Positions 1 through 64,000 of a stretch of DNA of 64,000 nt are shown piece by piece. The stretch covers positions 1 to 64,000 of the forward strand of contig JAQUWL010000002.1 in assembly GCA_028692875.1 (NCBI GenBank), read 5' to 3'. The stretch comes from Sulfurospirillaceae bacterium (GTDB taxonomy: Bacteria; Campylobacterota; Campylobacteria; Campylobacterales; Sulfurospirillaceae). The notes beneath the pieces are model-generated. The model ran no database searches. It saw nothing but the letters and a program-made list of their open reading frames with translations, and was not told the DNA's origin. How positions within the stretch are numbered: position 1 is the first letter of the stretch; each line of letters starts with the position of its first letter. The position numbers and the translations under genes were made by a program.

Positions 1-975
1 TTTGTACTCTTGCATATCTTTGTTATACGCCAAAGGAAGTCCTTTTAAAACTGTCAATTAGGAGATAAGGTTTCCATTGACCCTGCCTGTTTTTCCACGT
101 AAAAGCTCTGGAACATCTGGATTTTTTTTCTGTGGCATGATGGAGCTTCCAGTAGAGTATTCATCGCTTAGTGTAACAAATTTAAACTCATAACTTGACC
201 ACAAGATAAGCTCTTCTGCAAAACGTGATACATGCATCATCGTAGTAGCAATATTAAACAAAATCTCAAGTGCAAAATCTCTATCGCTTACCGTGTCCAA
301 ACAGTTTACGCTTACGCTATCAAAACCAAGCATTTTAGCTACATACTCTCTATCTATGGGATGAGGAGTGCCTGCCAATGCGGCACAACCCAAAGGCAAA
401 ATATTGTTGCGTTTATATGAGCTTTCAAATCTTTGAATATCTCGCATAAACATTGAAATATAAGCCGATAGATGAAATGCAAAGTTTATTGGTTGTGCGT
501 GCTGAAGATGTGTCATTCCAGGCAACAAGGTCGTAGTGTGTTTTTTCGCAATCTCTAGCAAGACCTTTATTAACTCCTCTAAAACACCCACTAAAATGAT
601 AGTCTGTTTTTGCACATAAAGTCTAAAATCAACCGCAACTTGGTCATTTCTGCTGCGTGCGGTATGTAGCCTCTTGCCTGCTTCTCCAATCAACTCTATC
701 AGACGTGTCTCAACAGACATATGAATATCTTCATGGGCAATATCAAAAACAAACTCTTCATTTTCAATCTCTTTTTTTATAAGCATTAACCCATCAATTA
801 TTTGCTTTACGTCCTCTTCGTTTAAGATACCCTGCTTTGCAAGCATTGTTGAATGGGCGATAGAGCCTCTAATATCCTCTTCATACAACTTTCTATCAAA
901 CGGTAAAGATGCGTTAAACTCGTCCAATAATTTGGCTCCGGTCTTCTTAAATCTACCTGACCATAACTTTGACAT
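1..975 (-). pseudogene. argH: argininosuccinate lyase with an in-frame stop, also cut by the window edge
   Basis: ArgH splits argininosuccinate into arginine and fumarate in the last step of arginine synthesis. The frame starts with MSKLWSGRF at 975, behind a GGAG about 7 bases upstream; an in-frame extension to 1023 lacks support. The fumarate-lyase signature [11 protein letters not shown] is present near residue 279. After NGNLIS a TAA codon (58-60) ends the frame at 305 residues, but the same frame stays open to base 1 and reads LTVLKGLPLAYNKDMQEYK, which is normal ArgH sequence. So one codon, expected to be Leu (TTA), reads TAA. This is either a nonsense mutation or a base-call error. The family is usually about 460 residues, so roughly a third lies outside the window. 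Confidence 0.88.
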
Positions 976-1038
976 TAAAAAACTCCTTGATGTTGGCACT
1001 GTCGTAAAGGCGGCATTTGCCACCTTTACATGTAAGAA

Positions 1039-2616
1039 TTATAGTTTTGGACCTGCTGGAGAAAAATCAGAATCAGCGGTAATGTATTTCTTAAAATTGT
1101 CGACAAACATTTGAGCCAATTTGTCTCTTGACTTATCGTAACCCTCTTTGTCTGTCCATGTATTTCGAGGATTGAGCACATTTGCATCAACTCCAGCAAG
1201 ACTTTTTGGAACCAAAAGAGAGAAAACAGGTGTTTGTTCAAACTCAGAGTCATTTATGCTACCATCCAAAATAGCATTTATGCACGCTCTTGTGGCTTTA
1301 ATACTCATTCTTTTTCCAACCCCATAAGCACCACCACTCCATCCTGTATTTACTAGATAAACATCAACATTGTGCTTTGCAACTTTTTGACCCAATAGTT
1401 TTGCGTAAACTGTCGGATGCAGTGGTAAAAACGCTTCACCAAAACACGCACTAAATGTGGCACTAGGCTCAGTAATCCCACGCTCTGTTCCAGCAACTTT
1501 GGCAGTATAGCCACTTAAAAAGTAGTACATCGCCTGCTCTTTTGTAAGTTTTGCAACAGGAGGTAAAACACCAAAAGCATCGGCACATAAAAATATAATC
1601 TTTGTAGGATGTCCAGCATTCAAAGATGGTTCGTGGTTTTCAATGTGGTAAATCGGATATGAAACACGTGTGTTTTCAGTTTTGCTTTGATCCGCAAAAT
1701 CAATAACCCCATTGCTATCATAAACAACATTTTCAAGCAAAGCATCTCTTTTAATTGCACCATAGATTTCAGGCTCACTTTGAGGGTCTAGATTGATACA
1801 TTTTGCATAGCAACCACCTTCAAAGTTAAAGATACCCTCATCATCCCAGCCGTGCTCATCATCTCCGATGAGTTTTCTTTTTGGGTCAGTAGAAAGTGTT
1901 GTTTTGCCTGTTCCAGAGAGTCCAAAAAACAAAGCCGTATCGCCATCTTTGCCAACATTTGCGGAGCAATGCATAGAGAGTTTTCCCTCTAGTGGCAACC
2001 AATAGTTCATCATTGAGAAGATACCTTTTTTTATCTCTCCGCCATACCATGTACCGCCGATAATAGCGATATTTTCTTCGATATTAAAAATAACAAATAC
2101 ATCAGAATTTAGTCCATGCTCTTTGTATTTTTGATTTGTGGTTTTGCAAGCATTGTACAAAACAAAATCTGGCTCAAAATTTTCCAAATCAGACTCGCTT
2201 GGTCGAATAAACATATTTTTTACAAAGTGTGCTTGCCACGCTACTTCGGTAACCATACGAATACTCTTGCGACTATTTATACTTCCACCACAATAGGCAT
2301 CTTGAACATAGATATCTTTCCCAGAGAGTTGCTCTTTTACTTGTGTAAAAAGCTCATCAAATATCTCTTTTGAAACAGGCTTGTTTATCTTTCCCCAAGA
2401 GATATATTTTGAAGAAGGGTCTTGATTTACAAAGTATTTGTCTTTTGGGCTTCTTCCTGTGAAGATGCCTGTGTCAACCATAAATGTACCATTGCTAGAT
2501 ACTTGACCCTCATTGTTATTTTTTTCGTGCGCAAAAAGCTCGTCATAACTTATATTGTGATAAACCTTGCCCTTCCTCTCAATACCGAGCTTTTCTATTC
2601 CATTCACCTTGGACAT
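1039..2616 (-). CDS. pckA: phosphoenolpyruvate carboxykinase (ATP)
   Basis: PckA interconverts oxaloacetate plus ATP with phosphoenolpyruvate plus CO2, the entry to gluconeogenesis. The 525-residue protein has the usual length for the ATP-dependent family. It shows the RSPKDK substrate-binding stretch near residue 55, the P-loop [11 protein letters not shown] near residue 235 and the metal-binding GDDEHGW just after it. An AGGAG lies about 7 bases upstream of the ATG. It sits downstream of the oad genes on the same strand with only 26 bp to oadB, so co-transcription with the oxaloacetate decarboxylase genes is likely. Both enzymes act on oxaloacetate. Confidence 0.97.
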
Positions 2617-2642
2617 TTCAAATCTTCTCCTGATTTTTTATT

Positions 2643-3956
2643 TTACTTAAAGATTGACAGCAAAATACCTGCTGCAACCGCAGAACCTATAACGCCCGCC
2701 ACATTGGGACCCATAGCATGCATTAAAAGCATATTGGTCGGATCTTCTTTCATTCCCTCTTTGTTAGAAACACGTGCTGCCATTGGAACCGCACTCACGC
2801 CAGCTGAACCTATCAAAGGATTGACTTTGTGCTTACTAAATTTATTCATAATCTTTGCCATAATAACGCCACCAGCCGTGCCCATTGAAAACGCCAAGAG
2901 TCCTAAAACGATAATTCCAAGCGTTTCTGGAACTAAAAACTTTTCGGATGCAAGTTTTGAGCCGACAGACAGACCCAAGAAAATGGTAACGATATTGATT
3001 AATGAATTTTCCATTGTATCAGAGAGTCTTTTTACAACACCTGACTCTTTTGCAAAATTTCCCAACGCTAATGCCCCCACAAGAGGAGTTGCGTCTGGAA
3101 GCATTATTACACATAAAACCACAATAGTAATAGGAAAAACTATCTTCTCTAACTGTGAAACTTCACGCAACTGCTCCATCTTAATCTTGCGCTCTTCTTT
3201 TGTTGTTAAAGCTCTCATTATTGGAGGCTGGATTATTGGCACAAGTGCCATATATGAATACGCAGCAACAGCAATAGCACCTAACAAGTCTGGAGCTAGA
3301 CGAGAAGCAACAAAGATAGAAGTAGGACCATCAGCACCACCTATAATACCGATAGCACAAGCATCTTTAAGTGAAAAGTTGATAATGCTTGTATACTCTG
3401 TTAAAAATGCTGCACCTACAATCGTTCCAAAGATACCAAGCTGTGCCGCACCACCCAAAAGTGCTGTTTTTGGATTTGCCAAAAGTGGACCAAAATCGGT
3501 CATCGCACCAACGCCCATAAAAATAAGCAATGGAAATAGTCCTGTACTAACACCCATATTAAAAAGGATTCCTAAAAATCCCTCAGGTCCAGCAATATCT
3601 GCTACTGGAATATTTGCCAAAAATCCACCAAAGGCGATAGGTATCAGCAGTAGTGGCTCAAAGCCTTTAGCAATAGCAAGATAAAAAAGAGTAAAACATA
3701 TAAGCATCATAATTACTCTTCCCCAGCCTTGGTTAAATGTTGAAATCACAACACCATGGCTCTCAAGACCCTCTTGAGGATTTATCATTGCATTAAGCCC
3801 TGTGGACTCATATAAAGAGCCAAACAACTGAGCTACGCTTTTTGACTGATAATCTTTATTCAAATCTGCCTTTGCAACGTCATTTGCATAAATTGAGGTT
3901 GTAGCAAAAACAATACTAAAAAGCACTAAAAATTTGACAATTAGGTTCTTCATCAT
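2643..3956 (-). CDS. oadB: Na+-pumping oxaloacetate decarboxylase, beta subunit
   Basis: OadB is the integral membrane subunit that decarboxylates the carboxybiotin formed by OadA and couples this to Na+ export. The 437-residue protein has a cleavable-looking leader ([20 protein letters not shown]), a hydrophilic stretch, then many hydrophobic segments. The family-typical [10 protein letters not shown] is near residue 203, and [14 protein letters not shown] near the C-terminus is also characteristic. The leader makes it slightly longer than the classical enterobacterial subunit. Two ATGs are adjacent at the start and either may be used. It lies 9 bp after oadA. Confidence 0.95.
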
Positions 3957-3965
3957 TGCCTCTTT

Positions 3966-5771
3966 TTACAACACAACAAGTGGCTGACCATTCGCTATGG
4001 TTTCGCCCTGCTTTACTTTTACAGCACTCACAACGCCATCTTCTGGGGAAGTTACTTCTATCTCCATCTTCATAGCCTCAATAATAATGATAGGCTGTCC
4101 CTTACTAACAAAATCTCCAACATCAACCAACACTTTAAAAACAGACCCTGGAAGACCCGCTTTTATCTCAATGCCACTAGATTTCGCATTTGAAGTGGAT
4201 TTGCTAGTTACAGCTCCTTCTTCAAAACCCTCTTTGAGATTCACATCATAAACCTCGCCATTAACAAAAATGCTTTTGCCATCATTATCTGATTTTACAT
4301 TGTATTTTTCGCCATTAACAGTTACTGTAAACTCATTACATGTAACGTCTGATTTTTTCTCTGGAGCATTTTTTCTAACATTTGCTTTTGCCTCACCTTT
4401 AAGGAATGCAACACCTTTTTCTTTACATGAAGCAGCGATAAACACATTTTCATCTGTTGGCTCAATGTTCTCTTTTGCCAAAATATCCCTTACATGTTGC
4501 AAGGATTTTGTTGCATCTTTATCGGCAATATCGATTGCATTTTCCGTAGTAGGCTCAAGCTTCAACTGCTCTGATGCCAATTTAATAATCTCTTTATCTG
4601 GAGCTGACGGCGTATGTCCAAAGTATCCCAAAACCATCTTTCCATAGCCTTCAGCTATCTTTTTCCACGGTCCAAACATCACGTTATTAAACGCTTGTTG
4701 GAAATAAAACTGAGAAACAGGAGTTACGCTAGTGCCATAACCGCCCTTTTCAACAACTTCCCTCATCGCCTTGATAACTTCTGGAAATTTATCTAGAATA
4801 TTGTTATCTCTAAGCATTTGAGTATTTGCCGTCAAAGCACCGCCAGGCATTGGAGAAAAAGGAATAAGAGGAGACACTTGCGTAGCTTCAGGTGGCATAA
4901 AATAATCTTTTAGGCAATCTTGCAAAACCTCTTCATATTTTAGAATCTTCTCAAGCTCCAATCCACCCAAATCATAATTTTTACCCTTAACTGCATGTAG
5001 CATTGTTAAGATATCGGGCTGACTTGTACCACCACTAACTGGAGATGCTGCCATATCTATTCCATCAGCACCAGCTTCAAGAGCAGCCAAATAACAAGCT
5101 ACACTAACACCTGCTGTCTCGTGCGTATGGAGTCTAACATGCGTGCCCTCTGGCAATAATTTTTTTGCCATTTTAATCGTATCATAAACCTTTTGTGGGC
5201 TTGAAGTACCACTTGCATCTTTAAAGCAAATACTGCTGTAAGGGATGCCAGAATCCAAAATATCACGCAATGTTTTCTCATAAAAAGCAACATCATGAGC
5301 ACCAACACATCCTGGAGGCAAATCCATCATTGTAACGACTGCTTCATGCTTAAGCCCGTGATAAACAATACGCTCAGCACTATATTTTAGGTTTTCAACG
5401 TCATTTAGTGCATCAAAATTTCTTATTGTTGTTGTGCCATGTTTTTTGAACATTTTGGCGTGCAAATCAATCAGCTCTCTGCCACCAGTATCTAACATAA
5501 CTGTATTTACACCTCGTGCGAGTGTTTGAAGATTTGCATCAGGGCCTGCTACTTCGCGAAACTTATCCATCATCGCAAAAGCATCTTCATTAAGGTAAAA
5601 ATAGAGGCTTTGAAATCTAGCTCCACCACCAAACTCAAAATGACTAATTCCAGCCTCTCTTGCCGCAGCTACGGCAGGCATAAAGTCTTGCATGAGAACG
5701 CGACCACCAAAGACTGACTGAAAGCCATCTCTGAAAGTAGTATCCATTACGTCAATATACTTCTTACCCAT
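3966..5771 (-). CDS. oadA: oxaloacetate decarboxylase alpha subunit / pyruvate carboxylase subunit B, biotin protein
   Basis: This cytoplasmic carboxyltransferase moves CO2 between oxaloacetate and its own biotin. The 601-residue protein has a TIM-barrel carboxyltransferase domain starting DTTFRDGFQS (residues 10-19), the lysine in CFKDASG and the metal-binding LHTHETAG. A conserved carboxylase region follows, then a linker, then a C-terminal biotinyl domain with EAMKMEIEV near residue 560. The same fold serves as PycB in two-subunit pyruvate carboxylases, but the neighbouring oadB and oadG favour the decarboxylase. It contains one of the TACATGTA palindromes (4337-4344), read as TCN. Confidence 0.95.
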   Translation of the reverse strand: MGKKYIDVMDTTFRDGFQSVFGGRVLMQDFMPAVAAAREAGISHFEFGGGARFQSLYFYLNEDAFAMMDKFREVAGPDANLQTLARGVNTVMLDTGGRELIDLHAKMFKKHGTTTIRNFDALNDVENLKYSAERIVYHGLKHEAVVTMMDLPPGCVGAHDVAFYEKTLRDILDSGIPYSSICFKDASGTSSPQKVYDTIKMAKKLLPEGTHVRLHTHETAGVSVACYLAALEAGADGIDMAASPVSGGTSQPDILTMLHAVKGKNYDLGGLELEKILKYEEVLQDCLKDYFMPPEATQVSPLIPFSPMPGGALTANTQMLRDNNILDKFPEVIKAMREVVEKGGYGTSVTPVSQFYFQQAFNNVMFGPWKKIAEGYGKMVLGYFGHTPSAPDKEIIKLASEQLKLEPTTENAIDIADKDATKSLQHVRDILAKENIEPTDENVFIAASCKEKGVAFLKGEAKANVRKNAPEKKSDVTCNEFTVTVNGEKYNVKSDNDGKSIFVNGEVYDVNLKEGFEEGAVTSKSTSNAKSSGIEIKAGLPGSVFKVLVDVGDFVSKGQPIIIIEAMKMEIEVTSPEDGVVSAVKVKQGETIANGQPLVVL

Positions 5772-5787
5772 TCATCTACCCTTTTGA

Positions 5788-6033
5788 TTATTTTGATTTT
5801 TTATAAACTTCAATTGCTGAAGAAATTGCTGCAACAAGCGCATTGTTATCGTTTTTTGATAACTTTTTTGCTTGAGTTTCAATTCCAACGACCTTAACTT
5901 TTTGCGAGAAAAACTTATTTAAAACCTTTGCCTGAAGATTTAGAACAAGCACCATAAGTATCAAAAACGAAAAAACCGTAGACATGCCCAAAACCATAAA
6001 TTTTAGGCTCTCAGCAATCAGATTAATCTCCAT
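5788..6033 (-). CDS. oadG: oxaloacetate decarboxylase gamma subunit
   Basis: This is a small membrane anchor that holds the alpha and beta subunits together. It has 81 residues with one strong transmembrane segment (about residues 12-33, VLGMSTVFSFLILMVLVLNL) followed by a polar, lysine-rich tail, the usual OadG design. It is first in the oadG-oadA-oadB-pckA run, 16 bp before oadA. The sequence is poorly conserved in this family, so the call rests on topology, size and position. Confidence 0.88.
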   Translation of the reverse strand: MEINLIAESLKFMVLGMSTVFSFLILMVLVLNLQAKVLNKFFSQKVKVVGIETQAKKLSKNDNNALVAAISSAIEVYKKSK

Positions 6034-6351
6034 CCAACCAATCCTTTTTTATCCAAAATTTTAGAAACAACCGACCAAATTGGCAAATATTCTAGCATTT
6101 GTTTTATTAAATCTAACATATTAATTTGAAGTTTCAAAATTGATTTTATCGCTGGGTAAATTGGTAAACCTATTTTTAAAAAAATATTTTTTCAGTCCTA
6201 GGCTTACCCTGTTTTAAGTTTATATTAAGTTTTTAAACAGAGCACACAACTCACGATAAGAGTGCAAAACCAATATGCCAATAATATAATTTACGCAAAC
6301 AATTCAACTTTAAAAAAACAAGAAAACACATAAAATTATCTTATTCATGTT
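6034..6351. other. AT-rich intergenic region upstream of the oad operon
   Basis: These 318 bases separate the small gene at 6352-6612 from oadG. I see no credible open frame and no stable GC-containing hairpin. There are A/T-only palindromic runs around 6175-6200 (AAAAAATATTTTTT) and TATAAT-like strings such as the one near 6285-6295. The oad promoter should lie here, but I cannot choose a -35/-10 pair with confidence. Confidence 0.5.
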
Positions 6352-6612
6352 TTATAAAATAAAAAATGCTTTAGGATTTTTGAGGATAGCTCCATGTTCG
6401 GCTATTGCTTCATCTGCCATATTGTACCTTTCATTAAAGAGTGGGCGGTGATGCTGAACCTCGTCATTGATGATTTCGAAAACCATTGTTTCATAAACTA
6501 AACGATTTGAATCACCCTTAAAAAAAGAGTGTCTTACGTGCATACTTATGGTGGAAACAAGAAATTCTCTTCCATCAATAGTCATAACATTTTTAAGCTC
6601 CAGCTCCCTCAT
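6352..6612 (-). CDS. conserved-looking small protein of unknown function
   Basis: I do not recognise this 86-residue protein. It is soluble, mixed acidic/basic, with no signal peptide or membrane segment, and begins MRELELKNVMTIDGREF. A run of polar residues with two adjacent histidines (VQHHRPLF) is in the middle. It stands alone: 318 empty bases follow it and the next gene upstream is divergent. An A/G-rich stretch (RC of tcctttttttt) precedes the ATG. It is probably real, because no better frame covers the region. Confidence 0.6.
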   Translation of the reverse strand: MRELELKNVMTIDGREFLVSTISMHVRHSFFKGDSNRLVYETMVFEIINDEVQHHRPLFNERYNMADEAIAEHGAILKNPKAFFIL

Positions 6613-6710
6613 AAAAGATTCCTTTTTTTTAGAAAAAATATATTTGAAACAGGCTATTTTATCTAAAATTAGATGTATAATTCCACCAAATACAACATAA
6701 AGGAAAATCT

Positions 6711-7691
6711 TTGTCCACCCTCACTATAAACAACTACTCCCTTAAACATTTTAACATGAACGCCAAACCTATAATGGAAAAATATCTCGCCCTTATCAAT
6801 GTCGATTTGAGCGACTATACGTTTGCATCAAACTACATTTGGCTATCAACTGCGAGTGGTTTTTATGCCATCATAAATGATACTTTTTGTCTTTTTATTT
6901 TAGCTGGTGGCGAGATATCTATGCTTCTTCCGCCATTGGGCAAAAAAGAGAATGTATTTGAGGCTATGAAAGAGTGTTTTGAAATCATGAATACCCACAA
7001 CAGCAGAAAAAACTACTCAAAAATAGAGTATGTTCATGAAGAGATTCTTGAGGGTTTTGTCGATTTTCTTGAGGAAGGAACTATGATATATGAAAAACTT
7101 CAAGATTATGTCATTGAAAAAAAGCTAGTAGACTACATTTATAAAACAGATGACCTAATAGAGCTCAAAGGCAACTCATACCATACAAAAAGAAATGAAA
7201 TCAACAGATTTAAAAAATCCTACGCAAACTATAAAATTGAAGTTTTTGAAAAAGAAAAGCATGGAGAAGACGTGCTGGGTCTTTTCAACAAATGGGTAAC
7301 AGACAGAACAAGGTATATGCCTAAAGAGGAAGTTGAAACCTTTATGGATGGTATCTATTTTGAAAAATTTGCCATAAAAAGAATGATTCAAAATTATAAT
7401 GAACTCAATCTTGTTGGGCTTGTTATCTACATCGACAATGAGATAAAGGGCTTTACCGTAGGCGAAAAAATCAACGAAGAAACGGCAAATATCATTATAG
7501 AAAAGACTGATTTTGAGGTTTTGGGATGTGCTCAATTTATCTTTAGGGAATTTTCAAAACTACTAAAAGAGCAGTATGATAGCAAATATATTAATGTTGG
7601 CGACGATATGGGATTTGAAAATCTTAAAAAAGTCAAAATGTCATACAGACCATATAAACTAGCGCCAAAATATACAATCTATCAAAAATGA
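6711..7691 (+). CDS. DUF2156 / LPG-synthase C-terminal-like (GNAT-fold) protein
   Basis: The 326-residue soluble protein resembles the C-terminal domain of phosphatidylglycerol lysyltransferases (DUF2156): an N-terminal Phe/Tyr-rich half, the segment KGNSYHTKRNEINRFKK near residue 155, and the C-terminal NVGDDMGFENLKKVKMSYRP that is typical of the family. No membrane flippase part is present. It probably transfers an aminoacyl or acyl group, but the substrate is unknown. The best start is TTG at 6711 with AAAGGA 8 bases upstream. It overlaps the following acetyltransferase gene by 4 bp, so the two are probably translated together. Confidence 0.75.
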   Translation: MSTLTINNYSLKHFNMNAKPIMEKYLALINVDLSDYTFASNYIWLSTASGFYAIINDTFCLFILAGGEISMLLPPLGKKENVFEAMKECFEIMNTHNSRKNYSKIEYVHEEILEGFVDFLEEGTMIYEKLQDYVIEKKLVDYIYKTDDLIELKGNSYHTKRNEINRFKKSYANYKIEVFEKEKHGEDVLGLFNKWVTDRTRYMPKEEVETFMDGIYFEKFAIKRMIQNYNELNLVGLVIYIDNEIKGFTVGEKINEETANIIIEKTDFEVLGCAQFIFREFSKLLKEQYDSKYINVGDDMGFENLKKVKMSYRPYKLAPKYTIYQK

Positions 7692-8131
7692 TAATTTCAG
7701 AAGCGACAAAATCTCATATCTCGGAGCTTTGCAATATTGAAAATGGCGTTTTTGGTATAGATGATTTTAGGTTAAATCGAAAAAACTTCTCCTATCATAT
7801 AAACAAAAAACATATTTTTATCGCTTGTGTTAAAAACAAAATAGCAGGATATATTCTATTTTTTGTCCATAAAAAATCTTTTCGTATATATTCAATTGCT
7901 GTTTTAGATGATTTTAGGCGTATGGGTATAGCAAAAGAGCTTATATCCTATGTGTGCGGTATGGCAAAATACGAAAAAAAAGAGTATATCTCGCTTGAGG
8001 TACGGGAGGACAATCTAAAGGCAATATCTCTTTATTCGTCACTCGGTTTTTCTACATGTAAGATTATAAAGAGTTACTATACAGACAATACAAATGCACT
8101 TAAAATGAAGTTTAAACTTAAATTAGATTAG
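7688..8131 (+). CDS. GNAT acetyltransferase, RimI-like
   Basis: This is a 147-residue single-domain N-acetyltransferase. The acetyl-CoA loop is recognisable as DDFRRMGIAKELI near residues 77-89 (R-x-x-G-x-A), followed by LEVREDNLKAISLYSSLGF, which is very like RimI (ribosomal protein S18 alanine acetylation). Whether this is RimI itself cannot be settled, since the family is large. The start ATG overlaps the stop of the upstream gene (ATGA). The gene ends 9 bp before the left attachment repeat, so it is the first intact host gene beside the prophage. It carries a TACATGTA at 8053-8060. Confidence 0.82.
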   Translation: MIISEATKSHISELCNIENGVFGIDDFRLNRKNFSYHINKKHIFIACVKNKIAGYILFFVHKKSFRIYSIAVLDDFRRMGIAKELISYVCGMAKYEKKEYISLEVREDNLKAISLYSSLGFSTCKIIKSYYTDNTNALKMKFKLKLD

Positions 8132-8140
8132 AGATTTATT

Positions 8141-8164
8141 ATGGTGCGGACGGGGGGATTTGAA
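8141..8164 (+). repeat. attL: left copy of the 24-bp integration repeat
   Basis: Identical over 24 bases to the tRNA-Leu 3' end at 18138-18161. Beyond it the sequence changes to an A-run, so the tRNA is not rebuilt at this end; it is the displaced copy. It begins 9 bp after the stop of the acetyltransferase gene. Confidence 0.93.
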
Positions 8165-8205
8165 AAAAAATGTACAAATTTCAATTTCCTGCATCGCAGA
8201 TATAA

Positions 8206-8246
8206 GCAGAGGTTTTTTCTGTATTCTCGGAAAAAACAGTCTCTGC
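8206..8246 (+). repeat. hairpin in prophage intergenic region
   Basis: GCAGAG-GTTTTTTC (8206-8219) pairs with GAAAAAAC-(AGT)-CTCTGC (8230-8246): 14 base pairs with a 3-nt bulge and a 10-nt loop. It is a candidate for the single-strand packaging hairpin or a replication origin of the phage. Confidence 0.6.
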
Positions 8247-8372
8247 GGAGTGGATTGCACGCAGTAAGCACTAGCCTATGTCGAACGTGAGTAAAATATT
8301 AGAACGTCAAAAACACTTCATACAAAAAATACTTTCAAAACACCCTTCTAAACAGCCTGTATTTTCTCTCTC

Positions 8373-8427
8373 CAACACCGCCAAATGCGAGACGCAACAT
8401 CGGAGCGAGGAACGAGCGACGGTGTTG
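8373..8427 (+). repeat. inverted repeat in prophage intergenic region
   Basis: CAACACCG (8373-8380) and CGGTGTTG (8420-8427) are perfectly complementary, with a 39-base GC-rich loop containing GAGCGAGGAACGAGCGA. It is a second candidate origin or packaging element, 125 bp from the first hairpin. Confidence 0.5.
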
Positions 8428-8468
8428 CTCTTGGCTACTTATAAAAAGTTTGCGTAGGTTTTCAAAAA

Positions 8469-8780
8469 TCATTTTAAAACAACGTAATTCATCTTTGATT
8501 GACCGACAATAGGTTTTTTATCAATGCTTTCATATCTTGATTTCAATAACGTTATAGTTTGATATGGCTCAATTATAAAATTTCTTATCTCTTTTCTCTT
8601 TCCATCTAAATCTCCAATAGCATTAACCATTATTTTCTTATCTGTTGTGTTTGCTATGTTTAACTCTGCAACAAGTCCATAGTTGTAAAGATACATACAA
8701 ATCTTTTCTTGTTCAAACTCACATGGGGGCGTAGCAAATAAACTTCCAGCGATTAAACATATACTTAAAATTCTTTTCAT
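8469..8780 (-). CDS. small secreted prophage protein, unknown
   Basis: This 103-residue protein has a clear signal peptide (MKRILSICLIAGSLFA, cleavage near residue 16) and two cysteines soon after (PPCEFEQEKIC), which could form a disulfide in the periplasm. The rest is polar and beta-like. I do not recognise it. It overlaps the upstream membrane-protein gene by 4 bp and is last in a three-gene run divergent from the phage structural genes. A periplasmic protein expressed from the repressor side of a filamentous prophage could act in superinfection exclusion; that is inference only. Confidence 0.7.
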   Translation of the reverse strand: MKRILSICLIAGSLFATPPCEFEQEKICMYLYNYGLVAELNIANTTDKKIMVNAIGDLDGKRKEIRNFIIEPYQTITLLKSRYESIDKKPIVGQSKMNYVVLK

Positions 8781-9172
8781 TTATTCCTCTTTTCATAAAA
8801 TTTGTTTTGTGTTTCTTTTGTATTCTTTTGTAAATTATCTAACATTTCTTTTCCGCCTTTTATCATCATTGTATTCATTTTTAGCATTTCTGTTGTGGCT
8901 TCATTTACTTTTTCAAGTTGATTTATAAAAAATATTTCTCTTGTGATATATACAATACAAAGAGCTGTTATTGCATACCATACAAAATTCGGTATACTCA
9001 ATTTGTTATCTTCTTCTGTTTTTTGTTTATTTTCTCTTTTTGGTTTTATGTTTATTTTTCCCATGTCTCTATAAATAATTTTTTCAACTATCTTTTCTTT
9101 TGGTTCTTCAAATTTTTTGTTAAGTTTATTTACCGCTTCAAGCATATCAAGTGTATCGTCATTGTGCTTCAT
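8777..9172 (-). CDS. prophage membrane protein with coiled coil, unknown
   Basis: The 131 residues comprise a charged cytoplasmic N-terminal part (about 1-60), one membrane segment (FVWYAITALCIVYITREIFF, about 63-82) and a heptad-like C-terminal tail rich in Asn, Lys and Met. The topology suggests a single-pass inner membrane protein with a periplasmic coiled coil. No family was recognised. It is coupled to the secreted protein gene downstream (ATGA overlap) and lies 32 bp after the HTH gene. A TACATGTA copy (9190-9197) sits just upstream of its start. Confidence 0.68.
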   Translation of the reverse strand: MKHNDDTLDMLEAVNKLNKKFEEPKEKIVEKIIYRDMGKINIKPKRENKQKTEEDNKLSIPNFVWYAITALCIVYITREIFFINQLEKVNEATTEMLKMNTMMIKGGKEMLDNLQKNTKETQNKFYEKRNK

Positions 9173-9204
9173 CCGATTTTCTCCGATTTTACATGTAAGT
9201 AATT

Positions 9205-9402
9205 TTAAATTATCAATTTTCCACTGTTTGAAATTTCTTGTATTTTTTTTAATTCGTTTAGATTTTTCTCAATTTCTTGTATTTGTTTTTCAAGCATAAG
9301 TCCAGCATTGATTAATTTTATTAATTCAGGTTTGTTTTTTTCCCAATTTCTTAGAGTATTTGGGTCAACTTCAAGTTTTTCTGCAAGTTCTTTTCTTGTC
9401 AT
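9205..9402 (-). CDS. prophage HTH regulator, probable repressor
   Basis: The 65-residue protein has an N-terminal helix-turn-helix (TRKELAEKLEVDPNTLRNWEK, residues 2-22) and a leucine/isoleucine-rich coiled-coil tail (about 35-55) suited to dimerisation. It is divergent from the structural genes and faces them across a 155-bp gap holding a perfect 7-3-7 palindrome. The position matches the lysogeny repressors of filamentous phages such as RstR of CTXphi, although no sequence kinship is claimed. Its own two downstream genes would be under the same promoter. Confidence 0.75.
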   Translation of the reverse strand: MTRKELAEKLEVDPNTLRNWEKNKPELIKLINAGLMLEKQIQEIEKNLNELKKIQEISNSGKLII

Positions 9403-9502
9403 TCTTAATAATTTCCTTTTTTTATGTTTTTTAACTAAATTATTTAGATTTTTACTTGCTATTTAAAAATTATTTTGCTAATATTCTCTCTAAATAGTTG
9501 TT

Positions 9503-9519
9503 GATATTTATCAAATATC
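9503..9519. promoter_or_regulatory. palindrome, candidate operator for the prophage regulator
   Basis: GATATTT-ATC-AAATATC is a perfect 7-bp inverted repeat with a 3-base centre, midway between the divergent HTH gene (starts 9402) and the first rightward gene (starts 9558). Size and place suit a dimeric HTH repressor controlling one or both promoters. Confidence 0.5.
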
Positions 9520-9557
9520 CTTAATTATTTGGTCTATCTTGAAATCGGAGGTCTAAA

Positions 9558-9812
9558 ATGTCAAGTTATAAAACTTCAAATACACAAAAATCACAATCCG
9601 ACACTCCATTATATCAAAAACGTATATACCCTCAGCAGTTGCTTTCCATCCAAAAAAAGCTATTAACTATCGCTTGTACTGCTGAATTTACAATTAAAAA
9701 TATTCAAAATCCCCTTGTTCGTTCATCTGTTGTAACTGATTTATATTTTCTTATTCAAGAGTTACATCAACTAGTCGAAAATGAATATATTCCTGAAATT
9801 CAAGTTTCATAA
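9558..9812 (+). CDS. small prophage protein, unknown, first rightward gene
   Basis: An 84-residue soluble protein with a polar Ser/Thr/Gln-rich N-terminus and a helical C-terminal half (LLSIQKKLLTIACTAEF, VVTDLYFLIQELHQLVENE). A strong GGAGG stands 7 bases before the ATG. No family was recognised. It is the first gene of the rightward transcription unit, before the ssDNA-binding-like gene, where filamentous phages often carry a small replication or regulatory protein. Confidence 0.65.
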   Translation: MSSYKTSNTQKSQSDTPLYQKRIYPQQLLSIQKKLLTIACTAEFTIKNIQNPLVRSSVVTDLYFLIQELHQLVENEYIPEIQVS

Positions 9813-9847
9813 AAACCGCTCCTGAGCTATGAGCATAAACTAACTCA

Positions 9848-9877
9848 GAGGGAAGTTACAATCCGATTTCTTCCCTC
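9848..9877 (+). repeat. hairpin upstream of the ssDNA-binding-like gene
   Basis: GAGGGAAG (9848-9855) pairs with CTTCCCTC (9870-9877), loop 14, followed by TTAAAAATC. It lies in the 93-bp gap before the gene at 9906. It may be an RNA-processing, attenuation or translational control site; the T-run is weak for a terminator. Confidence 0.45.
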
Positions 9878-9905
9878 TTAAAAATCTTTCGGATAGGAGA
9901 CAATT

Positions 9906-10226
9906 ATGACAACTTACTTTCTCGGACAAATTGACGAAGTCCGCCCAACACAAAGAAAAAACAAAGATACAGGTGTAGTTACTATGTCGCTACTTGTTAC
10001 GGTAACTTCTGAGTCTAAGGACAAAAATGGCTATCTCATCAAATCTACTCAAGATATCCAATTTGACATGAACGAGATGGCAAATCTTACACAAGCAAAA
10101 GGCAAATTTATACTTGTTCCGTATCTTTACCTTTCAACCAAAGGCGGAAATTTTATGTTTCCTAATGATGATATGGGTTATCAGATATACGATAAAAATC
10201 CTCTTGATGTTAAAAAAATCGCTTAA
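9906..10226 (+). CDS. putative ssDNA-binding protein (gene V-like)
   Basis: The 106-residue protein is rich in alternating hydrophobic/polar stretches (TMSLLVTVTSES, KFILVPYLYLSTKGGNFMFP) that look like the five-strand OB-type barrel of small phage single-strand binding proteins, with aromatic residues available for stacking. It has no signal or membrane segment. RBS: AGGAG 7 bases before the ATG. Position directly before the major coat gene is where filamentous phages keep gene V. The assignment is by size, composition and position, not by a signature motif. Confidence 0.55.
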   Translation: MTTYFLGQIDEVRPTQRKNKDTGVVTMSLLVTVTSESKDKNGYLIKSTQDIQFDMNEMANLTQAKGKFILVPYLYLSTKGGNFMFPNDDMGYQIYDKNPLDVKKIA

Positions 10227-10235
10227 CTTTCTACA

Positions 10236-10256
10236 AAGCCCATTTTCTGTGGGCTT
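10236..10256 (+). repeat. hairpin between the ssDNA-binding-like and coat genes
   Basis: AAGCCCA (10236-10242) and TGGGCTT (10250-10256) form a 7-bp stem with a 7-base loop. No T-run follows, so it is more likely an RNA-stability or processing element ahead of the highly expressed coat gene than a terminator. Confidence 0.45.
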
Positions 10257-10298
10257 AATAGAGGGTTTAAAGACTCTACTTTTCTTAAGGAGGAAATC

Positions 10299-10511
10299 AT
10301 GAAAAAGATTTCTAAATTGTTTCTTGGTGCTTTAGTTGGGTTTATGACCCTTGCTTCAAATGCTTCTGCTGCAGTTACTTATACTGAGGGGACTGGTTTC
10401 GCCGGAACATTTGATTTGACTCCATATTACTCAGCTATCGGCATTGTTATCACTGCCATCGCTGTTGTAGCGGCAATCAGACTTGCTCTTGGTACATTCA
10501 AGAGAGTTTAA
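10299..10511 (+). CDS. major coat protein (pVIII-like)
   Basis: The 70-residue precursor has a leader ending in NASA-A (cut after residue 24 or so), then a mature part of about 46 residues: acidic, Thr-rich N-terminus (TYTEGTGF), one membrane helix (SAIGIVITAIAVVAAIRLAL) and a basic tail GTFKRV that would contact the DNA. This is the standard filamentous phage coat design. AAGGAGG in front of the ATG is the strongest RBS of the element, fitting thousands of copies per virion. It is followed at once by a terminator. Confidence 0.93.
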   Translation: MKKISKLFLGALVGFMTLASNASAAVTYTEGTGFAGTFDLTPYYSAIGIVITAIAVVAAIRLALGTFKRV

Positions 10512-10516
10512 TCGCT

Positions 10517-10543
10517 TTTTGGGGGCTTAATCGCTCCCCAAAA
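10517..10543 (+). terminator. terminator after the major coat gene
   Basis: TTTTGGGG (10517-10524) pairs with CCCCAAAA (10536-10543), with a short loop, followed by TTTTAAAT. Classical filamentous phages also have their main terminator right after gene VIII, separating strong coat expression from weaker downstream genes. Confidence 0.75.
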
Positions 10544-10562
10544 TTTTAAATAAAGGCTAATA

Positions 10563-10688
10563 ATGACACTTCCATTCTTATCAATGACAACTTTCATTCT
10601 TAGCTTTTATGCTCTTGTCATTCTTTCTCTTTTTATTTATAAATCGGTTGATGTTGCTATCTCAACTTTCAAAAAGGCTACTGAGTGA
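10563..10688 (+). CDS. 41-residue membrane protein, minor coat candidate
   Basis: ATG at 10563 behind AAAGG. It encodes a single hydrophobic helix (FILSFYALVILSLFIY) followed by a short basic tail ending FKKATE. Its stop overlaps the GTG start of the next gene (GTGA). Size, topology and position between the coat and adsorption genes match the tiny end-cap proteins pVII and pIX of filamentous phages. Confidence 0.65.
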   Translation: MTLPFLSMTTFILSFYALVILSLFIYKSVDVAISTFKKATE

Positions 10689-11032
10689 AAAAGATACTTT
10701 TAGCTTTAATGATGTTTTCTTCTTTCTCTTTTGCGGATTATCTATACAATCCTGCTTCAATTTGCGTCAAATCTTTTTATTTTTCAAACATAGGAACTCT
10801 TTATTATGTGCGAAGCGATACAGGTGCAACAGTTTCAACAACAACAACAAACCTCGGCGATGATTTAATATCAGGTTATGAATACAACTCAACTTCTGAG
10901 CGTTGTGAAAAATCCCCTTTTAATAATGCTTTAAAAATCGAAAATGATGATTTTAATTTTATGATGGCACTTTCAGGTCTTGCGTGTGGTCTCTTTTTGA
11001 CTTCTATTGTTTTTTTTGGTTTAAAGGTCTAA
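10685..11032 (+). CDS. secreted, membrane-anchored small prophage protein
   Basis: The 115-residue protein starts with GTG overlapping the previous stop. It has a signal peptide (MKKILLALMMFSSFSFA), a periplasmic domain with two cysteines (about residues 28 and 74) and many Thr/Ser, and a C-terminal membrane segment (MALSGLACGLFLTSIVFFGL) with one terminal Lys. This is the plan of a minor virion protein retained in the inner membrane before assembly. No family was recognised. Confidence 0.7.
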   Translation: MKKILLALMMFSSFSFADYLYNPASICVKSFYFSNIGTLYYVRSDTGATVSTTTTNLGDDLISGYEYNSTSERCEKSPFNNALKIENDDFNFMMALSGLACGLFLTSIVFFGLKV

Positions 11033-11034
11033 AA

Positions 11035-11163
11035 ATGGAGTTTTTAATATTCAATGTTACAACATCTCCTGCTTTTAATTATTTTTTTTCGTTTCCTATA
11101 TGGATATTTATCTTAAGTTTTCCTATGGTTCTTGCTCTTTCTATATTTAAGCATTTAAAATGA
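11035..11163 (+). CDS. 42-residue membrane protein, minor coat candidate
   Basis: ATG at 11035 behind AAGG, two bases after the preceding stop. Almost the whole protein is hydrophobic (FSFPIWIFILSFPMVLALSIF) with a basic end FKHLK. Like the 41-residue gene upstream it resembles pVII/pIX end-cap proteins. It is too short for routine gene callers. Tight packing between its neighbours supports it. Confidence 0.6.
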   Translation: MEFLIFNVTTSPAFNYFFSFPIWIFILSFPMVLALSIFKHLK

Positions 11164-11234
11164 CTTTTATTGTCCTTGATATAGAAAACTTTAAAAAAGC
11201 TCTTGAAATTGAGCTTATTTGGACTTCAAAATGA
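11160..11234 (+). CDS. possible 24-residue coupled peptide
   Basis: ATG at 11160 overlaps the previous stop (ATGA), and its own TGA overlaps the ATG of the next gene in the same way. The peptide (MTFIVLDIENFKKALEIELI...) has no membrane segment. It may serve only to carry ribosomes to the adsorption gene, or it may be chance. Confidence 0.3.
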   Translation: MTFIVLDIENFKKALEIELIWTSK

Positions 11235-13114
11235 AAAAAATACTTTTAGTTTTAATGCTTAGCTTTTCGGCTTCGTTTGCAACTGTTTTAAATTCTTCTT
11301 TATCTTTACCTCTTGAGGCCAATAAATGTTATTATGATTCTTTAAATGGTAAATATGTTGTTTTAAAAAGTCATTCAGTTTTTAATATTTATACAACAGG
11401 CTCTTCTTCTTTAAAAACTAATGGAACTTTTTTAGATACTACTTTACGATTATTAACAATGTATAGTGATTGTGTTCCTATTGTTAATTCAACTTCATCT
11501 ACATGTCTTACTACTCAAGACATTGTTATTGTTATGGATACAAATACTCAAAATCCTTTGTGTGCTAATGTTAATCCCCAACCTCAATGTACAGAAAATC
11601 AAACTCTTGTCAATGGCGAATGTGTTAATAATGTCCCCACATGTAACTCATCTCAGCATTTGGACTCTGCGACAAATACATGTGTAGCAAATTTTCCTCT
11701 TACACTTGACACTATGCTTGATGGTGGAATGCGTATGTTGATATATGAAGATGGAACGTCTATGTTCATACATCCTGATGGCAAAGCAAATACATATAAT
11801 TCAGATATGCAAAAAATCGCTCCTCGTTATCTTCCTGATGGTTCTCTTCCCCCTGAGAAATCTGTATTAGGCGACCTTTGGGATAAATCTGTAGAGTCTG
11901 TTGGCGATACCATGCAAGTTTTAGGATGGAATTTAATCTATAGTTCGGAAGGTTCTCCTGAATATGGTTTTTATCGTGATGAGAATTTGAAGTTAGGTTT
12001 TAGTGAAGTTATGCCGATTGCTTTCCCTGCTGGTTTTGTTATTTCTCTTGGTCGAAAACTCAGCGGACCTATAACAGATGTTTTGATTGAGCCTGTTCCA
12101 AATTCTCATCCAAACGCAGTTCCTGTTGATGTATCAAATATGGATTTTACAAATTTTAATACTGCTTCTTATGCCGAAGAAAATCCAAAAGTTATTCCAT
12201 CTACAGATATTCAAGTTCAAAAAGTTACTGAGGCAAATCAAGCTGATTTAACTTCAAAATGGGCTGGCTATGGAAAATTGGGTCAAACTATAGGTTCAGG
12301 TCTTGATATCGGTGCAGTTTTCACTACAAAGGTATCTGATCCAAATGTTGCACTTATGGAAGATAGTACAAAGTTTGTTGCAGTTCAAAAAGCCCCAGAT
12401 GGTTCTGCTGTTGCTGTTGAAATCAAAAAAACAGATTTACAACAGAATTCCGCCTCAGGCTCTGCTGTTCCTTATACTGTTACTCAAGTAGAAGCTCCAA
12501 AATATAATCCAGATGGTAGCTCCACTCAAAAAACGACTACTTCGCAAGGTGTTGTGGATTCTTCTACAAATAAAAATACTCAAACTGGCACAGATGGACA
12601 AAAAGTTGATATCCAGGCTAAAAAAGATACTGACCCTGTCAAACCTACAATTCCAGCACCTGCAACAAATATTGATATTAGTGGTGTTGTTTCACAATTG
12701 CAGGGCGTAAATGCAAAGTTAAATTATCAAAATCAGTTTTTGAATAATTTAGGAAAGGAAACTGACTCTCCACTTGTTGCGACTGAGCATACTATTCCTA
12801 CCGATACAAAAGCTGGTTCTTGGGATAGCGAAACTATGCAAAATCTCCAAAATTCTATTGATAATGTTTTGGCGAGAATTAATGAATTTAAAACTCTTTT
12901 ACAAAATGGTTTTTCTTTAAATTTAACTGGTGGTTCTGTTACAACTTGCCCCTATACAAAACAATTTTCTTTTAATGGTCATACCAAAGATGTAACAATT
13001 GATTTATGTCAATTTACCTCTACTTTGCGACCTGTTTTTTATACTTTTTTGTATTTACTTTTTGTGTTAAATATTATTATTTTTTCTTTTAAATCTATTT
13101 TAAGGTTGGTGTAA
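11231..13114 (+). CDS. adsorption / tip protein (pIII-like)
   Basis: The protein of 627 residues starts at the ATG at 11231; an in-frame TTG at 11219 adds four residues before MKKILLVLMLSFSASFA, a clear signal peptide. A cysteine-rich region (about residues 78-150) with repeated C-x-n-C spacing follows, then DGGMRMLIYEDGTSMFIHPDGK, a long Ser/Thr/Asp-rich middle, and a C-terminal CPY...C segment ending in one membrane helix (FYTFLYLLFVLNIIIFSF) with a basic end. This is the architecture of the phage protein that binds the host pilus or receptor. The sequence is not recognisable beyond that, as expected for a host-range protein. Confidence 0.8.
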   Translation: MKKILLVLMLSFSASFATVLNSSLSLPLEANKCYYDSLNGKYVVLKSHSVFNIYTTGSSSLKTNGTFLDTTLRLLTMYSDCVPIVNSTSSTCLTTQDIVIVMDTNTQNPLCANVNPQPQCTENQTLVNGECVNNVPTCNSSQHLDSATNTCVANFPLTLDTMLDGGMRMLIYEDGTSMFIHPDGKANTYNSDMQKIAPRYLPDGSLPPEKSVLGDLWDKSVESVGDTMQVLGWNLIYSSEGSPEYGFYRDENLKLGFSEVMPIAFPAGFVISLGRKLSGPITDVLIEPVPNSHPNAVPVDVSNMDFTNFNTASYAEENPKVIPSTDIQVQKVTEANQADLTSKWAGYGKLGQTIGSGLDIGAVFTTKVSDPNVALMEDSTKFVAVQKAPDGSAVAVEIKKTDLQQNSASGSAVPYTVTQVEAPKYNPDGSSTQKTTTSQGVVDSSTNKNTQTGTDGQKVDIQAKKDTDPVKPTIPAPATNIDISGVVSQLQGVNAKLNYQNQFLNNLGKETDSPLVATEHTIPTDTKAGSWDSETMQNLQNSIDNVLARINEFKTLLQNGFSLNLTGGSVTTCPYTKQFSFNGHTKDVTIDLCQFTSTLRPVFYTFLYLLFVLNIIIFSFKSILRLV

Positions 13115-13115
13115 A

Positions 13116-13583
13116 ATGGCTCTTCCATTGATTGCTCTTGGTGGTACAGTAGCGACTATAATTCGCACTATTGGTGGATGGTTTGCAAAAGGTGGTGCTG
13201 TTTCTTCTTTTTTCGCTTGGTTGGGTGTAAAATTTACCACAAAAGGTCTTGCTGTTGCTTGGCAAATCGCAACTTTGATAGCTTTGTTTGCTTCTCGTTT
13301 TGCTTTTGGTGTTGCTTTTGTTGATTTATGCACTACTTTATACAATTATTTTAATTCTTTTCTTTCGAGCTTAAATTCAACTTTACACACTGGCGATTTA
13401 TTGAGTACTGCTTATCAGGTTTTAGTTTCCATTGGTGCTATTGACGCATTAAAAGACTCTTTTGCAGTTTTTAATGTTTGTATTGTAGCTATTGGTGTTG
13501 CGTATCTTTTAAAATATATTTTTAAAACTATTGAAGTCACATCAAATGAATATTTCAAACTTAGCGTACTTCTTCAACAGTAG
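13116..13583 (+). CDS. pVI-like minor coat protein, multi-pass
   Basis: A 155-residue very hydrophobic protein with about three to four membrane segments (IALGGTVATIIRTIGGWF, VAWQIATLIALFASRFAFGVAFV, VLVSIGAIDAL, FNVCIVAIGVAYLLKYIF) and no signal peptide. It lies between the adsorption and Zot genes, exactly where gene VI lies in filamentous phages. The ATG is 1 bp after the preceding stop. Confidence 0.78.
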   Translation: MALPLIALGGTVATIIRTIGGWFAKGGAVSSFFAWLGVKFTTKGLAVAWQIATLIALFASRFAFGVAFVDLCTTLYNYFNSFLSSLNSTLHTGDLLSTAYQVLVSIGAIDALKDSFAVFNVCIVAIGVAYLLKYIFKTIEVTSNEYFKLSVLLQQ

Positions 13584-13589
13584 ATTAAT

Positions 13590-14726
13590 ATGGCAATAAC
13601 ATATATTACAGGAATTCCTCGCTCAGGCAAATCATACTATGCAATGTTTCTTCTTTATAAAATGTTTGTATTGGAAAAACCTGTTCAAAATTCATTTTTA
13701 TATAAAATACTCGCAAAAGTTAAAGATAGATTTTCAAATCCATCTTCAAAAACTTATGATGTTGCATACACAAATATAAATCAACTTGACTATTCAAAAT
13801 TTGAAAATATCAAACCTTACAATCATAATAAAGTTTTAGAAGATATTTTTGCTCTTTACAATATGAAAATGCAAGAAAAACCTGATGATGAGCTTATCGC
13901 ATATGCAAAAATGCAAGGGCTTTATAACTGCCTTTTTGTTATTGATGAGTGCCATAATTATTTTGATAGTGATATCGCTTCTGTTGTTTGGTGGTTTACA
14001 TACCATGGACATCTTCATCAAGACTTTATAATGATAACTCAAAATCTGTCTTTAGTTTATTCTAAATATACAAAAAACGCTGAGTTTTTTTATAAAGCTG
14101 TTCCGCCGTCTAGTCGTTTTTTCAAGAATAAATTTCGTTATGTTCAATACAATTCTGCTGGTATGTATCAAAAGGATAAGATAGGCGATTTTCATATTCC
14201 TATGATACAAGATATTTTTAAGATGTATGTCTCAGGTGCTGAAAATAATGCAAAATCTCACGTTAAAAAATATCTAAGTTATTTTTTTGTGTTGCTTGTG
14301 TTGCTTTTTGTTTTTTTCAAATATTTTATATCTTCTTTTGACGTTGCAAAAGATGACCCAAAAATATCAAATGCTTCCGTAACTTCTCCTGCTCCTGCTT
14401 TAGAAGTCTCAAAAGATACACCAAAATCAGAACCTCAAACACCTATTGTAACAAAAGAAAAAGAAGATGATAACGCTCTTAAACTCTTTGATATCCGTTG
14501 TGTTGAGTTGCTTTGCTCTTACGATAACGTTTCTTTCCCAAAACCGCTTTTTTCAAAAATCATAAAAGACACACCGCCTGAGTTTTTATGGTTTTTTAAT
14601 AATGCGACTTATATGCATTATTTTGCATTACTTCCCAAAGATACTTTTGACTTTCTAAAATCGGAGAAAAAAAATGAAAAAGACTCTAACGCTAACGCTC
14701 CTGCTCTTCTTGCTATTAACAAATAG
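13590..14726 (+). CDS. zot: Zot-family assembly ATPase (pI-like)
   Basis: The inner-membrane motor that powers phage extrusion. The 378-residue protein has a Walker A at residues 8-15 (GIPRSGKS), a Walker B-like LFVIDEC near residue 115-121, one membrane segment (YFFVLLVLLFVFFKYFISSF, about 228-248) and a periplasmic C-terminal part of about 130 residues. Cytoplasmic ATPase, one TM, periplasmic tail is the Zot/pI plan. The last 53 bp overlap the secretin gene, indicating translational linkage of the two parts of the export machine. Confidence 0.93.
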   Translation: MAITYITGIPRSGKSYYAMFLLYKMFVLEKPVQNSFLYKILAKVKDRFSNPSSKTYDVAYTNINQLDYSKFENIKPYNHNKVLEDIFALYNMKMQEKPDDELIAYAKMQGLYNCLFVIDECHNYFDSDIASVVWWFTYHGHLHQDFIMITQNLSLVYSKYTKNAEFFYKAVPPSSRFFKNKFRYVQYNSAGMYQKDKIGDFHIPMIQDIFKMYVSGAENNAKSHVKKYLSYFFVLLVLLFVFFKYFISSFDVAKDDPKISNASVTSPAPALEVSKDTPKSEPQTPIVTKEKEDDNALKLFDIRCVELLCSYDNVSFPKPLFSKIIKDTPPEFLWFFNNATYMHYFALLPKDTFDFLKSEKKNEKDSNANAPALLAINK

Positions 14727-15912
14727 TTTATTTGCAGATAAAATAGATGTAACTTTGCGAGATTTCGCAAGTATTGTGGCTACTCAAAATAAGGTTAATA
14801 TCTTAATTCAGCAAGATGTTGAAGATGACAAAATCGTTTTTCTTGTTGGAAATAAAAACGATAGTATATATCTTCCTGCTTTTAAAAAAATGCTTTATTT
14901 AAAAGGTCTTGATTTTAAAAAAGAAAAAGATTTTTATTATATAGAAAAATTTCCTGAGCCTGAACCTGAGCCAGAACCTGAGCCTGAACCTGAGGTTATT
15001 ATTGAAAATGTTTTCTTTTCTATTACTCTTAAAAATATTGTCTTAGAAGATGTAGAAAATCTTTTGAAACTATATGAGGCAAAATATTCATATATCAAAT
15101 CAACAAATACAATTGTTTTCTCTTGCAAACCTGAACATCTTAAAAAGATAGAAAAAGAGATTTTAGCTCTTGATGTATCTTCTCAGCAAGTTAAATTTAA
15201 ACTCACTATCTTAGAAACAAATATAAATGACTTAAAAGATAGAGGTGTCAATCTCTCTTCTTATATGCAATCTGTCGAAAAACAAAGCGATACTTCTGCC
15301 TCAGGTACTTCTTCGGATGTTTCTGAAATTCAATCTTTCACTTATTTTCTTTCTTTGATAACTATGCCTTACACGGCTGGGACGAATGTTGTTGAAAATT
15401 CTAAAAAGGGTTTTTATGCAGTTTTAAAATATCTTAACGAAAACGGTTTTACAGAGATAAAAAATTCCCCTGTTTTAACTGCAAAATCTCACTCAGAGGC
15501 TATTTTTTCAAGCGGACAAAATATCCCCTATCTTGTACAGTCGAGCTCTTTTCAATCCGCAACAAGCACAAAAAATGATTCTTATCAGTACAAAGACGTT
15601 GGCTTAAAAGTTGTAATTAAACCTCAAATCATAAACGACGATGTGAATTTTGATTTGTCTTTAATCCTTGAAGATTTAATCTCAAACACATCTTCTTTGA
15701 CTCCGACTGTCGCTAAAAAAGAGTTAAAAAGTTCTTATGTTCTCAAAAAGGGCGAATTGCTTGTCCTCAGCGGTATTAACAAAGAGTCTATACTTGCACA
15801 CTCCTCAGGTGTTCCGTTGCTTGAAGATATTCCTCTTTTGGGTAATCTTTTCAAATACACATCTGAAACAAAAACTTCCTCTATAATTACAATTACGATT
15901 GAGGTTATCTAG
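14674..15912 (+). CDS. phage secretin (pIV-like)
   Basis: The 412-residue protein forms the outer-membrane channel through which virions leave. It has a signal peptide (MKKTLTLTLLLFLLLTNSLFA), an N-domain, a Pro-Glu repeat of about 14 residues (residues 95-109), a second N-domain (ITLKNIVLEDVENLLKLY) and the secretin domain ending GVPLLEDIPLLGNLFKYTSE, a hallmark of the family, and ITITIEVI. The RBS GGAG lies inside the end of zot. Carrying its own secretin means the phage does not need a host one, unlike CTXphi. Confidence 0.93.
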   Translation: MKKTLTLTLLLFLLLTNSLFADKIDVTLRDFASIVATQNKVNILIQQDVEDDKIVFLVGNKNDSIYLPAFKKMLYLKGLDFKKEKDFYYIEKFPEPEPEPEPEPEPEVIIENVFFSITLKNIVLEDVENLLKLYEAKYSYIKSTNTIVFSCKPEHLKKIEKEILALDVSSQQVKFKLTILETNINDLKDRGVNLSSYMQSVEKQSDTSASGTSSDVSEIQSFTYFLSLITMPYTAGTNVVENSKKGFYAVLKYLNENGFTEIKNSPVLTAKSHSEAIFSSGQNIPYLVQSSSFQSATSTKNDSYQYKDVGLKVVIKPQIINDDVNFDLSLILEDLISNTSSLTPTVAKKELKSSYVLKKGELLVLSGINKESILAHSSGVPLLEDIPLLGNLFKYTSETKTSSIITITIEVI

Positions 15913-17073
15913 GTGTATGGTATTAATTCTCGAAAGCGTCGCATTGCACTTAAAAAAGTACAAAATACTCGACTCTTCCTCGATAATAACTTTGTAACTT
16001 TTGATGATGTAACTTTTCCTCTCTCTCAGTTTTTCAAAAACTCTTTTGTTAATGCAGATAGATATATTGCAGAGATACAAAACAGAGTCAAATCTATTTA
16101 TAATTACGCTACTGGTCGCAATCTTGTCAATGTTTTTGTAACTCTTACTTTACCCTCAGAATATCATCCAAAAAAGACTTCTAAAAATGGCAAGTTATAC
16201 CATAACCCAAAATATAATCCTGATTTTACTCCTCGTGTTGGTTCTGCTCAACTCTCTAAATATATGCGTCAAATTACTAATTCTTGGATTTATAGAAAAA
16301 TACCTAAAGATGATAGATGTTATTTTCGAGTAGTTGAGCCTCACAAGGACGGCACTCCTCACATTCACGCTTCTTTTTTTATCCCTGCGGAATTTGTTGA
16401 TGATTTTGTAAAAACTGTTTCAAGGTTGTTTCCTGCTCCGCAATCATCAATCGAAAAAAATGTCAATAATCCTGTTGCGTACTTGATGAAGTATATTTTA
16501 AAAACTCTTGATGATTTACGCTTTGGTGGCGATATCTCGGATTTGACTCTTTGGTATATATTCCACGGTATTTGCCGTATCTATACATCACGCACTCTTA
16601 TTTCTTTGGATGTTTATCGTGTTCTTGGTGGCAAATATTCTTTGAATGAGCTTTCTATAATGTACAAAGAAAAACGATTGACTGTTTATACTGATCCTTT
16701 CACAAATAAAGTCATTTCTATATTTGATGATTTCGGTCAAATTTGGCAAAAAAAACGACATCGCATAGATTATAATCAATCTTCCTTAGGTCACTTTTGT
16801 ATTCGTAAAAAAACAAATCCTATTCCTTTAATTATTGACGGCTATGAGTACGAAATACGAGGCGACAAAATCGTAGATTTGGAAAACTCTGTTTTTGTGC
16901 CATCTCGTGCCAAAGACTTGCAGTTGTATGAATATTATCTTAACTTAGATATTGAAAATAAAGATTTAGATTTAAAACATTTTGCTCTTGTGCAAAATGA
17001 GTGTTCTCTTAGGGGCTTAGTTGATTGTGAAATTCAATCTGTCGATAATTTTAATACAAATATAGGAGCATAA
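15913..17073 (+). CDS. HUH rolling-circle replication initiator
   Basis: The 386-residue endonuclease nicks the plus-strand origin. Motif I is VFVTLTLPSEYHP (about residue 74), the HUH motif II is GTPHIHASFF (about 150-160), and motif III is AYLMKYILK (about 194-202) with two tyrosines in a Y-x3-Y arrangement and a following lysine. That pattern recalls gpA of phiX174 and Rep proteins of small ssDNA phages. The best start is GTG at 15913, right after the secretin stop, with GAGG 9 bases upstream. Placement at the far end next to the integrase differs from Ff phages, where gene II opens the operon. Confidence 0.88.
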   Translation: MYGINSRKRRIALKKVQNTRLFLDNNFVTFDDVTFPLSQFFKNSFVNADRYIAEIQNRVKSIYNYATGRNLVNVFVTLTLPSEYHPKKTSKNGKLYHNPKYNPDFTPRVGSAQLSKYMRQITNSWIYRKIPKDDRCYFRVVEPHKDGTPHIHASFFIPAEFVDDFVKTVSRLFPAPQSSIEKNVNNPVAYLMKYILKTLDDLRFGGDISDLTLWYIFHGICRIYTSRTLISLDVYRVLGGKYSLNELSIMYKEKRLTVYTDPFTNKVISIFDDFGQIWQKKRHRIDYNQSSLGHFCIRKKTNPIPLIIDGYEYEIRGDKIVDLENSVFVPSRAKDLQLYEYYLNLDIENKDLDLKHFALVQNECSLRGLVDCEIQSVDNFNTNIGA

Positions 17074-17074
17074 A

Positions 17075-17194
17075 ATGAAAAAATTAGATTTTAATGATTG
17101 GTTTTGCATTATTTTGGATACTATTGTTTATACTTTTATTTCTTCTTTTTCTTTTGTTGTTGGTTTTGAAGTCGGTCAGGTTGTAGGTTTTTAA
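17075..17194 (+). CDS. 39-residue prophage membrane protein
   Basis: ATG at 17075, one base after the Rep stop, with AGGAG 6 bases upstream. It has a basic/acidic start (MKKLDFNDW) and one hydrophobic helix (FCIILDTIVYTFISSFSFVV) with a glycine-rich end. Its TAA overlaps the ATG of the integrase (TAATG). No family; possibly another virion or regulatory peptide. Confidence 0.55.
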   Translation: MKKLDFNDWFCIILDTIVYTFISSFSFVVGFEVGQVVGF

Positions 17195-18075
17195 TGACAT
17201 TTAAAAAATACGCTGATTTGTATCTTCAACTTAATGAAAACGATTGGAAACCGTCTTATTTTGACAAAAATAGACGTATTGTTAAAAATCGTTTAGATTA
17301 CTTTATGAGCTTGGAAATACGAGATATCAAAGCCTCTTCCATCAAGCTTTGGTATAAAACCCTTGATGATGTTGGCAACAAATCAAAAAGAAACTATCTT
17401 AGCGTTTTAAAAGGCATTCTTGATGTCGCTCTCCACGATGAAATCATCGAAAAAAATCCTATGGTACATGTAAAGCTTCCCCAATATCGCTCCCCTCGCA
17501 TAAATCCTTTTACAGCCGATGAAGTCAAACGTATTTTAGAGGGTGCTAAAGCCTATAATTTCAATTTTGAATACTTTTTGGCTATGGGTTTCTTTACAGG
17601 TATGCGAACAGGCGAAATTTTGGCTTTAAAGCGTCAAGATATTGATTTTAAAAACAATATGATACATATCCGCTCTACAATTTCACGCTTTGGAGATGTC
17701 AAGCCTAAAACCTTTGGTTCAATTCGAGATATTCCAATCATTGATACGCTTTATCCTTACATTTTACAGATGTTTGAAAAAGAAAATGACAACTATCTTA
17801 TGACTACACAATACGGCAATGCTTATCAGGACACGCATATCTTTTGCATTTATTGGTGGAAACCTCTTTTAGAGTCTCTCGGTATACCTTATCGTAGACC
17901 TTACAATATGCGACACACGTTTGCTACAAATATGCTCTATAAAGAACTTTGTACACCTGTTGAACTATCGCAATATTTAGGACATTCAAATACTCGTATG
18001 ATTTATGACGTTTATGTTAGTTATATTCAAGGACATTTCAATACTTTTAAGACTGATATTTTGATTTATTCTTAG
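17194..18075 (+). CDS. int: tyrosine recombinase, prophage integrase
   Basis: The 293-residue enzyme has a SAM-like N-terminal core-binding domain (about 1-95) and a catalytic domain with R138 (TGMRTGE), a Y-x-x-R box (Y237-R240, followed by HTFAT; most relatives have His at the first position), H264 (LGHSN) and the nucleophile Tyr, most likely Y274 (IYDVY) with Y271 the alternative. It lies 63 bp from the right att repeat and reads towards the tRNA. It contains a TACATGTA at 17465-17472, read as VHV. Confidence 0.93.
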   Translation: MTFKKYADLYLQLNENDWKPSYFDKNRRIVKNRLDYFMSLEIRDIKASSIKLWYKTLDDVGNKSKRNYLSVLKGILDVALHDEIIEKNPMVHVKLPQYRSPRINPFTADEVKRILEGAKAYNFNFEYFLAMGFFTGMRTGEILALKRQDIDFKNNMIHIRSTISRFGDVKPKTFGSIRDIPIIDTLYPYILQMFEKENDNYLMTTQYGNAYQDTHIFCIYWWKPLLESLGIPYRRPYNMRHTFATNMLYKELCTPVELSQYLGHSNTRMIYDVYVSYIQGHFNTFKTDILIYS

Positions 18076-18102
18076 GTATGTGGGGGAAACACGCTATTCC
18101 TA

Positions 18103-18121
18103 AAAAGTGCTTCAAAAGTGC
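18103..18121 (+). repeat. tandem AAAAGTGC repeats beside attR
   Basis: AAAAGTGC occurs at 18103-18110 and again at 18114-18121, start to start 11 bp, one helical turn. Between integrase and att site such paired repeats are typical of arm-type binding sites for integrase or an excisionase. The function is inferred. Confidence 0.45.
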
Positions 18122-18137
18122 CTAAAATAGGGGGTTC

Positions 18138-18161
18138 ATGGTGCGGACGGGGGGATTTGAA
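18138..18161 (+). repeat. attR: right copy of the 24-bp integration repeat inside tRNA-Leu
   Basis: Covers the encoded CCA, the acceptor 3' strand and the 3' half of the T-arm of tRNA-Leu(GAG), so insertion here kept the tRNA intact. It matches 8141-8164 base for base. Confidence 0.93.
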
Positions 18162-18223
18162 CCCCCACACACGTAGTGCGCTACCACCTCAAGGTAGTGT
18201 GTCTACCGTTCCACCACGTCCGC
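18139..18223 (-). tRNA. tRNA-Leu (anticodon GAG)
   Basis: The minus strand folds into a complete cloverleaf of 85 nt including encoded CCA: acceptor GCGGACG/CGTCCGC, anticodon stem CTACC/GGTAG around loop TTGAGGT (GAG), a long variable arm as in class II tRNAs, and T-arm GGGGG-TTCAAAT-CCCCC. It is the integration target of the prophage and lies 48 bp downstream of atpE on the same strand. Confidence 0.96.
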
Positions 18224-18245
18224 ATATTGAAAATAAAAAGAAGAA

Positions 18246-18265
18246 GAGGTCTTAAAAAAGACCTC
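18246..18265 (-). terminator. terminator after atpE
   Basis: GAGGTCTT (18246-18253) and AAGACCTC (18258-18265) form a perfect 8-bp stem with an AAAA loop. On the minus strand it is 6 bp past the atpE stop and is followed by a T-rich stretch before tRNA-Leu. Confidence 0.75.
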
Positions 18266-18271
18266 ATACGA

Positions 18272-18574
18272 TTATAAAAATGGGTTTGCGTAAAGAGCGA
18301 TCAAAGAGATAACAAGTGCATAAATAACTTGTGCTTCAATCATCGCAAGTGCGATAAACATTGTAGTCATAAGCTTTCCGCCAAGACCTGGATTTCTAGC
18401 AGTTCCTGCGATTGTAGCAGCCGCAGTATTTCCCATACCAACAGCACCACCAAGAGCAGCCAAACCAAGACCAACACCTGCTGCTAAAACTGAAAACGCT
18501 TTGATTGACTCAGCACCTTCGCCAGCAAATGCAAATGAAGCAAATGCTACAAGAAGAAAAAGAACCTTTTTCAT
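18272..18574 (-). CDS. atpE: F0F1 ATP synthase subunit c
   Basis: AtpE forms the proton-driven rotor ring. The 100-residue protein has two hairpin helices; the ion-binding glutamate is in ALAMIEAQVIY (about residue 81). The residue after the Glu is Ala rather than Ser/Thr, so the sodium-type signature is not seen and proton coupling is likely. An N-terminal leader-like segment (MKKVLFLLVAFASFAFA) precedes the usual start, as is common in this phylum. It is separate from the other atp genes, also typical of the group. RBS AGGAG 6-7 bases before the ATG. Confidence 0.95.
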   Translation of the reverse strand: MKKVLFLLVAFASFAFAGEGAESIKAFSVLAAGVGLGLAALGGAVGMGNTAAATIAGTARNPGLGGKLMTTMFIALAMIEAQVIYALVISLIALYANPFL

Positions 18575-18683
18575 AAAAATCTCCTAAAATAATTTCAAAG
18601 TCTGTTCGGCTTACGTATCCCTACTTACCACTTTGTTGGACGCAATTTTATCTATATTTTTGTTAAAAAATAATTAACAAAAA

Positions 18684-20933
18684 TTACTTCTCAAGCCCCA
18701 ACTCTATCTTGTTGCCTTTTTGATTGAGTATTCTAACCTTTACATGTTGCTCTAGAGCCAAATAATCCCCAACATTATCAACACGGTGATCAGCAATTTT
18801 TGATATATGAAGCAAACCATCGATTCCACCGGGAAGCTCGACAAAAGCACCGAAATCAACAATTCTTTTTACAACGCCATCTACTATTTGGTCTTGCACA
18901 AATGTAGGTATTGGCTTGCTCTCTCGCTCAAACCCACCTGATTTCCTATTGTCTCTATCTCTTCCTCCGCCACCTCTGCCACCAAATGAAGGCTTATTTG
19001 TGATGCCCATAATATGCTCTTTTGCGGCCTCTACTTTGGTTTTGTTTTCGCCTGCAATTTTAACTTCACCTTTTTCCCTATCTAGGTCAATTGAAACTTC
19101 AAATTTTTCAATAATTTCCCTAATAGTCTTTCCAGCCTGACCTATAATATCAACAATCTTTGAAGGATCAACCATAAAAAGTTCTAATTTTGGCAAAATA
19201 GCATTGTTTACCACTATATTGCCACTAGCCTCTTCCATAATGTTTAAGATATGATTTCTGCCCTCTTTCGCTTGATATAAAGCCTCTTTTAGAACATCTC
19301 TGGAGATGCCTCCTAGCTTAATATCCATCTGAAGTGCAGTAATGCCATCTTTTGTTCCTGCTACTTTAAAATCCATATCGCCATCATGGTCTTCAAGTCC
19401 CATAATATCAGTTAAAACAGCGTGTTTGTCGCCTTCAAAAACAAGCCCCATGGCAATACCAGCAACCAGCTTACATGTATCAATCCCTGCTGCTCTCATC
19501 GCCAAAGAACCGCCACAAACAGTTGCCATAGACGAAGAGCCATTCGATTCTAATATCTCAGAAACAAGTCGTATGGTTTGAATTCTCTCCCTACTAAGCG
19601 TTGGCTCCAATGCTCTTCTGGCTAGATTTCCGTGTCCCAACTCTCTTCTTCCTGGTGCTCTTAATGGAGTTGCCTCGCCAACCGAAAAACCTGGAAAATT
19701 ATAGTTAACCATAAAACTATCAGTAATCCCACCTTTTTCTGTTAGCAAATCAAACATTTGAGCATCTTTATCACTTCCTAGTGTTGCCACCACAAGTGCT
19801 TGTGTTTGACCTCTTGTAAAAAGACATGATCCGTGAGCATTTGGCAATATATTGGTCTCTATGCTGATAGGTCGAACCTCTTTTAGCCCTCTTCCATCAG
19901 CTCTTACTTTTTTGTTCACAATCATCTCTCTGACTATTTTCTTTTTATATGCTTCCATAACACTCTTAACAAGTTCTTTACTCCAGCCCTCGGTTACGGC
20001 GGTTGTATCTGTCATGATTGTATTTACTATATTTCCTAACTCGCTCGCTCGCTCGCTTTTTGCCATCTGGTTGATAGCGTTAATAACGTCATTTTTATAA
20101 AATTCTTCTATGTATGTAGCGATTGAATCATTAAGCAGATCTTCTTTGTATTCAAGCTGTGCTACCTCTTTTTTCAATGGCATAAATACTCTTTCATATT
20201 CTGACACTGAAGAAGTTATAGCCAACTGTGCTTTATCAATAGCCTCCAATATATCATCTTCGCTGAACTCGTTGCATAGCTGCGAATGTAAAACATCTTC
20301 ACACAAAGTAGGATCAAGCATTGGGTCAATTGCAATCATCGGAATTGCAACACTTTTAGAACTCGCGATTGAGCGCATCTCTATCATCAAAAGCTCCTCC
20401 TTGGTTCCAGCCACATACAAATCCAATATACTATTTTTTAACTCGGAGTTGCTTGGATTAACAACATATTGTCCATCTATTTTTCCTATTCTTACTCCAG
20501 AAACAGCTTTATTTACAGGAATATCAGAAAGAAAAAGTGCTGCTGATGCAGCATTTAATGCAGCAACTTGCAAATCAACCTCGGGATCACAACTCAAAAC
20601 TGTTACTGTCAACTGAGTTGGATAGGCATACCCCTTGGGGAAAAGTGGTCTTAGGCTTCTGTCGATAATTCTTGATGTTAGTGTCTCAAAATCTCCAGGC
20701 TTTGTCTCTCTTTTTACATAGCCTCCAGGAATTCTTCCTGCCGCATAGCTTTTTTCGATATATTGAACAGTAAGAGGAACAAAGTTCTCCTCAACTTGTC
20801 TATCATCTCTTGCAACTGCTGCTAAAATTACTGTGTTTTTTATTCTCAACATAACCGACCCAGCAGCTTGTTTTGCCACCTTGCCTATATCATATATCTC
20901 TTTTTGGTTATTTACTTCAACAACATATTCCAT
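18684..20933 (-). CDS. pnp: polynucleotide phosphorylase
   Basis: This phosphorolytic 3'-5' exoribonuclease acts in mRNA decay. The 749-residue protein has two RNase PH domains, the second with [19 protein letters not shown] and [13 protein letters not shown], then a KH domain (about 580-640, [12 protein letters not shown]), a Gly/Arg-rich linker, and a C-terminal S1 domain. A (TCGC)4 tract at 20041-20057 encodes part of RASELG. The ATG is directly after the stop of the upstream phosphoribosyltransferase-like gene. A TACATGTA lies at 19472-19479. Confidence 0.97.
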
Positions 20934-21641
20934 CTAATTTATCTCCTGTTTTTTAAAAGGCAAAAATCTTTTGCTACTTTTTATAATGTCCAAAATGGAC
21001 TCTTTTTCCAATATATCTAGCGTCTGATAATAAAAATCAGCACCAACAAAATCTAATATTTTATAAACATAAAATACCTCATCAGCAACCTTTTCTACAA
21101 ATGAAAAGACATTTGAAGCTAAAACAGGAGCTGCATAAGCAACGGCTTTTGCACCCCCATTAATAATCGTCTTAATACACGTCATAGCCCTAATGCCTGT
21201 TTCGCAACCCTCGTCCAAAATCAAAACTTTTCTACCCTTAAGCGAACTTACCGACTCTCCTTTTCTGTATTTGTAAACTCTAGAAACTATGGCATCTTCA
21301 TATTTTCTGTCTGCATCCGCATATACAAAATCCAAACTTATCCCAAAAGAATCAATAAGTTCACTATGTAAAACTATCTCTTGAGTTTCACTCACACAAG
21401 CAATAATGCACTCGCTATTATTTGGTGCGAAAACGTACTCGGTAAACAAAAAATCATAGTCTACCTCTAGTGCCTCAGCCATTTTTTCGCCACTTTTTAC
21501 AAACATCTCAGATGCAACAATAATCAACCAATTATCATCTTTAATTTTTTTCGCAGGCAAAACCGATAGTAGTTTAGTTATGCCATCATCCCTGTTTTTA
21601 AAAACTTCTCGTTTAAAATCTAAATCGCTGAGCATGTTCAT
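20934..21641 (-). CDS. phosphoribosyltransferase-like protein
   Basis: The 235-residue protein has the core of a type I PRTase domain: a beta strand then VLILDEGCETGIRAMTCI (about residues 138-155), resembling the PRPP loop, with the usual second acidic residue changed to Glu. The substrate is unknown, and a regulatory or non-catalytic role is possible. The gene overlaps the J-domain gene by 29 bp upstream and abuts pnp downstream, so the three form one transcription unit. Confidence 0.75.
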   Translation of the reverse strand: MNMLSDLDFKREVFKNRDDGITKLLSVLPAKKIKDDNWLIIVASEMFVKSGEKMAEALEVDYDFLFTEYVFAPNNSECIIACVSETQEIVLHSELIDSFGISLDFVYADADRKYEDAIVSRVYKYRKGESVSSLKGRKVLILDEGCETGIRAMTCIKTIINGGAKAVAYAAPVLASNVFSFVEKVADEVFYVYKILDFVGADFYYQTLDILEKESILDIIKSSKRFLPFKKQEIN

Positions 21642-21879
21642 CTTCTGGAAATTGTCTATTTAACTCTTCGTCACTGAGTGAAAATCTAAACTGTTCCATA
21701 TATTTTTTTATTACCATGTAAGCATCATTTAACTTTGCCATCTCCTCTGCAGAACCGCCTCTATCGGGATGTAGGGTAAGAGCTAATTTTTTATATTGAT
21801 ACTTCAGGTCCGACATTGTAACAAAAGCAGGCAAAGATAAAATCTCAACAGCCCTTCTTGTCTCTTCGCTTTTTTTCAT
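21613..21879 (-). CDS. small J-domain protein
   Basis: The 88-residue protein is essentially one J domain: YKKLALTLHPDRGGSAEEMAKLNDAY with the HPD tripeptide near residue 37. It has no G/F or zinc region, so it is a specialised DnaK partner rather than DnaJ; full DnaJ is at 56761. It starts one base after lptD and overlaps the next gene by 29 bp. A role in LptD or envelope biogenesis is possible from position only. Confidence 0.82.
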   Translation of the reverse strand: MKKSEETRRAVEILSLPAFVTMSDLKYQYKKLALTLHPDRGGSAEEMAKLNDAYMVIKKYMEQFRFSLSDEELNRQFPEDEHAQRFRF

Positions 21880-23955
21880 CTATTGCAAACCATCATCGGC
21901 AGTTGAAGATTTTTTAGAAAAACCATAGCCAATTTTTCCCATTGGATAAAGATTAAACATTAAGTAGACACCGTTTTTATTAACAGAATCACTTCCTGTG
22001 CTAGTAAGTTTTGGAGTATTTTCATTTTTATAAATCAAAGAATAGTCCCAACACTTCTGCTTTTTCTGCCAACCCACACTCCATGACTTATACTGGTTGT
22101 CCTCTATATCATAATCTGCAGATGTAAACAAAGTATAGTTTTTATAGTATTTTGTGCTCGCAAAAAACGTAATAAAATCATTGTTTTTGGCTGGTTCTTT
22201 ATACTCATACGTGTACATAAAAGAGAGTTTATAAATATCGTCCTCATAGCTTAAGGCAGTTTGGTTTTTAGAAATTTCACTTCTCTCGTGTGAAAAATTT
22301 GTATTTTGTGTAATGCTAAATGTATCGGTAATGTGCAATTTTAATTTGTTCTCCAAATCTCCATATTTATATCTTGTATCGCTAAAATAGTAAGGCTGCT
22401 TGAGTGAGTGGCTAGCTCTTTTTTTGCCCGCACTATCATAAAAATACTGAACCAACTTCAAGTTTACGCTCTCTTCTTGAGTCTCTGGCTCGACAAAATC
22501 TTCAAATCTTCCCTCTTTTTTTTCAGCACTCGGGAGAATATAATCAACACCCAAATACATCGTATGGAAAAAATTCTCATATGGTTTTGCCAAATCTGCA
22601 AACATAGAAAATTGGTGAAAGTTTCTCAAATACTGTCCGTATTTTCCGGCATTTCCTTGATTGTCATAAGAGACATGAGTCATATATACATTTTCGGACA
22701 CACTAAAATGAAGATAATCATCAAAAGCTGAAAAGAAAAATGATATAGGAATGTTGACTTCATTTTGCACAGCAGTTAGGCCTTCCTGCCTATCAAAATT
22801 TTTCACTTTATAGTCAACAGAGTAGAGTAGCTTGTCCGATATAAAACTATCTGAAAAACGGTGATAATGCGCAGTAGGCAATTCTTGAAGAGTGTCGTCG
22901 TTTGAGATTTTGCTTGTATCAATATAATACTTAGCATAAAGTCCAACATAATCCATATCGGTTTTGGCATAATAGTTTATCGTTGATGTTACTAGCTGAT
23001 TATAATCTGTTTTGTCGGACCTCAAAGTGTTGTAGTAGTCGATATCATTAAGATAATTAACATCTACCAATAAGCCATCTTCTATTAATGGATTTTTTTC
23101 ACTTAAAAGCTTGCTTCTTTCATAGCGTATTTCAAAGCCATAATGAGTGTCGTTTTTAAGCTGATTATCAAGAGCGTAAGTCTCTTTTTCGGCGAAACGA
23201 CCAATAGAAATAGCCCCCTTCGAGTACGGAGAATCAGCAAATCTAAACGTAGAATAAAGACCAACACCTCTCTTGGATCGAATTTGCGGGTCTAGTTCTA
23301 AATCCCAATTTTTATACATTGCAAAATAGATGGGCTGAAGATAATACAGGCCCTCAGAACTTCCAAGTCCCATATCTGGCCTCAAAAGTCCGCTGCGCCT
23401 ACTTCTGTCTGTTGAAAAACCAAAATAAGGCAGATAAAATACAGGTATATCATTAGCATAAAAAACAGGATTGTACAGATGTAAAAATTTACTATTTCGA
23501 TTAAATTCCCCAGAAGTAAAAGATATCTTCCAGTCGGGGTCTTGAACATTACAGCTTGAAACGATTGATTTTTTTGCCAAATAATACCCTGGGTCAGAAA
23601 CAGAATCCTCGCATTTCATCCAAACATTAGACCTCTCATCAAAGAAAAAAAGTGGCGAAAACTCGCCTTCATCATTTCTAAAGTTTAGTTTTGCTTTACC
23701 ACTTCGTATAGAATAATCAACACCCTCAAGAATAGTTATATTTCCTCTTAGCTCGGCATCTCCACTTTCGTAGTCATAATCAACCTCATCGGCCGTTACA
23801 ACATACTTGCTGCTATAAAGAACAACATCTCCTCTAGCGTATACCTTTGTGCCCTCTTTTTCAACGTATTTGGCTAAAACCTCCACGTCCTCCTCTTGTG
23901 CCGAAAATAAACTACATACAGCAAGCAAAATTAATAGAAATATTCTAATAAACAT
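21880..23955 (-). CDS. lptD: LPS-assembly outer membrane protein
   Basis: LptD inserts lipopolysaccharide into the outer leaflet together with LptE. The protein of about 691 residues has a signal peptide (MFIRIFLLILLAVCSLFSA), an LptA-like N-terminal domain (YARGDVVLYSSKYVVTADEVDYD, about 25-60), the conserved SSCNVQDPDWKI region and a large C-terminal beta-barrel with aromatic girdle residues. The start is uncertain: ATG at 23955 gives a compact leader, while ATG at 23985 adds ten residues. It overlaps the RDD gene either way. Confidence 0.9.
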   Translation of the reverse strand: MFIRIFLLILLAVCSLFSAQEEDVEVLAKYVEKEGTKVYARGDVVLYSSKYVVTADEVDYDYESGDAELRGNITILEGVDYSIRSGKAKLNFRNDEGEFSPLFFFDERSNVWMKCEDSVSDPGYYLAKKSIVSSCNVQDPDWKISFTSGEFNRNSKFLHLYNPVFYANDIPVFYLPYFGFSTDRSRRSGLLRPDMGLGSSEGLYYLQPIYFAMYKNWDLELDPQIRSKRGVGLYSTFRFADSPYSKGAISIGRFAEKETYALDNQLKNDTHYGFEIRYERSKLLSEKNPLIEDGLLVDVNYLNDIDYYNTLRSDKTDYNQLVTSTINYYAKTDMDYVGLYAKYYIDTSKISNDDTLQELPTAHYHRFSDSFISDKLLYSVDYKVKNFDRQEGLTAVQNEVNIPISFFFSAFDDYLHFSVSENVYMTHVSYDNQGNAGKYGQYLRNFHQFSMFADLAKPYENFFHTMYLGVDYILPSAEKKEGRFEDFVEPETQEESVNLKLVQYFYDSAGKKRASHSLKQPYYFSDTRYKYGDLENKLKLHITDTFSITQNTNFSHERSEISKNQTALSYEDDIYKLSFMYTYEYKEPAKNNDFITFFASTKYYKNYTLFTSADYDIEDNQYKSWSVGWQKKQKCWDYSLIYKNENTPKLTSTGSDSVNKNGVYLMFNLYPMGKIGYGFSKKSSTADDGLQ

Positions 23956-24400
23956 TAACAACCAACGTTTGTGCTGCCATATCATGCCAAGATTCTCTTT
24001 TTGGGTTTAAAAGTGCCCAAAAAAAGCCAATAAATAAAAGGTTTTCGCCAAACACTCTTACAATTGAGCGTATGGTTGAAGTAAAAATGTTTGGGTTTTC
24101 AAAATCAACCGTAGAAACCACTCTAATCTTTACAATTATCTTGCCAACTGTTGCACCATACATCCAAACAAAAAATGTCTGATAAATAATCTTTAATAAA
24201 ATAACATACGATATCATATTGCTCAAAGCATTGATTGTTGACTCAATATTTCCTTCGCTTGGCATCTGTTCCATGAAAATAACCATAAAAATAAACGACA
24301 CAATAAGCTCATCAATTGTATATGCAAAAATACGTGATTTAATGGAGGCTAGTGTTATATTTTCGCTCTCAAATTTTTCAATCAACTCTTGTTCAGTCAT
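23945..24400 (-). CDS. RDD-family membrane protein
   Basis: A 151-residue protein with four likely membrane segments and the family features: IKSRIFAYTIDELIVSFIF near the N-terminus (R and D in the first helix), the central YGATVGKIIVKIRVV, and SWHDMAAQTLVV at the end. The function of RDD proteins is mostly unknown; some are linked to ion transport. Its start overlaps the purD stop by 8 bp, and its end overlaps lptD. Confidence 0.88.
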   Translation of the reverse strand: MTEQELIEKFESENITLASIKSRIFAYTIDELIVSFIFMVIFMEQMPSEGNIESTINALSNMISYVILLKIIYQTFFVWMYGATVGKIIVKIRVVSTVDFENPNIFTSTIRSIVRVFGENLLFIGFFWALLNPKRESWHDMAAQTLVVNVY

Positions 24401-25667
24401 GTTTTAACGCCTGATATGCAATATCTGTTCTAAACTTTTTGCCTGCAAAATGAATTTGTCCACACAGCTCGTAAGCCCTATCTCTTGCTTGTCTAATACT
24501 ATCTCCTACACCTATACACAAAAGCACTCTCCCGCCTGTCGCAAAAAGCTTATCATCTTCTTTGCTAACACCAGCAAAAGATACATGCGTATTTTCTTCT
24601 AACTCTTTACTCATCTGCTTGTCGATTATTATCTCCGATGGTTTAGAGTTTCCATAAGGATAATTCTCGCTTGCCATTACCACAGCAACTGCATATTTAT
24701 TATAAAATTCAATTTTTAAACTTTTCAAATCTCTTGTTGCCGCCTTGTAAAAAAGCTCACTTGCTGGAGTCTTTAAAAGAGGCATCAAGACTTCGCACTC
24801 TGGATCGCCAAAACGTACGTTATACTCTAAAACAATAGGCTCATTTTTAACAATCATCAATCCAATAAACAACACGCCCTCAAAAGGATTTCCCTCTTTT
24901 TTCATTCCAGCCAATGTTGGCTTAACAACTCTTTCTTCAATCTTTTGATATAAAATATCATCAATCAATGGCGTTGGAGCATATGTACCCATTCCGCCAG
25001 TATTTGGACCTTCATCGTTGTCAAGTAGCCTTTTATGGTCTTGAACCGCTGGTAAAATTTTATAATCTTCTCCATCACAAATAGCAAAAACAGATAGCTC
25101 GTAGCCATTTAAAAATTCTTCAACAACAATAACACTTCCAGCGCTTCCAAAGCTCTCTCCACTTAGCATATCTAAAGCAACTTTTTTTGCCTCTTCTTTG
25201 CTTTTAGCGATAATTACGCCCTTTCCTGCACATAAACCATCTGCTTTAACGACGATAGGCTCGCTCAAAGTATCTATAAATTGGCATGCTTTTTCATACT
25301 CTGTTGTTTCAATGTATCTTGCAGTTGGAATACCTTGTCTTGCTAAAAAATTTTTCATAAATCTTTTAGAACCTTCTAGCTGGGAAGCCTTTTTCGAAGA
25401 GCCAAAAATAGTCAATTTGTGCTTTTTAAAAACATCAACAATACCTTCTACCAAAGGAGTTTCTGGCCCAACAATCGTTAGGTCAATTTTATTGCTCTTT
25501 GCAAAATCTGCTAATTTTTCAAAATCATTTTGCGGTATATTTTCACCCAGCATATCGGTAGCACCATTTCCAGGGGAAAAATAGAGTTTTTTAACACGAT
25601 TGTCTTTTTTTAAAGCAAGACCTATCGAATACTCTCTACCACCACCACCGATTATCAAAATATTCAT
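24393..25667 (-). CDS. purD: phosphoribosylamine-glycine ligase
   Basis: PurD makes glycinamide ribonucleotide, step two of purine synthesis. The 424-residue protein starts MNILIIGGGGREYS at 25667 with GGAG 10 bases upstream; upstream in-frame ATGs to 25715 add only a hydrophobic non-homologous stretch. The ATP-grasp signature KADGLCAGKGVIIA and GGMGTYAPTP are present. A 6S-type RNA lies just upstream on the same strand, an arrangement known as the purD motif in this phylum. Confidence 0.96.
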   Translation of the reverse strand: MNILIIGGGGREYSIGLALKKDNRVKKLYFSPGNGATDMLGENIPQNDFEKLADFAKSNKIDLTIVGPETPLVEGIVDVFKKHKLTIFGSSKKASQLEGSKRFMKNFLARQGIPTARYIETTEYEKACQFIDTLSEPIVVKADGLCAGKGVIIAKSKEEAKKVALDMLSGESFGSAGSVIVVEEFLNGYELSVFAICDGEDYKILPAVQDHKRLLDNDEGPNTGGMGTYAPTPLIDDILYQKIEERVVKPTLAGMKKEGNPFEGVLFIGLMIVKNEPIVLEYNVRFGDPECEVLMPLLKTPASELFYKAATRDLKSLKIEFYNKYAVAVVMASENYPYGNSKPSEIIIDKQMSKELEENTHVSFAGVSKEDDKLFATGGRVLLCIGVGDSIRQARDRAYELCGQIHFAGKKFRTDIAYQALKHD

Positions 25668-25704
25668 ACAATACATCTCCAAAAAATAAAAAAATAGCAA
25701 CATG

Positions 25705-25929
25705 CAAAAAGACACATACTGCTAAACCCGAGCGGGCGTCCCGTAATTGAAGCGGCCCTAATAAGCCAACTTCAGCAGAATCGACCTTTTTTTTAGGCTG
25801 CAATTTCTCGCTTTTTTAAAAGCTCAAGCGAAACCACAGACACACCAAAAACGTACGCATTCCACAAATACTAATCGTTGGACCCTCATGAAAACGGTTA
25901 TCGCTTCACCCAGGCAGACATCATTAACT
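25705..25929 (-). ncRNA. ssrS: 6S RNA (purD-motif RNA)
   Basis: A non-coding, GC-richer 225-bp stretch between hemD and purD. On the minus strand a TATAAT (25941-25936) is correctly spaced before about 25929. Pairings seen: an outer stem of 25908-25917 with 25719-25733 (CUG-CCUGGGU against GCUCGGG...CAG); an inner stem 25896-25906 with 25826-25835 (AAGCGA-U-AACC/GGUU-UCGCUU); and an alternative 3' hairpin CUGCUGAA/UUUAGCAG (25778-25771 with 25726-25719), ahead of a short U-run. A long rod with a central bubble upstream of purD matches the epsilonproteobacterial purD motif, known to correspond to 6S RNA, which sequesters sigma-70 RNA polymerase. The exact ends are estimates. Confidence 0.72.
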
Positions 25930-25935
25930 TCATAA

Positions 25936-25941
25936 ATTATA
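25936..25941 (-). promoter_or_regulatory. -10 element of the 6S RNA promoter
   Basis: Perfect TATAAT on the minus strand, about 7 bases before the inferred 5' end of the RNA. The -35 region is A/T-rich without a clear TTGACA, which is usual for this phylum. Confidence 0.6.
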
Positions 25942-25985
25942 GATAATTTTAGCTTAAGCATACCTCTAAATACAAAAAAGAGGCC

Positions 25986-26612
25986 TTATAGTTTTTTTGC
26001 TAACTCAATACAAGCGTCAATGGTTTGAATGGAGGATATATGAGATTTTACACCGCTCGGCAAATAAGTAGCTGTTTTTGTACCTATGCAAACTGCCCGA
26101 TAGCTCTCATTCCACTTGAAACATTTCAAGAAACACTTTATGGTGGACGGGGACGTAAAAATCAAAATGGCCCCATCTTCTGGGGCTTTTATCGCATCGC
26201 AATCTCTACATGTAGTCTCATAAACAACTAGCTCGAAAAGATTAACGCCAAAAGAGGTCAATATTGTATTAAATTTAGAAAGCACCTCTTTGGCTCTAGG
26301 GAAAAATACTTTTTTCCCAACAAGCAAAGAGGCTATCTCCTTTGCGAAATCATCCCCATAGGCAGACTCCGCTGTATAAACGAGGTTTCCTTCACACTTC
26401 TTTACATGTAGGGCTGTGCCCTCACCAATAGCATAGGAGGGGATATTTTTCCAATCACATCCAACTCTCTCAAGTGCTTCAACACTATTTTTTGAAGTAA
26501 AAACAATCGCTTCAAATCCCTCAAGGGATATCGCCTTATCAACGAAACATATTTCAATAGTCTTGAGGCTTTTTGCCTCCTTATGTTCTTTATCGCTCAG
26601 GAGGTATATCAT
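25986..26612 (-). CDS. hemD: uroporphyrinogen-III synthase
   Basis: HemD closes and inverts ring D of hydroxymethylbilane in haem synthesis. The 208-residue protein shows the weakly conserved family pattern: FEAIVFTSKNSVEAL in the first half, then KVFFPRAKEVLSKFNTIL and ILIFTSPSTIKCFLK, with a conserved CIGTKTA near the end. It is slightly shorter than average. It begins one base after the guaA stop, so it is cotranscribed with guaA. It holds two TACATGTA copies (26207, 26403). Confidence 0.88.
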   Translation of the reverse strand: MIYLLSDKEHKEAKSLKTIEICFVDKAISLEGFEAIVFTSKNSVEALERVGCDWKNIPSYAIGEGTALHVKKCEGNLVYTAESAYGDDFAKEIASLLVGKKVFFPRAKEVLSKFNTILTSFGVNLFELVVYETTCRDCDAIKAPEDGAILIFTSPSTIKCFLKCFKWNESYRAVCIGTKTATYLPSGVKSHISSIQTIDACIELAKKL

Positions 26613-26613
26613 T

Positions 26614-28149
26614 TTATTCCCACTCTATGGTCGCAGGTGGCTTGCTTGAAATGTCGTATACCACACGATTGATGCCTTCAACTTCATTGATAATTCTTCG
26701 ACTAATATTTTCCAAAATATCGTGTGGAATATGTGCAAATGTTGCTGTCATACCATCCGTTGCCTCAACGATTCTTACGCATACTGTATTGTCATATGTT
26801 CGATTGTCACCCATAACACCAACACTCTTAACATTTAGCAACACAGTAAAAGCTTGCCATGTTTTATCATAATAACCACTCGACCTTAACTCTTCTAACA
26901 TAATCACATCGGCTTTTCTTAAAAGGGTCAAATCTTCACTGGTAACTTCACCCATAATACGAATCGCAAGTCCAGGTCCTGGGAAAGGATGGCGCCCTAG
27001 CATCTCTTTAGGAAGCCCCAACTCTAAACCAAGAACCCTAACTTCATCCTTAAAAATCTCCCTCAATGGCTCAATTAACTCAAACGTCATCCAATCCGGA
27101 AGACCACCTACATTATGGTGTGATTTGATAGTCTTGCTAGGGCCTTTAACGCTTACTGACTCGATAACATCTGTATACAGAGTGCCTTGTGCTAAAAATT
27201 CTATACCATCGTGCTTTTTCGCCTCTTCGTCAAAAACTTCAATAAAAGTTTCTCCGATAATCTTACGTTTTTTCTCTGGGTCAGTAACGCCTTTTAGCCT
27301 TGAGAGAAACTTTTCGCTCGCATCTATAGTTATTAGTCCAACACCTCTTGCTTTAAACATCGCTTGAACCTGCTCTGCCTCGTTGGCTCTAAGTAACCCA
27401 TTATCAACAAATACGGGCACCAATTTATCGCCCAAGGCCTCTGCTAAAAGCGTTGCTACAACAGAGCTATCAACACCCCCACTAACACCACACAAAACCT
27501 TTTTGTCGCCTACTCTAGCTTTCATTTTTGTCATCTGCTCTTTGGCGAAAGAGCCCATATTCCAAGTGCTTTCACAACCACAAATGTATTTGGCAAAGTT
27601 CTTAAGAAGCTTTGTGCCATATTCGCTATGATAAACCTCTGGATGAAACTGAAATGCATAAACCTTACGCACCTCATCCGCTATAGCAGCAAATGGAGAG
27701 TTTTCACTAAAAGCTATCTTTTGAAAACCTTCTGGCATAAAATCCACTTTATCGCCATGACTCATCCAAACAGTCTGTCCACAAGGAGTATCTTTGAAAA
27801 TACTATGGTCACTCTCAAAGCTCAACTTTGCCTTGCCATACTCTTGATGACTTGCGGGAACTACGCTTCCGCCAAAAAACTGAGTTATCAACTGCATACC
27901 ATAGCAAATACCCAAAATAGGCAAGCCAAGCGTATAGATTTTAGTATCCAGATGGTAAGAATCCTTAGCATAAACGGAGGCTGGACCACCACTCAAGATG
28001 ATACCTTGAGGCTCTCTTGCTACAATATCTTCTATCTTTTCGTTATACGGAACTATCTCGCAATAAACTCCGCTTTCTCTAAGTTTTCTTGCTATTAGTT
28101 GGGTGTATTGTGAACCAAAATCCAAAACTACAATCGGAACATTTTTCAT
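26614..28149 (-). CDS. guaA: GMP synthase (glutamine-hydrolysing)
   Basis: GuaA converts XMP to GMP with glutamine. The 511-residue protein has an N-terminal class I glutaminase (GICYGMQL with the catalytic Cys near residue 83, [11 protein letters not shown]), the ATP pyrophosphatase loop [10 protein letters not shown] (about 219-228) and the C-terminal dimerisation domain ending KPPATIEWE, the family signature. It is full length. It is near purD, so two purine genes flank the 6S RNA/hemD segment. Confidence 0.98.
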
Positions 28150-28164
28150 ACTTATCCTTAAAAA

Positions 28165-29520
28165 TTAAAACAACCCTAAAACTTCAAACTGAACGTACCA
28201 AACTATCATAGAGACTATATATCCAACCAAAATTGTCCATGCATGCTTCATATGAGAACCAAATGTGTAGATACCCCTTATTTTTCCCATAACGCCAACG
28301 CCAGCAGCAGAGCCAAAACTAATCAAGCTGCCACCAATACCTGCTGTCAATGTCACAAGAAGCCATTGATCTAGTCCCATGTCTGGATTTGATTTTAAAA
28401 CGGCACTCATAACAGGAACATTGTCAACTATGGCGGAGACAAAACCTATTGCTATATTTATAGTGGTTGGTCCAAAACTATCGTAAAGTCCTATTGCCAA
28501 AGCCAAATACCCCAAAAAGTGTAAAGCACCAACGGCTGCCAAAATACCAAAGAAAAACATCAAGGTATCATTTTCTATCTTGCTGACAGCATGAAAAATA
28601 CTGACATTTTCACTATGTCTTCTTTTTAAATTGTATGAATAAAGTTTTAAAACAGACAAACCAAACACCATTCCCCACATAGCAGGAAGATGGAAAAACT
28701 GGTGTGATAAAACTGCTGTACTAATCGTAAATGCGGCGATTCCTATGATGACTTTTCCACCTTTTTTGATATACACTCTAGGCTCATTTTCAGCATCAAA
28801 AGCGGGCTTTTCATCTGGTACATAAAAAGACAACAACCACGCAGTAACAGCCCAACCAAGAAATGACGCAGGAAACAACCATATAAAATCAGAAAATGCA
28901 CCTTTACCTGCCGTCCATGCCATCAATGTTGTGATGTCACCAAAAGGACTCCAAGCACCTCCAGCATTTGCTGCTACAACGATGTTTATGGCTCCTGGAA
29001 CCAAAAACTCTTTTCTTTTGCTCTCAATGGTTAGTAAAACCGTAGCAAGAACCAATGCTGTTGTAAGATTATCTGCAACAGGGCTTATAAAAAACGCTAA
29101 TACTCCAGTAAGCCAAAAAAGTTTTTTATAACCATATCCTTTTGAAACAAGATTGTATTTGAGTGCATCAAAAACGCCTCTTTCTATAAGTGTTTCGATA
29201 AACGTCATTGCAACATACAAAAAGAAAAAGATTTGTGAAATCTCGTAGATAAGCAACTCTATCTCTTTCTCCAAAGGCATCTTGTCCATGCCGTTGATAG
29301 CAAAATAAAAACCTATTAACATAAACATAAATGTCCCAATAAACAAAGCAGGTTTTGCCTTATTTATCATGTATTTTTCTTCAGTTGCAATAATATAATA
29401 CCCAACAACAAAAATTACCAAACACAGTATTCCGACCCATGTTGTAACCAAAGATTGACTTAATCCCTCTGATGCCCATGCACCCAAACACATAAACATA
29501 AGCAAACCTAATATTCTCAT
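28165..29520 (-). CDS. nhaD: Na+/H+ antiporter, NhaD type
   Basis: An inner-membrane exchanger of the ArsB/NhaD superfamily. The 451-residue protein has 11-12 membrane segments and the characteristic NAGGAWSPFGDITTLMAW near residues 198-215, plus DNLTTALV and DNVPVMSAV half-repeats. The leader-like start (MRILGLLMFMCLGAWA) is common in this family. Its ATG overlaps the nadB stop by 4 bp. Together with the oad pump it points to active sodium cycling. Confidence 0.93.
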   Translation of the reverse strand: MRILGLLMFMCLGAWASEGLSQSLVTTWVGILCLVIFVVGYYIIATEEKYMINKAKPALFIGTFMFMLIGFYFAINGMDKMPLEKEIELLIYEISQIFFFLYVAMTFIETLIERGVFDALKYNLVSKGYGYKKLFWLTGVLAFFISPVADNLTTALVLATVLLTIESKRKEFLVPGAINIVVAANAGGAWSPFGDITTLMAWTAGKGAFSDFIWLFPASFLGWAVTAWLLSFYVPDEKPAFDAENEPRVYIKKGGKVIIGIAAFTISTAVLSHQFFHLPAMWGMVFGLSVLKLYSYNLKRRHSENVSIFHAVSKIENDTLMFFFGILAAVGALHFLGYLALAIGLYDSFGPTTINIAIGFVSAIVDNVPVMSAVLKSNPDMGLDQWLLVTLTAGIGGSLISFGSAAGVGVMGKIRGIYTFGSHMKHAWTILVGYIVSMIVWYVQFEVLGLF

Positions 29521-30974
29521 CCGTTTTCCCCCCTAATATAATGAGCACCTAGAGAAACTTTGCGGTTTAATGCACTTTTAATAATCTCCCTAGATGTTAA
29601 AAGACGCAATCTCAAAAGTTTTCCGATTGGCAATCTTAACATATCTTCTACCCTAATCAAAGCCTTTTCTAACTCCTTGCCATTTCTAATAATTCCAGCA
29701 TATTTCCACATAATAGACCTTAGCTCATTTTTCAGTAGCTTATCCCCTTCTATCATCAGTATGTCTTCTTTTTCGCAAAAAAGCATATCTGAATGGCTAT
29801 ATTTTTGTGATTTTTTGAGAACTTTAGCAACTTTATCGGAAAATACTAATCCCTCCAAAAGAGAGTTGCTAGCCAGTCTATTTGCACCATGCACACCCGT
29901 ATTTGCCGCCTCTCCAACCGCAAATAGATTTTCAACTCCCTCGACAGCACAATTTAAATCTGTCTTAATACCGCCCATAGCATAATGAAAGGCTGGAGAA
30001 ACGGGGATTTTTTGATTTGGAAGATCATAACCCATCACTTTCATATTGTAATAGATACTAGGAAAACGCTCCCTAAAATGCGAGGATTCAAAGCCACTCA
30101 AGTCTAAATAAACCTCTTTGCCCGTCCTTTGCTTATAGTCAAAAATTGCTCGACTAACAATATTTCTAGCAGACAACTCTCCCCTAGAATCATAATCAAA
30201 CAAAAATCGTCTACCGTCTTTATCTACCACTTTTGCACCTTCACCCCTCAAAGACTCACTTAATAACTGTTTTCTAACAGCACTGCTCTGCACAAAAGCA
30301 GTTGGATGAAACTGCATCATCTCCATATCTATTAAAGGTATTGAGTGGCTAAGACAAATGCCATGCATATCGGCACTAATTGTTCTAGCGTTTGTGTGAT
30401 ATTCGTACAATGAACCCACCCCCCCACTAGCTATTACGACATTTTTAGCATAAATATTAAAAATAGAACCTCCATGTGATACACGCACTCCAAAACACTT
30501 ACCATCACTAATCAACAAATCAGTAACTTGCGTATTGTAAAGTATCGGTGATTTGAGTTTTTTCATCATAAAAAGATGCAAAAATCTACCAGTAGCGTCT
30601 CCCCCTGCATGCAAAATGCGACTGCAAGAATGGGCAGCCTCTCTAGTGTAAAGAAGTTTACCTTTTTCATCACAATCAAACTGAAAACCTTTATCTATCA
30701 AACCTTGTATACTCTGTCTAGCTTCACTACATAAAATCTCAACAGCATCTGGGTTACAATGACCATCGCCAGCCTCAAGAGTATCTTTAATATGAACAAA
30801 AACATCCTCATCACTAATCGGCACTGCAATACCACCTTGAGCATAAAAAGTGTTGCACTCCCACGCATAATCCTTGGAAACAACCAGAATACTGTGTGAA
30901 TCCTCAAGATTTAATGCGGTATTAAGTCCTGCTACACCCGTACCAACAACAAGAACATCGTAGAATATTTTCAT
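29517..30974 (-). CDS. nadB: L-aspartate oxidase
   Basis: This FAD enzyme makes iminoaspartate for NAD synthesis. The 485-residue protein has the N-terminal dinucleotide fold VVGTGVAGLNTALNLE (about residues 8-23), FYAQGGIA, the succinate-dehydrogenase-like HPTAF and RGEGAKVV with active-site residues, and GEAANTGVHGANRLASNSLLEG for FAD. It is full length. The start codon overlaps the stop of the tiny lipoprotein gene upstream (ATGA). Confidence 0.96.
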   Translation of the reverse strand: MKIFYDVLVVGTGVAGLNTALNLEDSHSILVVSKDYAWECNTFYAQGGIAVPISDEDVFVHIKDTLEAGDGHCNPDAVEILCSEARQSIQGLIDKGFQFDCDEKGKLLYTREAAHSCSRILHAGGDATGRFLHLFMMKKLKSPILYNTQVTDLLISDGKCFGVRVSHGGSIFNIYAKNVVIASGGVGSLYEYHTNARTISADMHGICLSHSIPLIDMEMMQFHPTAFVQSSAVRKQLLSESLRGEGAKVVDKDGRRFLFDYDSRGELSARNIVSRAIFDYKQRTGKEVYLDLSGFESSHFRERFPSIYYNMKVMGYDLPNQKIPVSPAFHYAMGGIKTDLNCAVEGVENLFAVGEAANTGVHGANRLASNSLLEGLVFSDKVAKVLKKSQKYSHSDMLFCEKEDILMIEGDKLLKNELRSIMWKYAGIIRNGKELEKALIRVEDMLRLPIGKLLRLRLLTSREIIKSALNRKVSLGAHYIRGENG

Positions 30975-31114
30975 TTGATATAAAGAGGTCTAGATTTTTC
31001 TTTTTCTGCTTTTTTGTCATAAACAGGATCGCCTTTGTAGCCACACCCAAAAAGAGCAAAGCAAGCACATGCTATAATAGCCAGATGAAAGATTCTAAAA
31101 TGATAATTTCTCAT
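30971..31114 (-). CDS. 47-residue lipoprotein, LptM-like
   Basis: ATG at 31114. The protein has a short basic start (MRNYHFRIFH), a hydrophobic stretch and a lipobox ALFGC with Cys24, then GYKGDPVYD and a basic/acidic tail. The small lipoprotein LptM (YifL) of other proteobacteria, which aids LptD oxidation and assembly, has the same size and a very similar CGxKGPLY-type start after the Cys, so that family is the best guess. The stop overlaps nadB by 4 bp. The first 30 bp overlap the divergent gene at 31085. Confidence 0.65.
   Translation of the reverse strand: MRNYHFRIFHLAIIACACFALFGCGYKGDPVYDKKAEKEKSRPLYIK
31073..31078 (+). promoter_or_regulatory. -10 element pointing to the DUF721-like gene and uvrC
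   Basis: TATAAT on the plus strand, ending 6 bp before the first ATG at 31085. A start of transcription at about 31084-31086 would make that ATG leaderless, or put translation at the ATG at 31100. Confidence 0.5.
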
Positions 31115-31537
31115 TTGAAACAACGACCTTATTTAAAAAATTTAAAAAAACAAGAGTGCTATGCCAAACTTTTGTCTCTTCTTCCAAAAGGACTGAGAGA
31201 ATCAATCAGGTTTGTATACAGCAAAAACGACACTCTTTTTTTTGTGTTTGAGCACCCAAGTGGCAAAATGGAGTTCAATTATAAACGCAATTTAATAAAG
31301 AGTCTATTAAATAAAATTGTTGAGCTAAACCCAGAGTGTGAATGTCTACATGTAGGTCAAGTTGAATCATTCGTAACGAATCTACCCCCACTTAAAGATA
31401 TCATCGCACAAAAAGATACCGCCTTGTGCTACAAAGAGAGGTCAAGTGGAGAATTTAAAAATGAGTGCCAAAACCAAAAAACACACCAACTTTTTGAAGC
31501 TATAAGAGCTACCATCAAACAACAAAATGCTCTTTGA
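31085..31537 (+). CDS. DUF721 / DciA-like small protein
   Basis: A 150-residue basic protein with the fold pattern of DUF721: an N-terminal helix (LLSLLPKGLRESIRFVYSKNDTLFFVFEHPSG), then MEFNYKRNLIKSLLNKIVELNPECECLHV. DciA proteins of this family help load the replicative helicase, but this short, divergent form cannot be assigned that job firmly. ATG at 31085 or 31100 may be the start. The end overlaps uvrC by 11 bp. It carries a TACATGTA (31347) read as LHV. Confidence 0.6.
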   Translation: MKDSKMIISHLKQRPYLKNLKKQECYAKLLSLLPKGLRESIRFVYSKNDTLFFVFEHPSGKMEFNYKRNLIKSLLNKIVELNPECECLHVGQVESFVTNLPPLKDIIAQKDTALCYKERSSGEFKNECQNQKTHQLFEAIRATIKQQNAL

Positions 31538-33341
31538 ACAACTCAAAAATGCACCCAAAAGTGCTGGTGTCTATAAGTTTTTTGACAAAAATGACCGTCT
31601 TTTATATGTCGGGAAAGCCAAAATTATTAAAAAAAGAGTGGCAAGCTACTTTCAAAATAGCAAAATAATTTTGCCCTCAAAACGTCTTTCACTGCGCATC
31701 TCCAAGATGGTTCAAGAGATTGCAAGTATCGAATATGTTGTAGTTGAAAACGAGCACGATGCACTTATTTTGGAAAACTCGCTTATTAAACAGCTTAAGC
31801 CCAAATACAATATTTTACTACGTGATGACAAAACCTATCCATACATCACAATAGACCTAAATGAAGAGTTTCCAAGATTTGAGATTACAAGAAAGATAGA
31901 GAGTCGCAAGAATGTAAAATATTTTGGTCCATTCTCCACTTCAGCCAAAGATATCTTAGAGGCACTCTATGCTTGTTTTCCGCTAGTTCAAAAAAAAGGA
32001 TGTCTAAAACATCGCAAAGCGTGTCTTTTTTATCAAATCAACAAATGTCTTGCGCCATGTGAAAAAAAAGTTACCCAACAAGAATATGCGACTATAGTTC
32101 ACAATGCACTTGAGGCAATTTCGGAGCGAAAAAAACTCATATCACTTGTTAAGGAAAAAATGACTCAAGCCTCAAATGCTCTCAATTTTGAAGAAGCCGC
32201 AAGACTAAGAGATATTATTAATTCGCTTAAAAATTCTCTACATGTAACGCAAACCGATATACTAACAAATGAAAACATAGATGTTTTTGCCGTGGCTTTT
32301 GATGAAAAAAGAGCCATCATTACTATACTTTTTCTCAGGAATGGAAAAATCACATCATCTTCCAACACAACGCTCAAACACGCTCAAGGCTTTGACAAAG
32401 ATGAGCTATATCAAAGAGCTATTTTTCAGTTTTACTCCCAAAATGAATCCTTACATGTAAAGACTATTTTAGTTGCAGATAATTTTGAAGAACAAGGCAA
32501 TTTGGCACACTTTTTATCGCAAAAATTTGGCAGAAAAATAACCATCTCATCGCCACAAAGAGGGGAAAAAACCAAACTAACACATCTTGCTAACAAAAAT
32601 GCTCAGGAAGTCTTACATGTAGAGAATAACGTTGATTCAAAAGTTATAAGTTTACAAGAGATTCAAGATTGTTTTGCTTTACAAAATACTCCGTATAAAA
32701 TCGAAATTTTTGACAATTCGCACCTTTTTGGAAAGGCTCCAGTTGGAGCAATGGTGGTTTGGGAAAATGGATTTAATAAATCCCTTTATCGAAAATATTC
32801 TCTATCCTCGAACAATGAATATGCTCAAATGTCGGAAATGCTCTCAAGAAGAATTGGAGATTTTATTAAAACTCCTGCACCAGATTTATGGATAATAGAT
32901 GGCGGAAAAGCACTTTTGCAATTGGCTCAAAAACTTTTAAAAGAGAGTGGTGTTTTTGTGGATGTTATCGCCATAGCCAAAGAGAAGATTGACGCTAAAG
33001 CTCACAGAGCAAAAGGCAGAGCAAACGATAAAATAGAGACAATCAAAGAGACATTTTCACTGCCAGCTTATGACAAAAAGTTGCAATTTATTCAAAAACT
33101 TCGTGATGAAGCCCATCGTTTTGCCATAGCATACCACACAAAAAAGAGGCAAAAAGAGGACTTACATGTAAGTTTGATGGAAGCCAAAGGCATATCTAGT
33201 GCAACCATAAAAAAACTTTTGAGTTATTTTGGCTCATTTGAAGCTCTATATACAGCCGATTTAAACGAAATACACTCCGTCATAGGAGATAAATCATCTG
33301 ATAAGCTCATAAAATTCTTAAATAACGAGCATATAGGTTAA
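31527..33341 (+). CDS. uvrC: excinuclease ABC subunit C
   Basis: UvrC makes both incisions in nucleotide excision repair. The 604-residue protein has an N-terminal GIY-YIG nuclease (AGVYKFFDKNDRLLYVGKAK, residues 13-32), a UVR helix pair (about 205-225), the RNase H-like C-terminal nuclease starting IEIFDNSHLFGKAPVGAMVVW with its Asp, and tandem helix-hairpin-helix motifs at the end. Four TACATGTA copies (32239, 32452, 32614, 33163) all fall in the same codon phase and encode LHV, a density not expected by chance. Confidence 0.97.
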   Translation: MLFEQLKNAPKSAGVYKFFDKNDRLLYVGKAKIIKKRVASYFQNSKIILPSKRLSLRISKMVQEIASIEYVVVENEHDALILENSLIKQLKPKYNILLRDDKTYPYITIDLNEEFPRFEITRKIESRKNVKYFGPFSTSAKDILEALYACFPLVQKKGCLKHRKACLFYQINKCLAPCEKKVTQQEYATIVHNALEAISERKKLISLVKEKMTQASNALNFEEAARLRDIINSLKNSLHVTQTDILTNENIDVFAVAFDEKRAIITILFLRNGKITSSSNTTLKHAQGFDKDELYQRAIFQFYSQNESLHVKTILVADNFEEQGNLAHFLSQKFGRKITISSPQRGEKTKLTHLANKNAQEVLHVENNVDSKVISLQEIQDCFALQNTPYKIEIFDNSHLFGKAPVGAMVVWENGFNKSLYRKYSLSSNNEYAQMSEMLSRRIGDFIKTPAPDLWIIDGGKALLQLAQKLLKESGVFVDVIAIAKEKIDAKAHRAKGRANDKIETIKETFSLPAYDKKLQFIQKLRDEAHRFAIAYHTKKRQKEDLHVSLMEAKGISSATIKKLLSYFGSFEALYTADLNEIHSVIGDKSSDKLIKFLNNEHIG

Positions 33342-33388
33342 TTTTAAGCATTGATAGGTTAGAATTTTTCCGCTGTCGATCCGATAAA

Positions 33389-34441
33389 ATGATACAAGGA
33401 ACGAATTTGATACTTTATGATAAAAGAGGATTGTTCCTAGGGATGGGACGAAATGAACTATCCTTTCTTGGCTATGAAGATATAGATGAGTTTAAAAACT
33501 ACTGTAACGACTTTGCAGATTTATTTGTTAACAAGCCTGGATATATAGTAAAATTTAAAAATTTCTCATGGATTGATTATGCTTTACATAGCGGAATACC
33601 TATAAAAAAAGCTATCATAAAAATAAAAACCGGCAAAGAGGTTGAGACAGAACTTTCTATCGGAGAAATATATCTCTCTGAGCCTATTGGCAATTCAGAC
33701 TCTCTATATTGCATAGAACTTTCAAACTCCTTTGCGAAATCATCTTCTTTATCAAGTATTAAAAAAATGTCTCCCCAAGACGATCATATCGCAGAACCAA
33801 TTGATACAGAGCTGTCGACCACCTCTGTACAAAATTATGAATACTCACATTCGCTAGAAAATCAAAGTTTCGAACAAGACTACATGCCAGAAAAGAAAAC
33901 TGAGCTTGAAGAGTCCACAAAAATAAAATTTGGCAGCGAACTTGAAACCTTTACACCTTCCATCAAAAAAGAAATTAGTAACGACTTTAAAATATGCGAT
34001 TACGACAAAACAGCACAAAGCCTTCCTTTTAGTGAAGGGTTGCAAACGGAAGATATAAAAACAGATAACAAAACAAATTTTAATTTTTTAGAGACAGAAG
34101 ATTTAAACCTCACAAATGAAGACTATGAACCATCGTTTGTTGCAGAAGATTTGGATGTAGATATAATCTTTATTGCCCAATTGTTGCAAGAGTATATTGA
34201 TACATTAGATGCAAAAATGCCTGAAATTAAAGAGTCTCTAGAGAATAAAAATTTAGTAGACGCAAATAATGAAATTTATAAATTAAAAGGAATTGCCCTT
34301 AGTCTTAGAATTCCGCATTTGATAGAGGGGTTCGAATCTCTTCAAAAAGCAACAAGCAAAAAAGACACATCGGCACAACTAATATCATTTGAGAATCTAC
34401 AAAGCAGAGTCTCAAAATTCAAGGAAAATTTAACATGCTAA
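33389..34441 (+). CDS. signalling protein with degenerate Hpt domain
   Basis: The 350-residue soluble protein has an N-terminal folded domain (about 1-115), an acidic, low-complexity linker (about 115-250) and a C-terminal four-helix region (about 255-350). The latter reads EIYKLKGIALSLRIPHLIEGFESL, the exact pattern of an Hpt domain (H-x-LKG-x-A-x-x-L), but the phospho-accepting His is Tyr297. It therefore cannot relay phosphate in the usual way and may bind receivers as a decoy or scaffold. It heads a four-gene plus-strand cluster with a hybrid kinase and a CheY-like protein, and overlaps the Sel1 gene by 7 bp. Confidence 0.72.
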   Translation: MIQGTNLILYDKRGLFLGMGRNELSFLGYEDIDEFKNYCNDFADLFVNKPGYIVKFKNFSWIDYALHSGIPIKKAIIKIKTGKEVETELSIGEIYLSEPIGNSDSLYCIELSNSFAKSSSLSSIKKMSPQDDHIAEPIDTELSTTSVQNYEYSHSLENQSFEQDYMPEKKTELEESTKIKFGSELETFTPSIKKEISNDFKICDYDKTAQSLPFSEGLQTEDIKTDNKTNFNFLETEDLNLTNEDYEPSFVAEDLDVDIIFIAQLLQEYIDTLDAKMPEIKESLENKNLVDANNEIYKLKGIALSLRIPHLIEGFESLQKATSKKDTSAQLISFENLQSRVSKFKENLTC

Positions 34442-34833
34442 GGGTTTTTATTCTTCTTTTTTTTATGTCTACAATCTCTTTTGCAAATAACTTTAGAGAT
34501 GCTATGTTAAGCTATAAAAATGGTGAATTTGAAAAAGCAAAAATACTGTTTGAAAAATCTATAAAAGAGGAAAGTGCTTCACTAGCATATTATTTTTTGG
34601 GCATTATGCATCTCAAGGGTCAGGGCACTGCTGAAAATTCATCACAAGCCATTCCATATCTTGAGCAAGCAGCCCTTAAGGGAAATTTAAAGGCAAAATG
34701 TTTTCTCGCTGAAGCATATATTAAAAACAAAGATAAAAAAGATGAGGTGCTATCGTTATTGAAAGATGGCATTGATAACAATACAAAAGAATGTATAGAT
34801 ATTGCAGCCACTTACGGCATAAGCATAAAGTAA
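34435..34833 (+). CDS. secreted Sel1/TPR-repeat protein
   Basis: A 132-residue protein with a signal peptide ([17 protein letters not shown]) and two or three Sel1-type helical repeats: [67 protein letters not shown]. Such proteins are protein-interaction scaffolds in the periplasm. Its place between the degenerate Hpt gene and a transmembrane kinase with a periplasmic sensor suggests it may present a signal to that kinase. Confidence 0.82.
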
Positions 34834-34855
34834 ACAAAATAAAGGGAAGAGAACC

Positions 34856-37800
34856 ATGAAATTAAAAACCCAACACACGCTTAGATTAATCAGTCAATAT
34901 CCTTTGATGATTTTATTTGTTTTTTCAACATACTTTCTATATCTGTCATACACACAATATGATGCAACAATGTTGTTTAAAGAGAAGCTTGAAAATACAA
35001 AAGTTCTGAACAACTTATCTATAAATCTAGCAACGGAAAGAGGCTTGAGCTCTACGTTCTTCTCAAGCAAGGGAAATATTGCAAAAGAGACTCTTAAAAA
35101 TCAAAGAGCAAAAACAAACAAAGCAATGCAAGAGTTTCACGACCACTTTAAGTCACGCGAAATAAGTCCATTAACAAAAACAATTATGATGTACTTAACA
35201 AAAATAGGAGATATCAGACAAGGGGTAGATGACTTTAGTATTGATTTCAACAAAATGTTTTTTGACTACTACAGCCAAATTAATGACAACATTTTTAAAG
35301 AGCTAAAAACTATTGATACCATCAATACAAACTCTAAAATTTCCAGCTTAACATCTGCACTTACATCTGTTTATAAGGATATTGAATATTCTGGACAAGA
35401 GCGAGGTTTTATCTCAAAGTTGCTTAGCCAATACGTTCCTTTTACTGAAAGTGAGCTCAATATTTGGATTAATATCTTTTCCAATTCTGATACTTTTGAC
35501 TATTCTGGAATTACTGATGTTATAACAAAATCTCAAATTGAAAATTTGTACAAATCGCCTGAAAACGTAAAAATACTTGCGGAAATCAAACAGGCAAAAT
35601 TAGAGCTTATTCTTGCGGCTCAAACTGGAGAATATCTGATTGACCCAACGCTTTGGTTTGGAATTTTGACCAAAAAAATCGAGATTTTAAATAAATCATC
35701 ACAAATCATCAAAAATACACTTTTTGAAGAAGTAAATTCATACGACAAACAAAATATGGGACAGCTAATAGGAGCTGGTGCCACATGGGTTATATCTATT
35801 ATTTTAATGTTTTTGGGTTTTGTTCTATATGGACAATTTAAAAAGAACGTTAGAGGACTTGAAAATATTTTCGTAAAAGTTGAAGAACTTGCAGAGACTA
35901 AACAAAAAGTTGACTTTCAAACCGCAGAGGGCATGGAATCAGCCTATGCTATCATTGACAAGGCGATAGAAAATATTGCACGAGAAAAGAAAAATGCCGA
36001 AGAGGCAAGTGCTGCTAAAAGTATCTTTTTGGCAAACATGTCACACGAAATCCGAACACCGCTTAATGGCATAATTGGCTTTACAGAATTACTAAAAAGC
36101 ACAGACCTTGACGATGAAAAAAGAGAGTTTGTTGATGTTATCGAAAAAAGCTCTGAAAACCTGCTAGACATCATTAACAATATTCTTGATCTTTCAAAGG
36201 TTGAAAGCAATAAGGTCGAAATTGACGAAATACTATTCTCCCCTACTGAAGAATTTGAAAATGCTATTGAGGTTTATGGTCCAAAAGCGGCAGAGAAAAA
36301 TATTCAGCTCCCAATGTATCTTGACCCGTCACTTCACAATTATCTCAAGGGAGATGCCACAAAGATAAAAGAAGTTCTCATAAACCTAATGAGTAATGCG
36401 GTTAAATTTACTCCAACAAATGGACATATAACAGTTGAAATAAGAAGAGTTGAAAATGCACCTGCTGGAAAAGCAAGAATTTCGTTTAGCGTTAGGGACT
36501 CCGGAATAGGCATCAGCCAAGATAAAATCGGTGGAATATTTGACGCATTTAATCAAGCTGATTCTACAATTACTAGAAAATTTGGCGGAACTGGTCTTGG
36601 ATTAACCATTTCATCTAAATACATTACCCTCATGGGTGGAAATCTAAGCGTTGAGAGTGAAGAGGGAAAAGGAAGTAGATTCTTTTTCACGATAGACATA
36701 ATAGAATCTCCAGCAAGCGGAACAGATATGCAAAATCGTTTTAGTGATTTTAGTTGTGCCATATTTGCTCCATCCAATAGCACAAAAGCACATACCCAGT
36801 TTCTATATGACTATTTTACATATTTTGGCTCCACCGTAAAGTATTATAGTGATTTTCAAGGACTTAAAAACTCTATTTTTAAATCAGGCACAAATCTTAT
36901 TGTTGTAGACTATAGCAATCTTACCAAAGAAGAATTAGAGGAGTACAAAAAGATAAAACTTCCTATTTTGATTCTCCTTAAGTCATCTCAAATGTCAAAA
37001 TTTAATGAGTGTAACACAAGGTATATGACTCCTATTTACGAACCTATCAATATATCTAAACTTGTTAAAGCATTAGAGGCAGATAGAGAGTTACTACCAG
37101 CAAAAGACTCCCTTTCCCAGCCTACCAAAAAGAAACAAGTTAAATTTGGTAAAAAGTTCAAAGCAGATGTTTTAGTTGCGGAAGACAATGAAATCAACCA
37201 AAGACTTATAAAAAGAACTCTAGAGGATTTGGGATTAAATATTACACTTGTTCCAAATGGTCTGCAGGCGGTTGAGCAAAGAAAAAATGGTAAATATGAT
37301 ATGATTTTTATGGATATTGCAATGCCTATTATGGATGGTGTTCAAGCAACCCACAAAATACTAGAGTATGAACAAAAAAATAATTTGCCACATATTCCTA
37401 TTGTTGCAATTACCGCAAATGCATTGAAAGGCGACAGAGAAAGATTTATGGGCGAGGGACTTGACGAATACGTTACAAAACCTATAAAAAAAGATAGCAT
37501 AATAAGCGTTCTAAATATCTTCATTAACGACAAAATAGATTTAGAAGATGAGGAAGAAAATACACAAGAACAAGAAATTAAAAAAGAAACAGAAGTTGAA
37601 AATATTTCAAATGAAGAGGATGATAACGGTGGCTACATACTAGAAGAGGAGTTTGAAGAATTTCAAACGGAGACGCAAAGCATACAAAAGCCTGAAGAAA
37701 CCACTTATAGCGATGAGAACTTTATAAATGAGCCTCAAAACATACAGCTTAAGACAAAGAAAGAAGAAGATATCTTGGATGAAAAACTGCCTTTTTCTAT

Positions 37801-38311
37801 TAATGCCATACAGGGCGAAGAGACATCTAAGACCGGTAAGGCAAAAGACAAAGAACCAGAATACGAAACAATAGACTTCTTCCAAGAGAAAAACGATGAT
37901 ATTGAAAAAGTTTGGAATGTTGAAGAAAAAATAGAAACCGATATGCCAAAAGCTGACATTATTGTTTGCAAAAAAAGTCCTATCGAAACCAAAATATTTA
38001 CAAGTGTTCTGAAAAAAATGCGTAACGAAGTCGATTATGCATCATCTATTTCTGAACTTGAAAGTAAACTTAAAACTAAACACTATAGCATAGTAATTGT
38101 TGATAAAGAAATACCGAACTTAGACTTAGAATCCTTCGCTCTGCTCTTGAATAATACTGAATCAGAGCAAAACTTAGGACATATTGCAAGTATAGTATTT
38201 ATTGACCCTCTAAACGAACCAAGCGAAATCGAAAAAAATATTTTTGATGTTGTATTGCCAAATCAAATAAATAAAAAAGAACTTGAAGTTCTGGTTAATC
38301 AGTTCTCATAA
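34856..38311 (+). CDS. hybrid histidine kinase with NIT sensor and three receiver-like domains
   Basis: A 1151-residue membrane kinase. Order: TM1 (about 14-32), periplasmic NIT-type helical sensor ([16 protein letters not shown], about 55-290), TM2 (about 303-325), HisKA with H397 ([16 protein letters not shown]), HATPase with DSGIGI and GGTGLGL, a pseudo-receiver (about 640-745) lacking the Asp, a proper receiver with D820 ([11 protein letters not shown]) and KPI, an acidic linker of about 150 residues, and a C-terminal receiver-like domain that keeps an Asp (VDKEIP) but has lost the acidic pair and the lysine. NIT domains sense nitrate/nitrite in known cases; the ligand here is unproven. 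Confidence 0.9.
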
Positions 38312-38326
38312 AAAGGTCAATAAAAA

Positions 38327-38707
38327 ATGGAAAAAAAACTAACAATACTTGCGGTTGATGACGACTTTATCAACTTAAAGCTTATAAGCTCAATGCTCAA
38401 GAAAAACTCACAAGTTGGTCAGATTTTTGAAGCCATTAACGGACTGGATGCCTTAAATAAACTTCAAGAGGTGGATGGTATAAATCTTGTATTGCTAGAC
38501 ATAAAAATGCCTGTAATGGACGGCATAGAATTTTTAAGAAATTTACAATCCATGCCAAATATGAAAAAAATGCCTGTTATAGTTCTTACAACAGACGAAA
38601 CCCGCAAAAGTGAAGCTTTTGAACATGGAGCTTTTGATTTTCTAGTAAAGCCCATTAGGGAAAACGACTTAAATACGAAAATTGCCAAGATTTCTGATTT
38701 GCTTTAA
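38327..38707 (+). CDS. CheY-like single-domain response regulator
   Basis: A 126-residue lone receiver with all key residues: DDD (10-13), the acceptor Asp in LLDIKMPVMDG (about 54), Thr in VLTTDET and Lys in LVKPIRE. There is no output domain, so it acts by binding a partner. It lies 15 bp after the hybrid kinase and is the likely relay target of that cluster. Its last codons form the left arm of a terminator hairpin. Confidence 0.9.
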   Translation: MEKKLTILAVDDDFINLKLISSMLKKNSQVGQIFEAINGLDALNKLQEVDGINLVLLDIKMPVMDGIEFLRNLQSMPNMKKMPVIVLTTDETRKSEAFEHGAFDFLVKPIRENDLNTKIAKISDLL

Positions 38708-38724
38708 TGCAAATCAGAAATCTT
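38687..38724. terminator. shared terminator between the CheY-like gene and hisG
   Basis: A perfect 16-bp inverted repeat: left arm 38687-38702, loop TTTAAT, right arm 38709-38724, followed on the plus strand by ATTTTTTTA. The left arm is inside the end of the plus-strand gene, and the hairpin also begins right at the stop of hisG on the minus strand, so it can serve both convergent units. Confidence 0.85.
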
Positions 38725-39337
38725 ATTTTTTTATAGTATTTTTAATTTGATTATAAAGGGAGGTAATTTCCTCTTTTTTTTCAATAAAGCTATTTTTGTT
38801 TGATATAAGATAAGCTGAAGACTCCATGATAATTTCTGCTACTTTAAGTCCATTTTGCTTCATTGTTGAGCCTGTTTCTACAATATCCACAATCACATCA
38901 GAAAGTCCAACCAAAGGTGCTAGCTCAATAGAGCCATACAGCTTAATAATATCCACTGCCATAGCTTTTTTTGAAAAGTACCTCTCAGCAATATTAGCCA
39001 TTTTGGTAGCCACTTTAATCTCTGGAGCACTATAGTCAATACAGCTATCTTCCTTGATGCCAACACATACTTTGCACTTTCCGATACCTAGGTCTAAAAG
39101 CCTCAGCAAATCCTCGTCTTTTTCTTCTAAAACATCAAGTCCAACCACTCCAATATCAGCAGATTGGTGCAACACATACGCAGGAACATCTTGATTTCTA
39201 ACAAGTAAAAAACGAAAATTGTCTTTTTCTAAAATAAGTTTTCTATCATCAAATTTAAAATCTTTTTGAAAAATTTTTTCAAAAATCTCTAATGTTTCTT
39301 GTGCAATTCTGCCTTTGGGTAACGCTACGGTTAACAT
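38723..39337 (-). CDS. hisG: ATP phosphoribosyltransferase, short form
   Basis: HisG catalyses the first step of histidine synthesis. The 204-residue protein is the short version without the C-terminal regulatory domain: LTVALPKGRI at the start, DIGVVGLDVLEE, and the PRPP loop DVIVDIVETGSTMKQNGL near residue 150. Short HisG needs HisZ as regulatory partner; hisZ is not in this window. Confidence 0.95.
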   Translation of the reverse strand: MLTVALPKGRIAQETLEIFEKIFQKDFKFDDRKLILEKDNFRFLLVRNQDVPAYVLHQSADIGVVGLDVLEEKDEDLLRLLDLGIGKCKVCVGIKEDSCIDYSAPEIKVATKMANIAERYFSKKAMAVDIIKLYGSIELAPLVGLSDVIVDIVETGSTMKQNGLKVAEIIMESSAYLISNKNSFIEKKEEITSLYNQIKNTIKK

Positions 39338-39346
39338 AAATCCCCT

Positions 39347-39976
39347 CTATAATGATATATTTGAACTCTTAATAACCTTAAGCATTCCCTTAAAAATTAA
39401 AGATTTGTCATAGATTGACTTTTGGAAATATTTGGAAAAAAACTTTCCATCTCCCCCAGTAAAAAATATAGTTTTATCTTTACATGTATCTTGCAAAATA
39501 AGTATTATTGGCTTTATAGTTCCATACGAAATAGCATCGCTTGTCTTTTGAGGCAGAGCATCCAATGGAATACTTGGGTTAATTCTGCAATTTAGTTTTT
39601 CGGAGATATCTTTGTAGCACTGCTCATAAGCACTGATACCTGGCAAAATATAGCCTCCTAGGTGCATACCAGAAGACATAATATCAACAGTTATAGCACT
39701 TCCAGCATCCACAATCATTCCATCATCCACAGCCAAACAAGAAGCTATTCTATCTATGCCTATTCCTTCATAGATAGTATCGAACTCAAAATATGGCTCC
39801 AAATCTATAAAATTATTACCTTTGTGCTTTATAGACTCTGAAATCTCAGAATTAACACTGATAAAATAGATTTTTTCTGAGGTTTTATAGCCTTTAAACT
39901 CCCCGGCAGGGATACTCCACATCTTTCCGTCATGATAAAAATTAACATTTGTATTTCCGATATCACACAAAATCAT
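39347..39976 (-). CDS. coaX: type III pantothenate kinase
   Basis: CoaX phosphorylates pantothenate, step one of CoA synthesis. The 209-residue ASKHA-fold protein begins MILCDIGNTNVNFY at 39976 (an upstream ATG adds six residues). The phosphate-binding CDIGNT, GIDRIA, VDAGSAITVD and FTGGDG motifs are in order. It is at the short end of the family. It overlaps the upstream unknown gene by 14 bp and lies 9 bp before hisG. It has a TACATGTA at 39481, read as TCK. Confidence 0.92.
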   Translation of the reverse strand: MILCDIGNTNVNFYHDGKMWSIPAGEFKGYKTSEKIYFISVNSEISESIKHKGNNFIDLEPYFEFDTIYEGIGIDRIASCLAVDDGMIVDAGSAITVDIMSSGMHLGGYILPGISAYEQCYKDISEKLNCRINPSIPLDALPQKTSDAISYGTIKPIILILQDTCKDKTIFFTGGDGKFFSKYFQKSIYDKSLIFKGMLKVIKSSNISL

Positions 39977-40304
39977 AAAAGACCTTCCAGCCATTATGGA
40001 CTAAGTAGTTTTCAGATTTTGAGCACATCGGAGCTCTAACAAGCAAATGCTTGTATTTATAGGAATGTCCCATAATTTTCTCAAGCCTCTTTTCAAGCTC
40101 GACAAATTCAACAGCATTTTTTAAAACTATTCTGCTCTCCTGAGCTACCCTAAAAACAGTATGGTAGTAGCTTCTATTATCAACCCCACTAAAAACAAAA
40201 ATCTTCTTTCTTGTTCCCAAAAGAGTCAAATCAACAGGCTCAAAACTTTTAAAAATCAATCCTTTGTTGCTTTTGCCCAATACGCTCTGCAATACACTTT
40301 TCAT
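39963..40304 (-). CDS. protein of unknown function
   Basis: I do not recognise this 113-residue basic, soluble protein. Notable stretches are KKIFVFSGVDNRSYYHTVFRVAQESRIVLKNAVEF and a pair of cysteines apart from each other only in APMCSKSE. It is coupled to coaX by overlap and follows the lipoprotein gene by 29 bp, so it belongs to the 41925-38723 minus-strand operon. Confidence 0.65.
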   Translation of the reverse strand: MKSVLQSVLGKSNKGLIFKSFEPVDLTLLGTRKKIFVFSGVDNRSYYHTVFRVAQESRIVLKNAVEFVELEKRLEKIMGHSYKYKHLLVRAPMCSKSENYLVHNGWKVFYDFV

Positions 40305-40333
40305 AACAAATCCAATAAAAAAACAGACTGCAA

Positions 40334-41344
40334 TTAACGCTTTTTGTTTAGTTTAAAATAATCATTTTCATAATAAAGCGTATCTTCGCTTGAGAATAAA
40401 AAGTTTTCAATCTTACCTGGCAATTTATAAACATTTACAGATACCAAATCCAAATCAGTCGCTATAAGATAACCTCCTCGCTCAATCATGTATATATAAT
40501 CTCCATGAATAGCACCGGCAAAGTTCGCAAATTTGAATTTTCTCTCTTTTAGGACTTTTAGATCAGAATCTGTCAATAAAACCCTGCCATCCTTTGTAAA
40601 AATAAAAATCCTATTTTCCAAAACTACAACATCCTTTACATCTGAGTCCAAATAGTTCATACTTTTTGGGTTAATAGAAACCACTTTGCTCTTGGTGGCA
40701 GCCACTAGGCGATCGCCTAGAACATTTAAAAATACAACATTTGCAAAAAACTTGTCACTTGTTATTACAACATCTCTAATGGTTTTTTTTGTATCCTTGT
40801 CCACAATAACCAATTTTCCATCTAGCGTTGGAAAAACTATCAAACTACTCAAAAAATATGGAGAGGCAATTCTAGAATCAAGTGCATAAGTAGGGTCTTG
40901 CTTCAAATCCATCGCTATATTGCCATCTTTCAAATCTACAACAACCAATCTATTTGCACCCAAAACAACTGCTAACAAATTGTCTTTCAGTGCAACAGAA
41001 GCAATAGCCGAGTCAAATTTGGTTTCAAAAACTTTATCTCCGCTCTTGTTGACAATCATTAATTCGCCACATCTTGTGCCAGCAACATAACGTTGTGAAT
41101 CATCGGCAAAGTAGATAAATCCTTTGGGAAATTTGATATCCAAAAGACCTTTTTTAGTAACAATCTGACCATTTCCTAGCGTTGCACCATCTCTTGCTAC
41201 GTCAACAATGGATGAAGGCAAAGAGCCATCAAAGCTTACTTTGCCAGCAATCTGTTCTGGTTCAAAATATTGTCTCTTTGTACCACAACCATACAAAACA
41301 AGCAATGCTAAAAATGCCAAAAAAAGTAGTTTTAAGTTAAACAT
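40334..41344 (-). CDS. lipoprotein with beta-propeller repeats
   Basis: The 336-residue protein has a lipoprotein signal (FLALLVLYGCGTK, Cys20) and then repeated four-strand blades with patterns such as LIVFPTLDGKLVIVDKDTK, RIFIFTKDGRVLLTDSDLK and GDYIYMIERGGYLIATDLD. This PQQ/WD-like pattern resembles BamB of the outer-membrane assembly machine. In E. coli, YfgM and BamB genes are also adjacent; here a YfgM-like gene is immediately upstream with a one-base overlap. That context supports a BamB-like role, but the sequence is too diverged to assert it. Confidence 0.75.
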   Translation of the reverse strand: MFNLKLLFLAFLALLVLYGCGTKRQYFEPEQIAGKVSFDGSLPSSIVDVARDGATLGNGQIVTKKGLLDIKFPKGFIYFADDSQRYVAGTRCGELMIVNKSGDKVFETKFDSAIASVALKDNLLAVVLGANRLVVVDLKDGNIAMDLKQDPTYALDSRIASPYFLSSLIVFPTLDGKLVIVDKDTKKTIRDVVITSDKFFANVVFLNVLGDRLVAATKSKVVSINPKSMNYLDSDVKDVVVLENRIFIFTKDGRVLLTDSDLKVLKERKFKFANFAGAIHGDYIYMIERGGYLIATDLDLVSVNVYKLPGKIENFLFSSEDTLYYENDYFKLNKKR

Positions 41345-41925
41345 TATTTTAGACCTTGATAGTGTTCTAGATTTTTTGCAATCTGTTTTACTGGCGATGA
41401 AGCATCAATTTGTGCAAACTTTAATTTTGCCTCCTCTATTTTTCCCTCTGACAACAAATCATAGCCCTTTTTGAGAAACACAAAACCTGCCAAGAGCTCG
41501 CTCTCAAAACTGCTGTTTTTGTCTAACTGTGAAAGCTTATACGCAGACAAGTCTGCCAAAACAGAATCCTTTGCTGATAAAGACAAATTTTTAAGCGTCT
41601 CCCTATCTTCGTTCAATGAAGCTTGCTGGAACACAAATACCTCATAAAGTTTGATATTTTTTTGCTTCAAGGTCTCTAGTGCATCTTTGTTTTTTGGCTC
41701 TTTCGTCAATATTGCATATGCCTCGTTTGAAACTTTAATGTTATTTTTATGAACAACATCCAAAATTCCATATGCAACTCCACCAGCCACCAAAACAACT
41801 ATTCCTGCAACAATATATTTTTTATACCGCTTGTAAAATCTCTCGCTTTTTATGATACCTTCCAAAAAATGCTCTTCAGTACTTATCTCTTCTTGTATAG
41901 CCTTTATATTGTCCTTAAGTCCCAA
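41344..41925 (-). CDS. YfgM-like membrane-anchored TPR protein
   Basis: A cytoplasmic start (LGLKDNIKAIQEEISTEE...), one membrane segment (YIVAGIVVLVAGGVAYGILDVV) and a periplasmic helical repeat region fit YfgM, an ancillary factor of the SecYEG translocon. I chose TTG at 41925, which has AAAGGA 6 bases upstream; an ATG at 41985 would add 20 basic residues. It overlaps the lipoprotein gene by one base. Confidence 0.7.
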   Translation of the reverse strand: MGLKDNIKAIQEEISTEEHFLEGIIKSERFYKRYKKYIVAGIVVLVAGGVAYGILDVVHKNNIKVSNEAYAILTKEPKNKDALETLKQKNIKLYEVFVFQQASLNEDRETLKNLSLSAKDSVLADLSAYKLSQLDKNSSFESELLAGFVFLKKGYDLLSEGKIEEAKLKFAQIDASSPVKQIAKNLEHYQGLK

Positions 41926-42091
41926 TCTCAATCCTTTATTAACAGAGGTAAATTTTAGCTTTCTAAAAATGTAAAAGTTTATCATAATAAATCTTACAAG
42001 GGACTAATTCTTGCCTAAACTTTTTCAGCAGTCATAAAATGTCATTCTGCTATAATGCTTCGCAAAAAGATTGACAAGGAAATACAAAATT

Positions 42092-42382
42092 ATGAAAATT
42101 GATAATGCATTGTTGCAAAAACTGGAAAACCTATCCTCTCTTAAAATCAGCAATGAAAAAAGAGAAGATGTAATAAAACAACTAAGTGAAATTGTTGAAT
42201 TTGTTGAGAACCTTGGCGAAATGGATTTGGATAACGAAGAAACAACATTTACTACAATTGCTGGCGGAACACCGCTTCGAGAAGACATACCAAATGTTAA
42301 TCCAAATATTATTCAAACGATTTTAGCAAATGCTCCACTGAGCGAAAATAGTTTTTTTGTCGTTCCAAAAATCATAGAATAA
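42092..42382 (+). CDS. gatC: aspartyl/glutamyl-tRNA amidotransferase subunit C
   Basis: GatC is the small subunit that stabilises GatA in making Gln-tRNA and Asn-tRNA. The 96-residue protein starts MKIDNALLQKLENLSSL at 42092 behind AAGGAA; an in-frame TTG at 42071 is less likely. The typical EIVEFVENLGEMD and the late PLREDIP motif are present. It is separate from gatA and gatB, as is usual in the phylum. Confidence 0.92.
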   Translation: MKIDNALLQKLENLSSLKISNEKREDVIKQLSEIVEFVENLGEMDLDNEETTFTTIAGGTPLREDIPNVNPNIIQTILANAPLSENSFFVVPKIIE

Positions 42383-42400
42383 ATAATTAAAGGAATCAAA

Positions 42401-43468
42401 ATGGGTGCATTAAATATAAAAGCCTTACTTAAAAATGTTGTAGCCTATAAAGCCTCGGATCTGCATCTTGTAAGTCGAAGTGAACCACAAATTAGGATTG
42501 ATGGGAAACTCGTAGCTTTGGACATGGATAAACTCGAAGGAACAACAATTGAAGAGATGTGCTACACCCTTATAACAGATAAACAAAAAAAGAAGCTTGA
42601 AGAAGAAAAAGAACTTGACTTCGCCATTATGTTTCCAGACATTGGGCGTTTTCGTGCAAACTACTATTACACCATGAACGGCGAAGTGGCTGCAGCTTTT
42701 AGGATTATCCCTGTTAATATTCCCTCTTTGGATGAACTTAATTCCCCTGTTGTTTTTAAAGATATTGTTCAAAGAGAAAAGGGACTTATTCTTGTAACCG
42801 GACCAACAGGTAGCGGTAAATCTACGACCCTAGCAGCTCTTTTAAATGAAATAAACTTACATGAACATAGGCATATTATCACGATCGAGGATCCTGTTGA
42901 GTTTGTACACAGCAATAAACGCTCCTTGTTTTCGCACAGAAATGTCGGAGAAGATACCAAAACCTTTGCAAGGGCATTAAAGTTTTCATTGCGTGAAGAT
43001 CCTGATGTCATACTTGTTGGAGAGATGAGGGATCAAGAAACAATTAGTACCGCTATTACTGCTGCAGAAACTGGGCATCTGGTTTTTGCCACACTTCACA
43101 CCAACTCTGCCGTTCAAACCATAAACAGAATTGTTGATAGCTTTGATGGTGCAGAACAGATTCAGGTACGAAATATGTTAGCAACCTCTCTTTATGCAGT
43201 CATATCTCAAAGTCTCTTACCGCGCATTGGGGGGGGAAGAGTAGCTATTCATGAAATTCTTATAAACAACTCTGCAATCGCAAACCTAATAAGGGAAAAC
43301 AAAATTCATCAAATATACTCTCAAATGCAACTCAATCAGCAAAAAACAGGAATGATAACTCAAACACAGGCAATGGTTAAAAATTTGAGAGCAAATACCA
43401 TCACCAGAGAAGATGCTATTCGATATTCAACACAACCACAAGAGCTGCTTAACAATATAGGTATGTAA
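42401..43468 (+). CDS. pilT: twitching motility ATPase
   Basis: PilT drives type IV pilus retraction. The 355-residue hexameric ATPase has an N-terminal PAS-like domain (ASDLHLV), Walker A GPTGSGKSTT (about 131-140), an Asp box, Walker B DPDVILVGEMRD and a His box (ATLHTNSAVQTINR). It is 18 bp after gatC. Filamentous phages often enter via retracting pili, so PilT is a plausible, unproven partner for infection by the neighbouring prophage. Confidence 0.93.
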   Translation: MGALNIKALLKNVVAYKASDLHLVSRSEPQIRIDGKLVALDMDKLEGTTIEEMCYTLITDKQKKKLEEEKELDFAIMFPDIGRFRANYYYTMNGEVAAAFRIIPVNIPSLDELNSPVVFKDIVQREKGLILVTGPTGSGKSTTLAALLNEINLHEHRHIITIEDPVEFVHSNKRSLFSHRNVGEDTKTFARALKFSLREDPDVILVGEMRDQETISTAITAAETGHLVFATLHTNSAVQTINRIVDSFDGAEQIQVRNMLATSLYAVISQSLLPRIGGGRVAIHEILINNSAIANLIRENKIHQIYSQMQLNQQKTGMITQTQAMVKNLRANTITREDAIRYSTQPQELLNNIGM

Positions 43469-43553
43469 TTTTGGTGTTTTATTTTACCATTATCACAGCT
43501 AACAAAAGATATGCTTTAGCTGATTATTTTAAACAATAGGAAGGTCTTTCGCA

Positions 43554-44498
43554 ATGAATCAAAACAACACTATTGCACAGACAATTTATGAACTTGGAAA
43601 AGAGAGTTTTAGCAAGCTTGAAACATTAAGCATCCCTCCGTATCCAAAATATTATTATGATACATTTATGGAATTTTTAAATGACTCTAGCGATCCAGAA
43701 CTCATAGACTTATCCAAAAAACACAGCTATCTTTTTTCACTATCTCAAGAGAGTGCCATCGGTAGTGCATGCTTTGATTTAGCCAAAAAAGGTCTTGAAG
43801 AATACATTCAAACCAACAATAATTTAAAAGCTATTTCCGATGAAAGTTTTATAGATATCAACAATCTTCAAAAAGAACCATCCAAAATTCAAATGGGCGA
43901 GATCATTTCAGCATTTGGCTCATTTCAAGGAAAAATATTAAACGAACTTAAAAATGCTGACGATACGGTTACAAAATTAAAACTAGAAGTTGAAAGACTT
44001 GAGCGTGAATCAAATATAGACCCTTTAACAAAAACTCACAACAGAAGAGTCTTAACAAAAGACCTTGAAGAGATTCTCTCTTTTGGTGAAGACAAAGCCA
44101 TAGATATGCAACTTGTAATGTTCGATGCAGATGATTTTAAAAAAATAAATGACTCTTTTGGACACATCGCTGGAGACAAAACATTGATTTTTATCGCAAA
44201 ACTTATTCAAAACTCTATCCGAAGAGGAACTAGAGTTTACCGATACGGGGGAGAGGAGTTTATTGTTATTCTAAACAGAACATCGTTTGAAGAGGCCGAA
44301 AAAACAGTAGGTAGAATAATTCAAGAAACATCCGACAGCAAACTTTTGTACAAAGGACACTCGATACATCTTACGCTCAGCGCAGGTCTAGCATCTCACG
44401 AAAAAGGGATTTCGGCAGAGGCTCTTTTGGAAAAAGTAGATAAAGCATTATATGACGCCAAGAAAAATGGTAAAAATTGCTATAAGGTTATAAAATAA
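43554..44498 (+). CDS. diguanylate cyclase
   Basis: A 314-residue cytoplasmic protein: an all-helical N-terminal domain of about 145 residues that I do not recognise, then a GGDEF domain with the active motif RYGGEEFIVIL (about 233-243) and DADDFKKINDSFGH. The product would be cyclic di-GMP. The inhibitory I-site (RxxD) reads RRGT here, so product feedback at that site is likely lost. Its stop overlaps the cvpA-like ATG. Confidence 0.92.
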   Translation: MNQNNTIAQTIYELGKESFSKLETLSIPPYPKYYYDTFMEFLNDSSDPELIDLSKKHSYLFSLSQESAIGSACFDLAKKGLEEYIQTNNNLKAISDESFIDINNLQKEPSKIQMGEIISAFGSFQGKILNELKNADDTVTKLKLEVERLERESNIDPLTKTHNRRVLTKDLEEILSFGEDKAIDMQLVMFDADDFKKINDSFGHIAGDKTLIFIAKLIQNSIRRGTRVYRYGGEEFIVILNRTSFEEAEKTVGRIIQETSDSKLLYKGHSIHLTLSAGLASHEKGISAEALLEKVDKALYDAKKNGKNCYKVIK

Positions 44499-45040
44499 TG
44501 GAAAATGTATCACTTTTCGACATTGTATCTTTGTCTTTAATTTTGATTTTGGGTATCAAAGGTGTTATTAATGGCTTTATAAAAGAGGTTTTTGGGCTTG
44601 TCGGAATCGTTGGAGGAATCTATCTTGCATCAAGATACGCTGAGCAAGCAGGACTTTTGATAAATGATTATCTATATCAATTTGGCAACAAAGCATCGCT
44701 ATATCTATTTGGATTTATGGCGGTTCTTGTACTTTTTTGGGTAATCAGCCTTTTCTTGGGCTATATTTTAGCACAGGCTCTAAAAATGAGTGGGCTTGGA
44801 GCTATTGATAAAATTGCCGGCTTTATCGTTGGTAGTGCAAAAATATTTTTAGTCTTTTCAATATTAACTGTAACGCTAAATAACATAGAATTTATCCGCT
44901 CAAGGCTTGAATCTTATATGGCAAAAAGCAAAATGTTTCCAATTTTTCAGGAGGCTGGAAACTATATTGTCAAGCTTGACACAAAACAAATGATAAGCGA
45001 TTCAACAACACCAAAAGACGAAAGTCCAAAAATTAAATAA
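44498..45040 (+). CDS. CvpA-family membrane protein
   Basis: A 180-residue protein with four membrane segments (LFDIVSLSLILILGIKGVINGF, GLVGIVGGIYLASRY, LYLFGFMAVLVLFWVISLFLG, KIAGFIVGSAKIFLVFSIL) and a polar tail. The start with GxxxGFxKE is typical of CvpA, needed for colicin V production in E. coli and envelope maintenance elsewhere. It overlaps the diguanylate cyclase by one base. Confidence 0.85.
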   Translation: MENVSLFDIVSLSLILILGIKGVINGFIKEVFGLVGIVGGIYLASRYAEQAGLLINDYLYQFGNKASLYLFGFMAVLVLFWVISLFLGYILAQALKMSGLGAIDKIAGFIVGSAKIFLVFSILTVTLNNIEFIRSRLESYMAKSKMFPIFQEAGNYIVKLDTKQMISDSTTPKDESPKIK

Positions 45041-45050
45041 AAGACTAATT

Positions 45051-45545
45051 GTGAAAAGCAAAAAAAGTGTAAATTATAAATCATCATTATCCGATTTTAA
45101 AAACGCACTAAAGCAAAATGGTTTAAAGTTTACCAAACAAAGAGAGGTTGTATTTAAAACACTTTATGACAATGATGCTCATTTCACTCCAGAGAGTTTA
45201 TATGTTCTTGTCAAAAAAACACATCCCGAGCTAAACGTTGGGATGGCAACCATTTATCGAACGCTCAATCTTTTGGAAGAATCCAAAATGGCGACTTCTA
45301 TATCTTTTGGGGTTTCTGGCAAAAAGTTTGAATTGGCAAACAAACCTCACCATGACCATATGATTTGTCAGTCTTGTGGACTTATAATAGAATTTTCAAG
45401 TGAAGAGATAGAAAAATTGCAAAATGAAATAGCACTTAAGAATAATTTTGAAATTACAAGCCACCTTTTACAACTAAGAGGAATTTGTAAACAATGCAGA
45501 GAAAATCAGACAAAAAATAAAAAAAGGGAATCTATTGATATTTAA
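45051..45545 (+). CDS. fur: Fur-family metal or peroxide regulator
   Basis: A 164-residue repressor starting with GTG or the equivalent at 45051. It has a winged helix ([17 protein letters not shown]), a metal site [12 protein letters not shown] and two CxxC pairs (CQSCG, CKQCR) for structural zinc. A long basic N-terminal extension resembles Fur of Campylobacter and Helicobacter, but a PerR role is not excluded. It overlaps lysS by 11 bp. Confidence 0.9.
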
Positions 45546-47049
45546 GAACCAGTACGAACAGCAACGAATTGAAAAAGGCAAAGCCCTTGAAGCTCTTGGC
45601 AAAAATCCTTATCAACACAACATAGTAAAAGATACGAGCACGAAAGAGTTTACAGAATGTTATGCATACGTTGCCAATGAAAATAATCAAAGAGATGAAA
45701 ACAAAAAAAATACTGTTGTTGGCAGGATAAAATTTTTAAGACATATGGGAAAAGCAGCATTTGCTAAAATAGAAGACGAGCATGGAGCCTTGCAAGTCTA
45801 TTTTAGCAAAGAGTCTATCGGCGAAGAGTGGTTTGAAGAGGTTAAAAAACTCGTTGAAGTAGGCGATATCATCCTAGCTACAGGCTTTCCTTTTGTTACA
45901 AAAACTGGAGAGTTGTCGCTCCACGCAAAAGAGCTAGAGGTAGCTACAAAATCAATCGTTCCATTGCCTGAAAAATTTCACGGTCTGCAAGATAAAGAAC
46001 AACGCTATCGAAAACGCTATCTTGATATGATAATGAATCCTGAAGTAAGAAAAACATTTAAAACACGCAGTAAAATCGTCAGCACCATTAGACACTTTTT
46101 TGAAGAGAGAGGCTTTTTAGAGGTTGAAACACCGATGATGCACCCTATCGCTGGAGGAGCAAATGCTAGACCATTTGTAACACATCACAACGCTCTTGAT
46201 GTTGATAGATACCTTCGCATAGCACCTGAATTGTATTTAAAACGTCTTGTCGTTGGTGGATTTGAAGCTGTTTTTGAAATAAACAGAAACTTTAGAAACG
46301 AGGGAATGGATCAAACACACAATCCAGAATTTACCATGATTGAGTTTTATTGGGCATATCACAACTATCACGATCTAATGAAACTCACAGAAGAGATGTT
46401 TGATGTATTGCTGAAAAAATTAAAACTTCCAAAAAAACTACCTTTTGGCGACATGGAGATAGATTTTTCCAAACAATTTCAAAAAATATCTTTCAAGGAT
46501 GCACTTGCACTCATAGGAAAAGTTCCTTATGAGATACTTGAAAGCAGAGATGCCATCATCAAATATATCATAGATAGCGGAAATGAAATAAATGTGAAAC
46601 TAAGTTTGGGAAAACTATGGGAAGAGCTTTTTGACCTATTTGTTGAAGAAAAACTGATTGATCCAACATTTATCATCGACTACCCTATTGAGATTAGTCC
46701 GCTAGCAAGACGTAGCGAAACAAATCCTGATATTGCAGAGCGTTTTGAACTTTTTATAGCAGGAAGAGAGATTGCAAATGGATTTAATGAGCTAAATGAC
46801 CCGATAGACCAATACAATAGATTTGCCAAACAGATTGAAGCCAAAGATGCGGGCGATGATGAAGCACATGAGATGGATGAAGACTATGTTCAAGCTCTAG
46901 GCTATGGGCTACCTCCAACCGCAGGACAAGGTCTTGGCATCGACAGACTTACCATGCTACTTACTAATGAAGAATCAATCAAGGATGTTATATTGTTTCC
47001 AGCAATGAAACCTATAAATGAAAATCAACAAGAAACAGAGGAATATTAA
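45535..47049 (+). CDS. lysS: lysyl-tRNA synthetase, class II
   Basis: A 504-residue enzyme. It has an N-terminal OB-fold anticodon domain ([21 protein letters not shown]), motif 2 [20 protein letters not shown] and motif 3 [11 protein letters not shown]. The best start is TTG at 45535 with AAAGGGA upstream, inside the end of fur. It is full length, with glyA following by one base. Confidence 0.97.
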
Positions 47050-47050
47050 A

Positions 47051-48298
47051 ATGAGTATTTTAAAACAAACAGACCCTGCCATTTACAATATTATAGAACA
47101 AGAACTACAAAGACAGACAAACCATTTAGAGATGATTGCAAGCGAAAATTTTACATATCCTGCGGTTATGGAGGCAATGGGAAGCATCCTTACGAACAAA
47201 TATGCCGAGGGTTACCCAAATAAACGATATTATGGCGGATGTGAATTTGCCGACCAAGCAGAACAGTTAGCTATTGACAGAGCATGTGAGCTTTTTGGAT
47301 GTACTTATGCAAACGTACAACCAAACTCAGGAAGTCAGGCCAACCAAGGCGTTTATCAAGCACTACTAAATCCGCACGATAAGATTTTGGGTATGGACTT
47401 AAGTCACGGCGGACACTTAACTCATGGCTCAAAAGTAAGTAGCTCTGGAAAGATTTATGAAAGTTTCTTCTATGGCGTAGAGCTAGACGGACGCATAAAC
47501 TATGAAAGAGTAAGAGATATTGCTAAAATCGTTAAACCAAAAATGATTATTTGCGGAGCATCTGCATACCCTAGAGAGCTTGATTTTGTAAAATTTAGAG
47601 AGATAGCAGACGAAGTTGGAGCGATTCTTTTTGCAGATATCGCACATATCGCTGGTTTGGTCGCTGCTGGCGAACACCCTAGCCCATTTCCTCACTGCCA
47701 TGTAGTTTCAACCACAACACACAAAACTTTAAGAGGTCCTAGGGGCGGACTTATTATGACAAACGATGAAGAGATAGCAAAAAAAGTCAATAGTTCAATT
47801 TTTCCAGGCATTCAAGGCGGACCATTGGTACATGTAATAGCTGCAAAAGCAGTAGGTTTCGCTCAAAATCTTAAGCCGGAATGGAGACAATACGCCAAAG
47901 ACGTTAAGGCTAATGCAAAAGTTCTTGCTGATGTTTTAATAAAAAGAGGATACGATATTGTGAGTGGCGGAACAGACAATCATCTTGTTTTGGTTTCGTT
48001 TTTAAAAAAAGAGTTTAGTGGCAAAGATGCCGACATGGCACTAGGAAGAGCTGGTATTACAGTAAATAAAAATACAGTTCCTGGAGAAACACGTAGTCCA
48101 TTTATAACAAGTGGTGTTCGCATAGGTTCTCCTGCCCTTACCGCAAGAGGCATGAAAAAAAAAGAGTTTGAGATTATCGCCAATAAAATTGCAGATGTTC
48201 TAGATAACATAAACGATGAATCTTTACATGTAAAGATAAAAGACGAGATGAAAGAACTTGCAAATAAATTTGTTATTTATGACAAGCCTACATACTAA
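47051..48298 (+). CDS. glyA: serine hydroxymethyltransferase
   Basis: GlyA interconverts serine and glycine with tetrahydrofolate. The 415-residue PLP enzyme starts [12 protein letters not shown] at 47051 behind AGGAA; in-frame residues back to 47018 lie inside lysS. The PLP lysine is in [16 protein letters not shown] (about 226). Family length is normal. It has TACATGTA copies at 47829 (VHV) and 48225 (LHV). Confidence 0.97.
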
Positions 48299-48314
48299 TA
48301 TGGCAGGGATCAAT

Positions 48315-48782
48315 ATGCAAAACGTCGATATCACATTAATCAAAATTGCAACAGACCATTACTGGATTAAAAGAGACAGTATTGTTCAAAAAATTGATTT
48401 TGGAGGTCGTCTGTTTTTTGATAAATTTGAAAAAATAAATGAAACTCTCAATAACGCAGTTATCAAAGATCATCTTGACAATAAAATCGTTGTGGCACAT
48501 TCACTTATAAACAAATTTGACAAAATTGAAAACATTGTTTTTGATTATAACGGTATCAATGCGGAGCGATTTTGGCATAGGGCACAGCTTTTGCTTAGAG
48601 AAGAAGGGTTTATTAATTTTACTGCCTACAAGAGCAGAACTCCTGGACATTTGCATTTGTACGTCCACAAAGGTCATACAACTCTGCAGGAGGGTTATCA
48701 GATTGCAAAAATGCTATCTATGAAACTGTCTCAGAAGCTTCCACGAGAATGGAGAATGTTTCCTTCTCAAGAGATGCCATGA
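48315..48782 (+). CDS. DUF1882 protein
   Basis: A 155-residue soluble protein, typical of Campylobacterota and of unknown function. Recognisable stretches are DHYWIKRDSIVQKIDFGGRLFFDKFEKIN and KSRTPGHLHLYVHKGHTTLQEGYQIAKMLS. I chose ATG at 48315, behind AGGGAT; longer forms overlap glyA. It sits downstream of glyA, where related genomes also place it. Confidence 0.82.
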   Translation: MQNVDITLIKIATDHYWIKRDSIVQKIDFGGRLFFDKFEKINETLNNAVIKDHLDNKIVVAHSLINKFDKIENIVFDYNGINAERFWHRAQLLLREEGFINFTAYKSRTPGHLHLYVHKGHTTLQEGYQIAKMLSMKLSQKLPREWRMFPSQEMP

Positions 48783-48913
48783 GAGTTCAATATTTTAGCA
48801 TTGCCTTATGAATTGTATCAGAAAGAGAGAGGCGCTTCTTGGTCAAAACATATGTAGATATAGTTTTGAAAAGTAGCATCATTGGATTTTAATTTGTGCA
48901 CAAGGGAGATATT

Positions 48914-49639
48914 ATGGAAGAGAGAAACGAATTAAGCGACATTGTTCTAGAAAGACAAGATGGCAAAAGTCAAAAAGCAAGAAGAATGCTTGTGATAGCT
49001 GCTCTTTTAATCGTTGTTTTTCTAGTTGCATTGCTGGCGATGAAAATGGTAAACAAACCTGTAGAAAAAGATAACTCAAAACTTATTCTTCCTCCAGAGC
49101 CTGTTACAAAAGAGGTGGCGGTTGCAAAAGAAGAGCAGCTGTTTAAGCAAGTGCCTATTGTTGAAGAAAATCCAAAAAAAGACTCTTTTGAAGATATGAT
49201 TAAAACGCTCAAAGAAAAAGAGATGCAAAAGCAAGAGAGTGAAAAATCTCCAACTGAAGATATTAAAAAAGAGGTTGTAGAGCCTAAAAAAGTTGTTGAG
49301 ACAAAAGCAACAGCAGAAGAGCCTGTAACACAACCTGCAAAAAAAGTAGTAGAAGAACCCAAAAAAGAGACTCCAAAGCCAAAGACATCGACAGCTATAA
49401 AGAGTGGTAGTATTTATGTGCAAGTTGGAGCAACTTCAAAATCAACTCCTGATGTAAAATTTTTAGATTCGCTGAAAAAAAATGGCTTTGATGTAAAATT
49501 ACAACCAGTTGAAATCAATAACCAAAAACTAACCAAAATCCTTGTTGGTCCTTATTCAACTGAAGCTGAGGCAAATACGGCCTTGGCAAAAGCAAGAGCA
49601 AGCATCAATAAAAACGCATTTATATACAGGATAAAGTAG
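48914..49639 (+). CDS. SPOR-domain membrane protein
   Basis: The 241-residue protein starts MEERNELSDIVLERQDG at 48914 behind AAGGGAG. One membrane segment (MLVIAALLIVVFLVALLAMKMV, about 24-45), a long Lys/Glu/Pro/Val-rich periplasmic stalk, and a C-terminal SPOR domain (SGSIYVQVGATSKSTPD...KILVGPYSTEAEANTAL) that binds denuded peptidoglycan at the septum. It is probably a cell-division or envelope protein like DedD or FtsN. Confidence 0.9.
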   Translation: MEERNELSDIVLERQDGKSQKARRMLVIAALLIVVFLVALLAMKMVNKPVEKDNSKLILPPEPVTKEVAVAKEEQLFKQVPIVEENPKKDSFEDMIKTLKEKEMQKQESEKSPTEDIKKEVVEPKKVVETKATAEEPVTQPAKKVVEEPKKETPKPKTSTAIKSGSIYVQVGATSKSTPDVKFLDSLKKNGFDVKLQPVEINNQKLTKILVGPYSTEAEANTALAKARASINKNAFIYRIK

Positions 49640-49640
49640 T

Positions 49641-51053
49641 TTGCTAAAATACAAAAAGTTACTATTTGACCAATTAACACCTATTGTTGTATTTGAAAAA
49701 ATAAGAACACACTTTTTGCAAGAGCTATCTTTTTTATTTGAAAGTGCCATAAACACCGAAGCAGGAAGCTATAGCTTCCTCTTTTTGGGCGCAAGAGAGC
49801 GTATTGTTCATCAAAACGGAAAAAGTGTCTATATTGACCAAAGCTCAAACTCCATAAAGATTGAAGAAAATCCATTTATCTTTCTAAAGCAAAAATATAA
49901 AACTCTCAGCCCATCCGAATATCATCAATACGCAAATGAGCTTGGTACAGGCTTTATTGATGGGTTTATTGGATATATTGGATACGATGCGGTTAAGATA
50001 TTTGAACCACGCCTAAAAACGCATATGAACTCACTTAAGGACGACATAAACATACCAGACATCGACCTTTTGCGACCAAAAATTGTATGTGCTTTTTCAC
50101 ACAAATCAAGCACATTGACAATCTTTACATTTATGGATGAAATGCATGAAAATATCGAGACAATAAACACTCTTCTGCAAGGCTCTCATGCTTTTATGCC
50201 CATCAAAAAAAGCATTATAGATGCCAACAAAAGCTCATTTACCTTCACAAAGGAAGAATTTTTTGAGATGGTCCTGAAGTGCAAGGAGATGATACGCAGT
50301 GGAGATGTTTTTCAGATTCTTATGTCAAATCGTTTTACACAATTTGCAAAGATTGACAAACTGAGTTTTTACAGAATTTTAAGAAATAAAAATCCATCCC
50401 CTTATATGTTTTTTCTAAACTATGAAAAATTTGCCATCATAGGAAGTTCTCCTGAGGTTATGGTTGGACTTAAAGATTCTCGTATCACACTCAGACCGAT
50501 AGCTGGCACTCGAAAAAGAGGCGACACGCACGAAAAAGACAAAGCATACGAAGTGGAGCTTTTGGAAGACGAAAAGGAAAGAGCTGAACATTTGATGCTT
50601 ATTGATTTAGGCAGAAATGATGTTGGTAAAGTTGCAAAAGTTGGAACGGTAAATGTAAACGATATGATGCGAGTAGAGCGATACTCACATGTAATGCATC
50701 TTGTGAGCGATGTTGAGGCAAAACTTGCTGAAGACAAAGATATGTTTGACCTTTTTATGGCAACATTTACAGCTGGCACAATGACGGGCACGCCAAAGAT
50801 AAGAGCCATGGAGCTTATTAGTGATTTTGAAGGAATTAAGCGAAGTTTTTACAGCGGAGCTGTTGGATATTTTGGTTTTGATGGCAATATGGATACTGCC
50901 ATTATGATAAGAACGGCTTACCTTGATGATGAGAAAATTATTTTTCAAGCAGGAGCTGGCATTGTTGCAGATAGCAAAAAAGAGCTTGAGTATCTAGAGG
51001 TAACCAATAAACTAGGAGCTATGACAAGCTCATTGGATGACTTAAAAGCTTAA
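49641..51053 (+). CDS. trpE: anthranilate synthase component I (or PabB)
   Basis: The enzyme makes anthranilate from chorismate with an amidotransferase partner. The 470-residue protein begins with TTG, one base after the SPOR gene. The chorismate-binding core is clear: PIAGTRKRG, LIDLGRNDVGKVAKVGTV, GTMTGTPKIRAMELI and GAGIVADS. N-terminal length favours TrpE over PabB, but trpG is not adjacent and the two cannot be cleanly separated by eye. Confidence 0.88.
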   Translation: MLKYKKLLFDQLTPIVVFEKIRTHFLQELSFLFESAINTEAGSYSFLFLGARERIVHQNGKSVYIDQSSNSIKIEENPFIFLKQKYKTLSPSEYHQYANELGTGFIDGFIGYIGYDAVKIFEPRLKTHMNSLKDDINIPDIDLLRPKIVCAFSHKSSTLTIFTFMDEMHENIETINTLLQGSHAFMPIKKSIIDANKSSFTFTKEEFFEMVLKCKEMIRSGDVFQILMSNRFTQFAKIDKLSFYRILRNKNPSPYMFFLNYEKFAIIGSSPEVMVGLKDSRITLRPIAGTRKRGDTHEKDKAYEVELLEDEKERAEHLMLIDLGRNDVGKVAKVGTVNVNDMMRVERYSHVMHLVSDVEAKLAEDKDMFDLFMATFTAGTMTGTPKIRAMELISDFEGIKRSFYSGAVGYFGFDGNMDTAIMIRTAYLDDEKIIFQAGAGIVADSKKELEYLEVTNKLGAMTSSLDDLKA

Positions 51054-51056
51054 TAA

Positions 51057-51848
51057 ATGAAACTTTTTTCTATTTTTGGCAACCCTGTTGCACACTCAAT
51101 TTCGCCAAAACTTCACAATACAGTCATTGACGCCTTAGGTCTTGATGCATGCTATACTCGAACTCATATAGAAAATCCATCTTTATTAAAAGATACTTTT
51201 ATTGCGATGCAACTTGATGGAGCAAATGTTACTGTTCCTCACAAGGAGGTAGCTTTTAGCATCTGCGATGAAGTGCGAGGCATCGCTCAAAAAATAAAAG
51301 CTGTAAATACGCTTGTCAAAGAAAACAATAAAATAATAGGCTACAACACTGATGCACCTGGCTTCTTGGCATCCATAGAATCATTTGGAAAAATAGAAAA
51401 TGCCCTAATATTGGGTGCTGGAGGAACTGCCAAAGCGGTGGCATTTGCACTTGATGAAAATAAAATTCATACAACTGTTTTTAATCGCTCAAAAGAGAGA
51501 TTGGGGTTTTTTACAGAAAACAAATTTGAAACATACCACAAGGACACATTCTCTCCCTCATCGTACGACCTCATCATAAACACAACCTCAGCAGGACTAA
51601 ACAACGAGGAGCTTCCTTGTGAAAAAGAGCTTTTGGAAAAACTGATGCAAAAAGCAAAATTTGCTTTTGATGTCATATATAACAAACCAACACCTTTTTT
51701 GACTTTAGCACGCCAAAACAACCTTACATGTAAAGACGGCTCGGACATGTTGCTACATCAAGGCATACTTGCATTTCATCTTTTCTTTCACAAAAAATAT
51801 GACATTCAAACGATAAAACATCATATGAAAAAGGCTTTTTCACTCTAA
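51057..51848 (+). CDS. aroE: shikimate dehydrogenase
   Basis: AroE reduces 3-dehydroshikimate with NADPH. The 263-residue protein has the substrate-binding GNPVAHSISPKLHN start, the catalytic lysine in VTVPHKE (near 66), NTDAPGF and the Rossmann loop GAGGTAKAV. It is 3 bp after trpE, so two aromatic-pathway genes are joined. TACATGTA at 51725, read as TCK. Confidence 0.96.
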   Translation: MKLFSIFGNPVAHSISPKLHNTVIDALGLDACYTRTHIENPSLLKDTFIAMQLDGANVTVPHKEVAFSICDEVRGIAQKIKAVNTLVKENNKIIGYNTDAPGFLASIESFGKIENALILGAGGTAKAVAFALDENKIHTTVFNRSKERLGFFTENKFETYHKDTFSPSSYDLIINTTSAGLNNEELPCEKELLEKLMQKAKFAFDVIYNKPTPFLTLARQNNLTCKDGSDMLLHQGILAFHLFFHKKYDIQTIKHHMKKAFSL

Positions 51849-51862
51849 CATAAGGCTAGTTT

Positions 51863-53506
51863 ATGCAAACAGAAAAATCTCTATACAATCCATTTGCGCA
51901 CGATTATCAACTGCTTATTAAAAATATTTTGCTCTCCCCAATCGGCAATAATCCAGAACAGAAAATTATCTATAAAAATGAAAAGAGTTTTACCTATACC
52001 AAGCTCAAAGAGCGTATATGTAAACTGGCAAATCTTTTAACACAAATGGGCATAAAAAGGGGAGACACGGTAGCGGTGATGGACTATGACTCACATCGTT
52101 ATCTAGAGTTGTATTTTGCCGTGCCGATGATAGGTGCAGTTTTGCACACCGTAAATATACGACTATCGCCTGAGCAAATCCTATACACTATCGACCATGC
52201 ACAAGATGATATCATCTTTGTTCACAATGATTTTTTGCCTTTACTAGAGCAGATAAGAGGTAGAATGGAAGTCGACAAACTCGTTGCCTTAAGCGAAGAT
52301 GGAGCAATAGAGCAAAACCACCTAGAGATAATAGGCGAATATGAAATGCTCTTAAGCAAACAAGAGATTTATTTTAACTTTCCAGACTTTAGCGAAAACA
52401 CTAGAGCAACAACTTTTTACACCACTGGCACTACAGGCATGCCAAAAGGTGTCTATTTTACCCATAGGCAACTTGTGCTACATACTCTTGGCACCATTTC
52501 AACACTATCTTCAAATGCCTCTCAGGGAAATTTTAACCAAAATGATGTCTACATGCCGATAACTCCGATGTTCCATGTGCATGCGTGGGGGCTTCCTTAT
52601 GTTGCTACCATGCTAGGCGTTAAGCAGGTTTATCCGGGAAGATATATTCCTGATTTGCTTTTAGAGCTGATTGAAACGCATGGCGTAACTTTCTCGCACT
52701 GCGTTCCAACAATTTTACATATGCTTTTTAATTCTCCAAAAATAGACACTATGGATTTAAGCAGATGGAAGGTTATCATAGGTGGCTCAGCACTCTCTAA
52801 AACTCTTTGCATGGAAGGACTAAAGCGAAAAATAGACATCTTCACAGGCTATGGAATGAGTGAAACATGTCCTATATTATCTCTTGCGCAACTCACACCC
52901 GAAATGCTTACACTTAGCGATGATAAGCAGAGCGATATACGCATTAAAACAGGAAGACCGATGGGACTGGTTGAGCTTAGAGTTGTTGATGAGATGATGA
53001 GAGACGTGCCAAAAGATAGCTCTACAACGGGAGAAGTGGTAGTTCGCTCTCCGTGGCTAACTCAGGGATATTTTAAGGATGAAAAAAACTCTCAACTCTT
53101 GTGGGCAGATGGCTACTTGCACACTAGCGATGTTGCACACATGGATGAAAAAGGTTACCTTAAGATTGTCGATAGAACCAAAGATATCATAAAAGTAGGT
53201 GGGGAATGGGTATCTTCTTTGGAACTAGAGGATATTATAGCTCGCCATCCATTAGTCAAAGAGGTGGCTGTTATTGGTGTTAGAGATGAGAAATGGGGAG
53301 AACGTCCTATGGCACTTGTTGTTGCAAATGCCTTACATGTTAGTGAAGAGAGTGAGAGAAGTATCTTGATTCACGCTAAAGAATTTATAAAAAAAGGGAT
53401 TATGGCACGAGAAAGTATGTTGGTAAAGATAAGATTTGTAGAGGCTATCGACAAAACAAGCGTGGGCAAAATAGACAAAAAAACCTTAAGACAAAAGTAC
53501 GCCTAA
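51863..53506 (+). CDS. acyl-CoA ligase (AMP-binding, fatty-acid type)
   Basis: A 547-residue ANL enzyme that activates a carboxylic acid with ATP and CoA. The P-loop FYTTGTTGMPKGV (about 190-202), GYGMSETCP, and the C-terminal hinge DRTKDIIKVGGEWVSSLELED with catalytic lysine near the end (SVGKIDKKTL) are present. The pattern is that of medium/long-chain fatty acyl-CoA synthetases; the exact substrate is unknown. It ends 4 bp into the convergent recR. Confidence 0.9.
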   Translation: MQTEKSLYNPFAHDYQLLIKNILLSPIGNNPEQKIIYKNEKSFTYTKLKERICKLANLLTQMGIKRGDTVAVMDYDSHRYLELYFAVPMIGAVLHTVNIRLSPEQILYTIDHAQDDIIFVHNDFLPLLEQIRGRMEVDKLVALSEDGAIEQNHLEIIGEYEMLLSKQEIYFNFPDFSENTRATTFYTTGTTGMPKGVYFTHRQLVLHTLGTISTLSSNASQGNFNQNDVYMPITPMFHVHAWGLPYVATMLGVKQVYPGRYIPDLLLELIETHGVTFSHCVPTILHMLFNSPKIDTMDLSRWKVIIGGSALSKTLCMEGLKRKIDIFTGYGMSETCPILSLAQLTPEMLTLSDDKQSDIRIKTGRPMGLVELRVVDEMMRDVPKDSSTTGEVVVRSPWLTQGYFKDEKNSQLLWADGYLHTSDVAHMDEKGYLKIVDRTKDIIKVGGEWVSSLELEDIIARHPLVKEVAVIGVRDEKWGERPMALVVANALHVSEESERSILIHAKEFIKKGIMARESMLVKIRFVEAIDKTSVGKIDKKTLRQKYA

Positions 53507-54072
53507 GCTTTTGTTCGAGACTCAAGTGCTTTAGACAATGATAGCATATCGACATTTTCAAGATGCACGCCAGTAGGCACACCTTGTGCTATTTTTGTAA
53601 AAACAACATCGTATGCTTTTAGCTTTTCTTCAACATAAAGAATTACTGCATCGTTTGAAAGCGAAGGCGTTAAAGCGAAAATAAACTCCCTTACCCCCTC
53701 TTGCAAATAAGCCTCAAGCTTCTGCATCTGCTCATCACCAAGGTCGCTTAAAACAAAATATCTTCCATTGAAAAGTCGATGTTCCTCCAAAACAAAGATA
53801 TCTTTCGCACTCTCTACAATACATAATTTCTCGTGGTCTCTACTCTCATCAGAGCAAATATCGCACAACTCATTTTCGCTCAAAAAACCACACTGCTCAC
53901 ATTTTCTAATATGCCTTATAGCACTTTCGATGGCATTGGAAAGCCTCATCCCTGCAAATGTGTCACCTAAAACCAAATGATAAGCAAAACGCAATGCTGA
54001 TTTTTTTCCAACTGTTGGCAAATGTTCAAAAGCCTCTACAAGTTTATTGAATCTTTCCAATCCTCTGCGCAT
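53503..54072 (-). CDS. recR: recombination mediator protein
   Basis: RecR works with RecO in loading RecA. The 189-residue protein has a helix-hairpin-helix (FEHLPTVGKKSALRFAYHL), a zinc finger CEQCGFLSENELCDIC (about 57-72) and a Toprim domain (LCIVESAKDIFVLE). Family length is about 200. It is 2 bp after the stop of the sensor kinase gene. Confidence 0.95.
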   Translation of the reverse strand: MRRGLERFNKLVEAFEHLPTVGKKSALRFAYHLVLGDTFAGMRLSNAIESAIRHIRKCEQCGFLSENELCDICSDESRDHEKLCIVESAKDIFVLEEHRLFNGRYFVLSDLGDEQMQKLEAYLQEGVREFIFALTPSLSNDAVILYVEEKLKAYDVVFTKIAQGVPTGVHLENVDMLSLSKALESRTKA

Positions 54073-54074
54073 AC

Positions 54075-55322
54075 CTACCCTACTTTTTGAGAAGAAAAAT
54101 CTATTGTAAAACGGTGCATTCTTTCAACATATTGATACGAAATGGAAAAACCGTGCAACTCAACTATGCTTTTAATAATATACAACCCCAAACCTAGCCC
54201 TTTTTTTGTATCTTTAGCACCAGAAACAAATGCCTCATAGTACTCATCGATTGACATCTTAAGAGGCTCCCCCTCATTTTCAATACACAAACAACCCTCT
54301 TTTGTGTATAGGGAAACTTTATGATTACTGCTATATTTGATAGCATTGTCCATCAAGTTTTTAAGAGCCAATGCCATCAAATCAAAATCAACATGAACCA
54401 TCAAATCAGAAGAGACATCAACGACTAAACACTTCTCTTTTTTAGCCTCATCCAACATCAACAAATCCACGCCTGAGTCCACTACATGCAGAAGATTGTA
54501 CTCTTTGATGTTTAGCTTATAGCTTCTAGAGACAAGTTGTTCGATTTTTGCAAATTCGCTAATCAGCAAATCCAGCCTCTCAAAAATAGAGATTAAGCGT
54601 CCTTTTGCAACATTATCTTCAACCATCTCTGCCACGATGCGACCTTTGCCAATGGGGGTTTTAAGCTCATGCATAATCGTACGCAAAAAAAGCTGTCTTG
54701 AGTGAATCAAATCTCGAATCTTGCCAACAGCTCTATCAAATTCATTTGCCACTTCAGCAATCTCATCTTTTTTATCGCTTTTACACTCAATATTCATATC
54801 GCCACTAGCAAATTTTTGAATTTTTTCACGAAGTTCTCGAAGCGGAAAAATGCTTCTAAATAAAGAGATGAAAAGGTATATAAAAAATCCTAAAGCGATA
54901 ACAAAAGCAATCCAAAGATTGTCATTGGTACGCTTTCCGTCTTGACTTTCTAGCAAAACGCTTGATACAAAATTGTCAATATAAAGATAGTATCTGTCGT
55001 TGTAGATGATAGAAGAGAGTCTGCCAGCAATTGAGGCTCTTTGAAAAATCACAACTCCTTTTTCCAAAACGGAAGCACTTAGATTTTTATTGGTAACTCT
55101 TTTTAGCCCAAAGTTATCAAAATACTCCTCGATATCTTTTGGTGCTTGGTTGTTTCTATACATAACCAAAAGATAGTTTATGGATTGAAATTGGCGTTGT
55201 TTCATATTTTCTAAATTTTTTTCGTTTTGGTGTTCATGCAAAAGCCCAAAGAATAAACCTAAAAAAACAAGTGAAAATATAAAAACAACTGTTATTTTTA
55301 AACCAAGAGAGTGTCTGTTCAT
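54075..55322 (-). CDS. sensor histidine kinase, ArsS-like
   Basis: The 415-residue kinase has two membrane segments (about 8-28 and 137-158) around a periplasmic domain of about 105 residues, a HAMP region, HisKA with FLRTIMHELKTPIGKGRIVAE (His about 227), and a HATPase with NLMDNAIKYS and GLGLGLYIIK. The KTPIxKGR box is typical of ArsS, the acid-response kinase of Helicobacter and relatives. Its signal here is not known. It overlaps the regulator gene by 4 bp. Confidence 0.88.
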   Translation of the reverse strand: MNRHSLGLKITVVFIFSLVFLGLFFGLLHEHQNEKNLENMKQRQFQSINYLLVMYRNNQAPKDIEEYFDNFGLKRVTNKNLSASVLEKGVVIFQRASIAGRLSSIIYNDRYYLYIDNFVSSVLLESQDGKRTNDNLWIAFVIALGFFIYLFISLFRSIFPLRELREKIQKFASGDMNIECKSDKKDEIAEVANEFDRAVGKIRDLIHSRQLFLRTIMHELKTPIGKGRIVAEMVEDNVAKGRLISIFERLDLLISEFAKIEQLVSRSYKLNIKEYNLLHVVDSGVDLLMLDEAKKEKCLVVDVSSDLMVHVDFDLMALALKNLMDNAIKYSSNHKVSLYTKEGCLCIENEGEPLKMSIDEYYEAFVSGAKDTKKGLGLGLYIIKSIVELHGFSISYQYVERMHRFTIDFSSQKVG

Positions 55323-55990
55323 CCAACCAACTTATAGCCAATGCCACGAACAGAGTGGATATATTTTGGCTCTTTTGAGCTATCGCCGATTTTAGTTCTA
55401 AGTCTTCCAATAATCACATCTAAACTCTTGCTTCCTTTGTCTTTTAGTGACCTACAGTTATAGACCAACTGCTCTCTTGAGATAGAAAAGCCGTTTTGCT
55501 TCACAAGATAAGATAGTATTTCATACTCTGCTGGAGTTAAGTTTAGGGGATTTCCTTGAAAGATAATCTGATGTCGTTTTTCATCTATTACAAATTCTGA
55601 GGCTACTGCTTCCTCTTCTTGGGCAGAAGTTTTTTTGTATCGGCGAATTAAACTCTGAATTCTTGCGTACATCTCTTTGGGATCATAAGGCTTAGGCAGA
55701 TAATCATCCGCACCCATTTGCAACCCTACTACTTTGTCACTAATGTCGCTTCTAGCCGAAGAGATAATGATAGGAATGTTGTATTTTTCGACTACCTCTT
55801 TGCACACTTCAAGTCCGTCCATACCTGGCAAAGTCAAATCCAAAATCAACAAATCATACTTTTTAATGCCCGCACTTAAACCAAGATATGGGTCTTCGTA
55901 GTTTGTTACCTTGATGTTGTATTTCGCCAAATACTCACTTAAAATTTCAGCAAACTCTGTATCGTCTTCAATCATTAAGACATTTATCAT
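55319..55990 (-). CDS. OmpR/PhoB-type response regulator, ArsR-like
   Basis: A 223-residue regulator: receiver domain with EDD (8-10), acceptor Asp in LILDLTLPGMDG (about 51), Lys in YLPKPYDPKEM, then a winged helix (LTPAEYEILSYLVKQNG, VDVIIGRLRTKIG-like SLDVIIGRLRTKIG, VRGIGYKL). It pairs with the ArsS-like kinase downstream. The Met-rich Spy-like gene on the same strand upstream is a likely target or partner. Confidence 0.93.
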   Translation of the reverse strand: MINVLMIEDDTEFAEILSEYLAKYNIKVTNYEDPYLGLSAGIKKYDLLILDLTLPGMDGLEVCKEVVEKYNIPIIISSARSDISDKVVGLQMGADDYLPKPYDPKEMYARIQSLIRRYKKTSAQEEEAVASEFVIDEKRHQIIFQGNPLNLTPAEYEILSYLVKQNGFSISREQLVYNCRSLKDKGSKSLDVIIGRLRTKIGDSSKEPKYIHSVRGIGYKLVG

Positions 55991-56087
55991 AAGGCATCCT
56001 AAGTGTTTTTAGATGTTTAATTATATAGCAATTCCATATAACTAGCCTTAATCTAACTCTATAAAAAAATACAAAAGAAGAATGAAA

Positions 56088-56112
56088 CCGCAAGAGTGTT
56101 TGTCTCTTGCGG
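56088..56112 (-). terminator. terminator after the Spy-like gene
   Basis: CCGCAAGAG (56088-56096) and CTCTTGCGG (56104-56112) form a perfect 9-bp stem with a 7-base loop. On the minus strand it is followed by TTTCATTCTTCTTTTG and a T7 run. It insulates the Spy-like gene from the two-component operon. Confidence 0.85.
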
Positions 56113-56126
56113 CTAGAAGATTGTGT

Positions 56127-56591
56127 CTATTTTTTTGCAGGTTTTGCTGTTTGAGTAGTCGCTAGTTGTGCTCTTTGCTCTTTAGTAAGAAGAGTAAATA
56201 CTTTTTCCATATGATTTGCTCTTATTGTAGTCATTTTTTCGTGCATATCATTGGTTAGTTTCAAAAATTCTTTTTTATCAAAAGTATCTTTGCTCATCAA
56301 ATCTCTCATTTTTTGTTGCATTTTTGGATCTTGAGCTTTTTTCATCTCAAGTTTCATCTCCGCTTGTGCAATGCCGAGTTTATGGCGTTGATCTTCACTT
56401 AAATCAATCTTGCTAAGCATCATCATCATAGAGTCTCCTCTCATGCCACCACCTCTTTTGCCTTTCATCACACTCATATTTTGAGGATTTTGCACTCCTG
56501 TATTTTGAGCCATAGGACCTGCACCATTCATTGCAAAAGCACTTGAGCTAAGTGCCAAAAGTGTTGCTACTGTTAAAATTGTCTTCTTCAT
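56127..56591 (-). CDS. Met-rich Spy/CpxP-like periplasmic protein
   Basis: The 154-residue protein starts MKKTILTVATLLALSSSAFA (signal peptide) at 56591 behind GGAG; a longer frame to 56648 adds unrelated residues. The mature part is helical, with two LTXXQ-type motifs (LSEDQRHKL, LTKEQRAQL) as in Spy/CpxP chaperones, and is unusually rich in methionine (GDSMMMMLS, NMSVM, MQQKM). It probably senses or buffers envelope stress, and the methionines could bind copper. Confidence 0.85.
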   Translation of the reverse strand: MKKTILTVATLLALSSSAFAMNGAGPMAQNTGVQNPQNMSVMKGKRGGGMRGDSMMMMLSKIDLSEDQRHKLGIAQAEMKLEMKKAQDPKMQQKMRDLMSKDTFDKKEFLKLTNDMHEKMTTIRANHMEKVFTLLTKEQRAQLATTQTAKPAKK

Positions 56592-56760
56592 TTTCTCTCC
56601 TTTGAGTTGTTTTGTGATGAAAGTATAAAGGATGTGAATTAACGACATTTTAACCGAACCTTAACACTTCGCAACAAACAAACAAGTCGTTTTAATGAAC
56701 TATAAACATTATTTTTGTTAAAATTCGTGACTTAAAAACTTACTAAAAAAGAGAATTAAA

Positions 56761-57891
56761 TTGGACATAGAATACTACGAAATACTTGAAATCAGCAGAG
56801 ATGCTGACTCTGGGGAGATTAAAAAAGCTTACAGAAAACAGGCTTTAAAATACCATCCAGATAGAAATCAGGGCGACAAAGAGGCGGAGGAGAAGTTTAA
56901 GCTCGTCAATGAAGCATATCAAGTTTTAAGCGATGAGCAAAAACGCTCAACATACGACAAATACGGCAAAGCAGGACTTGACAGACAAGGCTTTAGTCAC
57001 TTCTCTAATATGCGATACGAAGATATTATGGGGGATTTAGGCTCTATTTTTGAGTCTGTTTTTGGCGGAGGTTTTGGAAGTGGTGGCTTTGGCGGTCATA
57101 CAAAACAAAACAGAAAATATACGCTAGATTTAGAATCCAACGTCACTCTTGCTTTTAATGAGGCTATTTTTGGATGCAAAAAAGAGGTTTCATTTACCTA
57201 TAAAAAACCTTGCGAAACATGCGATGGAACAGGCAGTAAAGACAAAACAGAATCAAAATGCAAAGAGTGCGGAGGCAAAGGTCAAGTCTTTTACAGACAA
57301 GGGTTTATGACATTTTCTCAAACTTGCTCTACATGTCAAGGTAAAGGAATGGTAATTAAAAATCCATGCCCTTCTTGTCAAGGCAAAGGTTTTTCAACCG
57401 CAAACGAAAAGGTAACCATAGATATACCTGAGGGTATCGACAATGACAATCGCATACGTGTTGCTGGCAGAGGAAATATTGACGAGAGAGGCTCAAGAGG
57501 GGACTTGTACATACACATACAAATTTCTGAGGACGAGCATTTTGTTAGACATAACGACGATATCTACATAGAGGTTCCAGTATTTTTTACACAAGTTGCA
57601 CTTGGCGAAAAAATTAAAATTCCTGGGATTAGAAGAGAGATAGACTTTGAAATACCACTCGGAGCAAAGGATAAGCAACAATTTATCTTCAAAAACGAGG
57701 GTGTTAAAAATGTTCATTCAAAACAATACGGTAGCATCATCGCACAGCTCTCAATACGATACCCTAAGAAAATAACAAAAGAGCAAAGAGAGCTTTTGGT
57801 AAAACTGCAAGATGATTTTGGTATAAAAAGCACACCTCATGATGAAAAATACGAAAGTGTTTTTGACAAAATCAAAAATTGGTTCAATTAA
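56761..57891 (+). CDS. dnaJ: chaperone DnaJ
   Basis: A 376-residue DnaK co-chaperone with all parts: J domain with HPD (about 33-35), a G/F-rich region ([11 protein letters not shown]), four CxxCxGxG zinc repeats ([32 protein letters not shown]) and the C-terminal substrate domains. Start TTG at 56761, reading [16 protein letters not shown] is the only weak RBS. Its last 53 bp overlap the metallopeptidase gene. Confidence 0.97.
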
Positions 57892-58516
57892 AATAAAAGA
57901 GTTAACTCTACATGTAGCATTCGATGAAAAAATCGTTACATGTAGAGTTGTTACCAAAACAAATATCAAAAACTTTACAATTCGCATCAACTCGCTAGGT
58001 GAAGTTATCGTAAACAACCCATACTATCCTATCTCAAAAGTTGAAGCCATACTAAATGAAAAGGCTCGATGGATTGTAGAAAAAACAGCATTTGTAAAAC
58101 AGAGAAAAAGTATTCAAACACTACTTTGCGAAGAGGGCAAAATCTTATATCTTGGCGAAAAAATATCTCTGCATGTAAAGAGTGATTTAGATACTTTTTA
58201 CAAAGAACACACAAAATCCTTAGTGGAAAAAATAGTTGAAGAGCAAAGTTTCATCATGGGTGTAAAGCCAACTGCTATAAGATATAGAAAAGCCAAAAAA
58301 CGCTGGGGAAGCTGTTCTGGCAAAAACGAGTTAAGCTTCAACATCTCACTGTGCCAGCTACCTCTTAATTGCATAACCTATATCGTTATTCACGAGCTCG
58401 CTCACATAAAACACAAACATCATAAAAAAACCTTCTGGCAATTCGTTTTAGAACATATGCCTGAATACAAAATGTGCGAAAAGACATTAAAGCAATTTAC
58501 GCCGACATTATCTTGA
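57839..58516 (+). CDS. YgjP-type (DUF45) zinc metallopeptidase
   Basis: The 225-residue protein ends with the metal-binding [16 protein letters not shown] (HExxH, about residue 184), preceded by [15 protein letters not shown], a hallmark of the DUF45/SprT-like WLM group. The catalytic role is likely but the substrate is unknown. ATG at 57839 lies inside dnaJ; a later start cannot be excluded. A perfect 13-bp inverted repeat built on two TACATGTA copies (57904-57949) is inside its coding part. Confidence 0.85.
57904..57949 (+). repeat. inverted repeat made of two TACATGTA palindromes
   Basis: AACTCTACATGTA (57904-57916) and TACATGTAGAGTT (57937-57949) are exact reverse complements, 20 bases apart, with an inner CGAT/ATCG stem. 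Each arm is itself based on the palindrome TACATGTA, which is over-represented in the whole window. The arms are read as LHV and TCR. Confidence 0.75.
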
Positions 58517-58584
58517 TTTTATTGATTGAAAAATAATAATAATTTTATTATATTTTAAGTAATTTTTAAAAGTAATTTAAATAG

Positions 58585-58631
58585 AATTCTATTTATCAAA
58601 TAATAAAAATTATCATTTGATAAATAGAATT
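58585..58631 (+). promoter_or_regulatory. 16-bp inverted repeat just upstream of the peroxiredoxin RBS
   Basis: The arms 58585-58600 and 58616-58631 are perfect complements around a 15-base A/T loop; the right arm abuts the GAGGAG ribosome-binding site. Being A/T-only apart from one C/G and with TTATCA/TGATAA units, it could be an operator for a Fur/PerR-family protein, or an mRNA hairpin controlling translation. Confidence 0.55.
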
Positions 58632-58642
58632 GAGGAGATTTT

Positions 58643-59344
58643 ATGGCGTGTGATACATCTATAAAAGCTAGAAAAGAGAAGAAAGTTGCAAATATTGAAA
58701 ATGAAACAGAAGTTATTAAGGAGAAGAAGATGAGTTCAACTATGGTTTTAAGACAAATGCCTGAGTTTACAATGAGTGCATATAACGCTGCGACAGGACA
58801 TTACACAACGGTATCAAGCGAAGACTATAAGGGAAAATGGACAGTAGTCTGTTTTTATCCGGCAGATTTTACTTTTGTTTGTCCAACAGAAATTGCGGCT
58901 ATGAACGCAAAGTACGATGAGTTTCAAGAGCTTGGGGTTGAAATTTTACCAATATCTACCGATACAAAATTCTCACATAAAAGATTTGTTGAGACTGAAC
59001 CTATTTTAAAAGGATTGAAATTAACCATCGGAGCAGATACAACTAAAAAAGTAGCAGCAGATTTTGGAGTACTTTTGGAAGAAGAGGGAGTCGCACTAAG
59101 AGGAAGGTTTTTATTTAATCCAGATGGGGTTTGTGTAGCTCAAGAAGTTCAGGCTGATAGCGTTGGAAGAAATGTAAATGAATTTTTAAGACAAGTAAGA
59201 GCTTGGCAACATGCAAGCAAAACAGGAGAAGTTTGCCCAGCAGGATGGAGACCAGGCAAAAAAACACTTCCCGTAAAAACTGATGTTGAAAAAATGACAG
59301 GAAGGGTTGGGGATTATATTACTTTAGAAGATATACTATCTTAA
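58643..59344 (+). CDS. ahpC: 2-Cys peroxiredoxin (AhpC/Prx type)
   Basis: A thiol peroxidase that reduces H2O2 and organic peroxides. The 233-residue frame contains the peroxidatic Cys in FTFVCPTE (about residue 80) and the resolving Cys in GEVCPAGW (about 198). Most relatives start at MSSTMVLRQMPEFTM; here 29 charged residues precede it. Both ATGs have good sites (GAGGAG before 58643; AAGGAG before 58730), so two forms are possible. The strong inverted repeat upstream suggests regulated expression. Confidence 0.93.
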   Translation: MACDTSIKARKEKKVANIENETEVIKEKKMSSTMVLRQMPEFTMSAYNAATGHYTTVSSEDYKGKWTVVCFYPADFTFVCPTEIAAMNAKYDEFQELGVEILPISTDTKFSHKRFVETEPILKGLKLTIGADTTKKVAADFGVLLEEEGVALRGRFLFNPDGVCVAQEVQADSVGRNVNEFLRQVRAWQHASKTGEVCPAGWRPGKKTLPVKTDVEKMTGRVGDYITLEDILS

Positions 59345-59368
59345 GAGAAAGAGAGAAATCTCTTTCTC
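59345..59368 (+). terminator. terminator after the peroxiredoxin gene
   Basis: GAGAAAGAGA (59345-59354) pairs with TCTCTTTCTC (59359-59368) around loop GAAA and runs into TCTTTCATCATTT. It begins one base after the stop codon. Confidence 0.75.
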
Positions 59369-59427
59369 TCTTTCATCATTTAGTCATCTACAAGGGTTTG
59401 GATTTTAACTTTTCTTACCAACTTTTC

Positions 59428-59973
59428 CTAATAAAATAACATTCTAAAACCAATAGCAATCAACACAATACCACCAAAAATCTCAGCTTTGCTCTCTAGC
59501 CATGTGCCACTTAGCTTGCCCACAAAAACTCCTATAAAGCTAAACATAAATGTTACGATTCCAATAATAAAACACGCAAGAAAAGGATTGACATTTAAAA
59601 GCATCAAGCTAAATCCTGCTGCCATGGCATCGATACTTGTGGCGATGGAAAGTAGTAGCATCACTTTGTTTGTAATGTAACAAATCTCTTTTTCAACCCC
59701 TTCGCTCATCCCCTCGTATATCATCTTTGCGCCGATAAGCCCCAATAAGCCAAAGGAAATCCAATGCGTATAAGAGCAAATCCATCCCAAAAGCCCTTTT
59801 CCGCCTAGATACCCAACAATTGGCATGATGGCTTGAAAAAAGCCAAAAAAAGTGCCTGCCTTGAGTGCCAAATCAAAACTTGCTATGTTGCTATTTTTTT
59901 TAGAACCAAGTCCGATAGAAACGGCAAATGCGTCCATACTGAGAGCTATGGCTAATAATAAAACCTCTGTCAT
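59428..59973 (-). CDS. mntP: manganese efflux pump MntP
   Basis: An inner-membrane Mn2+ exporter. The 181-residue protein starts [23 protein letters not shown] at 59973 and has six membrane segments in two related halves, each with a Ser-x-Asp motif ([20 protein letters not shown]). Longer in-frame starts would lie in polA. It is one base after the polA stop. Manganese control next to a peroxiredoxin is consistent with oxidative-stress defence. Confidence 0.92.
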
Positions 59974-59974
59974 A

Positions 59975-62628
59975 TTACTTGAGTTCGCCCCAATTTTTAC
60001 CGATAGCAATGGAGACTTTCAAGGGTATATGTAAAGCATAAATACCTTCCATCACTTCTTTAACACTTTGTGCAAATGCCTCGGCTTTTTCTTCCTTAAC
60101 TTCAAAAATCAACTCATCGTGGATTTGCAAAAGCAGTTTTGCTTCATCATCCACCAATGTCGCCATTATCTTATTCATCGAAAGCTTGATAAGATCAGCC
60201 GCACTGCCTTGAAAAACCGTATTTACAGCCTCTCTTAAATATCCAGCGTATTGCATACCGTTGGCATTTTCAAAGTCAAAGTAGCGTTTTCGCCCCAGCA
60301 AAGTTTCGACAAAACCCACCTCTTTTGCACGCTCCTCAATCGAAGTTAGATATTTTCTAACCGTTGGAAAAGTTGCAAAATAACCATCAATATAGCTTTT
60401 TGCCTCTTTGGTCGTGATGCCTAGCGTATCCGAGAGTTTTTTAGGTCCCATGCCATAAAGCAAACCAAAGTTTATACTTTTTGCCACCCCTCTTTTGGCA
60501 TCTGCCTCTGCCTCTCCAAAAAGCCTCAAAGCCGTTTGTCTATGGATATCTTTATGCGTATTAAACGCCTCAAGCATAGCTTCATCGCCACTAAAATGTG
60601 CCAACAACCTCAACTCTATTTGCGAATAATCCACGCCAACTAAAAGACAACCATCTTTTGCTACAAAACCGCCACGCACTTCTCGTCCAAGCTCAGTCTT
60701 AACGGGGATATTTTGAAGATTTGGCTCTTTTGAAGAGAGCCTTCCCGTCGCCGTTCCTGTGTGCATAAAAGAGGTGTGCACTCTGCTCTCTGGCGAGGTT
60801 TTTGAGAGTTTTAAAAGAGGCTCGATATATGTTGATTTGAGTTTATAAAGCTCTCGATACTCTAAAATTTTTGAGATACTTTCGTGCTTGTCCAGAAGCT
60901 CTTTTAAGACATTTTCGTCCGTGCTATAACCTGTTTTTGTCTTTTTAACTGCTGGAAGTCCCAACTGTTCAAAAAGAACATTGCCTAGCTGTTGGGTTGA
61001 ATTCAAGTTAAATGTAGCATTGCAAAGCGAAAAAATCTCATTTTTAAGCAATTCTATCGCTTTATCCGTACGCAAAAGTAGAGTTTCAAAATAAGCCCCA
61101 TCAACTTTTATGCCCTCTTTTTCCATCATCAAAAGCGTATGGATAAATGGAAATTCTACCTCTCTGGCAAGAATTAAGAGCTTTGGCTCTAACATCTCTT
61201 GAAGTTTGTGGTACAGCTTAAGCGTCATCCACGCATCTTCACTTGCATATTCACAAGCACTATCTAAAGGAACTGTGCTAAAGTTTTCGCCCTTTTGCAC
61301 AACATCTTTAAATTTTATCATCGGATGATTGAAAAATCGTAAAGCAAGCGTATCTAGCCCCACACTACTCTCAGGATTAAGCAGCCACGCCAAAATCATC
61401 GTGTCGGCATAAATATCTATGCGAGGAAGATTAAAATTGTTATACACAACCGCAATGTCATATTTAAGATTTTGCCCCACGATTTTGTGTTTTAAAAGCT
61501 CAATCAGTGCTTTTTTGGCATCTTCCATGCTGATTTGCTCGCCTACGCCCAAATAGTTATGCGATATAGGAACATAGTACGCCATATCCTCGTCCACACA
61601 AAAAGAAAATCCCACGATTTTGGCATTGTATGCATCTAGCGAAGTAGTTTCGGTATCAAATGCCACGATAGCATCCTCTTCAAGACCATCAATAACATTC
61701 ATCAATATCTTTGCATCATCGAGCAAGATTGATTGAAACGAGGTTGCTTCGACTTTTGGCTTTACATGTAAGGCTTCACTTTTGACTTTTGAAAGCATCT
61801 GACGCAACTCATAACGCTCAAGCTCATCCGCGATATTTGCCAAAGGATTGTTGCACGGAAAATGAAACGATTCAAACTTGTCAGCGATGTCCAAAGTGTC
61901 GTCAAGTAGCACAATTGCTTACTCAAAAAGGCGTTTTGCTTACCCTCTTCCAGCATAGTTTTAACTCTAGGATTTGACACTTTTTGTAGATTTTCATAGA
62001 TATCTTCGATGCTTTCAAAATCATCCAAAAGCTTTTTGGCACCTTTTGGTCCAATGCCTTTAACTCCAGGGATATTGTCCGCAGTATCGCCTACCAATGC
62101 GAGATATTCATTTATGCGTTTTGGATAGACACCAAATTTCTCAAAACATCCAAGCTCATCTATCTCACTCTTTTTCATCGGGTCATAAATAACAACTTTG
62201 CCATCGTCTATCAGCTGATAAAGGTCTTTATCATGCGTCACAATGCGTACTTTGATGTCGTGTTTTTTTGCAAACTTTACCGCCGAAGCTATAACATCGT
62301 CTGCTTCAAAACCCTCTTCTTCATAACATTTAAATCCCATCTTTTTAACCCATTCGATAGCCACAGGAAGTTGTTTTTTTAAGTCTTCCGGAGCCTCTGG
62401 GCGGTTGGCTTTGTAGTTTACATCTAGCGTATGGCGAAAGTTTTTACCCTTGCTATCAAGTGCAAAAAGAAGATAGTCTGTATCGTGCTCATTTTTAATC
62501 GAATAGATAAAATTGGCAAATCCAGTCAAAAGTCCTGTTGGAAAACCTTTTGAGTTACGAAGTGCTGGAAGTGCATAATAGTTTCTAAAAAAAAAGCCAA
62601 AAGTATCTATGATGGTTAATATTTTCAA
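59975..62628 (-). pseudogene. polA: DNA polymerase I, split by a single-base frameshift
   Basis: PolA fills gaps and removes primers. Frame one (62628 to 61762) encodes the 5'-3' exonuclease (HDKDLYQLID, GDTADNIPGVKGIGPKGAKKLL) up to AFLSKQL, then turns into nonsense. Frame two picks up at about 61912 (VLLDDTLDIADKFESF), running through the 3'-5' exonuclease (FDTETTSLDA) and polymerase (VGVDYSQIELRLLAHFSGD, RGVAKSINFGLLYGMG, QIHDELIFEV). The bases CAATTGTGC should be CAATTGGTGC: one G is missing. No slippery heptamer is present in the only 15-base window where a shift could occur, so this is a mutation or a sequencing error, not programmed frameshifting. Confidence 0.9.
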
Positions 62629-62655
62629 GACATCTTCCTTCTTACATGTAGAGAA

Positions 62656-63465
62656 TCAGTAGTGCTCTAGCAGTTTTTCGATAGCACTTGCAAAAGCACT
62701 TTCGTTTAACTCCTCTTTTTTGACGATATTTAGAGCAATAGTAATACTTCTCTCGCTTAAAGGCGAATTTACAGGAATAGCAGTCTTGACAACTTTAAGT
62801 GCTAGTGCATAAGGCTTAATATCCTCTGGTGCCAAATCATAGCTATCAGAATATCGAATCGCTTCCACCATTTGATTTTCAAATTTCCAATGCTCAAAAA
62901 TCTTAGCGGTAACTTCTCCACTTGTTGTTCCCACAAACATCTTTTCTACTTGAGCTATATTTACAGCGGATTGTATCTCGGATTTAAACTGATAAGTTTC
63001 ATCATTTTTAACAACCTCATCAGCTATAAGTATCTTGCCTGTCTCTTGAAGCAATGAAGCCAAAAAAAGAGTATCCAGCTTGGAGGAATCAACTTTCTTG
63101 TACCAATTTAACATCAAAGAGCTTTGAAGTCCTGATATATCGGCAAACTCTTCAGCACTAATGCCATAAGGTTCCATATCTACGTTAAGCAATTTTTTGA
63201 CCGAAATATCCGCAGTAAGTGAGCGTGTAGTAGACATACCAAAAAGAGCAACTGCTTGCAAAACACTTTTGATTTCACGTCTAAAGCTATATAGTGGCGA
63301 GTTGGCAACTTTAAGAAGATTTGCAACTAACATCGGATCTTCTTCAACTATCTTTGCCAATTGTTCAACGCTGGCATTTGGGTTGCTACACAAAGCACTT
63401 ATTTGGTGAAAACTCTTAGGCAGAGGGGGCAAAGTTTTGATGCGGTCAACGATTTCGTCTAACAT
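62656..63465 (-). CDS. HDOD-domain protein
   Basis: A 269-residue single HDOD domain: LPPLPKSFHQISALCSNPNASVEQLAKIVEEDPMLVANLLKVANSPLYS is the classic start, with later LFLASLLQETGKILIADEV. The HD metal residues are degenerate, as is normal in the family. Such proteins take part in signalling and motility control. No output domain is attached. TACATGTA (62643) lies between it and polA. Confidence 0.9.
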   Translation of the reverse strand: MLDEIVDRIKTLPPLPKSFHQISALCSNPNASVEQLAKIVEEDPMLVANLLKVANSPLYSFRREIKSVLQAVALFGMSTTRSLTADISVKKLLNVDMEPYGISAEEFADISGLQSSLMLNWYKKVDSSKLDTLFLASLLQETGKILIADEVVKNDETYQFKSEIQSAVNIAQVEKMFVGTTSGEVTAKIFEHWKFENQMVEAIRYSDSYDLAPEDIKPYALALKVVKTAIPVNSPLSERSITIALNIVKKEELNESAFASAIEKLLEHY

Positions 63466-63548
63466 AGGCTCTCTTTATAAGTAAAGAATTTGAGATGATT
63501 ATATCAAAAAAGCCTATAATCTATCCTTTGACGCAACCAGACAAATTG

Positions 63549-63570
63549 GCCCCTTTTGGTTTCAAGGGGC
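63549..63570 (-). terminator. hairpin after the SLC13 gene
   Basis: GCCCCTT (63549-63555) and AAGGGGC (63564-63570) form a 7-bp GC-rich stem, 8-base loop, 14 bp past the stop of the transporter on the minus strand. The following T-run is weak (CAATTTGT). A TACATGTA (63573-63580) sits between the stop and the hairpin. Confidence 0.55.
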
Positions 63571-63584
63571 TTTACATGTAAGAT

Positions 63585-64000
63585 TTAAATAAAATACTGC
63601 CAAAAAAAGTAGGATACCGCAATTATTGCTACTACACCGATAAGATTAAATACCAAACCGTATTTTGCCATTGTTTTAACATCTACCGCACCCGTACTCA
63701 TAGCAATAGCATTTGGCGGAGTAGCTATTGGGAGCATAAAGGCATAACTCGCACAAATGGTTGCCGTCATCAATATCAAAGTCATATCCATATTTGATGC
63801 CTGTCCAAGCGAATAAATAATCGGCAAAGCAATAGAAATCAATGCTGTATTGCTGGTTACTTCTGTTGTAAATGTTATCAAAAGTGCTACACAAAGCAAG
63901 ATGGCAAATGGTGGCAAAGATGTTATAACCAACAAATGTGTTGCTATCGCCGAAGCCAATCCGGTCTTTCCAAATGCAGCCGCAATTGCAAAACCAGCAC
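63585..64000 (-). CDS. SLC13/DASS-family anion symporter, C-terminal part
   Basis: A partial gene running off the right edge of the window; the frame is open to base 64000. It encodes at least 138 residues of a multi-pass carrier: FAIAAAFGKTGLASAIATH, TFTTEVTSNTALISIALPI and the family signature YAFMLPIATPPNAIAMSTGAV. The family moves sulfate or dicarboxylates with sodium; the substrate cannot be told from this part. The end of the protein (WQYFI) is at 63588. Confidence 0.9.
   Translation of the reverse strand, partial: AGFAIAAAFGKTGLASAIATHLLVITSLPPFAILLCVALLITFTTEVTSNTALISIALPIIYSLGQASNMDMTLILMTATICASYAFMLPIATPPNAIAMSTGAVDVKTMAKYGLVFNLIGVVAIIAVSYFFWQYFI

Follow-up and report, generated by a model that had tools for sequence, protein, structure and literature searches.

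In the window, the 64,000-nucleotide stretch of DNA analysed here, a conserved four-gene operon combines a hybrid histidine kinase and a lone CheY-like receiver with an Hpt fold that has lost its phospho-accepting His (pseudo-Hpt) and a charge-inverted pseudo-receiver (REC3). The operon is an old one in the Campylobacterales, and this is the form it takes in the Sulfurospirillum family. We propose, with confidence just short of even, that an ordinary kinase-to-receiver system is joined here by a docking or output layer, made up of REC3 and the pseudo-Hpt, that would act independently of phosphorylation. The conserved residues support kinase-to-receiver signaling and suggest that phosphate is transferred. 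We infer docking or output without phosphate because REC3 outlasts the kinase, as does the protein joining a PAS domain to the pseudo-Hpt in two of the three kinase-dead groups.

The four genes lie in the same direction on the plus strand (33389-38707) of a 1.94-Mb genome (G000), downstream of the DNA-repair gene uvrC, and end convergent with hisG. Gene 1 (33389-34441, 350 aa) starts 47 nt from uvrC and codes for a PAS domain, a linker and the pseudo-Hpt, as assigned from models and the order kept after uvrC. It overlaps by 7 nt with gene 2 (34435-34833, 132 aa), an optional member encoding a small Sel1-repeat protein (Pfam Sel1, 2.4e-7; alignment; presence across loci). After 22 nt follows gene 3 (34856-38311, 1151 aa), a hybrid kinase of the order NIT-TM-HisKA-HATPase-REC1-REC2-REC3 by Pfam and orthologue alignment, and after another 15 nt gene 4 (38327-38707, 126 aa), the lone CheY-like receiver (Pfam Response_reg, 5.7e-25; alignment). 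All spacings are from ORF coordinates. An earlier note on this DNA had described four coupled ORFs, and all four are in place.

Among named contigs, those with the nearest matches to gene 1 come from Sulfurospirillaceae assemblies and from species of Sulfurospirillum. Throughout this family the genes follow one order, uvrC, PAS-Hpt, (Sel1), kinase, REC, which recurs in other Campylobacterales. The cluster, or a part of it cut by a contig end, is found in 33 of 36 same-family relatives. G031 and G008 have no cluster; there uvrC and hisG are immediate neighbours or are separated by just two small ORFs. The uvrC of G011 is a 43-aa fragment only, which says nothing on the presence of the cluster. 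The four genes are kept in fixed order and lost as a block. Conservation of the four-gene order, which the earlier note named as a check, thus holds for the order itself and the joint loss, but not for Sel1, which is present at 25 of 35 family loci and absent from 10 (leaving aside loci cut before its place). Sel1 is a dispensable member of the operon. At three loci (L091, L097, L126) the kinase frame is split in the assembled genome, perhaps through sequencing errors.

The kinase begins with a NIT sensor domain (aa 57-280; 35024-35695, plus strand), matched by Pfam PF08376 at 79.2 bits against a cut-off of 24.9 (8.3e-22). The domain lies between two membrane helices, as judged by eye, and by this match the kinase is a putative nitrate/nitrite sensor. 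Also on the plus strand, Pfam places HisKA with H397 at aa 387-451 (36014-36208) and HATPase_c at aa 499-614 (36350-36697). REC2 (aa 772-886; 37169-37513, plus strand) is a complete receiver with D820 by Pfam (Response_reg, 4.9e-28) and alignment. We aligned 67 orthologous kinase sequences, some of them partial. The His at 397 is present in all 65 rows having the column, and the ED, D, T and K of REC2 in 61 of 61. The phospho-accepting His of HisKA, the N-box, the G-box and a complete receiver are found in one chain, the marks of a hybrid histidine kinase. REC1 (36749-37066, plus strand) is a probable pseudo-receiver that keeps Asp 685 (Asp in 52 of 63 orthologue rows) and has Glu 729 for Lys (57 of 61). 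Its profile aligns only weakly with that of REC2 (13.6% probability), and it may be called receiver-like by position and pattern. Since the REC2 residues are invariant and the changes in REC1 and REC3 are conserved, having REC2 as the only complete receiver is a fixed trait of the 67-sequence alignment; H397, D820 and the intact middle receiver had all been recognized in the earlier note.

Some related kinases differ in layout. One (G063; L205, 1-3054) has two REC2-like receivers (441-559 and 723-842) before REC3. The kinases of G150 (L204, 2663-6805) and G228 (L209, 2231-6439) are longer, at 1380 and 1402 aa, and some 300 residues separate their REC1 from REC2. Both genomes keep the lone REC, and neither has a PAS-Hpt match.

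The gene 2 product has one Sel1 repeat above the Pfam cut-off and, judged by eye, a probable signal peptide. Gene 4 encodes a lone receiver with all key residues, like CheY-type single-domain receivers. Of 37 aligned rows, 36 keep its phospho-Asp; the exception is G022, with Asn (L076, 9284-9667), while its sister genome G036 has Asp. Counting the window and two split-kinase loci and setting aside 6 unresolved ones, 61 loci have sufficient sequence and a live kinase, and at 55 of them a REC comes directly after the kinase. Live-kinase loci without an adjacent REC are L104, L140, L141, L157, L161 and L168.

The AlphaFold model of gene 1, built with 31 aligned relatives, has two confident parts with a low-confidence linker between them. 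The first (residues 7-118; 33407-33742, plus strand) is a PAS fold with pLDDT of 90+ and PDB matches to PAS/LOV domains (best E 1.8e-3). Pfam reports no PAS in gene 1, of which this is the best conserved part. The second (residues 248-349; 34130-34435, plus strand) consists of helices with pLDDT above 90 that match the rice HPt 1yvi at 1.5 A. A profile of this domain from the family matches the profile of outgroup His-bearing Hpt domains with 99.2% probability. The Pfam Hpt score is below threshold (PF01627, 13.2 bits against 24.6), but given the model helices, the 1yvi match and the profile match we consider the Hpt assignment right. The domain has the helical bundle of PF01627 and lacks both the phospho-accepting His and a score above the cut-off. 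Model and profile thereby uphold the Hpt-like fold suggested in the earlier note, and the alignment places Tyr297 at the phospho-His column.

The Hpt alignment held 73 distinct gene-1 proteins; with duplicates removed and L065 and the window added, it covers 35 family loci with a complete Hpt. None of the 35 has His at the column. Instead they have Leu (7), Ser (5), Ile (5), Tyr (5), Thr (4), Val (3), Ala (3), Met (2) or Asn (1), so Tyr297 is not conserved. Outside the family, 25 of the 32 loci with a scored Hpt have His in at least one Hpt domain, the other seven being L098, L099, L140, L141, L146, L157 and L168. This count leaves out L104, which is at the same place as L144 and in which no Hpt reaches significance. 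The 25 loci indicate that the His was lost in the family and not always absent. Relatives with His at this position, which the earlier note took as counting against its reading, are therefore missing from the family and common beyond it. As these non-family relatives keep a His-bearing Hpt, often in tandem with His-less ones, the family domain is a true pseudo-Hpt.

Several outgroup proteins carry Hpt domains in tandem, two or three of them; as a rule the terminal domain lacks His and the one or two before it have it, or the order is reversed. L102, L103, L105 and L110 score above the Pfam Hpt cut-off, and except in L103 the best stretch is the His-bearing domain. All ten Nitratiruptor-type proteins have Lys or Arg at the His column of the terminal Hpt, and this His-less third domain is on average 77% conserved versus 53% for the His-bearing first. 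The seven Sulfurimonas-type proteins show the reverse, with 37% for the terminal Hpt versus 63%. In a UvrC tree the family forms one clade (SH-aLRT 99) of 37 rows, 2 without the cluster and 35 classed as without His, a class that counts the truncated L107 and L143, which have no readable column. In a tree of Hpt domains, built on a short alignment with 26 of 93 inner branches open, the candidate parents of the family domain are a His-bearing copy or a terminal His-less copy. L110 (7795-10431) is an 878-aa gene-1 homologue with a long acidic linker of near-identical repeats. G011 encodes a separate hybrid kinase of 878 aa (L113, 2-2638); both the PAS and the C-terminal Hpt of gene 1 find a match in its frame. 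L139 (8013-8963) and L142 (3910-4884) each have a single Hpt with a differing His motif (HQVLG/HQLLG) and have the hisG-side neighbourhood in common.

In the mechanism we favor, the membrane kinase with its periplasmic NIT domain would autophosphorylate on H397 and pass the phosphate to D820 of REC2. It would also pass phosphate, directly or via a free Hpt from elsewhere, to the lone CheY-like REC. The His-bearing PAS-Hpt proteins of relatives would be a relay step, and with that His lost two phosphate routes are left, the direct one and one through a free, trpA-linked Hpt. A complete relay in trans, from REC2 to the free Hpt, a stand-alone protein of 136-143 aa with a His motif, and on to the lone REC, with the PAS-pseudo-Hpt protein as regulator or competitor, is in our estimate unlikely. 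It would account for the full conservation of REC2, which would be unnecessary if the kinase passed phosphate straight to the REC, and an open frame of 139-143 aa scoring above the Hpt cut-off is present in the window genome (where it reads FHNIKSASGFL) and in all 10 family genomes searched. However, a small Hpt is also found in the operon-less G031 (143 aa) and, weakly, G008 (142 aa), so the free Hpt is not tied to the operon. REC2 has decayed in G079, G092 and G128, all of family f11, while the kinase and the lone REC stay, which fits direct transfer. In the genome of the window the free Hpt gene (L218, 1393-1803) adjoins a trpA-like gene, so named from its sequence. Across the order, small Hpt frames of similar length are common.

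Equally unlikely, in our view, is that gene 1 acts through its PAS domain only, its pseudo-Hpt being a remnant in decay, with the kinase phosphorylating the lone REC as a plain two-component pair. Decay would explain why position 297 drifts among nine residues across the 35 loci and why the pseudo-Hpt is the least conserved domain and evolves faster than any other in the family (mean distance 1.04 versus 0.44 for PAS), and the Hpt goes undetected in L104/L144. What it does not readily explain is that all 35 family loci with the complete region retain a full-length Hpt fold, with L299, K300 and L306 near-invariant and a very high model confidence.

REC3 (37952-38308, plus strand) is the second degenerate module. 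It has K1039 and K1040 in place of the acidic pair, E1044 and D1083. Among the orthologue rows the two Lys are present in 59 of 61, the Glu in 58 of 60 and the Asp in 59 of 60. The predicted structure is a receiver fold (pLDDT 93), and the profile comparison with REC2 gives 96.1%. With a receiver fold and without the key catalytic residues, REC3 is a pseudo-receiver. Its PDB matches include CheY D13K Y106W at ranks 6 and 13, in a list where CheY entries are common. Lysines at the metal-binding acids of REC3 should stop normal phosphorylation. In CheY, the D13K change, an Asp-to-Lys at one such acid, is described as constitutively active in passages of PMC4671073 and PMC11528121, and in EpsW the same change gave no activation according to a passage of PMC4671073. 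The pseudo-Hpt is a natural candidate partner of REC3, though REC3 also persists without it. L104 has REC3 with no Hpt detected and the six kinase-less genomes described below have REC3 with no PAS-Hpt match, so REC3 does not need the pseudo-Hpt. In a weak test on 26 related rows, the rate of the pseudo-Hpt correlated more with those of the lone REC (0.69) and HATPase (0.67) than with that of REC3 (0.47).

Relatives with a dead or missing kinase bear on the role of REC3. G032 is closely related to its neighbours on the UvrC tree, yet its kinase gene has only 511 aa and runs from NIT and the membrane part through an acidic linker directly to REC3. It has no HisKA, HATPase, REC1, REC2 or lone REC. 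The frames for PAS-pseudo-Hpt, Sel1 and NIT-REC3 are intact, against at least 14 stops in a random-mutation control of comparable identity. Invariant positions are kept in PAS (20/30), NIT and membrane part (34/47), Sel1 (21/22), Hpt (3/3) and REC3 (13/14). The intact frames and kept invariants rule out neutral decay of this cluster. At the same locus (L101, 6364-9172), the PAS-Hpt and kinase are 34-40% alike to those of close relatives at the amino-acid level and Sel1 about 60%, with flanking genes at 77-97%. The cluster may have changed rapidly, or a distant copy may have taken its place.

Other such genomes belong to f11 (1.4-2.0 Mb), a family suggested to be the Campylobacteraceae, in which the REC3 profile revealed a series. 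Kinase motifs are present in seven f11 genomes (G079, G092, G128, G104, G116, G150, G228), with an altered G-box and no adjacent lone REC in G104 and G116. Four (G046, G159, G179, G199) encode a long dead kinase without phospho-His, N-box and G-box. The remaining six (G064, G169, G189, G209, G219, G236) are kinase-less and have 333-395-aa membrane proteins ending in REC3. A lone REC follows the gene in none of the 11 kinase-dead genomes (G032, the four and the six). Five of the 11, G032 and the dead-kinase four, keep the PAS-pseudo-Hpt gene, and the six kinase-less genomes have no PAS-Hpt match anywhere in the genome. In these six, REC3 is better conserved than the remaining cytoplasmic sequence (48% versus 24% and 30% between G064 and G169, for instance), with the first Lys of the pair kept and the second changed. 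In three g37 genomes with live kinases, REC3 is at 72-74% versus 84-85% for the kinase. Against REC3 being the best conserved part, the g15 pair G046-G179 has 39% for REC3, 44% for the pseudo-kinase and 46% for REC2. In G209, an ArsS-family kinase and dnaJ adjoin uvrC, which together with the f11 genome sizes underlies the suggested family name. The Campylobacter jejuni gene adjoining uvrC is Cj1245c, a putative orthologue. Cj1245c is listed as a hypothetical protein in PMC5135748.

The REC3 profile search matched 118 of 218 genomes of the order and left 100 without a match. This search was the main source of the g15 and g28 genomes (two genera), so REC3 is kept in them by construction and lineages without REC3 would be missed. 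G032 was found with other queries, and the G046 operon was first seen by its place beside uvrC. The g15 and g28 losses may not be independent, as both genera are in f11.

The same genomes weigh on a further account, more doubtful than the two above, in which REC1 and REC3 are ligand-gated autoinhibitory pseudo-receivers inside the kinase, as in ShkA or CikA, with no partner among the four genes. The layout, a pseudo-receiver beside a true receiver, is the same, and when the kinase core is compared with PDB sequences, 6qrj ('Hybrid kinase') ranks with the best matches. Nevertheless, kinase inhibition cannot be the only job of REC3, since genomes with a dead or missing kinase retain it. That Tyr297 replaced His as phospho-acceptor is most improbable, and as a conserved acceptor it is ruled out, since Tyr is found in only five of the 35 family loci, the window included, and the other 30 have Ser, Ala, Val, Leu, Ile, Thr, Met or Asn.

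Returning to the docking or output layer, loss of the His would leave the PAS domain tied to a phosphate-free Hpt fold in the family, and REC3 would be a phosphorylation-independent docking surface at the kinase C-terminus. Together the pseudo-Hpt and REC3 may keep a PAS input and the kinase joined in a single complex, or they may provide a second output, with the Sel1 protein as a dispensable periplasmic accessory. A scaffold or decoy role for the degenerate modules, as the earlier note imagined, would be in keeping with the lineages that retain such modules after kinase loss. More tentatively, and with clearly less confidence, we suggest that the phosphorelay has repeatedly been turned into a phosphate-free complex. 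Its conserved core, passing the signal by constitutive docking of the receiver-Hpt type, would be the membrane sensor and REC3, joined in two of the three kinase-dead groups by the PAS-pseudo-Hpt, and the kinase, true Hpt and lone REC would be a losable add-on. A dead receiver kept where the kinase is dead or lost suggests that part of the signaling works without phosphate transfer. With a pseudo-Hpt and a pseudo-receiver in one conserved operon, true and pseudo versions in related genomes, and natural kinase-less relatives, the set is tractable for asking what pseudo-domains do without phosphate.

A hybrid-kinase phosphorelay with pseudo-domains is a known kind of system; new here are this variant and its instructive evolutionary series. 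We found no description of the operon or its function in the open-licence literature. The best match to the kinase is the BarA-type hybrid kinase (NCBIfam PRK11107; aa 374-911, E 5.1e-121), with HisKA, HATPase and receiver in the same order. Unlike that type, it scores 405 bits against a cut-off of 890 and has a NIT sensor, an extra C-terminal pseudo-receiver and a separate His-less Hpt protein. Caulobacter ShkA, which we take PDB 6qrj to be, is likewise a hybrid kinase with a pseudo- and a true receiver (sequence match E 9.5e-52), but the window system has REC3, a NIT domain and a separate PAS-pseudo-Hpt. Plant pseudo-HPt proteins of the AHP6 type also have an Hpt fold without the His, whereas the one in the window is joined to a PAS domain and has a set place beside its kinase in a bacterial operon. 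In PMC12632262, Bourret and colleagues give 0.9% (90/10,312) for Hpt domains without His and argue that phosphotransfer has no way around this residue. The same paper describes ShkA and CikA, and its abstract terms the switching mechanisms of bacterial pseudo-receivers a mystery. Like the window kinase, CikA of Synechococcus is a hybrid kinase with a pseudo-receiver, one that binds partners according to that text (PMC12632262). It differs in its sensor and from REC3, which has the conserved KK/E/D set and persists without a kinase.
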